Source: an uncultured Lachnospiraceae bacterium
GTDB lineage: Bacteria; Bacillota; Clostridia; Lachnospirales; Lachnospiraceae
Length of the DNA: 47,090 bases
Assembly (NCBI GenBank): GCA_947625755.1
Contig: CANQPJ010000016.1
Coordinates: forward strand, 1-47,090
Direction: 5' to 3'
Shown here: positions 1 to 47,090 of the stretch, in pieces
How the letters are laid out: the number at the start of each line of letters is the position of its first letter
How positions within the stretch are numbered: the first letter of the stretch is position 1
Notes under the pieces: model-generated
Seen by the model: the letters and a program-made list of their open reading frames with translations, nothing else
Told to the model about the DNA's origin: nothing
The model's database searches: none
Made by a program: the position numbers and the translations under genes

Positions 1-70
1 ATTCCACCTTGTGGAATTTAATCCTACAAGATAGAATTTAATCTTACAAAGTGGAATTTACTTTTACAAG
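1..70. repeat. Three 20-bp tandem repeats preceded by a short inverted repeat
   Basis: Positions 11-30, 31-50 and 51-70 are three imperfect copies of a 20-bp unit with consensus RTRGAATTTAATCTTACAAR. Positions 1-17 form a 7-bp inverted repeat (ATTCCAC, 3-nt gap, GTGGAAT). Arrays of about two helical turns are typical of multiple protein-binding sites, for example at the ends of some insertion sequences. The left part is outside the window, so the element it may belong to cannot be named. Confidence 0.6.
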
Positions 71-112
71 TGACTAATATCTAAAGAAACGATAGCAAAC
101 AAAATCTTTTTC

Positions 113-141
113 TTTACAGAAATTATTTTTTAATTTAGAAT
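113..141 (+). promoter_or_regulatory. Predicted sigma-A promoter for the 92-aa gene
   Basis: TTTACA (113-118), a 17-nt spacer and TAGAAT (136-141) lie about 30 nt before the start codon at 175. GGAG at 161-164 is the ribosome site. Confidence 0.5.
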
Positions 142-174
142 TTAAGAAGTTTTATTGTTAGGAGATACGTTATT

Positions 175-453
175 ATGTTTAGAGTATGGGGAAGAACTTT
201 TAAGAGTAATAAAATGCTACAGAGTACCACAATCGAATTAGACAATGAGGATACAAGAACTCACAAGGTATTTAAAGCTCTGGAGATGATTTGTGAAGAA
301 TTTGATTTGAGCAATCCAATCTGGCTTGATACAAATATCAATGAATTGAAACGGATTGGAAGAACCCGTTTTTATTCCGACTCTTTTGTAGAACACATTG
401 ATTTTGACTATTTAGACTTTTACATTATTGAAGAAGATTCGTTCTTACCGTAA
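175..453 (+). CDS. Small hypothetical protein (92 aa)
   Basis: I do not recognise this family. The ORF has a ribosome site (AGGAGA about 9 nt upstream), a fitting promoter and an intrinsic terminator downstream, so it looks like a real monocistronic gene. The protein has no membrane segment or signal peptide and is acidic towards the C-terminus (EEDSF near the end). It has a helical-looking middle part (KALEMICEEFDL). It lies between a repeat array that may be the end of a mobile element and the convergent pgi gene. No function can be proposed. Confidence 0.6.
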   Translation: MFRVWGRTFKSNKMLQSTTIELDNEDTRTHKVFKALEMICEEFDLSNPIWLDTNINELKRIGRTRFYSDSFVEHIDFDYLDFYIIEEDSFLP

Positions 454-498
454 TACTGCAACTTTTCATATTATGCACAGCATGTCGGCATATAATGC

Positions 499-538
499 AA
501 AAACACTGAAAAAGCGTATCGCTCTTTCAGTGTTTTTT
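499..538. terminator. Bidirectional intrinsic terminator
   Basis: AAAACACTGAAA...AGCG pairs with GCTCTTTCAGTGTTTT around a 5-nt loop with one mismatch. There is a T-run on the plus side and A/T flanks on both sides. It separates the convergent 92-aa gene and pgi. Confidence 0.8.
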
Positions 539-568
539 ATTGATAAGCAGAAATGTCTCGTGCCTTTT

Positions 569-1915
569 TTATAATCTTTTCCGTAACTCCTCTGTCAGTT
601 GCTCATATCCCGGTTTCCCAAGAAGCGCAAACATGTTCTTTTTGTAACTTTCAACTCCCGGCTGATTAAATGGATTTACACCGAGAATATATCCACTGAC
701 ACCACATGCAAACTCATACATGTAGAATAACTGACCAAGATAGAATTCGTTCTGCTTTGGAATATTGACCATAAGATTCGGAACATTACCATCTGTATGT
801 GCCAAAACTGTACCATTCATAGCGCTCTTGTTGACAAAATCCATATCCTTGCCTGCTAAATAATTCAATCCGTCCAAATCGTCCGGATCTTCCTTTATAA
901 CAATTTCTGCATCCGTATCTTCAATATTAAGAACTGTCTCAAATATAATTCTTGAACCATCCTGAATAAACTGTCCCATAGAATGAAGGTCTGTTGTCAA
1001 ATCAACGCCTGCCGGGAAAATACCTTTCTGGTCTTTTCCTTCACTTTCACCATAGAGCTGTTTCCACCATTCACCGAAATAATGAAGACTTGGTTCATAA
1101 TTTGCTGTAATCTCAACACTCTTTCCTTTTTTATAAAGAATATTTCTGATAGCAGCATACTGCATTGCATCATTATCTTCAAATGCGTTATTCAGCGCCA
1201 TCTCCCTGCCGCTGGCTGCACCTTCCATAAGTTTATCAATATCAGCGCCGCTGACTGCAATCGGAAGAAGACCTACTGCTGTAAGAACTGAAAAACGTCC
1301 TCCTACATCATCCGGAACGACAAAGGTTTCATATCCTTCTGCTGTTGCCAGACCTTTTAATGCTCCCTTTGCTCTGTCTGTTGTGGCATATATTCTCTCT
1401 GCAGCCTCTTTTTTGCCATATTTCTTTTCAAGCATTTCCTTAAATACCCGAAAAGCGATTGCCGGCTCTGTGGTCGTTCCTGATTTTGAAATAATATTTA
1501 CTGAAAAATCCCTGTCGCCAACCACATCAATTAATGCTTTTAAGTATGACTGGCTGATGCTGTTTCCTGCATAATAAATTTCTGGAGTTTTCCTAATTTC
1601 TTTTGGTACATTATTGTAAAAACCATGCCGTAAAAAATCAATTGCAGCTCTGGCTCCAAGATATGAACCGCCGATACCAATAACAATAAGCACCTCGGAA
1701 TTTTCCTGAATCTTCTTTGCCGCTTTTTTTATTCTATCAAACTCGTCTTTATCATAATCAACCGGCAAATCTATCCAGCCAAGAAAATCATTGCCAGCCC
1801 CCGTTCTTTCTACTAAAACCTTTTTTGCATCCTCTGCAGCTTTTTTCATATTACTTACTTCATCTTCTGATATAAATGAAGCAGCTTTTGAATAATCAAA
1901 CGTTACTTTCGACAT
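569..1915 (-). CDS. pgi: Glucose-6-phosphate isomerase
   Basis: Cytosolic enzyme that interconverts glucose 6-phosphate and fructose 6-phosphate in glycolysis. At 448 residues it matches the short Firmicutes type. Visible motifs are [12 protein letters not shown] (about residues 80-91) and [11 protein letters not shown] (about 142-152), which bind the sugar phosphate. Catalytic-region motifs follow: [10 protein letters not shown] (near 290), DLHSMGQF (near 311) and the C-terminal [10 protein letters not shown] lysine segment (near 425). The start has a clear AGGAGG-type site (GGAGGAAAAAAG then ATG). A promoter with a perfect 17-nt spacer lies upstream. The gene is monocistronic and ends against the shared terminator at 499-538. 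It is intact, with all expected motifs. Confidence 0.97.
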
Positions 1916-1948
1916 CTTTTTTCCTCCGTTTTACAAAGCTTATCCTTT

Positions 1949-1977
1949 ATTATAGGCGTTTGTAACAATTTTATCAA
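1949..1977 (-). promoter_or_regulatory. Predicted promoter of pgi
   Basis: On the minus strand TTGATA (1977-1972), a 17-nt spacer and TATAAT (1954-1949). The expected transcript start is about 25-30 nt before the pgi ATG at 1915. Confidence 0.7.
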
Positions 1978-2049
1978 GCCTTTATTATAATAAAATATGC
2001 ATCACTCCCCCTATCTGACCCAGACTTTACCTTATAAATTTCGGATAAA

Positions 2050-2778
2050 CTATTGTAAAAACTCGCCAATGACCTGATTTAAGACTTCTTCCTCTCTCGC
2101 TTCCTCTTCCAACTGTTTTTGAGCTGCTGTTTTTATTCCTTCCGCACTATTCTCATTCAGCACTACCTGTTCCCGATTATCTGCTGCCGGTGCATATGTA
2201 ACAGAATTTTCTTTTTCCCTGACACTCCTTTTGTGGACTCCGTTTGCCAGCACATCTACCAACACATATGATAACTCTGCTTTTTTCTCTCCGGTTGACA
2301 TCATTCTGCCTGCCATTTCCAATGCCACTCCAAGAAAACAGCCCAGTACCAGATAGCTTATCCAATCTATTTTTGCCGGAGACGCCTTATATAAGCGGAA
2401 TGATAAAAAGGCAGATACCCCCATGATAAGCAGTGTGCACCAATATATAATATTATTCATTTTATTGACCGGAATATGTAAGATTCTGCACTTATTCAAA
2501 TTTCGCTTTACAAATAGCATTGGATTTTCTACCACGCCGTTAATCTGTTTTATACTGTCGTATTTTGTTTTTATCTGCCTGATTGTATAGTTTTTTGTAC
2601 TGTCGATATTTTCTGCTTTTCTGATAAGTTTTCCATAATTACGCATAACGCCCCATCTTGTGACAACTCCTAACAAAAAAAGACCTCCCACAATCAGCGG
2701 GAAGCTCTTCTCGTTAATTATCATTGGCAGTGTTACATTCAACCAGTTTTTAAATTCACTTATGTAATAATTCAGCAT
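2050..2778 (-). CDS. Hypothetical membrane protein with three TM segments and charged C-terminal tail
   Basis: Family not recognised. The protein (about 242 aa) has a hydrophobic segment near residues 27-45 (LIVGGLFLLGVV) and a positively charged cytosolic-looking stretch. Two further membrane helices follow, near 110-130 (YWCTLLIMGVSAFLSF) and 140-158 (YLVLGCFLGVALEMAG). The last roughly 70 residues are glutamate- and lysine-rich and probably form a coiled coil. I chose the ATG at 2778 because GTGGGGG lies 7-8 nt upstream. The in-frame ATG at 2784 is almost touching that site. It lies between pgi and mtnN on the same strand but is separated from each by more than 100 bp, so it is probably transcribed alone. 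No function is proposed. Confidence 0.7.
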   Translation of the reverse strand: MLNYYISEFKNWLNVTLPMIINEKSFPLIVGGLFLLGVVTRWGVMRNYGKLIRKAENIDSTKNYTIRQIKTKYDSIKQINGVVENPMLFVKRNLNKCRILHIPVNKMNNIIYWCTLLIMGVSAFLSFRLYKASPAKIDWISYLVLGCFLGVALEMAGRMMSTGEKKAELSYVLVDVLANGVHKRSVREKENSVTYAPAADNREQVVLNENSAEGIKTAAQKQLEEEAREEEVLNQVIGEFLQ

Positions 2779-2895
2779 TTTCATTCCCCCACTTTCTTTT
2801 CGCTTTTACTCCAAAATTAATATTGTTTCAACAATAAAATAGTAACACAATTTTTTTATGTATGCACTAATAATCGTTCGCCAAATTATTACATA

Positions 2896-3588
2896 TTAAT
2901 AGTTTTCAATCATCTTATTCAACAGACAGATGGAATTTTTTGCCGCTCTTTTCTCAAATGCAGGATAATCCATTTCCGCGCTGCTGTCAGCTTTGTCTGA
3001 TATTGCCCGGATAATAAGAAAAGGAATATGGTTCAGGCTGGCTGCATGTGCTACGGCTGCCCCTTCCATCTCGGCACAATCCCCTGAAAAATCTTTTTGC
3101 AGGTGTTCTTTCGCCTGAGCAGTTGCAATAAACTGGTCTCCCGATACTATTTTCCCTTCAAAAATATGAACCTCTAATTTTGCTTCTTTTGCACTGGTTT
3201 TCGCCAGTTGGATTAATCTTTCATCTGCCTGAAACACAGAAGTTTTCATATTCGGAATTATCCCTTTATCATATCCGAGAGCCGTCACATCCAAATCATG
3301 CTGCTGTGCTTCTTTTGAAATTACAATATCACATATATTAATATCGTGATTCAGAGACCCTGCCACACCGGTATTAATAACAGCTTCTACCTGAAATACA
3401 TCTGCCAGTATCTGTGTACAGATGCCGGCATTTACCTTGCCTATCCCGCATTTAACGACTACAACATCTTTTTCTGCAATTTTTCCTTTGTAGAATTTCA
3501 TTCCTGCTGTTTCCGTCATCTCCACATTGGACATACTGTTTTTTAATGCAGCGACTTCCACTTCCATGGCACCGATAATACCTAACAT
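2896..3588 (-). CDS. mtnN: 5'-methylthioadenosine/S-adenosylhomocysteine nucleosidase
   Basis: Cytosolic enzyme that hydrolyses the N-glycosidic bond of methylthioadenosine and S-adenosylhomocysteine, releasing adenine. It acts in methionine salvage and in removal of methylation by-products. The 230-residue length is normal. The N-terminus GIIGAMEVEVAAL holds the family's first catalytic glutamate (E11, matching E12 of the E. coli enzyme). GKIVSGDQFI (about 145-154), CAEMEGAAVAH and the AISDKAD segment (catalytic aspartate) are all present. It follows the TSCPD gene by 18 bp and probably shares its transcript. An AGAGGAAG site precedes the ATG. Confidence 0.95.
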   Translation of the reverse strand: MLGIIGAMEVEVAALKNSMSNVEMTETAGMKFYKGKIAEKDVVVVKCGIGKVNAGICTQILADVFQVEAVINTGVAGSLNHDINICDIVISKEAQQHDLDVTALGYDKGIIPNMKTSVFQADERLIQLAKTSAKEAKLEVHIFEGKIVSGDQFIATAQAKEHLQKDFSGDCAEMEGAAVAHAASLNHIPFLIIRAISDKADSSAEMDYPAFEKRAAKNSICLLNKMIENY

Positions 3589-3606
3589 TTCTCTCTTCCT
3601 CTACGC

Positions 3607-3882
3607 TTAACCAATCTTATTGTCTGAAACGGTGGTTGATTTTTGTTCCAAATACAATTCTAATGCTCTCGCCAGCTGATCCGGACAGGATGTTCCTCTT
3701 CCATTACAATTAATTCCCTTTAATCTTTTAATCGCTTCATGAATATCCATTCCCTCAACTAATGCTGATACCCCTTGGGTATTGCCATGGCAGCCCATAA
3801 CAAACTGTACATCAGTTACTTTATTATCAACAACATCAAACTTTATTTTTCTTGAGCAGGTTCCCTTTGTCGTATACTCCAT
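3607..3882 (-). CDS. TSCPD domain protein, TIGR03905 family
   Basis: A 91-residue protein of the small stand-alone TSCPD family. The defining motif GRGTSCPDQLARAL is near residues 61-74, and a conserved cysteine lies near the start (GTCSRKI). The TSCPD module also occurs at the C-terminus of some vitamin B12-dependent ribonucleotide reductases, where paired cysteines are thought to bind metal or act in redox. The stand-alone family has no settled function. The gene sits between the wall-polymer exporter genes and mtnN, close enough to both (39 and 18 bp) to be co-transcribed. That arrangement does not by itself reveal a role. Confidence 0.88.
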   Translation of the reverse strand: MEYTTKGTCSRKIKFDVVDNKVTDVQFVMGCHGNTQGVSALVEGMDIHEAIKRLKGINCNGRGTSCPDQLARALELYLEQKSTTVSDNKIG

Positions 3883-3921
3883 CTCTATTTCCTCACTCTG
3901 TATGTTCTCTTTATTTTAATT

Positions 3922-4665
3922 TTAATCTTCCAATTTTTTCTCATAAATGTTTGACACTTCTTCAATGCCGCCCTTTGCAATCAACTGTCCGTGGTCCAGC
4001 AGAATAGCTTTATTACAAAGTCGTTTTACCTGATCCAGACTATGCGATACAAATAAAACCGTTACGCCGTGGTCAAACATTCCCTGCATCTTCTTTTCGC
4101 ATTTTTTTCTGAATTTGGCATCTCCTACAGATAGTACCTCATCAAGAATTAATATCTCCGGCTCTACTACCGTAGCTATGGAAAATCCAAGCCTTGCCTT
4201 CATTCCGGAGGAATAGTTTTTAATAGGTACATCAATAAATTCACCAAGTTCCGAAAAATCTAAAATCTCTTCGTATTTTTCTTCCAGAAAATTTCTGGAA
4301 AATCCCAGTACGGAGCCATATAAGAAAATATTTTCTCTTCCCGTGTAGTTTGGGTCAAACCCGGCTCCCAGCTCTATCATAGGTGCTATATGCCCATACC
4401 TTGTAACTGTTCCGGAAGTAGGTTTGTATACACCGGCAATCACTTTCAAAAGGGTACTCTTTCCGGCGCCATTTAACCCGAGAATCCCAAGCCTTTCTCC
4501 TTTTTGTAGTTCAAAGGATATATTTTTTAATGCCCAGAACTCATTGAAACGTATCTTTTCACCCTTTATCTTCTTTATAATTAATTCTTTGAAATTATCT
4601 ACCTTTTCTTTGCTGAGATTAAAGCGAATACTTATATCCTCAACTTTTAGTGCAACCTTTCCCAT
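3922..4665 (-). CDS. tagH: Teichoic acid/polysaccharide ABC exporter, ATPase subunit (TagH-like)
   Basis: ATP-binding subunit of a wall-polymer exporter that flips the undecaprenyl-linked chain across the membrane. The 247-residue protein has Walker A (GLNGAGKST, about 64-72), a polymer-exporter type signature (YSSGMKARLGFS, about 150-161), Walker B (EILILDEVLSVGD) and the switch histidine (FVSHS). It lacks the long C-terminal extension of B. subtilis TagH, which is common in KpsT/Wzt/TagH short forms. It follows the permease gene by 8 bp, so the two subunits are co-made. Placement next to five CDP-glycerol transferases supports a teichoic-type cargo, though a different glycan cannot be excluded. 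Confidence 0.9.
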   Translation of the reverse strand: MGKVALKVEDISIRFNLSKEKVDNFKELIIKKIKGEKIRFNEFWALKNISFELQKGERLGILGLNGAGKSTLLKVIAGVYKPTSGTVTRYGHIAPMIELGAGFDPNYTGRENIFLYGSVLGFSRNFLEEKYEEILDFSELGEFIDVPIKNYSSGMKARLGFSIATVVEPEILILDEVLSVGDAKFRKKCEKKMQGMFDHGVTVLFVSHSLDQVKRLCNKAILLDHGQLIAKGGIEEVSNIYEKKLED

Positions 4666-4673
4666 ATTGCCTC

Positions 4674-5474
4674 CTATATGTGTAATATGAACTTGTCCTG
4701 ATTTTTCTTAAACAGTAATACTCCGGCAACAAAAGCCACAATACTGAATATCAGGGAGTATATCATCATATAAAGATTAGATATTCCATAACTTGAACTG
4801 CTGAATATGGAACCGCCCTCCATGACAACACAGCGGACATTACTGATAATACAATATAATGGATTAAACTTGACTACCTGTTTTGCCGCGCCCATACGGT
4901 CTACATAATAGAATATAGCGGAGCAATACATAATAAGCATTACAATAACTTCCCATAAATATTCTAAATCTCTAAAAAATACACACACGGTAGAAAGCAG
5001 AAGACCTACCGCCACACATAAAATAAACAGAATAATCAATGGTATAAAAATCTCAATAATATGCCAGGTCATAGGTACTTTATAAACAATAGCCAAAGCA
5101 GCCAATATAATTAACGATAACAAAAACAAAATAAAATTATAAATGATTGTTGACAGCGGATAAAGATACTTTGGAACATATACTTTTTTTATCATTGCCT
5201 GATTTGCCCGGATAGAACGCATTGCCACCTTGCTGGTACTGGAAAAACAACTGTAAATTAACCGTCCGCACAAAATGTATACCGGAAAATATGGGGTGTT
5301 CCTTCCCAACAGTTCTCCAAACACAAATGCAAGCACCATTGTCGTCAGCAATGGTTCAAGTAAGGTCCATACCAATCCTAAATAAGACCTTCGATACTTC
5401 AGCTTGATGCCTTTTACAACCAACTCATTTAAAAGGTATCTGTACCTCATAAATCCATCAATATATTTCTTCAT
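4674..5474 (-). CDS. tagG: Teichoic acid/polysaccharide ABC exporter, permease subunit (TagG-like)
   Basis: ABC-2 type membrane subunit (266 aa), partner of the adjacent ATPase. It begins with a short amphipathic cytosolic region (YRYLLNELVVKGIKLKYRRSYLG), the classic TagG/Wzm entry motif, followed by LVWTLLEPLL. About six membrane helices follow, near residues 30-52, 60-80, 107-130, 143-168, 175-193 and 235-256. First gene of its operon, with a good promoter in the 229-bp divergent region shared with the glycosyltransferase gene at 5703. Ribosome site GGAGG lies 5 nt before ATG. Confidence 0.92.
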   Translation of the reverse strand: MKKYIDGFMRYRYLLNELVVKGIKLKYRRSYLGLVWTLLEPLLTTMVLAFVFGELLGRNTPYFPVYILCGRLIYSCFSSTSKVAMRSIRANQAMIKKVYVPKYLYPLSTIIYNFILFLLSLIILAALAIVYKVPMTWHIIEIFIPLIILFILCVAVGLLLSTVCVFFRDLEYLWEVIVMLIMYCSAIFYYVDRMGAAKQVVKFNPLYCIISNVRCVVMEGGSIFSSSSYGISNLYMMIYSLIFSIVAFVAGVLLFKKNQDKFILHI

Positions 5475-5508
5475 ATTACCTCCGTCCTTTTTAGTAATAC
5501 TCGCAATA

Positions 5509-5536
5509 ATTATATATTATTCTCTTATAATGTCAA
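5509..5536 (-). promoter_or_regulatory. Predicted promoter of the tagGH-TSCPD-mtnN unit
   Basis: Minus strand TTGACA (5536-5531), 16-nt spacer, TATAAT (5514-5509). Both hexamers are perfect consensus. Placed 35 nt before the permease ATG. Confidence 0.8.
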
Positions 5537-5644
5537 ATTTTTATCCATATAATAAAATATCTGTTGAACCTTCATTTCGATTATAACAGAATTTTTACTA
5601 TTATGAAACGACATCTTTTTTCACCTCTTCTTTGCTTTTGACTC

Positions 5645-5673
5645 TTCACTCTTATTTAAATTTGTACTATAAT
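5645..5673 (+). promoter_or_regulatory. Predicted promoter for the glycerophosphotransferase gene at 5703
   Basis: TTCACT (5645-5650), 17-nt spacer, TATAAT (5668-5673), about 30 nt before ATG. Divergent from the tagGH promoter, so the region could be co-regulated. Confidence 0.55.
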
Positions 5674-5702
5674 ATTTCTATCTGAAATTAAGGGAGATTG
5701 GT

Positions 5703-8162
5703 ATGAGTATTTTAGGAAAAATCAAAACAAAAGCGGGAAATTTAAAAGAAACAAAAAGAAGGGCAAAATACGCAAAATACTACAGAAATCTGTTAATTGA
5801 AGACAATGTGATTTTATATGATTCATACTTTGGGCGGGGTATGATTTGTAATCCCTATGCTCTTTTTCTTGAATTAATAAACAATGATGACTTTAAAAAT
5901 TATACACATGTATGGGTTGTTGAAGACCGGTATGGCAATGAGCCTGTTATGGAACAGTTTGGGGACAACAAAAATGTGTTTGCCATTGGCAGGCACAGCG
6001 ATGACCACTTAAAATATCTGGCTTGTGCAAAATACATTATAACTAATGTTTCTCTTCCTTTTTATTATTGTAAAAAGGAAGGGCAGATTTATGTGAATAC
6101 ATGGCACGGAACACCAATTAAAAGCTTGGGATATGATATTCCGAATGCCCCTGTCACAATTTCTAATGTCCTTCGGAATTTTTTATCAACAGATTATATT
6201 GTTTCTGCAAATCCGTTTTTAACTTCCGTTTTTTTAGACAAATACAAACTGGATGGATTATATGAGGGTACAATTATAGAAGAGGGCTATCCAAGGAACG
6301 ACCGGCTATTTCATACCCAAAAGGAATCTATTCTTTTAAATATGAAGAAATACGGTATTGAAACAGATTCCAAAAAACAAATTATTCTCTACGCTCCTAC
6401 TTGGAAGGGCAATGATTACAATCATCCGGAGATTGATGTCAACGAATATATTTCATTTAAAAGAACCATAGAATCTATGATTGATACAGACAAGTATCAG
6501 GTTCTGCTAAAACCTCATCAGGTTGTTTATAAAGAGCTGAAAAAGTCAGGTCGCATGAATGACTCTTTAATTCCGGCTTTTATTGATACCAATGAGCTTT
6601 TGGCTGTAACAGATATTTTGATTTCTGATTACTCCAGTATTTTTTATGATTATCTGGCTACGGACAAGCCTGTTATCTTTTATATTCCGGATTTGGAGGA
6701 ATACAAAAATTACCGGGGACTATATCTGGAGCCTGACGCGCTGCCCGGACCTTGTTTAACAAATCTGAATGATGTTGGAGAAGTTATTAACAATCTTGAC
6801 GTTTATATCGACAAATACCGTCCGGTCTATGAAAAAGCAAAAGCCTTTGCCTGTCCAAAGGATGACGGTAATGTTTCTAAACGTATTATTGATATTGTTT
6901 TTTACAATAAAACTTCAGATAATAATGGAACAAAATATAAATTAATCAAATGCTCTAACAAAAAGAAAAAACTTCTTTTCTTTGGCGGCGGACTCCGCAT
7001 GAACGGTATTTCTACTGCTCTGCGTACCATGCTGGATTACATTGATTATGATAAATATGATGTGACGGTATATGCCGGCAATCTAAAATATGACGACAGC
7101 AGGGAAATGATTTGTACATTTAATAAGAATGCCCGCATTTTTGCCAGAGTGTCCTATACCCCGTCTACTTTTGGAGAAATGATACGCAATGATTTTCTGC
7201 GTGTATTTGGATTTCATGCACCTTTGATGAAATGGATTTATCCAAAGGCAATGTACGACAGAGAGTTTGTCCGATGCTTTGGCACAAGTCATTTTGATAC
7301 AGTAATAGACTATTCCGGCTATGGAAGTTTTTATTCCATACTGCTGCTCAGCAGCCCGGATTCAAAGAAACTTATCTGGCAGCACAATGACCTTTTCACG
7401 GAAAAGCATAAAAAAGTAAATGGGAAAAAACCTCACAGCCGGGAATTACGCGTAGTATTCTCGACCTATCCGTTTTTTGATAAAATTGTAGGCTGTTCAG
7501 AAGCAACCATGAAAGTCAATTTAGAGAAAATAGGATATAAGGATTTGGCAAATAAATGCTGCTTTGTAAGAAATGCAGCGAACTTTGACAGAGTCATCTC
7601 CGGCGCCAAAGAATCTTACACGGAAAAAACAGCAGAAGAAGCCGGAGTTTTCGAATTGCTTGACCCGGACTTAATCTCTTTTGTTAATATGGGACGTTTG
7701 TCTCCGGAAAAAAATCAGGCGGCATTGATTCAGGCATTTGCAAAACTCAACAGGGAATATCCGCACACCAGACTATATATTATTGGTGACGGAGCGCTTA
7801 TGAAAGAATTAAAATCACTGATAACGGATTTAAAGCTGTCCGGAAAAGTTGTTTTGATGGGAAATATGGACAATCCGTTTATGCTGATGAAAGAATGTGA
7901 CTGCTTTGTTCTCCCTTCCTTGCATGAAGGTCATCCGGTATCTCTACTGGAAGCCAGACTTTTAGGTCTTCCGATTATTATGTCCAACTTCAGTTCCGCC
8001 GGCTCTTCTTTATTCGAGAATGGTCAGCTATTGATTGGAAATACGGTTGATGAAATTTATCAGGGACTTGTCTCTTTTATGTGTGGTAAAGTTCCTTCCT
8101 GTGATTTTGATTATCAGGAATATAATAAAGTAACCATTCGCCAGTTTGAAGATGTTATTTAA
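5703..8162 (+). CDS. CDP-glycerol glycerophosphotransferase fused to a GT4-type glycosyltransferase
   Basis: Two-domain wall-polymer enzyme of 819 residues. The first ~400 residues are a TagB/TagF-type domain (PF04464 family), which transfers glycerol phosphate or a related alditol phosphate from its CDP donor. It shows WHGTP (W at about 134), the second conserved histidine in LLKPHQ and the donor-site motif ISDYSSIFYD (about 307-316). From about residue 418 (KKKLLFFGGG) to the end is a GT-B glycosyltransferase of the GT4/GT1 type. That half has GRLSPEKN (near 662) and the nucleotide-sugar site LPSLHEGHPVSLLEA (near 737). One polypeptide could therefore both extend and glycosylate the chain. 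No signal peptide; such enzymes work on the inner membrane face. Followed after 42 bp by a paralogue. Confidence 0.9.
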   Translation: MSILGKIKTKAGNLKETKRRAKYAKYYRNLLIEDNVILYDSYFGRGMICNPYALFLELINNDDFKNYTHVWVVEDRYGNEPVMEQFGDNKNVFAIGRHSDDHLKYLACAKYIITNVSLPFYYCKKEGQIYVNTWHGTPIKSLGYDIPNAPVTISNVLRNFLSTDYIVSANPFLTSVFLDKYKLDGLYEGTIIEEGYPRNDRLFHTQKESILLNMKKYGIETDSKKQIILYAPTWKGNDYNHPEIDVNEYISFKRTIESMIDTDKYQVLLKPHQVVYKELKKSGRMNDSLIPAFIDTNELLAVTDILISDYSSIFYDYLATDKPVIFYIPDLEEYKNYRGLYLEPDALPGPCLTNLNDVGEVINNLDVYIDKYRPVYEKAKAFACPKDDGNVSKRIIDIVFYNKTSDNNGTKYKLIKCSNKKKKLLFFGGGLRMNGISTALRTMLDYIDYDKYDVTVYAGNLKYDDSREMICTFNKNARIFARVSYTPSTFGEMIRNDFLRVFGFHAPLMKWIYPKAMYDREFVRCFGTSHFDTVIDYSGYGSFYSILLLSSPDSKKLIWQHNDLFTEKHKKVNGKKPHSRELRVVFSTYPFFDKIVGCSEATMKVNLEKIGYKDLANKCCFVRNAANFDRVISGAKESYTEKTAEEAGVFELLDPDLISFVNMGRLSPEKNQAALIQAFAKLNREYPHTRLYIIGDGALMKELKSLITDLKLSGKVVLMGNMDNPFMLMKECDCFVLPSLHEGHPVSLLEARLLGLPIIMSNFSSAGSSLFENGQLLIGNTVDEIYQGLVSFMCGKVPSCDFDYQEYNKVTIRQFEDVI

Positions 8163-8181
8163 GGGACGCCTATAGGCTCCC
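8163..8181 (+). other. Short hairpin between two co-directional transferase genes
   Basis: GGGACGCC, a TATA loop and GGCTCCC can fold with one mismatch directly after the stop codon of the upstream gene. No T-run follows, so it is not a standard terminator. It may stabilise or process the transcript. Confidence 0.35.
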
Positions 8182-8204
8182 ACGCTTAAAAATCAGGAGG
8201 TAAT

Positions 8205-9866
8205 ATGAAAAAAATCAAGTACAGCGCAACTGTAAAATACGGTTTAAAATATACTTTAAAAAAGAATATTAAAAAGCTTGTCCAAAACTTTAAAATGCCT
8301 GAAAAAGATATTGGAAAGAAATTGTATTATTCATACCTTGCCATTCCAATTCGAAACAACTATGTATTTTATGAGGCGTTTTCCGGTCTTGGCATATTAG
8401 ATAATCCCCGGGCTATTTTTCTACAATTACTGCAGGAGCCCTCTTTTGAATATTTTACGCATATCTGGTCCATTTCCGACATGGAGATGGCAAAAGATAA
8501 TATAGATGAATTTAAAGATTTGCCAAATGTTATCTTTGTAAAGCGTGAATCAGATGATTATTACAGATATTTAGCTTCCAGTAAATATCTTATTTCAAAT
8601 TCCACTTTTGGGTATTTCTTTACGAAACGTCCGGAACAGGTATATATCAATACATGGCACGGGGTTCCAACCAAATACATGGGATATGAGCACACAGCAG
8701 AACGTGTGGAAAATGCCCGTGGACCTGCAAGAAATTTTCTTGCGGCAGACTATCTGATTTCTGCCAACAGATTTATGACTGAAGTCATGTATAAAAGAGC
8801 GTACATGATGGACGGGCTGTACAGGGGAAAAATTTTAGAGGTCGGGTACCCGCGAAGCGACCTACTGATTAATGCAGATATAGAAAAGGTTCAGCAGAAA
8901 CTGCGGGCTGCCGGACTTCGAACAGATAAAAAAATTATTCTCTACGCCCCAACATGGAAGGGGCAGCTTTATAATCAGCTTGAATATGATGTGAATGAAT
9001 TTAAAGAGACCGTCAAAAAATTTTCAGATAATATTGATAAATCCGAATATCGTATTTATCTAAGGGTCCATTATTTTTTATATAAAATCTTGGCAGACGA
9101 TCCTGAACTAAAGGAAATACTCGTTCCCTTTACCATTGATACGAATGAACTTCTGTCCGTGGTAGATATTCTAATTTCCGATTATTCCAGTATCTTCTTT
9201 GATTTTTTAATTACAAAGCGCCCAATGATTTTTTATGTCCCTGATTTAAAAGATTACGAAAGCGGACGCGGACTATATGTTCCCATTGACACACTGCCGG
9301 GACTGGTTTCTTCCAGTCTGGAACAGGTTGCATCTTCTTTGGATGCTATTTGTAAAAACAGAGAGGAATATTTAGAATTTTATGCGCCGATGTGGGAGGA
9401 AATGGCAAACTGGTGTATCTACAATGATGATGGAATGTCCACCAAACGCCTGATAAATATTATTTTTAAAGATTATACTTATCTTCCATCGAAAAGCCAT
9501 GATATTATTGATGGCTTTGGCAATAAAAAGAAAAAGGTACTGATTTGTGTAAATGCAAATCAGAAAGACGAAACTTTCTGGGATACGTTCAAGGCAGGGC
9601 TGGAACGTTATAATTACAACACGACGGATGTGACTGTTTTAGTTACCTCTTTTAAAGATGATACTTTAAAAGAATATTTTAACACCCTTCCAAAAAATGT
9701 CCGTGTTCTTGTCTGGTATGCTCTTCCTTTTGTAGCAAAAGAAACAAAGCGTTTTTATGATCGGGAAGCGTTGCGTGCTTTTGGAAATGCGGTTTTTGAT
9801 GAGGTACGCGTGGAGGGAGATATAACAGAATATTGGGCATCCTTTGCCAATAATATTAATTTGTAG
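8205..9866 (+). CDS. CDP-glycerol glycerophosphotransferase family protein with truncated GT4 tail
   Basis: A 553-residue paralogue of the preceding protein. Residues ~1-430 form a full TagB/TagF-type domain with WHGVP (W about 150), the second histidine in LRVHYF and ISDYSSIFFD (D about 326). The last ~110 residues (from KKKKVLICVNAN, about 440) match the start of the GT4 domain of the 819-aa neighbour: same spacing, a shared DVTV strand and a shared FYDRE/MYDRE..AFG/CFG segment. The sequence then stops before the sugar-nucleotide site. The tail is thus a GT4 stump and should be inactive as a glycosyltransferase. AGGAGG lies 6 nt before ATG. Last gene of the plus-strand unit, ending at the terminator at 9910-9942. 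Confidence 0.88.
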   Translation: MKKIKYSATVKYGLKYTLKKNIKKLVQNFKMPEKDIGKKLYYSYLAIPIRNNYVFYEAFSGLGILDNPRAIFLQLLQEPSFEYFTHIWSISDMEMAKDNIDEFKDLPNVIFVKRESDDYYRYLASSKYLISNSTFGYFFTKRPEQVYINTWHGVPTKYMGYEHTAERVENARGPARNFLAADYLISANRFMTEVMYKRAYMMDGLYRGKILEVGYPRSDLLINADIEKVQQKLRAAGLRTDKKIILYAPTWKGQLYNQLEYDVNEFKETVKKFSDNIDKSEYRIYLRVHYFLYKILADDPELKEILVPFTIDTNELLSVVDILISDYSSIFFDFLITKRPMIFYVPDLKDYESGRGLYVPIDTLPGLVSSSLEQVASSLDAICKNREEYLEFYAPMWEEMANWCIYNDDGMSTKRLINIIFKDYTYLPSKSHDIIDGFGNKKKKVLICVNANQKDETFWDTFKAGLERYNYNTTDVTVLVTSFKDDTLKEYFNTLPKNVRVLVWYALPFVAKETKRFYDREALRAFGNAVFDEVRVEGDITEYWASFANNINL

Positions 9867-9909
9867 TTTTAAGTATGTATATAATCTGTACAGCTTTATC
9901 AATATCTTT

Positions 9910-9942
9910 AAAAGGAGCTACCGCATTACGGTAACTCCTTTT
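9910..9942. terminator. Convergent intrinsic terminator
   Basis: AAAAGGAGCTACCG, loop CATTA, CGGTAACTCCTTTT with one mismatch. The stop codon of the minus-strand gene (9926-9928) lies in its loop, so one hairpin serves both converging units. Confidence 0.8.
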
Positions 9943-12133
9943 CTGATTGAAATATTTTATTAACAACTCTTTCCGTTGCATGCCCGTCATCAATACAGCA
10001 AAAACGGTTATAAAACTGTTCATATCTGTCTTTGTACTGCTCTTCTATCCTGTCAATGTTTCTGATTGCATCTACAACTTCATCATTCGTAAGAAGCATC
10101 GGTCCCGGCAGATCCTCCTCCATAGATAAGTAAAATCCATGAAGCACGTCTCTATACCGTTCCAAATCATATGTGTAATAAAGTACCGGACGTTTCAAGT
10201 TTGCAAAATCAAAAAATACAGATGAATAGTCTGTAATCAGAATATCTGTAATCAGATAGAGGTCTGTTACATCATCATAGGAACTTCCATTTACAACAAA
10301 GTCACTATATTTAGACATGTCGAGCGCCTCAACAACCAGATAATGCAGTCGAAGAACAATGACATATTCATCGCCAAACTCTTTTTCAAGCCTGTTTACG
10401 TCCAAATCTAAATCAAACTTAAACTGTCCGATTTCATAGTAATTATCATCACGCCATGTCGGTGCATACATAATAACTTTTTTGTCTGTCGGAATTCCCA
10501 GTTTTTCTTTAATCTTCTTTGCTCTCTCATCCCGGTCCGGCGCATACAGCGGGTCGTTTGCCGGATACCCGTATTCCAGTATTTTTTCCTTTGGGTACAT
10601 AAAACAGCTTTGGAATTTTTCTGTGGAGAATGGGTTATCAGATAAAAGATAATCCCACGCCTCCTTCTGTCTGTAAAATTTGTCCTTGTAATTAGACACG
10701 CCACCTACAACATCATTTAAATCAAATGCCAGTCTCTTCAATGGGGTTCCGTGCCATGTTTCCAATAAAACGGTCTCTTCTCTCTTTGGAATACTGAGCG
10801 GCTGCTTCATATTGAGAATCCAGTATTTACTACGATTCATATAGTAAAAATACCGAAGCCCGGAACGTTTTACCTTTTTATGTTCGCCGGGAATTTTCAA
10901 ACCTCTTTTATCCACAGACCAGATATATGTGTACTGATTACCAAAATGCTCCTGCATATATTCATATATATATTTCGGCTGTCCCGAATAGTTTCTTCCC
11001 ATGAAACTTTCAAAAACAACATAATTATTTTTAATCGGCATTTTGTTAAAAATATGGAGCGCAACTGCTTTATTTCTAGCCCATTTATTTTTAAACATTC
11101 TCTTTATTTTTCTCTTTGCTAAAAGCCTGTTGCCGGTCTTGCGGACTTTTTCCCTGTCTCCTTCTGCCATTGCCTTCATAACAGGTTTTTCCAGCCAGAA
11201 GATATACTTTTTGTTAAGATGTTTTAAATCCATGGCTTTTAATCTCTTATGAAGTTCATCAAAGTATTCATTTTCCCAGCAGGGTTCCTCTTCTGTATTC
11301 CAGCGAAGTTTCTGTACCAACGTCAATGTAACAAACTTGGCAACAATTAAATCCAAATGATTCTGAATTTCTTTATGACCTTCTGCCGCTTTTTTTGCAT
11401 TATCCACTGCAAGAAAATAGTATGGCATAGAGTCAACTTTAGGAGTCTGTTCAATCGCCGGATTATTGTATCTGTCATTGTGATGTCTCTTTACATAAAT
11501 GGCTTCGACATTACTTTTAATCTTTCCTGCCGCACACATAATCTGTATAATTACCCTGACATCAACAAAATATTTCTGTTCCTCATTGAATCGGATGTTA
11601 TTGTCTGTAAATAAAGTCTTTTTGTAGAGAGTTCCCAGTACCGTCAATCTTTCTAACCGTCTGTAATGGGTAATCTTTGCTTCCAGAGGATTGTTAAAAT
11701 CATATTGCGCCAGATTCTCTTCCTCTTTTTCCAAATCCCTTTTTTCTTCAAAAGTAACTGTTCCCTGATAAGTCCCCTGTATACGTCCATAAGCCATATC
11801 AGTATCTTCATCCATGATATTCAATAATTTCTTAATACCATCATCATATATATAATCATCATTATCCAAGAAATATATATACTCACCCTGTGCTTTATCC
11901 AGCCCCAGATTTCTGGCGGCAGCAACACCGGTCTTTTTTTCCAGATAATATAATTTGAGATTTACCTTATCTTTGTATTCCTCGATAACCGCCTGAAACT
12001 CCTGCGGATCATCCTGTAAATCATCCACAACCAATACCGTTTCATAATCTTTAAATTCCTGCTCGGATATACTTTTTAAACAGTCTTTTAGATATAAAAG
12101 ACACTGTTTATGGGTTACAATAATACTTACCAT
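9926..12133 (-). CDS. GT2 glycosyltransferase fused to a CDP-glycerol glycerophosphotransferase
   Basis: Bifunctional wall-polymer enzyme (735 aa). Residues 1-~310 are a GT-A family 2 domain beginning VSIIVTHKQCLLYLKDCLKS, with a metal-binding FLDNDD (D90-D93). Residues ~355-735 are a TagB/TagF-type domain with ETWHGTPLKRL (W460), the second histidine in LRLHYL and LITDYSSVFFD (D635). A family-2 sugar transferase and a polyol-phosphate transferase in one chain suggests alternating sugar and glycerol-phosphate addition, as in polymers with sugar in the backbone or attached co-synthetically. It follows tagD by 9 bp at the end of the minus-strand operon. No membrane segments. Confidence 0.9.
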   Translation of the reverse strand: MVSIIVTHKQCLLYLKDCLKSISEQEFKDYETVLVVDDLQDDPQEFQAVIEEYKDKVNLKLYYLEKKTGVAAARNLGLDKAQGEYIYFLDNDDYIYDDGIKKLLNIMDEDTDMAYGRIQGTYQGTVTFEEKRDLEKEEENLAQYDFNNPLEAKITHYRRLERLTVLGTLYKKTLFTDNNIRFNEEQKYFVDVRVIIQIMCAAGKIKSNVEAIYVKRHHNDRYNNPAIEQTPKVDSMPYYFLAVDNAKKAAEGHKEIQNHLDLIVAKFVTLTLVQKLRWNTEEEPCWENEYFDELHKRLKAMDLKHLNKKYIFWLEKPVMKAMAEGDREKVRKTGNRLLAKRKIKRMFKNKWARNKAVALHIFNKMPIKNNYVVFESFMGRNYSGQPKYIYEYMQEHFGNQYTYIWSVDKRGLKIPGEHKKVKRSGLRYFYYMNRSKYWILNMKQPLSIPKREETVLLETWHGTPLKRLAFDLNDVVGGVSNYKDKFYRQKEAWDYLLSDNPFSTEKFQSCFMYPKEKILEYGYPANDPLYAPDRDERAKKIKEKLGIPTDKKVIMYAPTWRDDNYYEIGQFKFDLDLDVNRLEKEFGDEYVIVLRLHYLVVEALDMSKYSDFVVNGSSYDDVTDLYLITDILITDYSSVFFDFANLKRPVLYYTYDLERYRDVLHGFYLSMEEDLPGPMLLTNDEVVDAIRNIDRIEEQYKDRYEQFYNRFCCIDDGHATERVVNKIFQSEKELP

Positions 12134-12142
12134 TTTAATCTC

Positions 12143-12559
12143 CTACTTTTCTTCCTTTGCAGTCATATCTTTTTCATTCAGGTCTTTCTTAATCTGGGTG
12201 CTTGATATTCCCTCTGTTCTAGGCAGATACACCACATCGCAATAATCTTTTAAAAAGTCGAATTTGCCTTCCCAATCACTTCCCATTACAAAGGTATCAA
12301 TCTTGTATTCCTGGACATCTGAAATTTTCTGATCCCAGTTATTTTCAGGAATAACCAAATCAACATATCTGACTGCCTCCAGAACCTGCTTTCTCTGCTC
12401 ATAAGTAAAATAACATTTTTTTTGTTTTGAATTCCAGTTAAACTCATCCGTTGAGAGAACTACTACAAGATAATCTCCCATTTCCTTTGCTCTTCTTAAA
12501 ATATTGACATGACCATAATGTAACATGTCAAATGTTCCATAAGTAATAACTCTTTTCAT
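12143..12559 (-). CDS. tagD: Glycerol-3-phosphate cytidylyltransferase
   Basis: Makes CDP-glycerol from CTP and glycerol 3-phosphate, the donor for the five transferases around it. The 138-residue protein starts MKRVITYGTFDMLHYGH, carrying the nucleotidyltransferase HxGH signature (H14, H17). It ends with EGISSTQIK (near residue 120), the second CTP-binding motif of the family. YFTYEQRKQVLEA and VMGSDWEGKFDFL are TagD/GCT-like. It lies 57 bp after one transferase and 9 bp before the fusion transferase, so donor supply and use are co-transcribed. Identity as TagD rather than a related ethanolamine enzyme is supported by length, motifs and context. Confidence 0.95.
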   Translation of the reverse strand: MKRVITYGTFDMLHYGHVNILRRAKEMGDYLVVVLSTDEFNWNSKQKKCYFTYEQRKQVLEAVRYVDLVIPENNWDQKISDVQEYKIDTFVMGSDWEGKFDFLKDYCDVVYLPRTEGISSTQIKKDLNEKDMTAKEEK

Positions 12560-12616
12560 GTGTTTCTCCTTTATTTTCCTTTTATAACAATATTTTCAAC
12601 ATAATAAATAATTATA

Positions 12617-13816
12617 CTAGCTTTCAATAATCATATCCAGCACTTTTTTACTGGTTGACGGTCCGTCTAAATAATTGTATTTCGCATTAAATTTTTTATA
12701 TTTCTCATCCACAATAAATGCTCCAGAAAACTCTTTTATATATTCAAATAACTCTTCCTGTCTTCTGACTACCGGTCCCGGTAACTGTTCAATATCAAAA
12801 TAAAAATCCCGCAGATGATTTTTATATTTATCGTAATCTGCCATAAAGAAAAGAATTGGTCTCTTTAAATTTGCATAATCAAAGAATACAGATGAATAGT
12901 CGGTTATCAGCATATCGCTGATAATATATAATGTATTAATATCTTCAACTTTTGAAACATCATACACAAATCCTTCATATTCGCGAACATCCAGCTGTTG
13001 ACTTATAAAGTAATGGGCGCGGAACAAAATGACATAATTTTCTCCCAGCGCTCTTCTTGCCATGGAAAAATCAATATAATTTTCCAACTGAAATCCTTCG
13101 GCTGCACTGTACTTATCATCTCTAAATGTGGGTGCATATAAAATGACTTTTTTGTCTTCCGGAATATTGAACGCCTTCTTTAAATCCCTGCAATCCTTTT
13201 TTGTCTTCTTAAATAAGAAATCATTTCTGGGATAGCCGGTAGTAAGCACACGTTCTTCCTTTCCCGCCTCTTTCATGCAAAAGGCAGAGATAAACTTTTC
13301 CGTACAATATTCAGAAGGGGAAATCATATAAGATATTTTCTTTGATTCCTCTGTGTATATTTGATTTATTTTAGAAAACTTTGTCATGGCATTTCCGGTT
13401 TTCTCCACATCACAGCCGATTTTTTTAAACGGCGTACCATGCCATGTCTGCACAAACACCTGCCCTTCGCGTGGTTTTAAAAAAGGGCGGGTATTTGAAT
13501 TAAATATCCAATACTTTGCTTTTGCCAACGCCCGGTAATAGGAAAAACTTTCAAATTTGACAACGGTTGTGTTTTCTGCTTTCAGGTCTTTTCTGTCAGT
13601 ATTGCGGAGGGACCATATGAGCGTATACTCTTTGTACTTTTCATTTGACTTCATTTCCTCATATAATGCCTTTGGATTACATGCCACGCTTCTTCCCTGA
13701 AATGCCTCAAATATCACCGTCCTTTCGTCCGGCTTTTCCAATATTTTTGCAATCTCATATAAACATCTTTTATAAAGAAGCATTACCTGTCTTAAAAAAT
13801 CTTTTATCTTTTTCAC
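12617..13816 (-). CDS. CDP-glycerol:poly(glycerophosphate) glycerophosphotransferase family protein
   Basis: Single-domain TagB/TagF-type transferase (399 aa). It contains QTWHGTPFKKIG (W125), the second histidine in LFRAHYF and MLITDYSSVFFDYA (D306). An N-terminal amphipathic stretch rich in Lys/Leu (LRQVMLLYKRCLYEIAKIL) may attach it to the membrane. The start codon is GTG, overlapping the stop of the upstream gene in a GTGA arrangement, with GGGAGG 8 nt upstream, so the two are translationally coupled. It could act as primase or polymerase; sequence alone does not say which. Downstream is tagD. Confidence 0.9.
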   Translation of the reverse strand: MKKIKDFLRQVMLLYKRCLYEIAKILEKPDERTVIFEAFQGRSVACNPKALYEEMKSNEKYKEYTLIWSLRNTDRKDLKAENTTVVKFESFSYYRALAKAKYWIFNSNTRPFLKPREGQVFVQTWHGTPFKKIGCDVEKTGNAMTKFSKINQIYTEESKKISYMISPSEYCTEKFISAFCMKEAGKEERVLTTGYPRNDFLFKKTKKDCRDLKKAFNIPEDKKVILYAPTFRDDKYSAAEGFQLENYIDFSMARRALGENYVILFRAHYFISQQLDVREYEGFVYDVSKVEDINTLYIISDMLITDYSSVFFDYANLKRPILFFMADYDKYKNHLRDFYFDIEQLPGPVVRRQEELFEYIKEFSGAFIVDEKYKKFNAKYNYLDGPSTSKKVLDMIIES

Positions 13817-14940
13817 AATTCATGCCTCCCAAAAACTTTTTCCTCCACACGTCTGCTGCTGTTTCCATCATTATATGAATTGATAATCATATTGACTTTT
13901 TCCCGTTCCGATGCAAATGAATCCTTTCCATTTATTACATCCATAATATACTGCTCCAAATCATCATAATCGGATAATTTCATTCCCGGCATATATTCAT
14001 ACGGATTATCAAACACAAACCCCCTCTTTTTTTTATACTCTTCTATATCTTCAACAGTAAATGCAATCGGTCGGTTTAACAGCATATAATCAAAATATAC
14101 GGATGAATAATCCGTAATCAGTGCATCCGCATTTCGAAGCAATGTATAAACGCTGATTTCTTTTTTGTTTAAATCCTTTTGTGAGGCAAACTCTATCTGA
14201 CTGTAATCTAACCCGCGAACAGATACTGTCTGTAATGGATGGAGCTTGACAATCATTTTACAATGATTTTCTTTTAATTTTTCGTTCAGCTGCTCTAACT
14301 GACTCTTTTTTAATATAGAGACTACATATTCTTCGTCATACTCTCTGTACGTCGGAAGCCATAAAATAACTTTTTGCGCATCTCCCCGAATTGCTGCATC
14401 CACTTTCTCATCCTTCACAAACAACTCATCATTTCTGGGATTTCCCGTGATTATTACCTGACTCTCGTCACAGCCAAATATTTTTGCCATAATCGGTTTA
14501 TATAATGGCGAACTCGCTACTACCATTGTAAAAAAGTTATAGTCTGTCTTTTCGAGTCCACGCTCCAAATTGCCGATTTTTTTTAAGGGGGTGCCATGCC
14601 AAAGATTTACGACAATCTGTTTTTTTGATGGTTTAATAGGATATTTCCCAAAACAGTAAAATGCGTATTTTGCTTTGATAAAATATTTGATTCCCTGCCG
14701 GTTTCCCACAAAAGTCACATTATCCGGAGCATTTGTAATATAATCTTTAGCATCATTAATACTCACTACAAAGTGATAACGTTCATTATATCTTTGTCCT
14801 ATTAAATAATCATAAAAAGCCTTAACATTATCTCTAAACCCTAAATTGGAATAAAAGAAAATCAGCTTTTCATCTTTTTTTATAAACTTATTTACCCATG
14901 TCAACGGCTTAAAAGCAGCCTTTAGAATTTCTTTCTTCAT
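13813..14940 (-). CDS. CDP-glycerol glycerophosphotransferase family protein
   Basis: Second single-domain TagB/TagF-type protein of this operon (375 aa). It contains NLWHGTPLKKIGN (W114), the second histidine in VKLHPLQT and ALITDYSSVYFDYM (D277). It is the shortest of the five paralogues here, close to TagB-like primases in size, and might add the first glycerol phosphate. That role is an inference. It begins directly after the stop of the GT2 gene (TAA then ATG) and overlaps the next gene by 4 bp, so the three are one translational chain. Confidence 0.9.
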   Translation of the reverse strand: MKKEILKAAFKPLTWVNKFIKKDEKLIFFYSNLGFRDNVKAFYDYLIGQRYNERYHFVVSINDAKDYITNAPDNVTFVGNRQGIKYFIKAKYAFYCFGKYPIKPSKKQIVVNLWHGTPLKKIGNLERGLEKTDYNFFTMVVASSPLYKPIMAKIFGCDESQVIITGNPRNDELFVKDEKVDAAIRGDAQKVILWLPTYREYDEEYVVSILKKSQLEQLNEKLKENHCKMIVKLHPLQTVSVRGLDYSQIEFASQKDLNKKEISVYTLLRNADALITDYSSVYFDYMLLNRPIAFTVEDIEEYKKKRGFVFDNPYEYMPGMKLSDYDDLEQYIMDVINGKDSFASEREKVNMIINSYNDGNSSRRVEEKVFGRHEL

Positions 14941-15765
14941 TTATTCTGCTTTCCTTAATATCTTCTTATATACCATTACTCTCATACCATTTGGCACAAG
15001 ACTAACACAAATTCTTACGATTGTATCAATTAAAAATGATGGAAGGCTGATAAACCCAATCTTTCTTAAATGATTCTTAAATTTAAAAATACACTTTGCG
15101 TAGAATATCCCTCCACGCCTTTTATACATATCTTCACCTGCACGCATATACAGCAGATTTTTTTGCACATTGTACCCTTTCATCCCCATATGCAGCATCG
15201 TTACCCATAGATTATAGTCCTCAAAATATCTGTAATCTTCATACAACCCTGCCTTTATTACAGATGATTTTTTATATATTACGGACGGATGATTAAAGGG
15301 ACTCCTTTTTTTTGCAAACTGTATGATTTCCCCATTTTCTTTTGGAACTACTCTGCTATTTTTTGTATTAGAAATATCCCCTGTAAATTCAACAATATTA
15401 GACCCAACAATATCTGCCTGATGCTTTCTCATGGCATTCATCTGCTCTTCTATTCTATCCGGCGCGCTGACATCGTCACTGTCCATCCGCGCAATAATCT
15501 CATTTTTACACTGTAATATTCCATGGTTTAATGCCTTTGCCAGTCCCATGTTTCTTTCCAGCCGGTACACATTGAACAAGCCTGAATAGGTTGTCACATA
15601 CTCTGCAATAACTTTATTCAGGCCTTCGTTAAGAGGTCCGTCACAGACAATAACAAAATCATCCGTCCTGACGGTTTGATTCAGTATACTGTCTATCGCC
15701 TCTTTTAAATATTCGGGTTTTTCTTTTACATAAACTGACATTAGCACTGAGTAATTCTCGCTCAT
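14941..15765 (-). CDS. Family 2 glycosyltransferase
   Basis: GT-A fold sugar transferase (274 aa). It starts SVLMSVYVKEKPEYLKEAIDSILNQT, has a nucleotide-binding VIVCDGPLNEG and a metal-binding ARMDSDD near residue 94. FNHPSVIYKKS and YEDYRYFEDYNLWVTML follow, typical of capsule/wall glycan GT2 enzymes. A hydrophobic C-terminal region (LPSFLIDTIVRICVSLV) suggests membrane association. Placed directly after the initiating sugar-phosphate transferase, it probably adds the second sugar of the linkage unit. The sugar itself cannot be read from sequence. AGGTGA site 6-7 nt before ATG. Confidence 0.9.
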   Translation of the reverse strand: MSENYSVLMSVYVKEKPEYLKEAIDSILNQTVRTDDFVIVCDGPLNEGLNKVIAEYVTTYSGLFNVYRLERNMGLAKALNHGILQCKNEIIARMDSDDVSAPDRIEEQMNAMRKHQADIVGSNIVEFTGDISNTKNSRVVPKENGEIIQFAKKRSPFNHPSVIYKKSSVIKAGLYEDYRYFEDYNLWVTMLHMGMKGYNVQKNLLYMRAGEDMYKRRGGIFYAKCIFKFKNHLRKIGFISLPSFLIDTIVRICVSLVPNGMRVMVYKKILRKAE

Positions 15766-15773
15766 TGGGTCAC

Positions 15774-17135
15774 CTATTTTTTCTCAATAATTGCTGTTTT
15801 CTGTTCTTTCTCAACACCTTCTGTATTTTCTTTCAAAAACATAATCTTAAAGGTCATCAATATTAACTGGATGTCCGTCCATACCTTATAGTGTTGAATG
15901 TAGTGCATGTCCAGCTTTAACTTATCGTAAGGAGTGGTATTGTATTTTCCATAAACCTGCGCATATCCTGTAAGTCCCGCTTTTACCTTTAACCGGAAAC
16001 AAAATTCCGGGATACTCTCTTCATATTCTTTTGCAATCTCAGGACGCTCCGGTCGTGGTCCTACCACTGACATCTGTCCTGCCAGTATATTAAATACCTG
16101 TGGCAGTTCATCAAGATGGGTGGCTCTAAGGATTTTTCCCACCTTTGTAATTCTTTCATCATCCTTGGCTGCCAGTCTTGCGCCGTTTTTTTCGGAGTCA
16201 CATTTCATGCTCCTGAATTTTAAAATTTTAAATACCTTTCCATCCTTGGTCAATCTTGGCTGTGTATAAAACACCGGACCTCTGTCCCAGATTAAATCTC
16301 CGATTGCCACCAATATGGTTATAATTACAGTCGGAATACACAAAATTAACGCAATCACAATATCAATGAATCGTTTGATAAATGCCTGTTCCCATTTCAG
16401 TCCACGGATTTTGGTCACTAATAAAGGAGAATCAAACAATGTATTCTGCTCGGAACCGATAATAATAATATCGGAAATTTTAGGTGTAATATATGCCCTC
16501 TTATCATGCATATAGCATAACTTTATAATGGAATTTCTTTTTGCGCTTGGAATATCACATAATAAAATTGCCGAGTGCTTACAAATCGCTTCCTTTAACT
16601 TAATAAAGTCCTCATCGCAATGAATTGCTTCCGTTATGATATATTTGTCTTCACGGGTTTTTATCTTCTTTAAAAAATTATCCGGGTCTCTGTCACTGTA
16701 AATCAACAGCATGTCTCTTGGCGGATACATCCATCTGTAAATACCCATCGCAATCGCTGCCCATATCAGACAACAGAGGATATTGTCAAAACTCATGCCG
16801 ATTAACGGAGCCGGATTTACCAGCTTCAACGAAAGCATGGAAATCTGCAGGTACATGATTAGATTTGTAAACAACAGTGCCAGAATCTGTGAAAACACTA
16901 AATTCGAATACTGCAATCTGCCTAATTTAAAAGCACCGTACACATTGCCAAACAGCGTAAACAGCAATGCATATACAAACAGTAAAACAACATGCCCCTT
17001 AAAGAAGAAAGCCCTTTCCATACCACTGCTGTAATGGTGATCCCAAAAATACCAGAATATAATGGTCTGTACGGTAATCACGATTGCCATCAGCAACAGT
17101 ATTATTATTCTTCTAAATGCTCTTGACTGCTTCAT
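15774..17135 (-). CDS. Polyprenyl-phosphate sugar-1-phosphate transferase (initiating enzyme)
   Basis: Membrane enzyme that moves a sugar 1-phosphate from a nucleotide sugar to undecaprenyl phosphate, starting the lipid-linked polymer. About 453 aa: four N-terminal membrane helices (about residues 10-105 and 125-150), a Rossmann-like middle part, and a C-terminal catalytic domain (PF02397 type). The catalytic part begins KRFIDIVIALIL (near 250) and carries PVFYTQPRLTKDGK, KILKFRSM, THLDELPQ, VGPRPERPE and GLTGYAQVYG. I place the start at 17135 because AGGAGAG precedes it and the promoter at 17210-17238 would start RNA near 17203. The in-frame ATG at 17198 would be almost leaderless. First gene of the minus operon ending at 9926. 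Confidence 0.93.
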   Translation of the reverse strand: MKQSRAFRRIIILLLMAIVITVQTIIFWYFWDHHYSSGMERAFFFKGHVVLLFVYALLFTLFGNVYGAFKLGRLQYSNLVFSQILALLFTNLIMYLQISMLSLKLVNPAPLIGMSFDNILCCLIWAAIAMGIYRWMYPPRDMLLIYSDRDPDNFLKKIKTREDKYIITEAIHCDEDFIKLKEAICKHSAILLCDIPSAKRNSIIKLCYMHDKRAYITPKISDIIIIGSEQNTLFDSPLLVTKIRGLKWEQAFIKRFIDIVIALILCIPTVIITILVAIGDLIWDRGPVFYTQPRLTKDGKVFKILKFRSMKCDSEKNGARLAAKDDERITKVGKILRATHLDELPQVFNILAGQMSVVGPRPERPEIAKEYEESIPEFCFRLKVKAGLTGYAQVYGKYNTTPYDKLKLDMHYIQHYKVWTDIQLILMTFKIMFLKENTEGVEKEQKTAIIEKK

Positions 17136-17209
17136 TTTCTCTCCTATTATAACATAAGCTGGCTTGCACCACTTTCCGGACACGCAATACCAGCTCATAA
17201 ATTAATATA

Positions 17210-17238
17210 ATTTTATCAAAGCCAATATTATTTGTCAA
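17210..17238 (-). promoter_or_regulatory. Predicted promoter of the minus-strand wall-polymer operon
   Basis: Minus strand TTGACA (17238-17233), 17-nt spacer, TAAAAT (17215-17210). It drives the six-gene unit from the sugar-phosphate transferase to the GT2/transferase fusion. Confidence 0.75.
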
Positions 17239-17299
17239 TTAATGTCAATTTTTCTAAATTTTATGTTTTGTAAAGTTTTGTAATACAAATGTTGACTCT

Positions 17300-17327
17300 T
17301 TGTTTTTTTATAATTATGTAGTATAAT
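17300..17327 (+). promoter_or_regulatory. Candidate promoter of the LCP gene
   Basis: TTGTTT (17300-17305), 16-nt spacer, TATAAT (17322-17327). A better -35 (TTGACT, 17292-17297) exists but its 24-nt spacing is too long. The leader would be about 100 nt and AT-rich. Confidence 0.4.
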
Positions 17328-17434
17328 GAGACACGACTTTAATTATATTCTGCTCAATAAAATGGATTTTTATTTCGTTTTATATATAAAACTATTTTTT
17401 ATTACATTTTAGTAATAATAATCAGGAGGTACTT

Positions 17435-18811
17435 ATGAGTAAAAAGAATAAAGTTTCTGAAGCAAAAACCGGTTATTATGGTTATCGTTCAGAAACAAAC
17501 ACTTCTCATGATAGAAAGACGGTAAAATCCCTAAAGACCAAAAAAGGTAATGGCGGAAAGGCTTTAGGAATTGTCCTTATAATTTTACAGCTTGCTGCAT
17601 CTATAGGATTTGTCTGGCTGTTTTTATCGAAAGGATTTGCTTTTGCTACTACCGGCACTGTTTTTGGTATTATTGCAGTTCTCATCGTTTTACTGGCACT
17701 TGTTCTATTTCTACTGCAAAAATCAAAAAACGCGCAGACTGTCGGTAAAATTATTTCTTTCATTGTAATTATTTTACTTTTGCTGGGATGTTATTACTTA
17801 TCCAGAGATTTAAGCAAATTTACAACAGGGGATAAATTGGGTGATACACCTTTCGTCGTATTTGTCTCTGCCAATGATACCTTTGGAGCATTTGACGAAA
17901 AAACCCTTGGACGTTCTGATACAAATATTTTAGCTGTCGTAAATCCGGAAAATCACAATGTTTTGATGATTTCTACACCTAGAGATTATTACGTTCCGGT
18001 TCAGGCAAAGGCTGTTGCTCCCGAATCTTACGACAAACTGACGCACGTTGGTCTGTATGGCAGGGGAACTGCCACAAAAAAAACAGATGGTTCCAACGCT
18101 ACAGCCAGTGACTGGCAGTGGGCTTATGAGGTAAACTGGAAGCCCGGTAACAAGGCATTGATGGACACTTTGAAATACTTATATAAAATTAATGTTACAA
18201 AGGACCATTATCATTATGTAAAAATTAACTTTACCGGTTTTGCGGAATTAATAGATGCCATGGGCGGCATTACCGTAAATGTTGACCAGCCATTCAGCAC
18301 TACGACCTACGCTTCATACGGTGATAAGGACACCGGCGAAAGAAAGACATACACTTATCACAAAGGCAAAATGGAAATGGATGGTGCTACCGCCCTTACC
18401 TTTGCCAGAGAACGTCATTCTTTTGGCAACGGTGATATGCAGAGAAACCGCAATCAGGTTAAAGTATTAAAAGCAATTCAAAAGAAAGCGCTCAGTGGAA
18501 ATACCCTGCTTCACTATAACAGTATTCTGGATGCTATTGATAAATGTTTTGCGACAAACATTGACATTTCATCATCTATTAATTTATTAAGAGATGGTGG
18601 AAGTGATGGCTGGAACATTATGTCCTTTAGCGTTACTGGCACATCTTCCAGACAGATTTGTACCTATACGGGAACATCTCTTTCTGTTGTGATGCAGGAC
18701 GAAGCCTCTGTCAATCGTGCGCGCAACCTTATTCAAATGACTTTGGATGGTAAGACTACGCAGGAAATAAAGAAACAAATTAAAACATATAATAAAGAAC
18801 AGGGAAACTAA
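17435..18811 (+). CDS. LCP family (LytR-CpsA-Psr) wall glycopolymer ligase
   Basis: LCP enzymes move lipid-linked wall polymers onto peptidoglycan on the outer face of the membrane. The 458-residue protein has a basic cytosolic N-terminus (~45 aa), three membrane helices (about 45-65, 70-92 and 103-122), and an outer LCP domain from ~145. Family signatures are SDTNILAVVNPENHNVLMISTPRDYYV (in two parts, arginine in STPRD), DKLTHVGLYG, GFAELIDAMGGI, TFARERH and DMQRNRNQ. It is divergent from the initiating transferase gene and upstream of murG. That placement fits attachment of the polymer made by the neighbouring genes. AGGAGG is 7 nt before ATG. Confidence 0.93.
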   Translation: MSKKNKVSEAKTGYYGYRSETNTSHDRKTVKSLKTKKGNGGKALGIVLIILQLAASIGFVWLFLSKGFAFATTGTVFGIIAVLIVLLALVLFLLQKSKNAQTVGKIISFIVIILLLLGCYYLSRDLSKFTTGDKLGDTPFVVFVSANDTFGAFDEKTLGRSDTNILAVVNPENHNVLMISTPRDYYVPVQAKAVAPESYDKLTHVGLYGRGTATKKTDGSNATASDWQWAYEVNWKPGNKALMDTLKYLYKINVTKDHYHYVKINFTGFAELIDAMGGITVNVDQPFSTTTYASYGDKDTGERKTYTYHKGKMEMDGATALTFARERHSFGNGDMQRNRNQVKVLKAIQKKALSGNTLLHYNSILDAIDKCFATNIDISSSINLLRDGGSDGWNIMSFSVTGTSSRQICTYTGTSLSVVMQDEASVNRARNLIQMTLDGKTTQEIKKQIKTYNKEQGN

Positions 18812-18860
18812 AATAAACCAAGGTTGAAAAGCATACAATGAAAGCACCAGGAGGAATATC

Positions 18861-19922
18861 ATGAAAAAGATTATTTTAACCGGTGGGGGAACAGCCGGTC
18901 ATGTAACGCCTAACATTGCATTGATTCCGGAATTAAAAAAAGCCGGATATGAAATAAAATATATTGGTTCTAAAGGTGGTATGGAAACAGAGCTTGTACG
19001 AAATGCAGGTTTAGATTATGTAGGTATTTCGTCAGGTAAATTAAGACGTTACTTTAGCTGGAAAAATTTCTCTGACCCGTTCAGGGTTTTAAAAGGATAT
19101 TTTCAGGCAAAAAAAATTATTAAAAAATATAAGCCTGATATTGTGTTTTCGAAAGGTGGATTTGTAACGGTCCCGGTAGTTTTTGCTGCGAACAAATATA
19201 ATGTCCCGGTTATTATTCATGAGTCTGATATGACTCCGGGACTGGCAAACAAGCTGGCAATAAAGAGAGCTACAAAGGTCTGCCATAATTTTCCGGAAAC
19301 AGCAAAATATCTGGGTGCAAAAGCTGTGCATACCGGCTCTCCTATCAGAGCTGAACTCTTCAAAGGAAATAAAATAACCGCTCTTGATATGTGTGGTTTT
19401 ACTGCAAACAAACCGGTTATTATGGTTACCGGTGGAAGTCTGGGCGCTGAACATGTCAATCAATTAGTACGGGCTGCCCTTCCAGAACTTTTAAAAGATT
19501 TTCAGGTTGCGCATCTTTGCGGAAAAGGCAAAGTAGATGAAACATTTAACGGAACCGAAGGTTATGTCCAATTTGAATATATTAGTGAAGAGATGAAAGA
19601 TTTCTTTGCAATGGCAGATATAATTATTTCCAGAGCAGGTGCCAACAGCATTTGTGAAATATCTGCACTGAAAAAACCAAATATTCTAATCCCGCTTCCG
19701 GCTGAAAGCAGCCGGGGCGACCAGATATTAAATGCGAAATCCTATGCAAAGCAGGGCTTCAGCGAAGTATTATATGAAAAAACTGCAACCAAGGATGACC
19801 TGATTGCAGCAGTACATAAAGTATATGACAACAGAACGGTATACATAAATGCTATGGCACAGTCCGGTGGAAACCGCGGAGTTGAAAAAATTATTGCATT
19901 GATAAAAGAATTAAGTAATTAA
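18861..19922 (+). CDS. murG: UDP-GlcNAc:lipid I GlcNAc transferase
   Basis: Adds GlcNAc to lipid I to form lipid II, on the cytosolic membrane face. The length of 353 aa is standard. Motifs include GGGTAGHVTPN (8-18), PDIVFSKGGFVTVP, HESDMTPGLANK, TGGSLGAEHVN and the donor-binding SRAGANSICEISALKKPNILIPLP region. It lies outside any division/cell-wall cluster and follows the LCP gene by 49 bp with AGGAGG 6 nt before ATG. Lipid II supply and polymer attachment may therefore be co-expressed here. Whether another murG exists elsewhere in the genome is not known from this window. It converges on the HIT gene with only 4 bp between. Confidence 0.95.
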   Translation: MKKIILTGGGTAGHVTPNIALIPELKKAGYEIKYIGSKGGMETELVRNAGLDYVGISSGKLRRYFSWKNFSDPFRVLKGYFQAKKIIKKYKPDIVFSKGGFVTVPVVFAANKYNVPVIIHESDMTPGLANKLAIKRATKVCHNFPETAKYLGAKAVHTGSPIRAELFKGNKITALDMCGFTANKPVIMVTGGSLGAEHVNQLVRAALPELLKDFQVAHLCGKGKVDETFNGTEGYVQFEYISEEMKDFFAMADIIISRAGANSICEISALKKPNILIPLPAESSRGDQILNAKSYAKQGFSEVLYEKTATKDDLIAAVHKVYDNRTVYINAMAQSGGNRGVEKIIALIKELSN

Positions 19923-19926
19923 AGTT

Positions 19927-20337
19927 TTATATAATCTCTTTTACCTTTGTAAGAATTTTATCAAGACCTTCTTTGTTCTGCGTTCCCGGCGTCCATTTAA
20001 TATGCGCATCATCATCGTCATATCTTGGAATAATATGAATGTGCAGATGAAATACGGATTGTCCTGCTACTTCACCATTATTCTGCAATATGTTGATTCC
20101 TTTACATCCGGTTGCTTTCTGAAGTGCTGTGGCAACTTTTTTTGCCACAATATGCGCATGTGCAAGCAGTTCATCCTCAATCTCAAATACATTTTCCGCA
20201 TGTGTCTTTGGAATGACTAATGCATGTCCCAAAGTAGCCGGTGATATGTCAAATATTACCTTTACCTTTTCATCCTCAAACAATGTTGTCGAAGGAATTT
20301 CTCCTTTTGCTATCTTACAAAAAATACAATCACTCAT
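19927..20337 (-). CDS. HIT family nucleotide hydrolase/transferase
   Basis: Small cytosolic Hint/HIT protein (136 aa) that hydrolyses nucleoside phosphoramidates or dinucleoside polyphosphates. The histidine triad HLHIHII is at 97-103 (H97, H99, H101). The N-terminal CIFCKIAKGEIPS has the C4/C7 pair often seen as part of a zinc site with two histidines. GHALVIPKTH is the conserved substrate-loop region. Length is normal. Ribosome site GGAGGAA lies just before ATG. Physiological substrate cannot be told from sequence. Confidence 0.95.
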   Translation of the reverse strand: MSDCIFCKIAKGEIPSTTLFEDEKVKVIFDISPATLGHALVIPKTHAENVFEIEDELLAHAHIVAKKVATALQKATGCKGINILQNNGEVAGQSVFHLHIHIIPRYDDDDAHIKWTPGTQNKEGLDKILTKVKEII

Positions 20338-20394
20338 TACATTTCCTCCATTTTTATTTTAATTTATAATTAAAGTCTCCAATATAATATATTT

Positions 20395-20994
20395 TTAGAG
20401 ACGAAATCTCCCATTAAATTTTGGTCGGTATACAAGCAATGCTGCCGCCACGCCCAGCATGGCGCCTCCTAAATGCGCCATCCAGTCTACGCCTTCCTCC
20501 ATATTTCCAAATACCATTAGTATAAATAATAGTACCAGACGCGGTGCGGATACCTCTCCCATCTGTCTTCTGTTCTTGAATATCATTACAAGCATGACTC
20601 CAAAAATACCAAAAACCGCTCCTGATGCTCCAATGCTTACCACAGCTTCATTCATATTCATCTCAACCAGTGCAGAAACAACTGCGCCGCCGACTCCACA
20701 AACAAAATAAGTAATGAAATATTTGATTGGACCATACTCTTTCTCAATCTGATATCCCAGAATACCCAGCATAAACATATTGTTCAGCAGGTGTTCCGCC
20801 CCGGAATGGACAAACATGTGAGTAATCAGCCGATACCACTGACCATCCTCTATGACGCTAGGCCAATACATTCCGCCATGTTCATATAAAAACAGGGTAC
20901 TTTCCGTATCACCGACAATCTCCATTCCTAAAAAAATAAGAACATTTATAATAATCAATATTGTTGTTATAATTGGAAGCTCTCTTCGATTCAT
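20395..20994 (-). CDS. Rhomboid family intramembrane serine protease
   Basis: Six-helix membrane protease (199 aa). Catalytic serine S124 sits in GASGAVFG and catalytic histidine H174 in WMAHLGGAMLG. HMFVHSGAEHLLNNMF (59-74) is the conserved loop-1/helix-2 histidine-asparagine segment. The first helix is TTILIIINVLIFLGMEI. Size matches the minimal bacterial form without a cytosolic domain. It ends a pair with the DUF5662 gene, starting 2 bp after that gene's stop. Substrates are unknown. Confidence 0.94.
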   Translation of the reverse strand: MNRRELPIITTILIIINVLIFLGMEIVGDTESTLFLYEHGGMYWPSVIEDGQWYRLITHMFVHSGAEHLLNNMFMLGILGYQIEKEYGPIKYFITYFVCGVGGAVVSALVEMNMNEAVVSIGASGAVFGIFGVMLVMIFKNRRQMGEVSAPRLVLLFILMVFGNMEEGVDWMAHLGGAMLGVAAALLVYRPKFNGRFRL

Positions 20995-20996
20995 AT

Positions 20997-21533
20997 CTAT
21001 TTTCCCAATCTTTTTCTGATATATTTAAAAGTTTCTTCTTCCCCTTTTTCTTTCAGCATGACTAATAATTTCTCAATTTCATCCCTTGTTTCCAAATGCA
21101 TGCTTCTCTGTGGTTTCCGGGACTCAAAATATTCCAATGGCGAACCTTCGGTATAATTCTTTCCATTATAAACCTTACTGGCTGCCACTCTGTCACAAAA
21201 CATTTCGGCAACATAATTGTAAGGCATAACTACCGGCTCATTTCGCTTTGTCTCAAGATTATAATCTACCCAGTATTCGTAGTGATGCCTGTTTCGTCCT
21301 TTATGGTGCATCCACGCAAGAGAATATCCGCGTTCTTTTCTCTCCCCTTCATTCGGACTGTGATTCCCCGCATAATATTTTACACCTGCCATAAACTCCG
21401 TTGGACTGTATTTTGACAAATCATGCCATAATCCCTGCCACAAAATACCTGCCTTTTTACAATGTTTTATTACCAGATGTCTATGCTTCGTTATTGTAAA
21501 TAAATGTCCAAAAAACCTTCTAAAATAATTCAT
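20997..21533 (-). CDS. DUF5662 family protein
   Basis: A 178-residue cytosolic protein of a family common in Clostridia and their phages, function unknown. The N-terminus ITKHRHLVIKHCKKAGILWQG is followed by LWHDLSKYSPTEF, a histidine-aspartate pair like that of HD-type metal sites. LAWMHHKGRNRHHYEYW is an unusually histidine-rich stretch. These spaced His/Asp residues suggest a metal-dependent hydrolase, which is an inference. Co-transcribed with the rhomboid gene (2-bp spacing). A short 82-bp gap separates it from the ATP-grasp gene. Confidence 0.8.
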   Translation of the reverse strand: MNYFRRFFGHLFTITKHRHLVIKHCKKAGILWQGLWHDLSKYSPTEFMAGVKYYAGNHSPNEGERKERGYSLAWMHHKGRNRHHYEYWVDYNLETKRNEPVVMPYNYVAEMFCDRVAASKVYNGKNYTEGSPLEYFESRKPQRSMHLETRDEIEKLLVMLKEKGEEETFKYIRKRLGK

Positions 21534-21615
21534 TGTTCATTTCCTTTTCCGCATATAGTATAACATATTGTATGATTTTGGAAAACATCTGCTGCAATTT
21601 CTGCCAGAAACAGAT

Positions 21616-22413
21616 TCACTTTATTTCCCCTATTACATATCGTGCAAACCGCTCTAAAATATTAATTTCCGTATTTTCGTAAACCATTCTTGCGCCTACA
21701 GCATCTTCAATTTCATTTAGCATCATCCTGTTGTCATGGAAAATAAAATCAATCCCACCATAATCTATATCTATTTTTTCCAAAACCTGATAAACAACAC
21801 TTTTTTCTTTCTCCGATAACTGATATACCGTTGCCTTTCCTCCCAGACTGTAGTTGCTTCGAAATCCGCTTGCCGCTTCCCGAAGCATTGAAACAACAAT
21901 CTCCTTGTTTATCACATATACTCTCAAGTCCTTTCCCGGTTGATTACAATACTTCTGACATATATATTTTTGATTTGCCATCTTTTTTTTTGCAAATTCT
22001 TCTTCCTGTTTATTAGTCACCAGATAAACCTGATTCCCACCATGCCCACAACAGCTTTTCATAACAAAAGGATATTCTTTTTCCCCGGCTTTTAGTATTG
22101 GCATAAAAGGAATATCTCCTCTGAAAAAATCATATGTTTTTTCCTTATCATTGGCTGTCTCCGTAACTTTTCCATTATTAAATACTCTGATTCCGGCCGC
22201 TTCCAGCATCCTTGCCGCTTTATGGTTGCGGCTCCTGTTAATGACAAAATCAGGGGTTTCTGTCAATAGAAGCTCTGACAGATGAGTAGAATTAAGCAGA
22301 ATTACTTTTATCTCTATATTCTCTTTTTCCATCGTATCTGCCACAATATCTACAAACCGTTGATTCTTTTTTAAATCTTTTTCATAATATAAAATCCAAC
22401 CTGTTTTTTTCAC
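21616..22413 (-). CDS. ATP-grasp (RimK-like) ligase, second of a tandem pair
   Basis: ATP-grasp enzyme, likely forming an amide bond between a carboxylate and an amine using ATP. ATP-binding parts are PFVMKSCCGHGGNQVYLV (about 125-142 from the chosen start) and ICQKYCNQPGKDLRVYV. DYGGIDFIFH and NEIEDAVGARM form the metal site. The usual E-x-N of the family is replaced by EIED here. I prefer the GTG start at 22413: AAAGGA lies 10 nt upstream, and the product then aligns with the N-terminus of its neighbour (KKTGWILYYE versus MQGWLVTNGY). An ATG at 22461 is possible but has no ribosome site. It shares about the whole fold with the adjacent gene, so the pair arose by duplication. Substrate unknown. 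Confidence 0.82.
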   Translation of the reverse strand: MKKTGWILYYEKDLKKNQRFVDIVADTMEKENIEIKVILLNSTHLSELLLTETPDFVINRSRNHKAARMLEAAGIRVFNNGKVTETANDKEKTYDFFRGDIPFMPILKAGEKEYPFVMKSCCGHGGNQVYLVTNKQEEEFAKKKMANQKYICQKYCNQPGKDLRVYVINKEIVVSMLREAASGFRSNYSLGGKATVYQLSEKEKSVVYQVLEKIDIDYGGIDFIFHDNRMMLNEIEDAVGARMVYENTEINILERFARYVIGEIK

Positions 22414-22467
22414 CGGATTAATTTCCTTTCTATGTTCCGCACCTGATATTTTATACGTCATCTGGTT

Positions 22468-23343
22468 CTATAACATCTTTTCTTTTATATATTGAATAAT
22501 ATGGTCTGCCACATTGACGCCTGTGCAGTCGTATATATTTTTAAAATGTGCGTTGGAATTTACTTCACATAAAATCGGTTCACCCTCTTTCCCAAACAAA
22601 ATATCCACTCCTGCAAAATCCAGATGTAACTCTCTGCAGACCAAAAGTGCCATCTCCCTCTGCTCTTTTGTCGGGGCATATTTTTTCATTCTGCCTCCGT
22701 TGGTTATATTTGCGCGAAAATCATTCTCATTTATCCTCTCCATTGCTGTTACAACCCTGTCTCCAACAACATGAATCCGCACATCCCGTCCTTTAGAGCT
22801 TTCTACATACTCCTGTAAAAGAAATTCATTATGTCCAATTTCCTTAATTTTTTCTACGGCATCATAATAATTTTTAACCAAATAAACCTGTTCTCCAAAA
22901 GACCCTTTATTCTCCTTAATCACCATAGGGTATCCAAGACTGCCCTGCACCTGTAAAAGAAAGGTATAATCCGGATACTCTCTGTTAAAGTTCATTGGCG
23001 CAATAAAAGTTTTTGGCATTCTGATATTCTTATTCTTTAACTTAATAAACGTAAGCGCTTTATCATCGCATACCTCAATTCCATCTGCACTGTTAAAAAC
23101 ATGAAACCCTTCTGCCTCCAACAATCTTGCCAGTTTCACATCTTTGTCCCAAAACAATACAAAATCCGGTCTTTCTCTCCAGTTAATCTTCTGCGTACTT
23201 GCAGGCAGAATAGAATCCAGCTGGTCATTGGGAATTTTTTTGAGTCTGATATTTTCCTTTTCTGCTGCATCTGCCAGCCACCGGTAAATTTCCTCAAACT
23301 TTTCATTTTTTAAATATCCGTTTGTAACTAACCATCCCTGCAT
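22468..23343 (-). CDS. ATP-grasp (RimK-like) ligase, first of a tandem pair
   Basis: ATP-grasp protein (about 291 aa) of the RimK/LysX-like group, which adds amino acids or similar groups to carboxylates. It shows YPMVIKENKGSFGEQVYLV, LLQEYVESSKGRDVRIHVVG, ANITNGGRMKKY and the metal site DFAGVDILF...LCEVNSNAHF with the normal E-x-N. The start at 23343 is favoured by AGGAGC 7 nt upstream; the longer ATG at 23376 lies inside a strong hairpin. It is followed after 6 bp by its divergent paralogue. The residues before the grasp domain (residues 1-110) resemble the small N-terminal domain of RimK proteins. Two ligases acting in order on one product is a reasonable guess; the product is unknown. Confidence 0.85.
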   Translation of the reverse strand: MQGWLVTNGYLKNEKFEEIYRWLADAAEKENIRLKKIPNDQLDSILPASTQKINWRERPDFVLFWDKDVKLARLLEAEGFHVFNSADGIEVCDDKALTFIKLKNKNIRMPKTFIAPMNFNREYPDYTFLLQVQGSLGYPMVIKENKGSFGEQVYLVKNYYDAVEKIKEIGHNEFLLQEYVESSKGRDVRIHVVGDRVVTAMERINENDFRANITNGGRMKKYAPTKEQREMALLVCRELHLDFAGVDILFGKEGEPILCEVNSNAHFKNIYDCTGVNVADHIIQYIKEKML

Positions 23344-23474
23344 GATACTGCTCCTTTTCTTTTTTAACAGTAGCAAAGAACGGTTAGGGCCCCTTTGCCT
23401 TAACCGTTCCGGACTGAAAAATATGTTAGTATACTTATGAGCCTTAGGAGAGACTTATAAGTATTAGGTACTAC
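23344..23474 (-). promoter_or_regulatory. Structured 5' leader of the ATP-grasp pair
   Basis: Read on the minus strand, the leader has two hairpins. One has an 8-bp stem ATACTTAT/ATAAGTAT (about 23465-23432). The other has a 9-bp stem GAACGGTTA/TAACCGTTC with an inner GGC/GCC (23409-23378), ending about 30 nt before the ribosome site. Neither is followed by a T-run, so this is not a plain terminator. It matches no riboswitch class that I recognise. Confidence 0.5.
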
Positions 23475-23480
23475 AACTAC

Positions 23481-23508
23481 ATTATAACAAATTCTTATTA
23501 TTATTCAA
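23481..23508 (-). promoter_or_regulatory. Predicted promoter of the ATP-grasp pair
   Basis: Minus strand TTGAAT (23508-23503), 16-nt spacer, TATAAT (23486-23481). It implies a leader of about 130 nt. Confidence 0.6.
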
Positions 23509-23589
23509 TATGCTTTTGCTTATTTTAACTTTTACTTGCAGACATTTTGTGATACTATTGATAAGAAAATACTCGTAGGAGGTTGTAAA

Positions 23590-24234
23590 ATGAATAACGA
23601 AACAAAAAAGAAAGATAACAATATGCTCTACATTGCAATTTTTACAACAATAATTATCGCTGTAATTGTAATCGTATTACTTATCCAATCCGGTCAGGGA
23701 GATGGAAAAGACGCTGCGAGCCCAAAAGCTACTCCGGCTCCTGTGGCTGTTGTCGCTACGGAAGGCTCACAGAATGAGACGATTAAGCAAAAAATCAAAA
23801 GTTTCCGTTCTGTCAAATTTGGAAAATCGCATAAAGCAGTGAATAAGTTTGAAAACAAGAACGCTGACACATTACAAGGTAATTATGCGGTTGCACAAGA
23901 CGGAACTGCCGCTTATCTGACCTATAAATTTAATACGGAGAAGTCGCCGGAATTTTTTGGCGCAAAGGTGGTTACAACAGATAACAATGCACTTCTTCAA
24001 TATGTTTTTGATAAAAAAGGCAAAATGTATGAAATCCGCTTACAATATGGCGCTCTCTCCAGAGATGTCTATGATTCCATCGTTTCTAATATTACACAAA
24101 CATATGGAAACGCAACATTCTCAAGAGAATATTCTCATGGCGCTGTAGAACATTGGTGGAAGACGAAAAATGCTACGCTCACTGCGTACTATCAGGAGAC
24201 CGGTGTCAGTGTTTATTTTAGAAAGAACAAATAA
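23590..24234 (+). CDS. Membrane-anchored extracytoplasmic protein, function unknown
   Basis: Family not recognised (214 aa from the chosen start). The N-terminus is polar and lysine-rich. A single hydrophobic anchor follows at about 14-36 (YIAIFTTIIIAVIVIVLLIQS), then an Ala/Pro/Thr linker (SPKATPAPVAVVATE). The rest is a folded outer domain of ~140 residues (from KIKSFRSVKFGKS) rich in aromatic residues. It could be a sensor or wall-facing protein. Start chosen at 23590 because AGGAGG lies 8 nt upstream. The longer reading from 23536 runs through the promoter region. The next gene on the strand begins 40 bp downstream. Confidence 0.75.
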   Translation: MNNETKKKDNNMLYIAIFTTIIIAVIVIVLLIQSGQGDGKDAASPKATPAPVAVVATEGSQNETIKQKIKSFRSVKFGKSHKAVNKFENKNADTLQGNYAVAQDGTAAYLTYKFNTEKSPEFFGAKVVTTDNNALLQYVFDKKGKMYEIRLQYGALSRDVYDSIVSNITQTYGNATFSREYSHGAVEHWWKTKNATLTAYYQETGVSVYFRKNK

Positions 24235-24274
24235 TTTGACATTTTTATTACATTTTCTATAAGGAGGCTGCTAT

Positions 24275-26173
24275 ATGTCGCTTATTGATTACAATCAGGC
24301 TGCAAAACTCGGCAGAAAAGACTATCAGTCGAAGCTAATGGCAGGTAAAAGCCCTACCTTGGAGGTGTTAGACGATATTCTTCATATTACGAAAGATTAC
24401 CGGGAAGTTCCCCTTGGGCTTGTTCAAATTCCTCTGGATCAGATTGTAGGAACAAAAACAGTAGGTAGAAGCACTTCTTTTTCCAGCAATTTTATGCCTA
24501 TTCTGGATTCAAATTCAGAGTTTGCTTCTAAATGGATTCAGCTCTGTGCCAGTCAGCAGGAAGAGGGGATTAAAGATCCGATTACAGCTTACGAATACAT
24601 GAATAAATTTTATGTTTTAGAAGGTAATAAGCGTGTCAGTGTATTAAAATACTTTGATGCTGTTTCTATTATGGGAAATGTAATTCGTATTATGCCTAAA
24701 AAAACAGACGATTTGGATGTCCGGATATATTATGAATATGTAGATTTTTATAATTTATCTGAAATTAATTATATTTATTTTTCAAAAACAGGCTGTTTTG
24801 AAAAGCTGCAACTTCTCGTCAAAAAGGATGCAGAAGAAAAATGGTCCTCGGATGATAAAATGAATTTCCGCTCATTGTATCAAAGTTTTCGAACAGAATA
24901 TATCAAGCTGGGAGGCAGTCAGCTGGAACATATTACCTGCGGCGACGCTTTTCTCTTTTTTGCAGACTTGTATGGATACAATGACCTTTTGGCAAAGAGC
25001 GAAGATGAATTCAAAGAGCTGGTTTCTTTAAATTATAAAGAATTTGAGTTAATGTCTAAAAAGGAAGTCGATTTGCGTTTAACCGCTTCGCCAAAAAAGC
25101 CTTCGGTATTAAGCAAATTGATACCAACAGGAACCCGAAAGCTAAAAGTTGCCTTTATATATGAAAAGACCTCTCTTTCTTCCTCATGGACATACTCTCA
25201 TGAACTGGGAAGGCTTCACCTTGAAGAAACATTTCCTGAAGAAATTACAACAGTTTTTTATGATAATATTGATACTCATAACATTGATGAGACTATTGAA
25301 GATGCGATTGATGATGATTGTGATATAATTTTTACTACATCACCCGCATTTTCCCAGGCAAGCCTCAAGGCAGCGCTTGCCCATCCGAAGATTACCATTT
25401 TAAACTGTTCTTTACACAATCACCACAGCTCTATGCGGACATACTACTCCAGAATGCATGAAGCAAAATTTATTATGGGCGCTGTGTCTGGCGCAATGAC
25501 AGAAAATGATATAATCTGCTACATAGGAGACTATCCTATTTATGGTACGATTGCCAATATCAATGCTTTTGCCCTCGGTGTAAAAATGACAAATCCCAGA
25601 GCGAAAATTCATCTGTTATGGAGTTGTTTAAAAGATTTGAATATAGAACAAAAAATCAATGACATTTCTCCGGACATTGTTTCCGATAAAAATCTCTCTG
25701 TTCCCGAGGCGGGAACCCGATACTATGGTTTGTACAAAAGGTATCCGGACGGTATTTGGAATCTTGCCATTCCTGTATATCACTGGGGTAGATTTTATGA
25801 ACAGCTGATACGTGCCATGTTGGATGGAACATGGAAATCCGATGACTCTAAAAATGTCAAAGCAATTAATTATTGGTGGGGCATGGCGGAAAATACAATC
25901 GATGTCATCTCCTCTCAATGGCTCCCGGAAGGCATTAAGCGGTTGATTGAGCTGCTGTCAAAAACCATACGTTCCGGAGATTTTAATCCTTTTTCCGGTG
26001 TGATTTACTCTCAGGATAAAACCATTCGGAATGGTGAAAACCAGACATTAGCTCCCGATGATATTATCACAATGGATTGGCTTTCCGACAATATTATCGG
26101 CGAAATTCCGGTCATTGATGCGTTGGAAGATAAAGCAAAACCTGTCGCTATTCAGCAGGGTTTCAATAAGTAA
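24275..26173 (+). CDS. ParB-like domain fused to a BMP-type substrate-binding domain, cytosolic
   Basis: A 632-residue protein without signal peptide or lipobox. The N-terminal part contains a ParB/sulfiredoxin-like segment (PITAYEYMNKFYVLEGNKRVSVLKYF region, GNKR at 117-120). From about residue 288 (KLKVAFIYEK) to ~560 it has a BMP/PnrA-type periplasmic-binding fold, with SWTYSHELGR, DDCDIIFTTSPAF and FIMGAVSGAMTEND. Stand-alone BMP proteins are lipoproteins that feed nucleosides to ABC importers. A cytosolic copy next to no transporter is more likely a sensor or regulator. AAGGAGG lies 8 nt before ATG. A metallophosphoesterase gene follows 13 bp later, so both are co-expressed. Confidence 0.8.
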   Translation: MSLIDYNQAAKLGRKDYQSKLMAGKSPTLEVLDDILHITKDYREVPLGLVQIPLDQIVGTKTVGRSTSFSSNFMPILDSNSEFASKWIQLCASQQEEGIKDPITAYEYMNKFYVLEGNKRVSVLKYFDAVSIMGNVIRIMPKKTDDLDVRIYYEYVDFYNLSEINYIYFSKTGCFEKLQLLVKKDAEEKWSSDDKMNFRSLYQSFRTEYIKLGGSQLEHITCGDAFLFFADLYGYNDLLAKSEDEFKELVSLNYKEFELMSKKEVDLRLTASPKKPSVLSKLIPTGTRKLKVAFIYEKTSLSSSWTYSHELGRLHLEETFPEEITTVFYDNIDTHNIDETIEDAIDDDCDIIFTTSPAFSQASLKAALAHPKITILNCSLHNHHSSMRTYYSRMHEAKFIMGAVSGAMTENDIICYIGDYPIYGTIANINAFALGVKMTNPRAKIHLLWSCLKDLNIEQKINDISPDIVSDKNLSVPEAGTRYYGLYKRYPDGIWNLAIPVYHWGRFYEQLIRAMLDGTWKSDDSKNVKAINYWWGMAENTIDVISSQWLPEGIKRLIELLSKTIRSGDFNPFSGVIYSQDKTIRNGENQTLAPDDIITMDWLSDNIIGEIPVIDALEDKAKPVAIQQGFNK

Positions 26174-26186
26174 AGGAACTGTGTTT

Positions 26187-26783
26187 ATGAAGATTTTATT
26201 TGTGTCAGATAAAGAATCTCCATACTATTGGGATTATTATTCTCCTGAAAAATTTGAAGATATTGATTTAATTATTTCCTGTGGGGATCTTGCGCCTCAA
26301 TATCTATCTTTTTTAGTAACGTTATCCCGGGTTCCGGTATTATATGTCCACGGTAATCATGATGAATGTTATATATCATCACCGCCGGACGGCTGTATAT
26401 GTATTGATGATGATTTAATTGTGTATAACGGTATCCGTATTATGGGGCTGGGCGGCTCAATGCGGTATCGTCCCGGATATTTTCAATATTCAGAAAAGCA
26501 AATGCGAAAAAGATACCACCGCTTACGCCGCAAAATATTTTTAAAAAAAGGTGTGGATATTCTTGTTGCCCATTCTCCTGCGCGTGGTATTAACGATGGT
26601 AACGACCTGCCTCATCAGGGGTTTGACGTGTTTCGTGATATTATGAAAAAACATAAACCAAAATATTTTGTCCATGGACATATCCACAAATCCTATGGCC
26701 GCGGATTTAAAAGATATGACACTTTTGGCGAAACCACGATTATTAACTCCTGCGAACGCTGTATTGTAGAATATGAAAAATAA
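26187..26783 (+). CDS. Metallophosphoesterase family protein
   Basis: Calcineurin-like phosphoesterase fold (198 aa from the chosen start). Metal-site motifs are CGDLA (D34), GNHDE (N57, H58), LVAHSPARG and a C-terminal GHIH. The first motif, normally D-x-H, reads SDKE here, so one metal ligand is replaced. MKILFVSDKE is the natural N-terminus, with AAAGGA about 9 nt upstream of 26187. The reading from 26058 overlaps the upstream gene by 116 bp and is an artefact. Substrate unknown; coupled to the ParB/BMP gene by 13-bp spacing and ended by the terminator at 26807-26854. Confidence 0.85.
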   Translation: MKILFVSDKESPYYWDYYSPEKFEDIDLIISCGDLAPQYLSFLVTLSRVPVLYVHGNHDECYISSPPDGCICIDDDLIVYNGIRIMGLGGSMRYRPGYFQYSEKQMRKRYHRLRRKIFLKKGVDILVAHSPARGINDGNDLPHQGFDVFRDIMKKHKPKYFVHGHIHKSYGRGFKRYDTFGETTIINSCERCIVEYEK

Positions 26784-26806
26784 ATTGAAACATATAACAA
26801 AAAGAA

Positions 26807-26854
26807 AAAGCGCTGCATCAGGCAAAATATATTAACTGCCTGATACAACGCTTT
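26807..26854. terminator. Bidirectional intrinsic terminator
   Basis: AAAGCGCTGCATCAGGCA and TGCCTGATACAACGCTTT form a long stem with two small mismatches around a 12-nt loop. A-rich and T-rich flanks serve the converging genes on either side. Confidence 0.85.
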
Positions 26855-26857
26855 ATA

Positions 26858-27961
26858 TTATTTTACTGTAATCCACATTGCCGGTCGTATGTGAATATTG
26901 GCATTGCTGACTTCATATCCATAGTCCATAATTACACCGTAAGATACATACTGTGCTGTGTTCTGACTATTGCCCGGACTAATTAACCACCAGTCTCTTG
27001 AGAAATTATCCAGAATCTGTTTATATTCTTTTGCCTGCTTTGCATTGAGTAAAAATATTTTATCTGTTGTCTCTCTCCCGCCTTTTGTATTATATTTTTT
27101 ATTATCCGGAACCTTTATCTTGGTATCAAGGATTCTATCACTCATTTTTTTATAGAATGTTTCTTCTATAAAATCAGAGTTTAAATATTCCCTTAACGAA
27201 CAGTCTGCCCATGTTATCTTTTTACTCTGATTGTGATAAGCGTACCCATTGATTGGCTCTGATTTGACCAGAAATACCTTGTCCCCCTCTTTTTCCACAA
27301 TCAGCCACTTATACTCGCCATACAATACGCTCGTGCCGGTTTCTGACTGTCTTATATTATCTAATTCCAATTCTGTCAGCTGGTCCTTACTGTCTTTATA
27401 ATCATCCAGTTCTCTTAATATATCTTTTGCTTTTGTGTATTCATTATTTTCTTTACACTGTAACCCATACTCATAATAACTCTTTGTGCTTCGGCTTTTG
27501 CTGTCCTTATAATCTTTTAAATTATGAAACATTTTATATGATTTTTCATAGTTCTCTTTTTTCTCATAGTAATCAGCTCTCGCATAACGCCCAGCCTCTG
27601 ATTTCAGATAAACTACCCCGCCAATTCCGGCAAGAATAACAATAAGAATCAATACAAATATAATTTTCCCAAGGAATCTGCTGCCCTTCTTCTCTTCCGT
27701 ATCAGGCTTTATCTCCATCGCTTTTGCATCCTGTTCTTTTGCCAGTTCTCTATGCTTTTTCGCAGCATTCTTTGCTTGCTCACAAAGAATCTCTGCATCC
27801 TGATACTCACCTAACTCTTCATAGATTTTCGCTATTCCCTCATAAATTTCTGCTTTATCTTTCTCCCTGATAAGGCAGGAAATCGCATTTGTTAAATCTT
27901 TTGCGTATAAATACTTTTCTTCGTCAGTTTTTACCTCGGTCTTTTCTTTCTTATTTTTCAT
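26858..27961 (-). CDS. Membrane protein with TPR-like repeats and a DUF6273 domain
   Basis: About 367 aa. The cytosolic N-terminal ~80 residues are helical and TPR-like (AEIYEGIAKIYEELGEYQDAEILCEQA). One membrane helix lies at about 96-118 (KIIFVLILIVILAGIGGVVYL). Outside follow two more tandem repeats of the form YYEKKENYEKSYKMFHNLKDYKDS. The final ~165 residues form a DUF6273 domain (YGEYKWLIVEKEGDKVFLV, WADCSLREYLNSDF, RDWWLISPGN, IRPAMWI), common in Clostridia and of unknown function. Start chosen at 27961 because GGAGG is 5 nt upstream; the 27997 reading has no ribosome site. Monocistronic. Confidence 0.8.
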   Translation of the reverse strand: MKNKKEKTEVKTDEEKYLYAKDLTNAISCLIREKDKAEIYEGIAKIYEELGEYQDAEILCEQAKNAAKKHRELAKEQDAKAMEIKPDTEEKKGSRFLGKIIFVLILIVILAGIGGVVYLKSEAGRYARADYYEKKENYEKSYKMFHNLKDYKDSKSRSTKSYYEYGLQCKENNEYTKAKDILRELDDYKDSKDQLTELELDNIRQSETGTSVLYGEYKWLIVEKEGDKVFLVKSEPINGYAYHNQSKKITWADCSLREYLNSDFIEETFYKKMSDRILDTKIKVPDNKKYNTKGGRETTDKIFLLNAKQAKEYKQILDNFSRDWWLISPGNSQNTAQYVSYGVIMDYGYEVSNANIHIRPAMWITVK

Positions 27962-28022
27962 AAGCACCTCCATTACCTGTACATTTTCATTATACACAGT
28001 TGGATATTTTTTTCATCATGTT

Positions 28023-29123
28023 TTATAATTCTTTTTCTACGCACTCTAATGCAGCCTCTATTACTTTATCCATGTCATAATATTTATAATTTCCCAGTCT
28101 TCCACCAAAAATTACATTTTCCTCTTTATCTGCCAACGCCCTATATTGCTCAAACAGACTGCCATTCTTTTCATCATTGATTGGATAATAAGGCTCTATG
28201 CCCGGTTTCCATTCTGAAGAATACTCTTTTGAGATAACTGTTTTAGGTTGTGTTCCAAACTCAAAGTGCTTATGTTCAATAATTCGTGTATATGGCACTT
28301 CGCGGTCTGTATAATTCACAACGGCATTTCCCTGATAGTTTTCTTCATCTAATATTTCTGTCTCAAATCTTACCGTTCTATATTCCAAATGCCCCAGCTT
28401 AAAATCAAAATATTCATCAATCATTCCTGTATAAACTGTCTTTGCCGCAACATCCGGATTATCCTGAATAAAGCGGAAGTAATCTGTATTTAGTTTCACA
28501 TCACAGCCTTCCAGCATTTTTTCAACTATCGCTGTATATCCTCCGATTGGAATTCCCTGATACCTGTCATTAAAATAATTATTATCATAAATAAATCTCA
28601 AAGGTAATCTCTTAATGATAAACGATGGAAGTTCTGTACAGTCTCTTCCCCACTGCTTTTCTGTATATCCTTTAATTAACTTTTCATAAATATCCGTTCC
28701 CACAAGCGACAGTGCCTGCTCCTCCAGATTTTTCGGCTCTCCGATGTTCAGGCTTGCCTTTTGTTTCTCAATAATTTCTTTTGCTTCCTTTGGTGTCTTA
28801 ATATTCCACATCTTACTGAATGTATTCATATTAAATGGCAGATTATATAATTCATCCTTATATGATGCAACCGGTGAATTAATATAATTATTAAATTCTG
28901 CAAACTGATTTACATAGTTCCAAACTTCTTTATTACTTGTATGGAAAATATGCGCGCCGTATTTATGAACATTGATTCCTTCTATATTTTCACAATAAAT
29001 ATTTCCCGCGATATGGTCTCTCTTATCGATAACCAGACAGCTCTTTCCTCTTTTATTTGCCTCATATGCAAACACTGCTCCAAAGAGACCTGCTCCTACA
29101 ATTAAATAATCATATTTCTTCAT
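28023..29123 (-). CDS. glf: UDP-galactopyranose mutase
   Basis: FAD enzyme that converts UDP-galactopyranose to UDP-galactofuranose, the donor for galactofuranose in surface glycans. The 366-residue length is normal. It has VGAGLFGAVFAYEA (FAD site, about 8-21), KYGAHIFHTSNKEVW, GYTEKQWGRDC and the C-terminal GGRLGNYKYYDMDKVI. It is transcribed alone, about 11 kb from the nearest wall-polymer enzyme. A galactofuranose residue in the same or another surface polymer is likely. Its leader holds a terminator-like hairpin. GGAGG lies 8 nt before ATG. Confidence 0.97.
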   Translation of the reverse strand: MKKYDYLIVGAGLFGAVFAYEANKRGKSCLVIDKRDHIAGNIYCENIEGINVHKYGAHIFHTSNKEVWNYVNQFAEFNNYINSPVASYKDELYNLPFNMNTFSKMWNIKTPKEAKEIIEKQKASLNIGEPKNLEEQALSLVGTDIYEKLIKGYTEKQWGRDCTELPSFIIKRLPLRFIYDNNYFNDRYQGIPIGGYTAIVEKMLEGCDVKLNTDYFRFIQDNPDVAAKTVYTGMIDEYFDFKLGHLEYRTVRFETEILDEENYQGNAVVNYTDREVPYTRIIEHKHFEFGTQPKTVISKEYSSEWKPGIEPYYPINDEKNGSLFEQYRALADKEENVIFGGRLGNYKYYDMDKVIEAALECVEKEL

Positions 29124-29140
29124 CTTAATTCCTCCACATT

Positions 29141-29175
29141 AAAAAAATGGGGACAATAATTAAAACTACTGCCCC
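29141..29175 (-). terminator. Terminator-like hairpin inside the glf leader
   Basis: Minus strand GGGGCAGTAGT pairs with ATTATTG-T-CCCC (one bulge) and is followed by ATTTTTTT. It lies after the glf promoter and before its ribosome site, so it would stop transcription before glf unless the fold is prevented. Confidence 0.6.
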
Positions 29176-29232
29176 TTTATTATTTTTCACTCTCCGTTAT
29201 ATAGCAAAATATTTTGTATTTTTCAACTCCAT

Positions 29233-29261
29233 ATTTTATCATATATATACTTTTTTGACAA
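29233..29261 (-). promoter_or_regulatory. Predicted promoter of glf
   Basis: Minus strand TTGTCA (29261-29256), 17-nt spacer ending TGA, TAAAAT (29238-29233), with an extended -10. The leader is about 105 nt. Confidence 0.7.
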
Positions 29262-29407
29262 ATTTTATGTGTTTAATAACCGCTTTTGTAAAATACAAAT
29301 ATATTTTATTGTAATCCTGTATATTTTGCAAGTTACTTATTATACTCATTGCTATATTGTTTTGAACTCTAATTTTTACTTTTTATTTTCTTTCATGCGT
29401 TTTTGAT

Positions 29408-30037
29408 TCACAGCTCTACTATCTCCTTACAATATGAAAGTGCAGTATCATCATGAGACACCATAATAACGGTTTTTCCCTCTTCATTAAGTTTTGTTAG
29501 CAATCTCATAACTATCTCTGAATTTTTTTCATCAAGACTTCCTGTTGGCTCATCTGCAAATACAATGCGGCAATTCTTAAGCATCAATCTTGCAATTGCA
29601 ATTCTCTGCTGCTCTCCACCGGAACATGTATATATTTTTTTGTTTAAGAAATTCTCATGAAAACCAACTTCTTTCAAAGCCTCCCTCATAAGATTTTTCT
29701 CGTTTTCTTTATCTTTCTTGTTCAAAGCAATCTTAAGGTTTTCATAAACATTCAAATCATCAATAAGTGCATAATTTTGAAAAAGATAACCTATGGTATT
29801 TTTTAACATGATTTTTCTTTTCTTTTTATCACCATAGGATACATCTTCTCCAAAAATTGAAAGCGTACCTTCAAAACTTTCTAATAAGCCCATGATATTT
29901 AATAGTGTTGTTTTTCCTTTTCCACTCTCCCCTTTTATTCCAAGGAATGTTCCCTCTTCTATTTTCAAATTAAAGTGATCAAGTATTACTTTCTCGTTAT
30001 ATTTCTTCATTATATTTTTCAATTCAATTGCATACAT
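29408..30037 (-). CDS. ABC transporter ATPase, bacteriocin-export/MacB-like type
   Basis: ATP-binding subunit (209 aa) of the MacB/LolD-like group. It has Walker A GESGKGKTTL (about 35-44), signature CSGGEQQRIAIARL, Walker B RIVFADEPTGSLD and switch MVSHDD. It is co-transcribed with the large permease (4-bp spacing). Context with AgrD/AgrB and a secreted protease suggests export, processing support or self-protection linked to the peptide-controlled product. Similar ATPases accompany lactococcin-972-type bacteriocins, but no such precursor was found here. Last gene of the agr-effector unit. Confidence 0.9.
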   Translation of the reverse strand: MYAIELKNIMKKYNEKVILDHFNLKIEEGTFLGIKGESGKGKTTLLNIMGLLESFEGTLSIFGEDVSYGDKKKRKIMLKNTIGYLFQNYALIDDLNVYENLKIALNKKDKENEKNLMREALKEVGFHENFLNKKIYTCSGGEQQRIAIARLMLKNCRIVFADEPTGSLDEKNSEIVMRLLTKLNEEGKTVIMVSHDDTALSYCKEIVEL

Positions 30038-30041
30038 TTTT

Positions 30042-31904
30042 TTACCGTCCCTTAATTACTGTTCCAATATTTTTAAATGATTTTTGTTTCAATAATAAAT
30101 AAAACATTATCGTTTCAGGTAATACTAAAAAGATAAATATTCTATTTACCACCAGCGATGCTATTACAACAATTGTTGCATTATATATTAGAAATGAACT
30201 GATGTCTTCCATAGCATTTTTTCCAAAAAGATTAAGTACAGCCATTTTCTTTTTCTTAAATTCATAATAAACAGAATATAACGTAATATCTACCAACAAA
30301 TATGTTAAAAGAATAATAAATGTGTACATTACACTTTCAAACAAATCCGTCTGATAATTGGATATAAATACAAGTATTTCTGTTCTTAACGGCTCAAGTT
30401 CTATGTCAGACCTTTCATAGCCCATCTCTTTCAACTTATTTTCCAGTTTTTTTGCCACAGTTTCAGTCATTAAAACTTCACCATAACCTAAACTTGGCGT
30501 TTTTTTCAAATCAGTAACCAATACAACGGAATTATATGAATATTTACCCGGAACACTAAAATCAACAAGCCATTGCTCATCGGCAATACATACTGCTTCA
30601 ACTTCTTCTAATCCCTCATAATCAATTATTTCCTGTCTTTTTGCCCATAAGTTTTCAGGAACTAGAATATACGATTTTTCACTATCCAAGTCCGGTTTTT
30701 TTCCATCTTTATCTTTAATCCCAAGAATCGGTAACATATTTTGAGATATAATGAGCATATTACTTTCAATACTATCCATATCATCATAAATAACTTTTTT
30801 TTCATATTTTTCAAGTTTTAAATCTGATGAAGCATAGTTATATATTTGAGAATCATCGAATTTGTTCATAAAGAGTTCTACTTCTTTTCTTTCCTTCTCT
30901 GAAAGAGAAATGTGCTCTGTAAGCATGTACCAATTATATGCATTGATTTCGTTTGCTCTTTTTATTCCATCATTTAGTCTGATTGTATTATCAATTAATT
31001 TGGTCGCTATTACAAACACAACTACTACCAATCCAACCTTAAAAACCATTAATAGTATATATATTAGCTTATTATTTTTTTTATTTTTTATAGAATGAAT
31101 GAAATCTGCATTTTTAATAAAAATAACAGCTATTACTGCAACGCATATATATACAATATTTAGAGACAAGAATAACAACAATATCATAAATAAATATTGA
31201 GTTAGTTGCTTTATATCCCTTATGATTATGTATATAGAAAATGCAGCTGCAAGACTTAAAAAGCCATATGCTGTATTAATTAATAGGCTCTTAAATAATC
31301 GAAGAGAAATTCGGGATTCTGACCAACCATTCAATTTTAATATTCCAATTTCTTTTGACCTTGAAATGTAATATATTACTATACAAAAAAGAGAGAGACA
31401 AAAAATCGAAACAAAGAAACCGATATTTAATGAACTAAATAGCATTCCCACATTAAACCTGATAGGTTCTTTATATGCTATATATGAATTTATACCCGCT
31501 TCTGCTAACTTGTTCTGGAATGTTGAAATCTTATTAGCATCATCCTCTTGTACCATAAAATATCTTACGGTTCTATCTTTAAGTGATTTCCCTGTAACTA
31601 TCTCAATATGCTGATTTGGAAATAAGCTCTTTTGAACTCCATCAACCAAGTCATTTGAAGGATTCAGCACCTCAATTTCGCAATCTATATTTCCAAATGC
31701 ATAATTATTAATTGTTCTTATTTGGACTGACACGTCACTTTCCTTGGCGTATTTTTCAAGAATCTCCAAATTGATTTTCTTATCTAACGAAAAATCAGCC
31801 GCTCTAGACTCACTAATATATCCAGATTTATCAGCTATTAATAACATAAGATAAATAGAAAAAATGGCAGTCAAAATTCCTATTAACGTGAAAATTTTTT
31901 TCAT
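30042..31904 (-). CDS. ABC permease, bacteriocin-associated integral membrane protein (DUF1430-like)
   Basis: Large membrane protein (about 620 aa) resembling the bacteriocin-associated family with DUF1430. A signal-like first helix is at 4-24, then a ~130-residue outer domain. Three or four helices lie at about 155-290, a second outer domain at about 320-515, and two or three helices at the end (FIILLTYLLVDITLYSVYYEF, FLIYNATIVVIASLVV). This outer-domain/helix layout is MacB/FtsX-like and fits mechanotransmission rather than classic pumping. Start at 31904 has GGAGG 11 nt upstream. The ATG at 31922 overlaps that site. A 10-bp perfect hairpin lies just upstream. Pairs with the ATPase 4 bp downstream. 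Confidence 0.82.
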   Translation of the reverse strand: MKKIFTLIGILTAIFSIYLMLLIADKSGYISESRAADFSLDKKINLEILEKYAKESDVSVQIRTINNYAFGNIDCEIEVLNPSNDLVDGVQKSLFPNQHIEIVTGKSLKDRTVRYFMVQEDDANKISTFQNKLAEAGINSYIAYKEPIRFNVGMLFSSLNIGFFVSIFCLSLFCIVIYYISRSKEIGILKLNGWSESRISLRLFKSLLINTAYGFLSLAAAFSIYIIIRDIKQLTQYLFMILLLFLSLNIVYICVAVIAVIFIKNADFIHSIKNKKNNKLIYILLMVFKVGLVVVVFVIATKLIDNTIRLNDGIKRANEINAYNWYMLTEHISLSEKERKEVELFMNKFDDSQIYNYASSDLKLEKYEKKVIYDDMDSIESNMLIISQNMLPILGIKDKDGKKPDLDSEKSYILVPENLWAKRQEIIDYEGLEEVEAVCIADEQWLVDFSVPGKYSYNSVVLVTDLKKTPSLGYGEVLMTETVAKKLENKLKEMGYERSDIELEPLRTEILVFISNYQTDLFESVMYTFIILLTYLLVDITLYSVYYEFKKKKMAVLNLFGKNAMEDISSFLIYNATIVVIASLVVNRIFIFLVLPETIMFYLLLKQKSFKNIGTVIKGR

Positions 31905-31929
31905 ATTAATTATTTCCTCCATTTTTTGT

Positions 31930-31979
31930 GAAAAGAGGGTACCCTCAAAATCATTAGACTTTTGGAAACCCCTCTTTTC
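31930..31979 (-). other. Strong hairpin before the DUF1430 permease gene
   Basis: GAAAAGAGGG and CCCTCTTTTC are a perfect 10-bp inverted repeat 30 nt apart, with a second inner CCAAAA/TTTTG pairing. On the minus strand it is followed by ACAAAAAATGG, not a T-run. It is therefore more likely a processing or stability element than a terminator. Confidence 0.55.
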
Positions 31980-32087
31980 TCTAAATTTTTATTTTTACTT
32001 CTCACACAGCCAGCATAATTTTTTTTAATGTTTAACAAATCTAACAACAAACTTTTAGTATTTTCACTTTTTCTTTTGGATAAACAA

Positions 32088-33233
32088 TTAGTAACTGATT
32101 TTAATAGCTTCACCTTTTTTTAAAATCGGAAATTTGATTTTTTTGCTTGTCTTTTTTCCATTTTCCTTTTGTGTTACAGTAAAATATCCGGATTTTCCCT
32201 TTAGGGTGCTGTTTTTTATCGTAATATTTGTATAAGAACTATCTATTACACATTTTTTTACCAACTTTCCTTTATACTTAAAACTTAATGTTGAATTCGC
32301 TGCTGTTTTTATGCCATATTTTATTCCTTTTCTGATTCTCTTTGCTGTGTCACATATTGGCTTTTCAGTGACATATTTTTCAACTTTTACTGTTTTATTT
32401 TTAGATATCTTTTCCTTTTTTGAGTTTAGTCCACTTATTTGAATATCCTTTGCTTTAGTATAATCAAACACTAATTTGAATTTATTTAATTCAACTTTTA
32501 CTGTTTTTTTCTTTCCATTATACTTTCCTGTAACATATTTACATCCTTTTGCTTTTCCAGTTATAAAAATTTTTTTTGAATCATATTTTACATGAACACT
32601 TTTTATTACCGGAACGTTCGCCAGAAAATATTCTGTTACAGTAATTGTTTCATCCCCTCCTACAGCATCATTATTAATTGCCGTTGAATATCTTTTTGTC
32701 ATACCTTTAATATCACATTTTTGAATGCTATAGTATCTATTTGCAGGATTCATAACTGATACACTGCCTTGATTATTATGCGCCAATCCCAATGCATGAC
32801 CTAATTCATGTTCAGCAACATTTATTATCTGCGCTTCCGTATAATCATACTTTTTGAATGCTGCTCTATTTAACATTATTTTGTTCTTTATAATATGTCC
32901 ATCTGAAGCTCTATACTGCGTATTACAATACCCTGCTATTTTTAAACCACTCTTTGAATCATCTTCATATGATGATACCGTAGTCTTTGATGAACTTTTT
33001 TTCGTCCATTTAAAACCACTATCGATCCATTTTTTTGTAGATTTAGACCAAATATTTTTATATTTTTTCGATGTTGAATTCACTTGGTAATTTGCCGTTT
33101 TTTTTGCATAACGCCAACCCTTCATAGGTGTTGTCGCCTTCGTGCTTCCGTATGCAGTCACACTACACATCATAATTGTAATCATTGATACTGATAAAAT
33201 TTTTTTCGCCTTATTTAATATCTTCTTTCTCAT
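32088..33233 (-). CDS. Secreted matrixin-type zinc metalloprotease
   Basis: Exported protease of about 381 aa. A signal peptide (MRKKILNKAKK then hydrophobic ILSVSMITIMMCSVTAYGS) is followed by a pro/N-terminal region. The catalytic zinc motif HELGHALGLAH (H142, E143, H146, H152) is followed by the methionine turn SVMNPAN, as in matrixins (M10). A lysine-rich C-terminal half (~170 aa) looks like one or two Ig-like beta domains (TVKVELNKFKLVFDY). Start at 33233 has GGGAGG 9 nt upstream. The reading from 33296 overlaps agrB. It lies between agrB (19 bp) and the ABC genes in the peptide-regulated unit, so its expression should follow quorum signalling. Substrate unknown. Confidence 0.88.
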   Translation of the reverse strand: MRKKILNKAKKILSVSMITIMMCSVTAYGSTKATTPMKGWRYAKKTANYQVNSTSKKYKNIWSKSTKKWIDSGFKWTKKSSSKTTVSSYEDDSKSGLKIAGYCNTQYRASDGHIIKNKIMLNRAAFKKYDYTEAQIINVAEHELGHALGLAHNNQGSVSVMNPANRYYSIQKCDIKGMTKRYSTAINNDAVGGDETITVTEYFLANVPVIKSVHVKYDSKKIFITGKAKGCKYVTGKYNGKKKTVKVELNKFKLVFDYTKAKDIQISGLNSKKEKISKNKTVKVEKYVTEKPICDTAKRIRKGIKYGIKTAANSTLSFKYKGKLVKKCVIDSSYTNITIKNSTLKGKSGYFTVTQKENGKKTSKKIKFPILKKGEAIKISY

Positions 33234-33252
33234 ATTAAAATCCTCCCTAGCA

Positions 33253-33849
33253 TTACTTTTCTTTAAGTACTTTCTTTTTAACCAATTTAATTTCAATAAG
33301 TCCCAGCACTAGCGAAACACATAGTACAATATCTGCCATAAATATGCATATGGATACTCCTTGACGTTTTGATACTAATGCAAAAACTGTCAAGAACGAT
33401 TCAATACTCCATACAACAATTGTCTTTTTTCTATATATTATCTTTTCAATTTCATCAAGTTCCTTTTTCACTGCTTCAACTGGTGAAAACGAAAGAATAA
33501 TTATACTCGAAACCATAAATAATCCCAAATAAATGAAAATATTAATCTGAATATACTTCATTACTGAAAGCACTACTGTGATTATTAATATTGTTAATAA
33601 ATAACACTTTAATGGCGTAGATGCATGATAACCTCCCGCATATTTTCTTAATAACATGAACGATAAAACAAATATAATTCCCTGCCATATCATTCCCATA
33701 ATTAACCCAATTACCAGAAGTGTCAACAAATCTAAAATACTTGTGAGTAGCTGCTCTAACCCATATTGATATATTTCATAATCTTCATCTTTAATTGCAT
33801 TTCTCGATAGCAACCTATTTGTAACTTTCTTCGAAATCTTTCTAACCAT
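33253..33849 (-). CDS. agrB: AgrB-like peptide processing/export membrane protease
   Basis: Integral membrane cysteine protease (198 aa, PF04647 family) that cuts and cyclises an AgrD peptide. The catalytic pair is in YAGGYHASTPLKCY: H75 and C82, the same 7-residue spacing as H77/C84 of S. aureus AgrB. About five or six hydrophobic segments follow (40-65, 78-98, 100-118, 145-180). Its ATG overlaps the stop of the agrD-like gene by one base (TAATG), so the two are translationally coupled. The order agrD then agrB is reversed relative to the S. aureus operon. Confidence 0.95.
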   Translation of the reverse strand: MVRKISKKVTNRLLSRNAIKDEDYEIYQYGLEQLLTSILDLLTLLVIGLIMGMIWQGIIFVLSFMLLRKYAGGYHASTPLKCYLLTILIITVVLSVMKYIQINIFIYLGLFMVSSIIILSFSPVEAVKKELDEIEKIIYRKKTIVVWSIESFLTVFALVSKRQGVSICIFMADIVLCVSLVLGLIEIKLVKKKVLKEK

Positions 33850-33992
33850 TAAAACTTTCTAAGTTTCTTTACGCTATTTGGAACTTTTGGCTGATGAAAA
33901 AACCAAGAACATGCAGAATTAACATTACTTTTTGCCGATGCTAAAGCTGCAGCTCCAATAATTTTATCAACTGTCTTTGCTTCTTTTTTCAT
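33849..33992 (-). CDS. agrD: AgrD-like cyclic autoinducer peptide precursor (47 aa)
   Basis: The gene is too short for normal gene calling, so I read it by hand. ATG at 33992 has AAAGGAGG 9 nt upstream, and the frame ends in TAA overlapping the agrB ATG. The peptide begins MKKEAKTVDKIIGAAALASA, an amphipathic leader rich in Ala. The core NSACSWFFHQPKVPNS follows, then a basic tail KKLRKF. Cys28 followed by four residues, then the H-Q-P-K-V-P block, matches clostridial AgrD proteins, where a P-x-x-P-containing tail is removed. The predicted signal is a thiolactone ring C28-F32 (CSWFF) with a short exocyclic tail. Ring size is inferred by analogy. Confidence 0.92.
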   Translation of the reverse strand: MKKEAKTVDKIIGAAALASAKSNVNSACSWFFHQPKVPNSVKKLRKF

Positions 33993-34063
33993 AAATTACT
34001 TCCTCCTTTCGCCAATTGTCTTCCAGCAAGAAAGAGAATAACATATTTGTTTCAATTTTTATC

Positions 34064-34093
34064 TCTGTTGTACAAAATCATAGTACTTTTGTA
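34064..34093 (-). promoter_or_regulatory. Predicted LytTR (AgrA-like) binding repeats before agrD
   Basis: Minus strand TACAAAAGT (34093-34085) and TACAACAGA (34072-34064) are 9-bp direct repeats starting exactly 21 bp apart (12-bp gap). This is the spacing known for AgrA/LytTR sites. A -10-like TATTCT follows with a poor -35, as expected for an activator-dependent promoter. Confidence 0.6.
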
Positions 34094-34113
34094 TAAAATT
34101 AAAGATATTAAGT

Positions 34114-34157
34114 AAAAAAATCCCTATCAGCTGAAATTTACTTCAACTAATAGGGAT
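34114..34157 (-). terminator. Intrinsic terminator after agrC
   Basis: Minus strand ATCCCTATTAGTTGAA pairs with TTCAGCTGATAGGGAT (two mismatches) and is followed by TTTTTT (34119-34114). It separates the regulator/kinase unit from the agrD unit, which therefore needs its own promoter. Confidence 0.85.
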
Positions 34158-34163
34158 GATTTT

Positions 34164-35438
34164 TTAAATATATAACATAGCATTTACTCGAAATTCTTTT
34201 TCATCAAAATCTACCTTCATGGTACCATCATGATTATCCACCGCGGCTCTAACGCTTTTCAGACCAATTCCATGGAAAGTTTTATCTTCTTTTTTTGTAG
34301 TAATCTCCCCATTTTTCTGATTTACAATCCCATCATATCTGTTTTTCACCTCAACAAACATCGTCCCGCGTTTATACTTTATCTTCATTCGTATATACCT
34401 ATCTTCCACAACATTTTCAGACGCTTCCATGGCATTGTCTAATAAATTTCCTATAATAGTGACTAAATCTTCTACTCCCTCCTTTATATTACTCGGAATG
34501 ATTATGTTTGAATATATCTTAATATTCTGTTCACTGGCTTTGCTTAACTTATAATTAATTACACTATCTAAAGCAACGTTCCCAGTACTGCTGTATATTT
34601 CATTTTTTTCAATTTTTTCAGCTATGTTGCCAATGTATTTTTTCACTTCTTCATTTTCATCACCTATCATGGATGTTATCGCATATAAATGATTCTTCAT
34701 ATCATGTCGAAGTGCTCTCATTCCTTTATCACCCTGCTCTAACAACTCTGCCTGCCTCAAATAATAGTTTTTTTCTCTCTTAATTACTTCTGACTGAATT
34801 CTTTCCGCATAATATCTGGATATTACATCATACAAATAAATTATTAAAAACAGAACGAGTAGCATACATATAACAGATATGACTTTAATACTGTCCACAA
34901 TGTTTTCCTGTGAAAAAATAGCTGTTTCCATTGAAAAAATAATAATACTCAATACAACTATAATAATATCAAAAGTCCTTGGCAATACAATCTCCGTATT
35001 AATATTCTTGAAAGCACTAATTATTTTATATATAATCCAAAGAACAATAGAAATAGCTATATACGAAAAAGCATCTCCATTGTGTCCACTCTCCGAAATA
35101 TGAATATCTCCTAATTCCAACACTCCTGCAACCACAGTTTCTGATGCAAATAAGCACACATAAGTTAAAAAAACAGCAATTATCTTTTTTTCTATGTTCC
35201 CACCATAACATAATGTAATTATAAACAACGTACTCACTCCGACCAGCATATTCAATAACACATATGGCATGTAAGTATACTGTACTGCACACACAACAAA
35301 ACGTAATATATAAGCCGTAGCAATAAGTCTTTTTTCTTTCGTTCCCGTACCAAGAAATATTGTCATAAATTTTGATATGATATATAGTTCAAAGAACGAC
35401 GATAATATATAAGAAATCACATATAAAATATTTCCCAT
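34164..35438 (-). CDS. agrC: AgrC-like GHKL sensor histidine kinase
   Basis: Membrane receptor for a cyclic peptide (424 aa). Six or so hydrophobic segments fill residues 5-205. A helical linker follows, then a cytosolic kinase domain with the phosphorylated histidine in LRHDMKNHL (H245), the N box IIGNLLDNAMEAS (near 325-338) and the G box FHGIGLKS (near 392). The atypical HDxxNH H-box is typical of the AgrC/LytS-like GHKL group. Its start overlaps the stop of the response regulator gene in TAATG, and a terminator follows. It probably senses the product of the agrD gene downstream. Confidence 0.92.
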   Translation of the reverse strand: MGNILYVISYILSSFFELYIISKFMTIFLGTGTKEKRLIATAYILRFVVCAVQYTYMPYVLLNMLVGVSTLFIITLCYGGNIEKKIIAVFLTYVCLFASETVVAGVLELGDIHISESGHNGDAFSYIAISIVLWIIYKIISAFKNINTEIVLPRTFDIIIVVLSIIIFSMETAIFSQENIVDSIKVISVICMLLVLFLIIYLYDVISRYYAERIQSEVIKREKNYYLRQAELLEQGDKGMRALRHDMKNHLYAITSMIGDENEEVKKYIGNIAEKIEKNEIYSSTGNVALDSVINYKLSKASEQNIKIYSNIIIPSNIKEGVEDLVTIIGNLLDNAMEASENVVEDRYIRMKIKYKRGTMFVEVKNRYDGIVNQKNGEITTKKEDKTFHGIGLKSVRAAVDNHDGTMKVDFDEKEFRVNAMLYI

Positions 35439-36151
35439 TATTCTTCCTCCAATCTATTGTATTTATCTCTAATTGCTTTTCTTCTTGATTGGCTTATGGA
35501 AAACTCTTCATTATCTGCCATTACTACATGGTCATATCTCATTATTTGGATAAATTTATAATTTACTATGTATGATTTATGTATAAATAGAAATCCATAA
35601 TTTTTTACTCGTTCATAAACTGACTCAAGAGATTCATAAAAAGTGTCCTCCCCATCTGTTGTAAACATACTTACTTTTCTATTATTTCGAACAAAATACA
35701 TAATTTTGAATATCTCTACTTTGTGACTGGAATAGCCTTTCCTATAATGAAATGTATCTTTCATTCCCCCGTTAAGATTAATGTATACATCTATAACATT
35801 TCTTATCTGCTCTTCATCTAATGGCTTTACCAGAAAGTCAATCGGTCTGACTTTAAAAAGCTCCATTGCATATTCCTGTTTTGATGAAATGTACACTATT
35901 TGCGTAATATTATTCTTTTTCGTCTCACGAATATATTTTCCAATTTCCACACCATTCATTTTAGGCAATTCTATATCTAGAAATACCAAATCATATTTTG
36001 TTTTTTCCATCTCTTCACATAACGTTTCCCCCGAATAGAAAACATCAATATCATATTCAAGAAATTTATTTGACAAAATATTTATCAGCATCTTTTCAAT
36101 ATGTGAACATATTTTTATCTCATCATCACATACCGCAAATTTTATCTGCAT
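35438..36151 (-). CDS. agrA: AgrA-like LytTR response regulator
   Basis: Cytosolic transcription factor (237 aa). The receiver domain (1-~120) has acidic residues CDDE and phospho-acceptor D in LVFLDIELPKMNG (near 57), and the conserved K in FLVKPLD. The C-terminal LytTR DNA-binding domain follows (EIFKIMYFVRNNRKVSMFTTDGE, FLFIHKSYIVNY). It is the first gene of the minus-strand unit and overlaps agrC by one base. Predicted to bind the paired 9-bp repeats before agrD. Only this LytTR regulator occurs in the window. Confidence 0.94.
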   Translation of the reverse strand: MQIKFAVCDDEIKICSHIEKMLINILSNKFLEYDIDVFYSGETLCEEMEKTKYDLVFLDIELPKMNGVEIGKYIRETKKNNITQIVYISSKQEYAMELFKVRPIDFLVKPLDEEQIRNVIDVYINLNGGMKDTFHYRKGYSSHKVEIFKIMYFVRNNRKVSMFTTDGEDTFYESLESVYERVKNYGFLFIHKSYIVNYKFIQIMRYDHVVMADNEEFSISQSRRKAIRDKYNRLEEE

Positions 36152-36191
36152 CGTATCCCCCTTCTGCTATCACATATTTCGCACACGTTAA

Positions 36192-36200
36192 ATTATATCA
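36192..36200 (-). promoter_or_regulatory. Predicted extended -10 promoter of agrAC
   Basis: Minus strand TGATATAAT (36200-36192) is a perfect extended -10. The -35 (TTTCAT or TTCATT, 16-17 nt upstream) is weak. The leader is about 35 nt. Confidence 0.5.
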
Positions 36201-36371
36201 TGGCAGAGCAGGGAATGAAACACCAACTTCTTTGCCTTGTGCCATTACCGTTTTTAGTCATATTTTTATTTTTTCTGCTTCATCCGGTTTAAGCCAATCC
36301 TATACTATACTCTCTTCCATTTTATCCATTCTTGAGATAATATCTTCATACCGTTCCTCATCCTGACACAC

Positions 36372-36415
36372 AAAAAAAGTACCACCCCAGACAATTTAAT
36401 GTCCGAAACGGTACC
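36372..36415 (-). terminator. Strong intrinsic terminator
   Basis: Minus strand GGTACCGTTTCGGACA and TGTCTGGGGTGGTACT pair over 16 positions if G-U pairs are counted, with a 6-nt loop and TTTTTTT after. It lies directly after the tRNA-like fragment, as after a real tRNA gene. Confidence 0.8.
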
Positions 36416-36419
36416 CGCG

Positions 36420-36457
36420 TGCGCCTCCAGGGGCTCGAACCCTGCACACCCTGTATG
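36420..36457 (-). pseudogene. tRNA 3'-end-like fragment, possible attachment site
   Basis: Minus strand CAGGG-TTCGAGC-CCCTG is a perfect T-arm with the invariant TTCRA loop (36444-36428), followed by GAGGCGC and A, like a 7-nt acceptor strand plus discriminator base. A tRNA-Arg-like acceptor is possible. Upstream sequence is AT-rich with no D-arm or anticodon arm, so the 5' half is missing. Such fragments mark the far end of elements that integrate into tRNA genes. Confidence 0.5.
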
Positions 36458-36771
36458 ACCTGATAGATTTTATGTGGTTTTATTTGAAGCCATATATTGT
36501 TATATCATGTATCGTAATCCCTTTATTCATCGGCAGTTCAGGTATTATAACCTGTTAAAGAAATTTAGTAACAAAATATAATATTTTTTAAAAAGTAGAA
36601 AATTCTGTGGGCAAGAATCTTAGGTTGGAGTCTAGGTTGTATTTGATGTTTATTGGAAAAATTCTAGTTGGTAAGTTTCCATTTTTGTAATCATTACCTT
36701 TTGGTTATCATGGTTTATATCTCTGGTAATATAATTTTGCATTTACTATTTTTTTGAAAGGATGTGTTTTT

Positions 36772-37014
36772 ATGAATGATATTTATTTTGCATTTTATAA
36801 TCTGGTGACTGATTCTATCGAAGCTTATTCCGGAAAAAATTTAAAAATCGTGTTTAATTGTACCCTGATAAATAGCAAAGTTTATCTTGAAGAGCCTCTG
36901 GATATTGCTTATCTTCATCGATTGGCACAGGAAGAACCATTTAATTATATTCATTTTGCTTTGCAACCTAACGGATTGCAAGAGTATGTTGAAGCAATGA
37001 ATGTGTTCAACTAA
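36772..37014 (+). CDS. Small DUF6061-like protein (80 aa)
   Basis: A short cytosolic protein resembling DUF6061 family members of Clostridia: an N-terminal beta-strand pattern, then a C-terminal EEPFNYIHFALQPNGLQEYVEAM helix-rich signature. The family has no known function. Start taken at 36772 because AAAGGATG lies about 12 nt upstream; an ATG at 36754 overlaps that site. It stands alone, opposite to the neighbouring accessory operon, and is closed by the perfect hairpin at 37031-37075. Family assignment rests on the C-terminal pattern only. Confidence 0.6.
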   Translation: MNDIYFAFYNLVTDSIEAYSGKNLKIVFNCTLINSKVYLEEPLDIAYLHRLAQEEPFNYIHFALQPNGLQEYVEAMNVFN

Positions 37015-37030
37015 ATCTTTGTTATTTTTG

Positions 37031-37075
37031 CCAAATGAGCATATTAAATTTTTATTTTTCAATATGCTCATTTGG
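37031..37075. terminator. Perfect 15-bp inverted repeat, bidirectional terminator
   Basis: CCAAATGAGCATATT and AATATGCTCATTTGG are exact complements around a 15-nt AT-rich loop. It lies between the converging small gene and the RES-domain gene operon. Confidence 0.75.
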
Positions 37076-37154
37076 TTTGCAGTTTATGAACTCATTATAT
37101 ACTCATCTAAATCTAGCAGGTGTTTTCTATCTACTAAAGATTGTTTATCACTAG

Positions 37155-38234
37155 CTATTTTAACGGATTAAGTTTATAGTCAAGATTTCCAATCAGATAA
37201 TTTTTACTATATGTACAACGACATGCATCCGCATCAAACAGTGCCACATTATATGCTGTCCTATCGAATGTACTAATATATTTGACACCATCATATCCTA
37301 AGAATTTTGCAAAATCGCTAATATATTGTGTTGGTAAATAATCCAACTCCGTATCATCACTCGTAATTGGCTTTGCTAAATCATTCTGTATTTTGCGCAA
37401 ATGTCTTTCATTAATCATATACTTTACTTTATCAGTTTCCGTATAAAACGGAGAATTGTGAGATATAATACTTAAATCCAATACCTTAACATCTCGGTTC
37501 AATCGGAAATTGGCTATTGAAACATAGTCAAAGGCGTTTGCCCTGATTTCTTTAATAGTGGTTTCTTTACTGCTACATAAATATAGACAACTTATTCCTT
37601 GGGAATTCGCCCGTCCTGCCGTAGCTTTGTCAAAAGGTGGTGCTCCCATTTCGCTTCTTTTAAAACCAACCTTGCTTGATTTTCTCGCTCTATATAAAGT
37701 TGTATTTTTCTTTATTGTTATTTCTGTATCTTTTAATACCTCTGCCAACAATTCTAAATTTATATGCTTACTATGAAATCTATTTTGATTTCTGAGATAT
37801 TTTCTGAAGTCTTCCCAATGATATAACCCCATTATTGAATTTTGTAACAAATACTCTTCACTATTCAATTCAGGAATTCCTACATTTCCGTTTAGAAGTT
37901 CATCATCAATATCTATTGCGTTTTGTATTACTCCGTCAATAATGTTTTTTACGCCAGACTCTTCTATATCAAAAATATCCCAATCATGCTTTAATCTCGA
38001 TTCCAATGTTCCCAATTTTTCTTCCGGATAATTTTTATCTAGTTTTCTTTCTGGCACATATATTTTTATTATATTTCCTAACAGTTCCTCAATGTTCGTA
38101 TTGTCTGCATTAACATCACTATCATACAGAAAAACATCATTTTTTCCACAGACCGGGCAGTCACCCTTATCATCAAGTGCTTTAATCTCAGCTTTCAACA
38201 CCTCATCTGAAAAACATTTATCACAACATATCAT
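37155..38234 (-). CDS. Zinc-ribbon protein with C-terminal RES domain
   Basis: A 359-residue cytosolic protein. The N-terminal zinc ribbon has two CxxC knuckles (C4/C7 and C26/C29). A middle helical part (~60-170) fits the HEPN/RES N-terminal domain type. From about residue 180 comes a RES domain: LYRARKSS, then AGRANSQGISCLYLCSSKETTIKEIR. The RES fold is ADP-ribosyltransferase-like, and RES toxins of RES-Xre modules break down NAD+. No Xre-type antitoxin gene is adjacent. Its start codon follows the stop of the sce7725-like gene with no gap (TAA-ATG), so it is the last gene of a three-gene operon. Toxin activity here is an inference. Confidence 0.8.
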   Translation of the reverse strand: MICCDKCFSDEVLKAEIKALDDKGDCPVCGKNDVFLYDSDVNADNTNIEELLGNIIKIYVPERKLDKNYPEEKLGTLESRLKHDWDIFDIEESGVKNIIDGVIQNAIDIDDELLNGNVGIPELNSEEYLLQNSIMGLYHWEDFRKYLRNQNRFHSKHINLELLAEVLKDTEITIKKNTTLYRARKSSKVGFKRSEMGAPPFDKATAGRANSQGISCLYLCSSKETTIKEIRANAFDYVSIANFRLNRDVKVLDLSIISHNSPFYTETDKVKYMINERHLRKIQNDLAKPITSDDTELDYLPTQYISDFAKFLGYDGVKYISTFDRTAYNVALFDADACRCTYSKNYLIGNLDYKLNPLK

Positions 38235-39200
38235 TTATTTATCCCCCAAGAAGTCTCCTATCAATTCCAAGTGATGCATCAAAGAGTACTTTTTGATAAC
38301 ACCTAACCCCGGAAATTTACCATTTTGATAACATGAAATAAGATTATTTAATCCAGTTGTAATTTTTATGTTATTCAATTTATCCCAACTCATCAACTTT
38401 TCCATTGCTTCTTCAAATTTTCTTGGAATATCGGAAACATCTCCATTCGAATCTGAAACAAAATGATGTACTCTTAAAACTTTCTTTTCATCAAAATACA
38501 CAATATGAATTGCAATTGCTAATGGTGCGAATCCATTCTCCTCATATTCATCTCCAACTACAGAATAATCCGAAAATCCTTGGTATCCACGTTTGGAAAA
38601 AGTTAAATGATTCTTGCTAAAAAAATCATCTGGTTTTTCAAGATAATCTACGTTTCTACGAGCTTTATTATACACGTCTTCAAGCATTACTGTCTCTCCG
38701 GAGACGTCATCCTTAAAATCCTCATCTTTGGGGATAAAAGTCATTCTTGCTTCCAATGTCTCACTCATTTCTGCATAATAATCACAATTACCTTTAACCC
38801 TATTAATAAATACATATTTCTTTGGATCTATTTCTTTAGAACGTACTTTATTTACTATGGTCGCATTAACAATATACGCAGGAATGACGGTTTGATTATT
38901 CAAGATTTCCTTATAACGCTCCATATTTTCCTGAAGTTTTTTCTTTTTTGCAACATCCTTCTCTTCAATATCTTTTTTCATTTTCCGGTATTCATCATCG
39001 AATCTCCCAACTTCCGGATTTCTTATTAAGATAATATCTCTATTAAAGTTTTTAAACTTTTCTAATGTAATAAATAAAGTACTATTGAAATGGACTGGCT
39101 CAATTACCGGAATAATATTTTTACTTAATTTATTACTTTCTAACAATTCTCGTAAACATAGTAATTCATTCTGCCTTCCTCTAAAATATGGATAATACAT
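38235..39200 (-). CDS. sce7725 family protein
   Basis: A 321-residue cytosolic protein that begins MYYPYFRGRQNELLCLRELLE, the hallmark start of the sce7725 family. This family almost always sits next to an sce7726 gene. NIIPVIEPVH follows, then a charged coiled-coil-like region (~75-100) and a C-terminal part with KRGYQGFSDYSVVG. No catalytic motif is known. I recall the family only as function unknown. Starts 6 bp after the nuclease-like gene and abuts the RES gene, so the three products are probably made together and may act together. Confidence 0.85.
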   Translation of the reverse strand: MYYPYFRGRQNELLCLRELLESNKLSKNIIPVIEPVHFNSTLFITLEKFKNFNRDIILIRNPEVGRFDDEYRKMKKDIEEKDVAKKKKLQENMERYKEILNNQTVIPAYIVNATIVNKVRSKEIDPKKYVFINRVKGNCDYYAEMSETLEARMTFIPKDEDFKDDVSGETVMLEDVYNKARRNVDYLEKPDDFFSKNHLTFSKRGYQGFSDYSVVGDEYEENGFAPLAIAIHIVYFDEKKVLRVHHFVSDSNGDVSDIPRKFEEAMEKLMSWDKLNNIKITTGLNNLISCYQNGKFPGLGVIKKYSLMHHLELIGDFLGDK

Positions 39201-39206
39201 ACTCTC

Positions 39207-40061
39207 TTACACCTCCACTTCTTTGTTTAAAAAATTACATATTTTATCATACTGTTCATGGTTTTTCTTTGAGAAATACACATAAAAACTTAATTCATAT
39301 GGAATATATTCTTCAAATGCTTCCGCTACAACCAATAATGTTCTTTTTTTCAAAACCTCCATTGTTTCTTTTTGCAAGGTTTTTATATTTATTTTTTTTA
39401 TCAATTTCAGGCATTCTCGATAATATTGAAAATCATTTACAGCAGGTAATTTTCTAAAATGTCGTAAAATGATATCTTCAAATTCTTTTTTCCTTAAAAT
39501 ATTAAAAATTGCTTCATACGATAGTTCCGAGGCATTATATCTTGCCTTTTTTCTGCATAAAAGATTACCATTGTCATAAAGCACATATATTCCAACAGGT
39601 GTTCCATCTAAAAGTTTTTTCGTTTTTTCAAAATTTCTATAACCAACGACAATATTAACGTAACAATATACTTTATAGTAATCTTGGATTTGAGATGCCA
39701 AACGATTAAAATTATCTAAATCCGTTTTGATTTCATATGCAACACCTTTACCATTAATCATTACAAAATCTACTTTAGAGTTTGCAATAGGTAATTCTGT
39801 CAAAGCTGCTGTTGTATATAAATCGTGCTGTTCTAATAACAGTTTATTAAAAATCGTATTCTTATAATAGTATTCATTTCTATATGAACCATCCATATAA
39901 TGATATATCTTACTAATTGCTTTTCCATAAGTTATACCATTTTTAGATTCATACCTTTTAATACATTTAATAAATGAATCCGGAGCAACATCTGCATCGA
40001 TAAGTTTATCAAGATATGGAATTGTAAATATTTTATTAACTAAATAACTATTCATTTCCAT
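39207..40061 (-). CDS. sce7726 family protein, PD-(D/E)xK nuclease-like
   Basis: A 284-residue protein. The central part carries a restriction-endonuclease-like core: E89 in TELP, D98 in SKVDFV, and E110-I-K112 in VAYEIKTDLDNF, followed by the helix RLASQIQDYYKVY. This is the D...ExK arrangement of metal-dependent DNA-cleaving enzymes. The rest is helical with no membrane segment. First gene of the operon; AAGGAGG lies 9 nt before ATG, and a promoter with extended -10 is at 40084-40112. The family is recognised by its pairing with sce7725. Whether it cuts DNA is not shown. Confidence 0.85.
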   Translation of the reverse strand: MEMNSYLVNKIFTIPYLDKLIDADVAPDSFIKCIKRYESKNGITYGKAISKIYHYMDGSYRNEYYYKNTIFNKLLLEQHDLYTTAALTELPIANSKVDFVMINGKGVAYEIKTDLDNFNRLASQIQDYYKVYCYVNIVVGYRNFEKTKKLLDGTPVGIYVLYDNGNLLCRKKARYNASELSYEAIFNILRKKEFEDIILRHFRKLPAVNDFQYYRECLKLIKKINIKTLQKETMEVLKKRTLLVVAEAFEEYIPYELSFYVYFSKKNHEQYDKICNFLNKEVEV

Positions 40062-40083
40062 AATTTTGCTCCTCCTTATTTAC

Positions 40084-40112
40084 ATGATATCATATCTATT
40101 TTAAGTTCTCAA
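40084..40112 (-). promoter_or_regulatory. Predicted promoter of the sce7726-sce7725-RES operon
   Basis: Minus strand TTGAGA (40112-40107), 17-nt spacer, TGATATCAT extended -10 (hexamer 40089-40084). It lies 20 bp from the end of the ISLre2-type element. Confidence 0.6.
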
Positions 40113-40131
40113 ACAGAATATATACTTTGAC

Positions 40132-41824
40132 AGCGTAAATTTACATTCGGATTTTTTCAGGCAGATTCCACCCGGAACTTTTAGATTAGAGTTAGATTCC
40201 CAAAACTTAATTCTACCTTACAAAAAATCTCTGGCTTTTTCAATATCTTTATATAAATTTCATATTTGAATTAAAATATATCTTTTTCCTTGTATCCATT
40301 GTCAGATTCGTCTGCATACTGTCAAAATATTTCCCCATTTGTCCATGTCTGCTTTTTTCTGATGACATGATATCTGTTATGCTGTAGAAACTCTCTTCAT
40401 TTCCTGCAGCCTTTGGCAGTTCTTCTTTCTGATATCTTACCAGTTCAAGCATATCTCCATGATTATAGTAGTATGCTCTAAGCTGTGCCATTGCATCTGC
40501 TCCCTTTTTACACCATCCCTTTGGCAGACTGCTCATTCTTGATGACAGCACATGGCTTACATGACCTTCTGCACTGCAACCCGGCAGTATCCCTTTATAA
40601 CTTAATCTTGTTTTTGCAGGCATCCAGTTATTTTGTACATATTTTGAGGCTTCTTCTATCCTTCTCTTTCCCATTTCATCACCCGCTTCCAGATATTCTG
40701 TCAGTCTCCCCGTTATTTCAATAAACTCTTTCTTCCTTCCTTTTATAATGATTCTTCTTAATTCATTTATAACTTCTTCTTTCCTGTCTTTCATATGTGA
40801 TGTCATTTTCAGCAGATATTCCTGCAGATGGAACTCATCAAGAGTTGTAATCATTTCCGGCAGTCTGTGTCTTCCTTCCTTCATCCAGCTTCCACCATCA
40901 CCGTTCAAATATATTTTTTCTATTCTTCCAACATCATATGTTTTCTCTATACAATCAAAAACATCATCCCAAAAGCTTTTATTATCTGTTCCTGATGATG
41001 TTCTCGAAAAATAATGGGGATTTATAAGTCTGTTTCTTTTACTTCCCTCTGTCTCCGGTTCTATCCCCTCATATACATACACCAGTTTTGCTATGATTCC
41101 ATTATTCTTTCGTCCCTTGTCGCATACCTCCAAATCTCCTTTGCTGATGCGGTACTGCAATGCGATATGATCCTCATCTGCATCTATGTACAGATTTCTT
41201 ACATTTTTCTTTTCAGCCGCCTCCCTGCTTTCAGGAAATCTCAACCTATGGAGTTTATTCATTGCTGTCTGTTTTGATACACTCTCCAACACACTTGCAG
41301 CCTCCCCGCCTCTTCGATATGATGTCTGTACTGCTTCTTCAAGCAGTTGTGCCTCTGCATCATCCGTCATTCTTTCTCCTGTCTCCAGACCCAGCAGCTT
41401 ATCCAATAAATAGCTTCTCTCCAATGTTTCTTTATTTTTGAACAGCGTTTTTGTAAAATTCACTGAACCCAGAGATGTAATAAGGGTCTTTTTTTCATGA
41501 CGGTCAACTACCCAGTTTATCTTTCTTCTGGTTGATTCATTCAACATCTCGTCCATATCTTCCAATGTCTCTTTTATCATTTGAACTCCCAGATAATGCA
41601 GCTCGTCTGTCAGTTTTAAAACATATGAGGCAATGTCTGTAGGTTCTTTTATAAACTCATCTTCTAAATTTTCAAATCTTTTTGCACATTTTTCGTTAAA
41701 ATACTGTATACTCTTATACATAGAAAGCACCTCTCTTTTTAGTATTTGGCTGGTTACCTATACTAATCATAAAAGATTGGTGCTTTCTTTTCTATACCGA
41801 ATTATCCGAGTAAAATTTTACGCT
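40132..41824 (-). mobile_element. ISLre2-type insertion sequence (about 1.69 kb)
   Basis: Inverted ends AGCGTAAATTTACATTCGGAT (40132-40152) and, on the other strand, AGCGTAAAATTTTACTCGGAT (41824-41804) match at 17 of 21 positions and flank one transposase gene. The flanks atactttgac and agccacaata show no target duplication, so the element is old, or one end is rearranged, or the true ends differ by a few bases. Confidence 0.75.
40249..41721 (-). CDS. ISLre2 family transposase
   Basis: Transposase of about 490 aa, full length for the ISLre2 family (formerly UPF0236). N-terminal HTH-like segment with RRKINWVVDRHEKKTLITSLGSV; then SYRRGGEAAS and VSKQTAMNKLHRL. The catalytic part begins NLYIDADEDHIALQYR, with YLNGDGGSWMKEGRHRLP and TTLDEFHLQEYL as further conserved blocks. 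The frame is open throughout with no stop, so it may still be active. Start at 41721 has GAGAGGTG upstream; a GTG 9 bp earlier is an alternative. Orientation matches the accessory operon downstream, so read-through could add to its expression. Confidence 0.95.
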   Translation of the reverse strand: MYKSIQYFNEKCAKRFENLEDEFIKEPTDIASYVLKLTDELHYLGVQMIKETLEDMDEMLNESTRRKINWVVDRHEKKTLITSLGSVNFTKTLFKNKETLERSYLLDKLLGLETGERMTDDAEAQLLEEAVQTSYRRGGEAASVLESVSKQTAMNKLHRLRFPESREAAEKKNVRNLYIDADEDHIALQYRISKGDLEVCDKGRKNNGIIAKLVYVYEGIEPETEGSKRNRLINPHYFSRTSSGTDNKSFWDDVFDCIEKTYDVGRIEKIYLNGDGGSWMKEGRHRLPEMITTLDEFHLQEYLLKMTSHMKDRKEEVINELRRIIIKGRKKEFIEITGRLTEYLEAGDEMGKRRIEEASKYVQNNWMPAKTRLSYKGILPGCSAEGHVSHVLSSRMSSLPKGWCKKGADAMAQLRAYYYNHGDMLELVRYQKEELPKAAGNEESFYSITDIMSSEKSRHGQMGKYFDSMQTNLTMDTRKKIYFNSNMKFI

Positions 41825-41916
41825 AGCCACAATAAACCATTTATTTCTCAAACACTAAAACCTTTGAAACTTCTGTTTTGCATTTATTTTTTTACTTCCT
41901 ATAAATCAAATAGTTA

Positions 41917-41942
41917 ATGGGGTGGAATAATTGCCACCCCAT
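41917..41942. terminator. Hairpin downstream of the LRR gene
   Basis: ATGGGGTGG and CCACCCCAT are perfect complements around an 8-nt loop, 14 bp after the stop codon on the minus strand. The T-run is weak, so termination is likely but not certain. Confidence 0.5.
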
Positions 41943-41955
41943 CTGTAATTATTTG

Positions 41956-44457
41956 CTATTTTGTTTTCTGACTCTTCTTTGACCACTTAGAATAATACTT
42001 CTTACCGTTTACAGTTATATAAGTTCTTATCCTTACATAGTATTTTTGCTTTGCCTTAAGTTTCTTTATTGTCTTTGTTGTAGTCTTTGCTTTCTTAATA
42101 ATTATATTCTTCGCTTTCTTAAACTTACTTGAGGTTGAATACTGAATCTGATAACCACTTACTTTTTTAACTTTCTTCCATGTAATTTTTAATGATTTTT
42201 TTGCCTTTTTTATATTTTTTATTTTTGATGCCGTTGGTAGTTTTACATCTTCGGCTTTATGTGTCGTTGCTTCAATTATTGGCTTTGTATTATTTTCAAC
42301 CTTCTTAGTCGTAGTATCGTTCTCCTTGGAAGTTATAGGTTCATTTTCTTTCGAAGTTGTTGTGCCCTCTTCTTCATCAAAATCTTCTACACATCGAGAT
42401 AAATATACGTATTTAACACCTTCACAATATAATTCATTATCTAATATATCCTCAAAAATAATATTATCTAGTTGTTCCTTAGTTCCGTTGTAATATACAA
42501 TCGCCTGACTCTCCATAATATATACGCCAATATAATCTATACTAGCAGGCAATGTCACTTTTTTTAAATTTTCACACTCGATAAATGCGTTTGTTCCTAT
42601 ACTCTCAATACCATTTGGTGCTTCTATTTCTTCTAAGCTAGAGCAACCATAAAATGTATCATCGCCAATAATTTTAAGACTTTTCGGAAGAATAATAGAT
42701 TTTAAATTGATACAGCGTGCAAATGTTCTTTCCAATGCAGATACATTTCCGGATATACTCACTTTTTCTAAATTTGAACACTCATTAAATGCTTCCCATC
42801 CTACATATTCTGTATTATCACCAAGATAAATCTCTCTTATGTTACTGCAACCTGAAAATGCATAATCACCAATTATTTTAATACTATCTGGAAATGCTAT
42901 GCTGCTGAGCTTCGTATAACTAAAGGCAAATTTCCCTATACTTAATAATCCCTCTGGCAATACTATATTCTCTAAATCACTATCCTCTTCCCAACTATGA
43001 CATGCACCACTTGCTACACATCTTGTACCGTCTTTTATTGTAAGTTCTGAAATATTACTATCTACTTTTATCAAACAATTAGATATATAAAGATTTCCTT
43101 CTTCCCAATTTTCTACATTATCATAATACTTTGTTTGTTCAAAACATTCTTCACCCACATATTCAATTGAGCTACCCAAATCAATCTTATCCAATTTTGT
43201 ACAATAGGAAAATGCAGAATCTCCAACATAAGTAACGCTATTAGGCAGTTGTATTTCCGCCAAAGACTGACATCCATAAAATGCAAAATCATCTATATTT
43301 TTTACACCATCTTGTATAATAATGTTTTGTAAATATCGGCAATCAGAAAATGCAGAATATCCTATTGATTCTACTCCACTTGGAATTATAATTGATGTTA
43401 GATTATCATTTGAATCAAATGCATATCGCCCTATATTTTTTACACTATCTGGAATGGTTACCCCTGAGATTTTACAATTTTTAAGCGCTTCGTCTGCTAT
43501 TACTTTTGTACCGTCTTTTATTTTATACTCACCTGTTAAAAAGCGATCTACTTCTAAAAGATACTTATCTAAATACAATTCATTATCTTTGTAATTGTCA
43601 CTATAGTACTTAGTTCCTTCAAAAGCCTTAGCACCTAGTTCTTCTACATTACTACCAATTGATATTTCTGTTAAATCACTACATCCGTTAAAAGCCCATG
43701 TTCCTATCTTTTTAATATTTTCTGGAATATTTATTTCTTTTAAGCTACTACAATTACTAAAAACACTTTCACTAAGTTCTTTTATATTACTAGATAAAAG
43801 AACTGATTTCAAAACTGTACATCCATTAAAACTTCCAGCTCCTATTTCTTTTACACTGTCAGGAATTGTTATGTTGGTCAGACTTGTGCAATCTGAAAAT
43901 GCATAATCACCAATTTTTCTTACAGAACTTGGTATTTCTATTTCCGTCAAACTTGTGCACCCCCGAAAAGTTCCTCCACTAATTCCATTAAGATTTTTTG
44001 ACAAGACAACTTTCTTTAGTTCTGAGCAACCTTGAAACGCATTGCTATTTATATTTCTTACACTATCTGCTATTATTACTGTTTCCAAATTTGGATAATT
44101 TGCAAAAGTACAGTCTATTCCCGTAACTCCTTCCTCTATAATTAATTCCTTTACCTCTGATTTATTTGTAATCGGTTCAGTCACTAATACACCATTTACA
44201 CCAAGCGATAATATTCCCGTTGAACTTTCAAATGTCTCTGTTTCATATTCTCCATATGGTGTAATGCCTCCACTTATTATAATTTCAGCCAAAACACTAT
44301 TTGTTTTTATTCCAATTATAGTAGTCGATACTAAAATAGATACCATAATCATTGCCATTATTTTTGTTTTGTTTAGTTTTACATTCTTTGATGCTGCACG
44401 CACACTGTTAGCCAATATTAATAATGCAAACGCAACTAATTTTTTAACTTGATTCAT
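41956..44457 (-). CDS. BspA-type leucine-rich repeat surface protein with Fn3-like C-terminus
   Basis: Exported 833-residue protein. A lysine-containing N-terminus and hydrophobic stretch at about 33-57 (KIMAMIMVSILVSTTIIGI...NSVLAE) act as signal or anchor. From ~110 to ~690 run about 17 BspA-type repeats with the pattern IGdyAFsgCssLtsItIPdSVk. A Thr/Glu/Lys-rich linker (TTTSKENEPITSKEN) leads to a ~90-residue lysine-rich Fn3-like domain (KSLKITWKKVKKVSGYQIQYS, YYVRIRTYITVNGKKYYSKW). BspA proteins of gut and oral bacteria often bind host or other bacterial surfaces. No LPxTG motif is seen. The gene starts 30 bp after the stop of the RCC1 protein, with GGAGAAC as ribosome site. Confidence 0.88.
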   Translation of the reverse strand: MNQVKKLVAFALLILANSVRAASKNVKLNKTKIMAMIMVSILVSTTIIGIKTNSVLAEIIISGGITPYGEYETETFESSTGILSLGVNGVLVTEPITNKSEVKELIIEEGVTGIDCTFANYPNLETVIIADSVRNINSNAFQGCSELKKVVLSKNLNGISGGTFRGCTSLTEIEIPSSVRKIGDYAFSDCTSLTNITIPDSVKEIGAGSFNGCTVLKSVLLSSNIKELSESVFSNCSSLKEINIPENIKKIGTWAFNGCSDLTEISIGSNVEELGAKAFEGTKYYSDNYKDNELYLDKYLLEVDRFLTGEYKIKDGTKVIADEALKNCKISGVTIPDSVKNIGRYAFDSNDNLTSIIIPSGVESIGYSAFSDCRYLQNIIIQDGVKNIDDFAFYGCQSLAEIQLPNSVTYVGDSAFSYCTKLDKIDLGSSIEYVGEECFEQTKYYDNVENWEEGNLYISNCLIKVDSNISELTIKDGTRCVASGACHSWEEDSDLENIVLPEGLLSIGKFAFSYTKLSSIAFPDSIKIIGDYAFSGCSNIREIYLGDNTEYVGWEAFNECSNLEKVSISGNVSALERTFARCINLKSIILPKSLKIIGDDTFYGCSSLEEIEAPNGIESIGTNAFIECENLKKVTLPASIDYIGVYIMESQAIVYYNGTKEQLDNIIFEDILDNELYCEGVKYVYLSRCVEDFDEEEGTTTSKENEPITSKENDTTTKKVENNTKPIIEATTHKAEDVKLPTASKIKNIKKAKKSLKITWKKVKKVSGYQIQYSTSSKFKKAKNIIIKKAKTTTKTIKKLKAKQKYYVRIRTYITVNGKKYYSKWSKKSQKTK

Positions 44458-44487
44458 AATTTTGTTCTCCGCTATTTTATAATTTAA

Positions 44488-47090
44488 CTATTTTGTTTTC
44501 TGACTCTTCTTCATTGACCATTTAGAATAATACATCTTACCATGTACAGTAATGTAAGTTCTTATTCTTACATAATACCTTTTCCTTGCTTTTAGTTTCT
44601 TAATGATTCTTGATGTCGTTTTTGCCTTCTTAATGGTTATTTTCTTGGATTTCTTAAACTTACTTGAAGTTGAATATTGAATCTGGTAACCTTTTACATT
44701 CCTGACCTTCTTCCAGGTAATCTTTAATGATTTCTTTGCTTTCCTGATTTTTTTGATTTTTGAAGGCATTGGCTGGATGGCAGTCCCGGTTCCTGCTTTC
44801 TGTCCATCTCTGATTGTTACCTGTTCTTTCGTTATTGTTTCTTCAGCTGATGTCTCTGAAGCTTCTGTCGTCACTTCTTCCGTAGTCTTTTCAGATGTTT
44901 CTTCTTCCTTTATCTGTACTATCGCATAGTAACTAAAATGATCAGTATAAAATAAAATGTTTCCATTTGAAATTGTACATGCCATTTCAACCAACGTGCC
45001 ATCATCTCTGACCCAATACAGTTTACATTGATTTTCATTATATCCGTCCGGTATCGGTATGGTAACCTGTACACTCTGCCCCGGCTGTGAAATTTTACCG
45101 TCACGCTCAAGATATATATCTCTTACAATATAATCATTGGAAATTCTGTCTAATGAACTTTTCATTGCATTTGACAAATCATTTGTGTTTGACAAAACAA
45201 TAGAATGCATTACAAAATTATTTTCCGACAGAGAATTTTTGCCATCACCAGATTTTATCGAAATACCATTATCACACAGACATCCATTTTCGCCATCAAA
45301 ATAAATATTGAACGAATGCATCTCGTGTTTTTTACACAAATTAACAAAAAATGTTGAATAATCTACATATTCGCTAAATGTAAACATTCCGTTTAATACA
45401 TTTCCAAATGGTCCCATCGCTTTCTTTAATGTGCTTTCTGCAATGCTGATACCGATATCTCCGGCACTTTGGATGATGATTTTTTCTAAATCAATATCGC
45501 CGTCTTTGAGTATGGCTTTTCCTTCGTCTACAAAAGATGCCAGTTCTCCTTCAATACTGCTTTTCAATACTCCCTTTGCAGCTTTTTCACTTAATTTTTC
45601 TGTAAACTTTTTCCCAAGATTTGCAATTTTATCCTTTGGTGTTTTTCCTTTTACTGCATCAACGTAAGATTTTACAAATTTTTTAACAATATTGTCGGAC
45701 GTATTCTGTGCTATCTTTTCCTTTGTATCCGTATCTGCCTTTATGTCAAGAACACCGCCAAACAGCATAATGGAATCCACGATAAACTCTGTTGTGTTGT
45801 AGATTGCGCATGTTTCGGAATATGTTGGATCATTTGTTATTTCAATGTGTCCTCCGACCGGTACATCAATATTAATCTCTGTTTTTTTGGAATAGGAGGC
45901 CTGTTTGTATGTAAGAAAATTTCCGTTAAACAAATCGGCAATCAGCCACCCTCCTTCTATAACGGTATCTTTTAAACTGGTTACACAACCGCCGTCAAAT
46001 CTTTTTATTTCCGCTGTATCAAATAGAATACCGTCTGCATCATAGACATCGACTGCTCCGACAAGGTTCATTGTATTATACACATTAAATGAGATTGCCA
46101 TCTTCCCATTATCTTTTTTATAACTGGAAAAACTGTCAACAAACATCCCGCCTATGTATCCATTATATTCATAATCACGATCATAATATTTCGGCAAAGC
46201 TTCCGCATTGTATGTAAGGATTCCTGAATTCACTTGAACATTTGCACTATATACCGCTCCTGTATTTAATTCTGTAATTGTTAATTTTGCTGTTCCTTCG
46301 TTAACTCCGTTAATGTTAAAATATGTGCCATCGCTTTCATTTCGGACATGGTCTGCCGTAACAATATCCGTGTTTGAGGAAATAATGGAATACGAAGCAT
46401 AATCTTCAACAACCTCCCCATTATTTTCTAACTGCACTGCTGCACCGATGGCTTTCCCTTTGCCCACAATCATTGCAGATACGCTTGAATACAGCTTTAT
46501 TTCATAATTGTTTATCGTTACCGTGACTGGAACTGAAATGTTTGTTCCGTCCGGAGCTGTGACCGTAATGTCCGTCCGTCCCGCTTTTTTTAATTTCAGA
46601 TGTACAACTGCCTTTTTTTCATTGCCTGATGTAATGTAATCTCCGGAACCGATGTCCGTTGAAAGGACTTCCACGATGGTCGTATCTAACGGCTTCACAT
46701 CCAAATCTGCTATTTCATACCGGTTGGAATCAAGAACAAGCAGCGTGTTTATCGTGCTCCCCTCTGTCCCTGTTATTTCACTTCCCAATGTAGCGCTGTT
46801 TCTGCCATACCAAATCGTTGTTCTTTCATCTTCACCATTTAGCAATATTTTTACCGGGGTAGATTGATTTGTTGTCGTTCCATTCCCAACTTGTCCGTCA
46901 TAATTAGCTCCCCAGCAATATAAATCACCTGTTTCTGTGATTGCCGCACTGTGACGATTACCTAATGAAACACTTTTCACGTTACCCAATACTTTTACTG
47001 GTGTAGACTGGTCTGTTGTCGTTCCATTCCCAACTTGTCCGTCATAATTAGCTCCCCAGCAATATAAATCACCTGTTTCTGTGATTGCCG
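44488..47090 (-). CDS. Large surface protein with RCC1 repeats, Ig-like part and Fn3-like C-terminus (partial)
   Basis: The frame runs off the right window edge, so the N-terminus and any signal peptide are outside. No true start is visible; the codon at 46989 is an internal TTG. From the edge come two RCC1-type units (TGDLYCWGANYDGQVGNGTTT, 48 residues apart), of the beta-propeller class. Next is an Ig-like (BIG2-type) region, KKAGRTDITVTAPDG to VTVTIN, and then a long unknown region with a central Lys/Glu-rich helix (about 460-500). A linker rich in Glu and Thr precedes the final ~90-residue Fn3-like domain, almost identical to that of the next protein. Same operon as the LRR gene. Confidence 0.85.
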   Translation of the reverse strand, partial: AITETGDLYCWGANYDGQVGNGTTTDQSTPVKVLGNVKSVSLGNRHSAAITETGDLYCWGANYDGQVGNGTTTNQSTPVKILLNGEDERTTIWYGRNSATLGSEITGTEGSTINTLLVLDSNRYEIADLDVKPLDTTIVEVLSTDIGSGDYITSGNEKKAVVHLKLKKAGRTDITVTAPDGTNISVPVTVTINNYEIKLYSSVSAMIVGKGKAIGAAVQLENNGEVVEDYASYSIISSNTDIVTADHVRNESDGTYFNINGVNEGTAKLTITELNTGAVYSANVQVNSGILTYNAEALPKYYDRDYEYNGYIGGMFVDSFSSYKKDNGKMAISFNVYNTMNLVGAVDVYDADGILFDTAEIKRFDGGCVTSLKDTVIEGGWLIADLFNGNFLTYKQASYSKKTEINIDVPVGGHIEITNDPTYSETCAIYNTTEFIVDSIMLFGGVLDIKADTDTKEKIAQNTSDNIVKKFVKSYVDAVKGKTPKDKIANLGKKFTEKLSEKAAKGVLKSSIEGELASFVDEGKAILKDGDIDLEKIIIQSAGDIGISIAESTLKKAMGPFGNVLNGMFTFSEYVDYSTFFVNLCKKHEMHSFNIYFDGENGCLCDNGISIKSGDGKNSLSENNFVMHSIVLSNTNDLSNAMKSSLDRISNDYIVRDIYLERDGKISQPGQSVQVTIPIPDGYNENQCKLYWVRDDGTLVEMACTISNGNILFYTDHFSYYAIVQIKEEETSEKTTEEVTTEASETSAEETITKEQVTIRDGQKAGTGTAIQPMPSKIKKIRKAKKSLKITWKKVRNVKGYQIQYSTSSKFKKSKKITIKKAKTTSRIIKKLKARKRYYVRIRTYITVHGKMYYSKWSMKKSQKTK
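46871..47090 (-). repeat. 144-bp RCC1 repeats with 76 identical bases
   Basis: 46871-46946 and 47015-47090 are identical over all 76 bases, 144 bp (48 codons) apart. The second copy continues beyond the window. Such identity means recent duplication or gene conversion and a likely site for copy-number change. Confidence 0.9.

Follow-up and report, generated by a model that had tools for sequence, protein, structure and literature searches.

Among the described systems closest to the locus reported here is fsrABDC-gelE-sprE of Enterococcus faecalis. Downstream of its agr-like genes lie those of two proteases, one a secreted metalloprotease and the other a serine protease, which are controlled by the response regulator FsrA at high cell density (PMC3299793). 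The gelE-sprE genes are described as a separate operon downstream of fsr. GelE is a thermolysin-type enzyme and not a matrixin, and fsr-gelE-sprE is not known to include an ABC pair. A second system of similar layout is pneumococcal scbABC (streptococcin B), which encodes a secreted product, a predicted immunity protein and a transport protein under the control of a peptide pheromone (PMC11796350). It differs from the present locus in its signal system (com pheromone), in its product (a lactococcin-972 peptide, not a protease) and in the position of the signal gene, which lies outside the operon. ComE is a LytTR-type regulator. In the Lachnospiraceae, the mediterrocin cluster of Mediterraneibacter gnavus consists of a lactococcin-972-like gene, a DUF1430 7TM protein and an ABC protein; the product carries a Sec signal and the 7TM protein is described as likely immunity (PMC12345188). 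This cluster encodes a bacteriocin instead of a protease, and the words "agr" and "quorum" are absent from the main text of the report (PMC12345188).

We analyzed a stretch of 47,090 nucleotides (the window; contig CANQPJ010000016.1) from an uncultured Lachnospiraceae bacterium, in which agr-type signal genes, a secreted matrixin and an ABC permease/ATPase pair follow one another on the minus strand. As in E. faecalis, the agr-like genes directly precede a secreted protease gene, here with a 19-nt gap between agrB and the matrixin gene, and both kinds of protease known from E. faecalis are present in the genome, split over two agr loci (matrixin on contig C16, subtilase on contig C9). Judged by gene order, the layout has precedents in fsrABDC-gelE-sprE and scbABC, and the exact trio of agr genes, matrixin and ABC pair appears to be new: it was found in the window genome only, within the genomes searched, and no description was found in the open-licence literature (titles and starts of abstracts). 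The first-pass annotation had likewise not recognized the pairing as described. Its further claim, that it is novel for effectors to lie next to the signal genes, does not hold, since fsrABDC-gelE-sprE precedes it (PMC3299793) and the C9 subtilase gene adjoins agrB. With a probability of about 0.6, we read the locus as a density-gated operon for a secreted zinc protease, which has a private agr signal and an ABC pair that protects the producer or acts as a partner.

Genes and predicted transcription unit

Seven genes were verified on the minus strand at positions 29408 to 36151, in the order agrA, agrC, agrD, agrB, matrixin, permease and ATPase; no Rfam families or tRNAs were found in the window. 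AgrA (35438..36151) is a response regulator with receiver and LytTR domains (PF00072, 65.1 bits; PF04397, 48.8 bits, both above cut-off), and AgrC (34164..35438) is a membrane histidine kinase with a GHKL ATPase domain (PF14501, 89.1 bits, above cut-off) and a weak match to NF046015 (39.5 bits, cut-off 500). The agrD gene (33849..33992) encodes a 47-aa precursor (TIGR04223, 48.7 bits, cut-off 19) and agrB (33253..33849) a signal-maturing membrane peptidase (PF04647, 146 bits, cut-off 23). The locus had been called a complete agr-type locus, and its gene content bears this out: AgrA, the AgrC kinase domain, AgrD and AgrB all pass curated cut-offs, and three features of the type are present, namely an AgrB-family peptidase, an AgrD with ring and charged tail, and a linked GHKL kinase and LytTR regulator. 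In an alignment with five other AgrD sequences the predicted ring is Cys28-Ser-Trp-Phe-Phe32, followed by HQPKVP. Among seven aligned AgrB sequences, His75 and Cys82 are invariant, which we take to be the catalytic pair. AgrB would cut and cyclize AgrD into a CSWFF thiolactone, and AgrC would sense this signal and phosphorylate AgrA.

The matrixin gene (32088..33233) encodes a predicted secreted protein of 381 aa (PF00413, 31.3 bits, cut-off 24). The motif HELGHALGLAHN (HExxHxxGxxH) and the Met-turn SVMNP lie in an M10 match above cut-off, which by sequence places the protein among the matrixins (peptidase M10). The catalytic region and the motif are invariant in an alignment of five sequences, and a PDB profile match points to MMP-20 (E 0.0015); a single-sequence structure prediction was unusable (mean pLDDT 35.7). 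The signal peptide was recognized by eye, so that the protein would be exported by Sec and would degrade an extracellular protein. The C-terminal half has no separate Pfam match. A disguised lactococcin-972 domain in this part was considered and rejected (scores of 24-33 against shuffle maxima of 48-57).

The permease gene (30042..31904) most likely starts at 31904 (MKKIF, preceded by GGAGG) rather than at 31922, because the homologues at six loci (L043, L046, L047, L048, L050 and L051) begin there. It is separated by 4 nt from the ATPase gene (29408..30037; 100.9 bits in Pfam, cut-off 25).

The agrA stop and the agrC start overlap in TAATG, as do those of agrD and agrB, and agrC is followed by an intrinsic terminator (34120..34157; a 17-pair stem, then a T run); the overlap of regulator and kinase and the terminator had both been noted in the first-pass annotation. 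A terminator-like site (29150..29175; an 11-pair stem with a T-rich tail) ends the unit beyond the ATPase gene, and in the terminator scan strong terminators occur solely at both unit ends. The earlier statement that the unit from agrD to the ATPase gene is unbroken stands as far as strong terminators go; a weak 8-pair site within the permease gene (30582-30563) is the sole scan entry on the minus strand from agrD to the ATPase gene. The first-pass annotation did not mention a strong hairpin (31979-31930) in the 183-nt gap between the matrixin and permease genes, with a folding energy of -23.6 kcal/mol (z -3.3; 1 of 200 shuffles equally good). Since this hairpin is stable and has no U-tract 3' of it on the transcribed strand, partial attenuation or processing upstream of the ABC genes is possible, and ABC expression could be reduced. 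No secreted frame was seen when three frames of the same gap were inspected for an overlooked small bacteriocin gene.

A tandem repeat ahead of agrD

The likely AgrA-P binding site, as predicted from sequence, is a tandem repeat of period 21 at 34098-34065 on the minus strand (TTTTATACAAAAG, 8 bp, TTTTGTACAACAG), which ends 72 bp ahead of the agrD start. With three mismatches or fewer it is the single site in the 2.25-Mb genome. A looser pattern gave 20 sites genome-wide compared with 21 in a reversed control; three of the 20 are at or overlap the box, and the other 17, all with 3 mismatches, lie elsewhere. Because the count is close to that of the control, a second target does not stand out. 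The best repeats at lags 20-22 in other gaps score 6/10 before agrA, 6/10 before the permease gene and 8/10 after the ATPase gene, against 9/10 at agrD. From the uniqueness of the box and these weaker repeats we infer that the agr circuit chiefly controls its own operon.

The same lag recurs among relatives. Gaps directly upstream of agrD or agrB were collected from 60 family regions (62 agrB genes, the best of the AgrB matches listed), with own-genus rows, a third G366 row and G273:C1 (which contains stops) omitted, and 31 of the 60 regions gave an agrC-to-agrD/B gap of 90-500 nt. A 10-mer repeated with at least 9/10 identity at lags 20-22 was found in 18 of the 31 (18/30 if one of the near-identical loci L142 and L143 is left out), compared with 1, 1, 1, 2, 0, 3 and 3 of 31 at seven other lag triples. 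This test was a repeat without six hand-added gaps that had been inspected beforehand (the window, L022, L082, L097, L098 and L101; boundaries set by hand). With these included (37 gaps), lags 20, 21 and 22 score 6, 10 and 7, each of 21 other lags in the range 12-35 scores 0-3, and random stretches of the same loci give 1-2%. For the window gap by itself, 85 of 2000 Markov resamples also reach 9/10 at lags 20-22. As sequence statistics, the window box taken alone is suggestive and the lag 20-22 signal across the group is strong. In the site of PlnC, also a LytTR-type regulator, a 12-bp spacer separates two 9-bp repeats (PMC2714321), the same repeat spacing as the lag of about 21 found in agr promoters. 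The lag-21 promoter test may offer a way of reading AgrA sites in uncultured genomes.

We propose that AgrA-P would act at the tandem box and that agrD, agrB, matrixin, permease and ATPase would be transcribed from there as one unit; crowding would then switch on the signal and the secreted protease together. Joint induction of the signal, its maker and the protease had been put forward earlier, and their predicted shared unit behind a LytTR-type tandem box agrees with it. Co-induction of signal and protease appears well supported by sequence, because the box is unique in the genome and the agr promoters of relatives repeat at the same lag. The locus would offer a testable private agr circuit, with signal and effector in one predicted transcript, a single genomic box and other effectors in related loci.

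Effector genes in related agr loci

Ranked by agr-protein similarity (60 family loci, the best of the AgrB matches listed, plus five others), the closest loci among the matches listed are L115, L111, L098 and L097, with AgrA at 65, 57, 58 and 55%. No matrixin or ABC gene lies beyond the agr genes in the three that are readable: in L098 an aconitase-family gene follows, in L111 a gene for a 200-aa cytosolic-looking protein, and in L115 the gene order differs. In L097 the contig end adjoins agrB. On contig C9, the second agr locus of the window genome is followed by a subtilase gene (139.8 bits; secreted product) and a gene for a leucine-rich-repeat protein, and locus L101 of genome G018 has the same arrangement (AgrC 75%; subtilase 154.3 bits).

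A locus of the same layout as the window is L082 of genome G360, in which agrACDB, two lactococcin-972 genes, a DUF1430 7TM protein and an ATPase follow on one strand; it differs in having the two lactococcin-972 genes as effectors. These genes score 47.2 and 45.5 bits (cut-off 22), the DUF1430 protein 39.4 bits (cut-off 28.2) and the ATPase 268 bits (cut-off 254.85); the agrD frame was identified by eye. Its agr proteins are near those of the C9 locus (AgrA 69%, AgrC 52%, AgrB 50%). The layout of the window therefore exists with a bacteriocin replacing the protease. Among 15 TIGR01654 loci fetched from the matches listed, some of which end at contig ends, a complete agrACDB lies immediately upstream in L082 only, while agr-like genes are found in the vicinity in L088 and L096. 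No description of an agr plus lactococcin-972 layout of this type was found in the open-licence literature (titles and starts of abstracts).

By these gene contents, the agr circuit is one with effector swap, and the effector slot is variable. Comparison of the window with the subtilase loci (C9, L101) and the lactococcin-972 locus (L082) would reveal whether density sensing in these anaerobes guards public-good proteases, bacteriocins or both. In a more far-reaching version, agr in this lineage would be a portable private switch for swapped effectors, the matrixin would have replaced a bacteriocin in a lactococcin-972-type cassette, and the ABC pair would be the protease's working partner, an account we hold to be unlikely as a whole. 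If true, it would make ABC pair and matrixin a membrane-coupled, quorum-controlled proteolytic machine, and no such system was found in the open-licence literature searched. The swapped effectors would in that case be lactococcin-972 peptides, subtilase and matrixin.

A general rule that the gene after agrB encodes a secreted protein was considered and is not claimed. When the next gene on the same strand that is not itself an agr gene was scored, the product looked secreted in 9 of 27 cases (from 62 agrB genes among the matches listed) and in 59/324 control pairs (P 0.07), and for genes of at least 100 aa the counts were 8/23 against 53/287 (P 0.10).

The ABC pair and the matrixin

The permease is distantly related to the 7TM protein that accompanies lactococcin 972. 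The first-pass annotation had named it DUF1430-type, of which the distant relation can be kept; there is no Pfam match at E 0.01, PF07242 included, and the score against TIGR01654 is 57.9 bits (cut-off 189.35). The ATPase is near the lactococcin-972 exporter subfamily TIGR03608, its best match among 188 families (242.4 bits, cut-off 254.85). PADLOC gave ATPase-type matches for the ATPase and none for the matrixin, the permease and two neighbours. The predicted fold of the permease, from a model built on 4 sequences with a mean pLDDT of 69.5, is type VII (YbbP/BceB/MacB): a TM segment, an external domain and three TM segments, repeated. Of 397 family genomes, 12 have a permease match, which is strong in three (window genome, G125 and G169). 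Of 341 class genomes, 5 have one; it covers most of the permease in the window genome and G598 and a part in G498. None was found on plasmids.

The pair had been labelled a bacteriocin-type exporter. We would drop this name, as the pair is related to the immunity/transport pair of lactococcin-972 clusters and, going by the predicted type VII fold, is not clearly an exporter. Export of the AgrD signal or of the matrixin by this pair seems very improbable. AgrB is considered the exporter of its own peptide, the closely related loci L098, L111 and L115 have no such ABC beside their agr genes, and the matrixin, having its own signal peptide, should not need an ABC pump. The export reading draws on the family name of TIGR03608 and on a figure legend that depicts the lactococcin-972 ABC protein as the bacteriocin's exporter (PMC11161930). 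Another report states the function of the immunity/transport pair as unverified (PMC11796350). We favour an envelope module with type VII fold, akin to those of lactococcin-972 clusters, which would most likely protect the producer or act as a partner in the membrane rather than export the protease.

Small secreted peptides, mutually homologous, are encoded directly upstream of permease/ATPase relatives at L046, L050 and L184 (alignment scores 165, 231 and 168; best of 500 shuffles 50, 53 and 56), and the window permease is 56% identical to that of L046, which follows a lactococcin-972-like gene. No lactococcin-972 peptide (PF09683) was matched among the 9 window proteins scanned; the matrixin occupies its place. 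Alternatively, the pair might be a passenger that sits downstream of agr for historical reasons, an immunity remnant from a lactococcin-972-like gene since lost, and be expressed separately or silent. Such a peptide gene lies just upstream of the permease at 3 of 7 loci with relatives of the pair, 157 of the 571 genomes in a pneumococcal set are reported to have scbBC but no scbA (PMC11796350), and the 183-nt gap with its hairpin sets the pair apart from the matrixin gene. However, both frames are intact and 4 nt apart, a ribosome-binding site precedes the permease, and the gap contains neither a terminator nor a lag-21 box, so we consider a passenger role somewhat unlikely and keep to protection or partnership within the operon.

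Next to the strong permease matches outside the window, no matrixin was seen in the neighbourhoods examined (the G169 contig ends upstream). A full-length matrixin relative is present in one of 22 other genus genomes (G003, 55%), where neither agr nor ABC genes adjoin, and in none besides the window's own among the 397 family genomes. Phages gave no match at 1e-5 (weak Listeria phage matches, E 0.2-0.3). Viral carriage was rejected on IMG/VR pattern scans, which detect close relatives only and gave no matrixin, permease or AgrB relative. Full-length relatives were found on 13 of 72,556 plasmid records, all from Apilactobacillus kunkeei (44% identity, 98% covered), and the fetched stretches of four of these plasmids gave no agr HMM matches. 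As its relatives stand apart from agr and ABC genes, the matrixin gene appears to move independently of both; as a single genome among those searched has the trio, a functional link between matrixin and ABC pair is without comparative support.

These distributions bear on the idea of a single machine, in which the ABC pair would extract membrane-bound substrates or present them to the externally located protease, or would activate it, by analogy with YbbAP and the hydrolase TesA. Matrixin relatives occur without this ABC pair (G003 and the four A. kunkeei plasmids), ABC relatives occur without a matrixin, and the fold behind the analogy comes from the four-sequence model, so we give this idea little weight. 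It overlaps with the partner branch of our preferred reading; the rivals partly overlap, and their odds need not sum to one.

Shorter relatives of the matrixin were also observed: proteins of 132-140 aa consisting of the signal region and the last domain only (G001, G005, G011 and G016), a 226-aa relative that lacks the catalytic part (G010), and short matches over the catalytic region in two of the 397 family genomes (G290 and G416). One of the four A. kunkeei plasmids examined carries, by annotation, nisB and nisC.

A repeat next to agrA and a possible island

A copy of a repeat adjoins agrA in the window and matches a repeat on contig C9, another contig of the same genome, with 91% identity over 276 nt and 95% over 85 nt. 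On C9 this repeat bounds a stretch of approximately 21 kb at a tRNA-Lys gene, and within the stretch is found the second agr locus of the genome, with its subtilase and LRR protein. The stretch also encodes a MobA/MobL protein (318 bits) and an integrase of phage type (109 bits). The window and C9 further share a gene that matches DUF6061 weakly. The repeat and this shared gene are located at 36367-36641 and 36754-37014 in the window, and at 1731-2006, 10477-10894 and 22825-22909 on C9. The agr locus of the window may lie at the edge of an island related to the C9 stretch. On the right-hand side of this locus, the window encodes a RES-domain protein (37155-38234), a UPF0236 protein, which is of transposase type (40249-41730), and a BspA-type leucine-rich-repeat protein (41956-44457).

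Other agrB genes and the genes downstream

The same genome carries a third agrB on contig C27 (locus L023), followed by a small AgrD-like frame; this set faces a kinase and a regulator of a different type, and similar sets were found at loci L104, L105, L107 and L108. In six other loci (L126, L127, L139, L153, L160 and L103), the agr genes are followed by a gene for a small secreted protein of 128-159 aa, and in several of them ABC transporter-like genes come next. None of the six small proteins had a convincing Pfam family, and by their appearance these loci look like undescribed bacteriocin-type clusters. The protein downstream in two further agr loci (L130:1999-3864 and L156:568-2250) contains a subtilase domain, with no signal peptide detected by eye in either one, and may be a protease that acts inside the cell in maturation or signalling.

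Relatives of the matrixin and of the ABC pair

Full-length relatives of the matrixin, annotated as hypothetical proteins, are encoded in 13 Apilactobacillus plasmid records from honeybee. Among four A. kunkeei plasmids examined (L188-L191; OX335149.1, OX335291.1, OX335182.1 and OX335344.1), three have a resolvase gene near the matrixin relative and one carries a lantibiotic-type cluster. Shorter relatives, i.e., secreted proteins of 132-140 aa, consist of the matrixin signal region and last domain without the protease domain (L018 in genome G011, L019 in G001, L020 in G016 and L021 in G005).

As for the permease and ATPase, relatives of both occur together with a lactococcin-972-like peptide in genome G598 (L184/L192); the surrounding stretch resembles a conjugative element by eye. 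In Eubacterium oxidoreducens (L048/L049), the permease gene is split across two contig ends, one of which carries a transposase-like frame (by eye), and the gene is probably interrupted by an insertion element.
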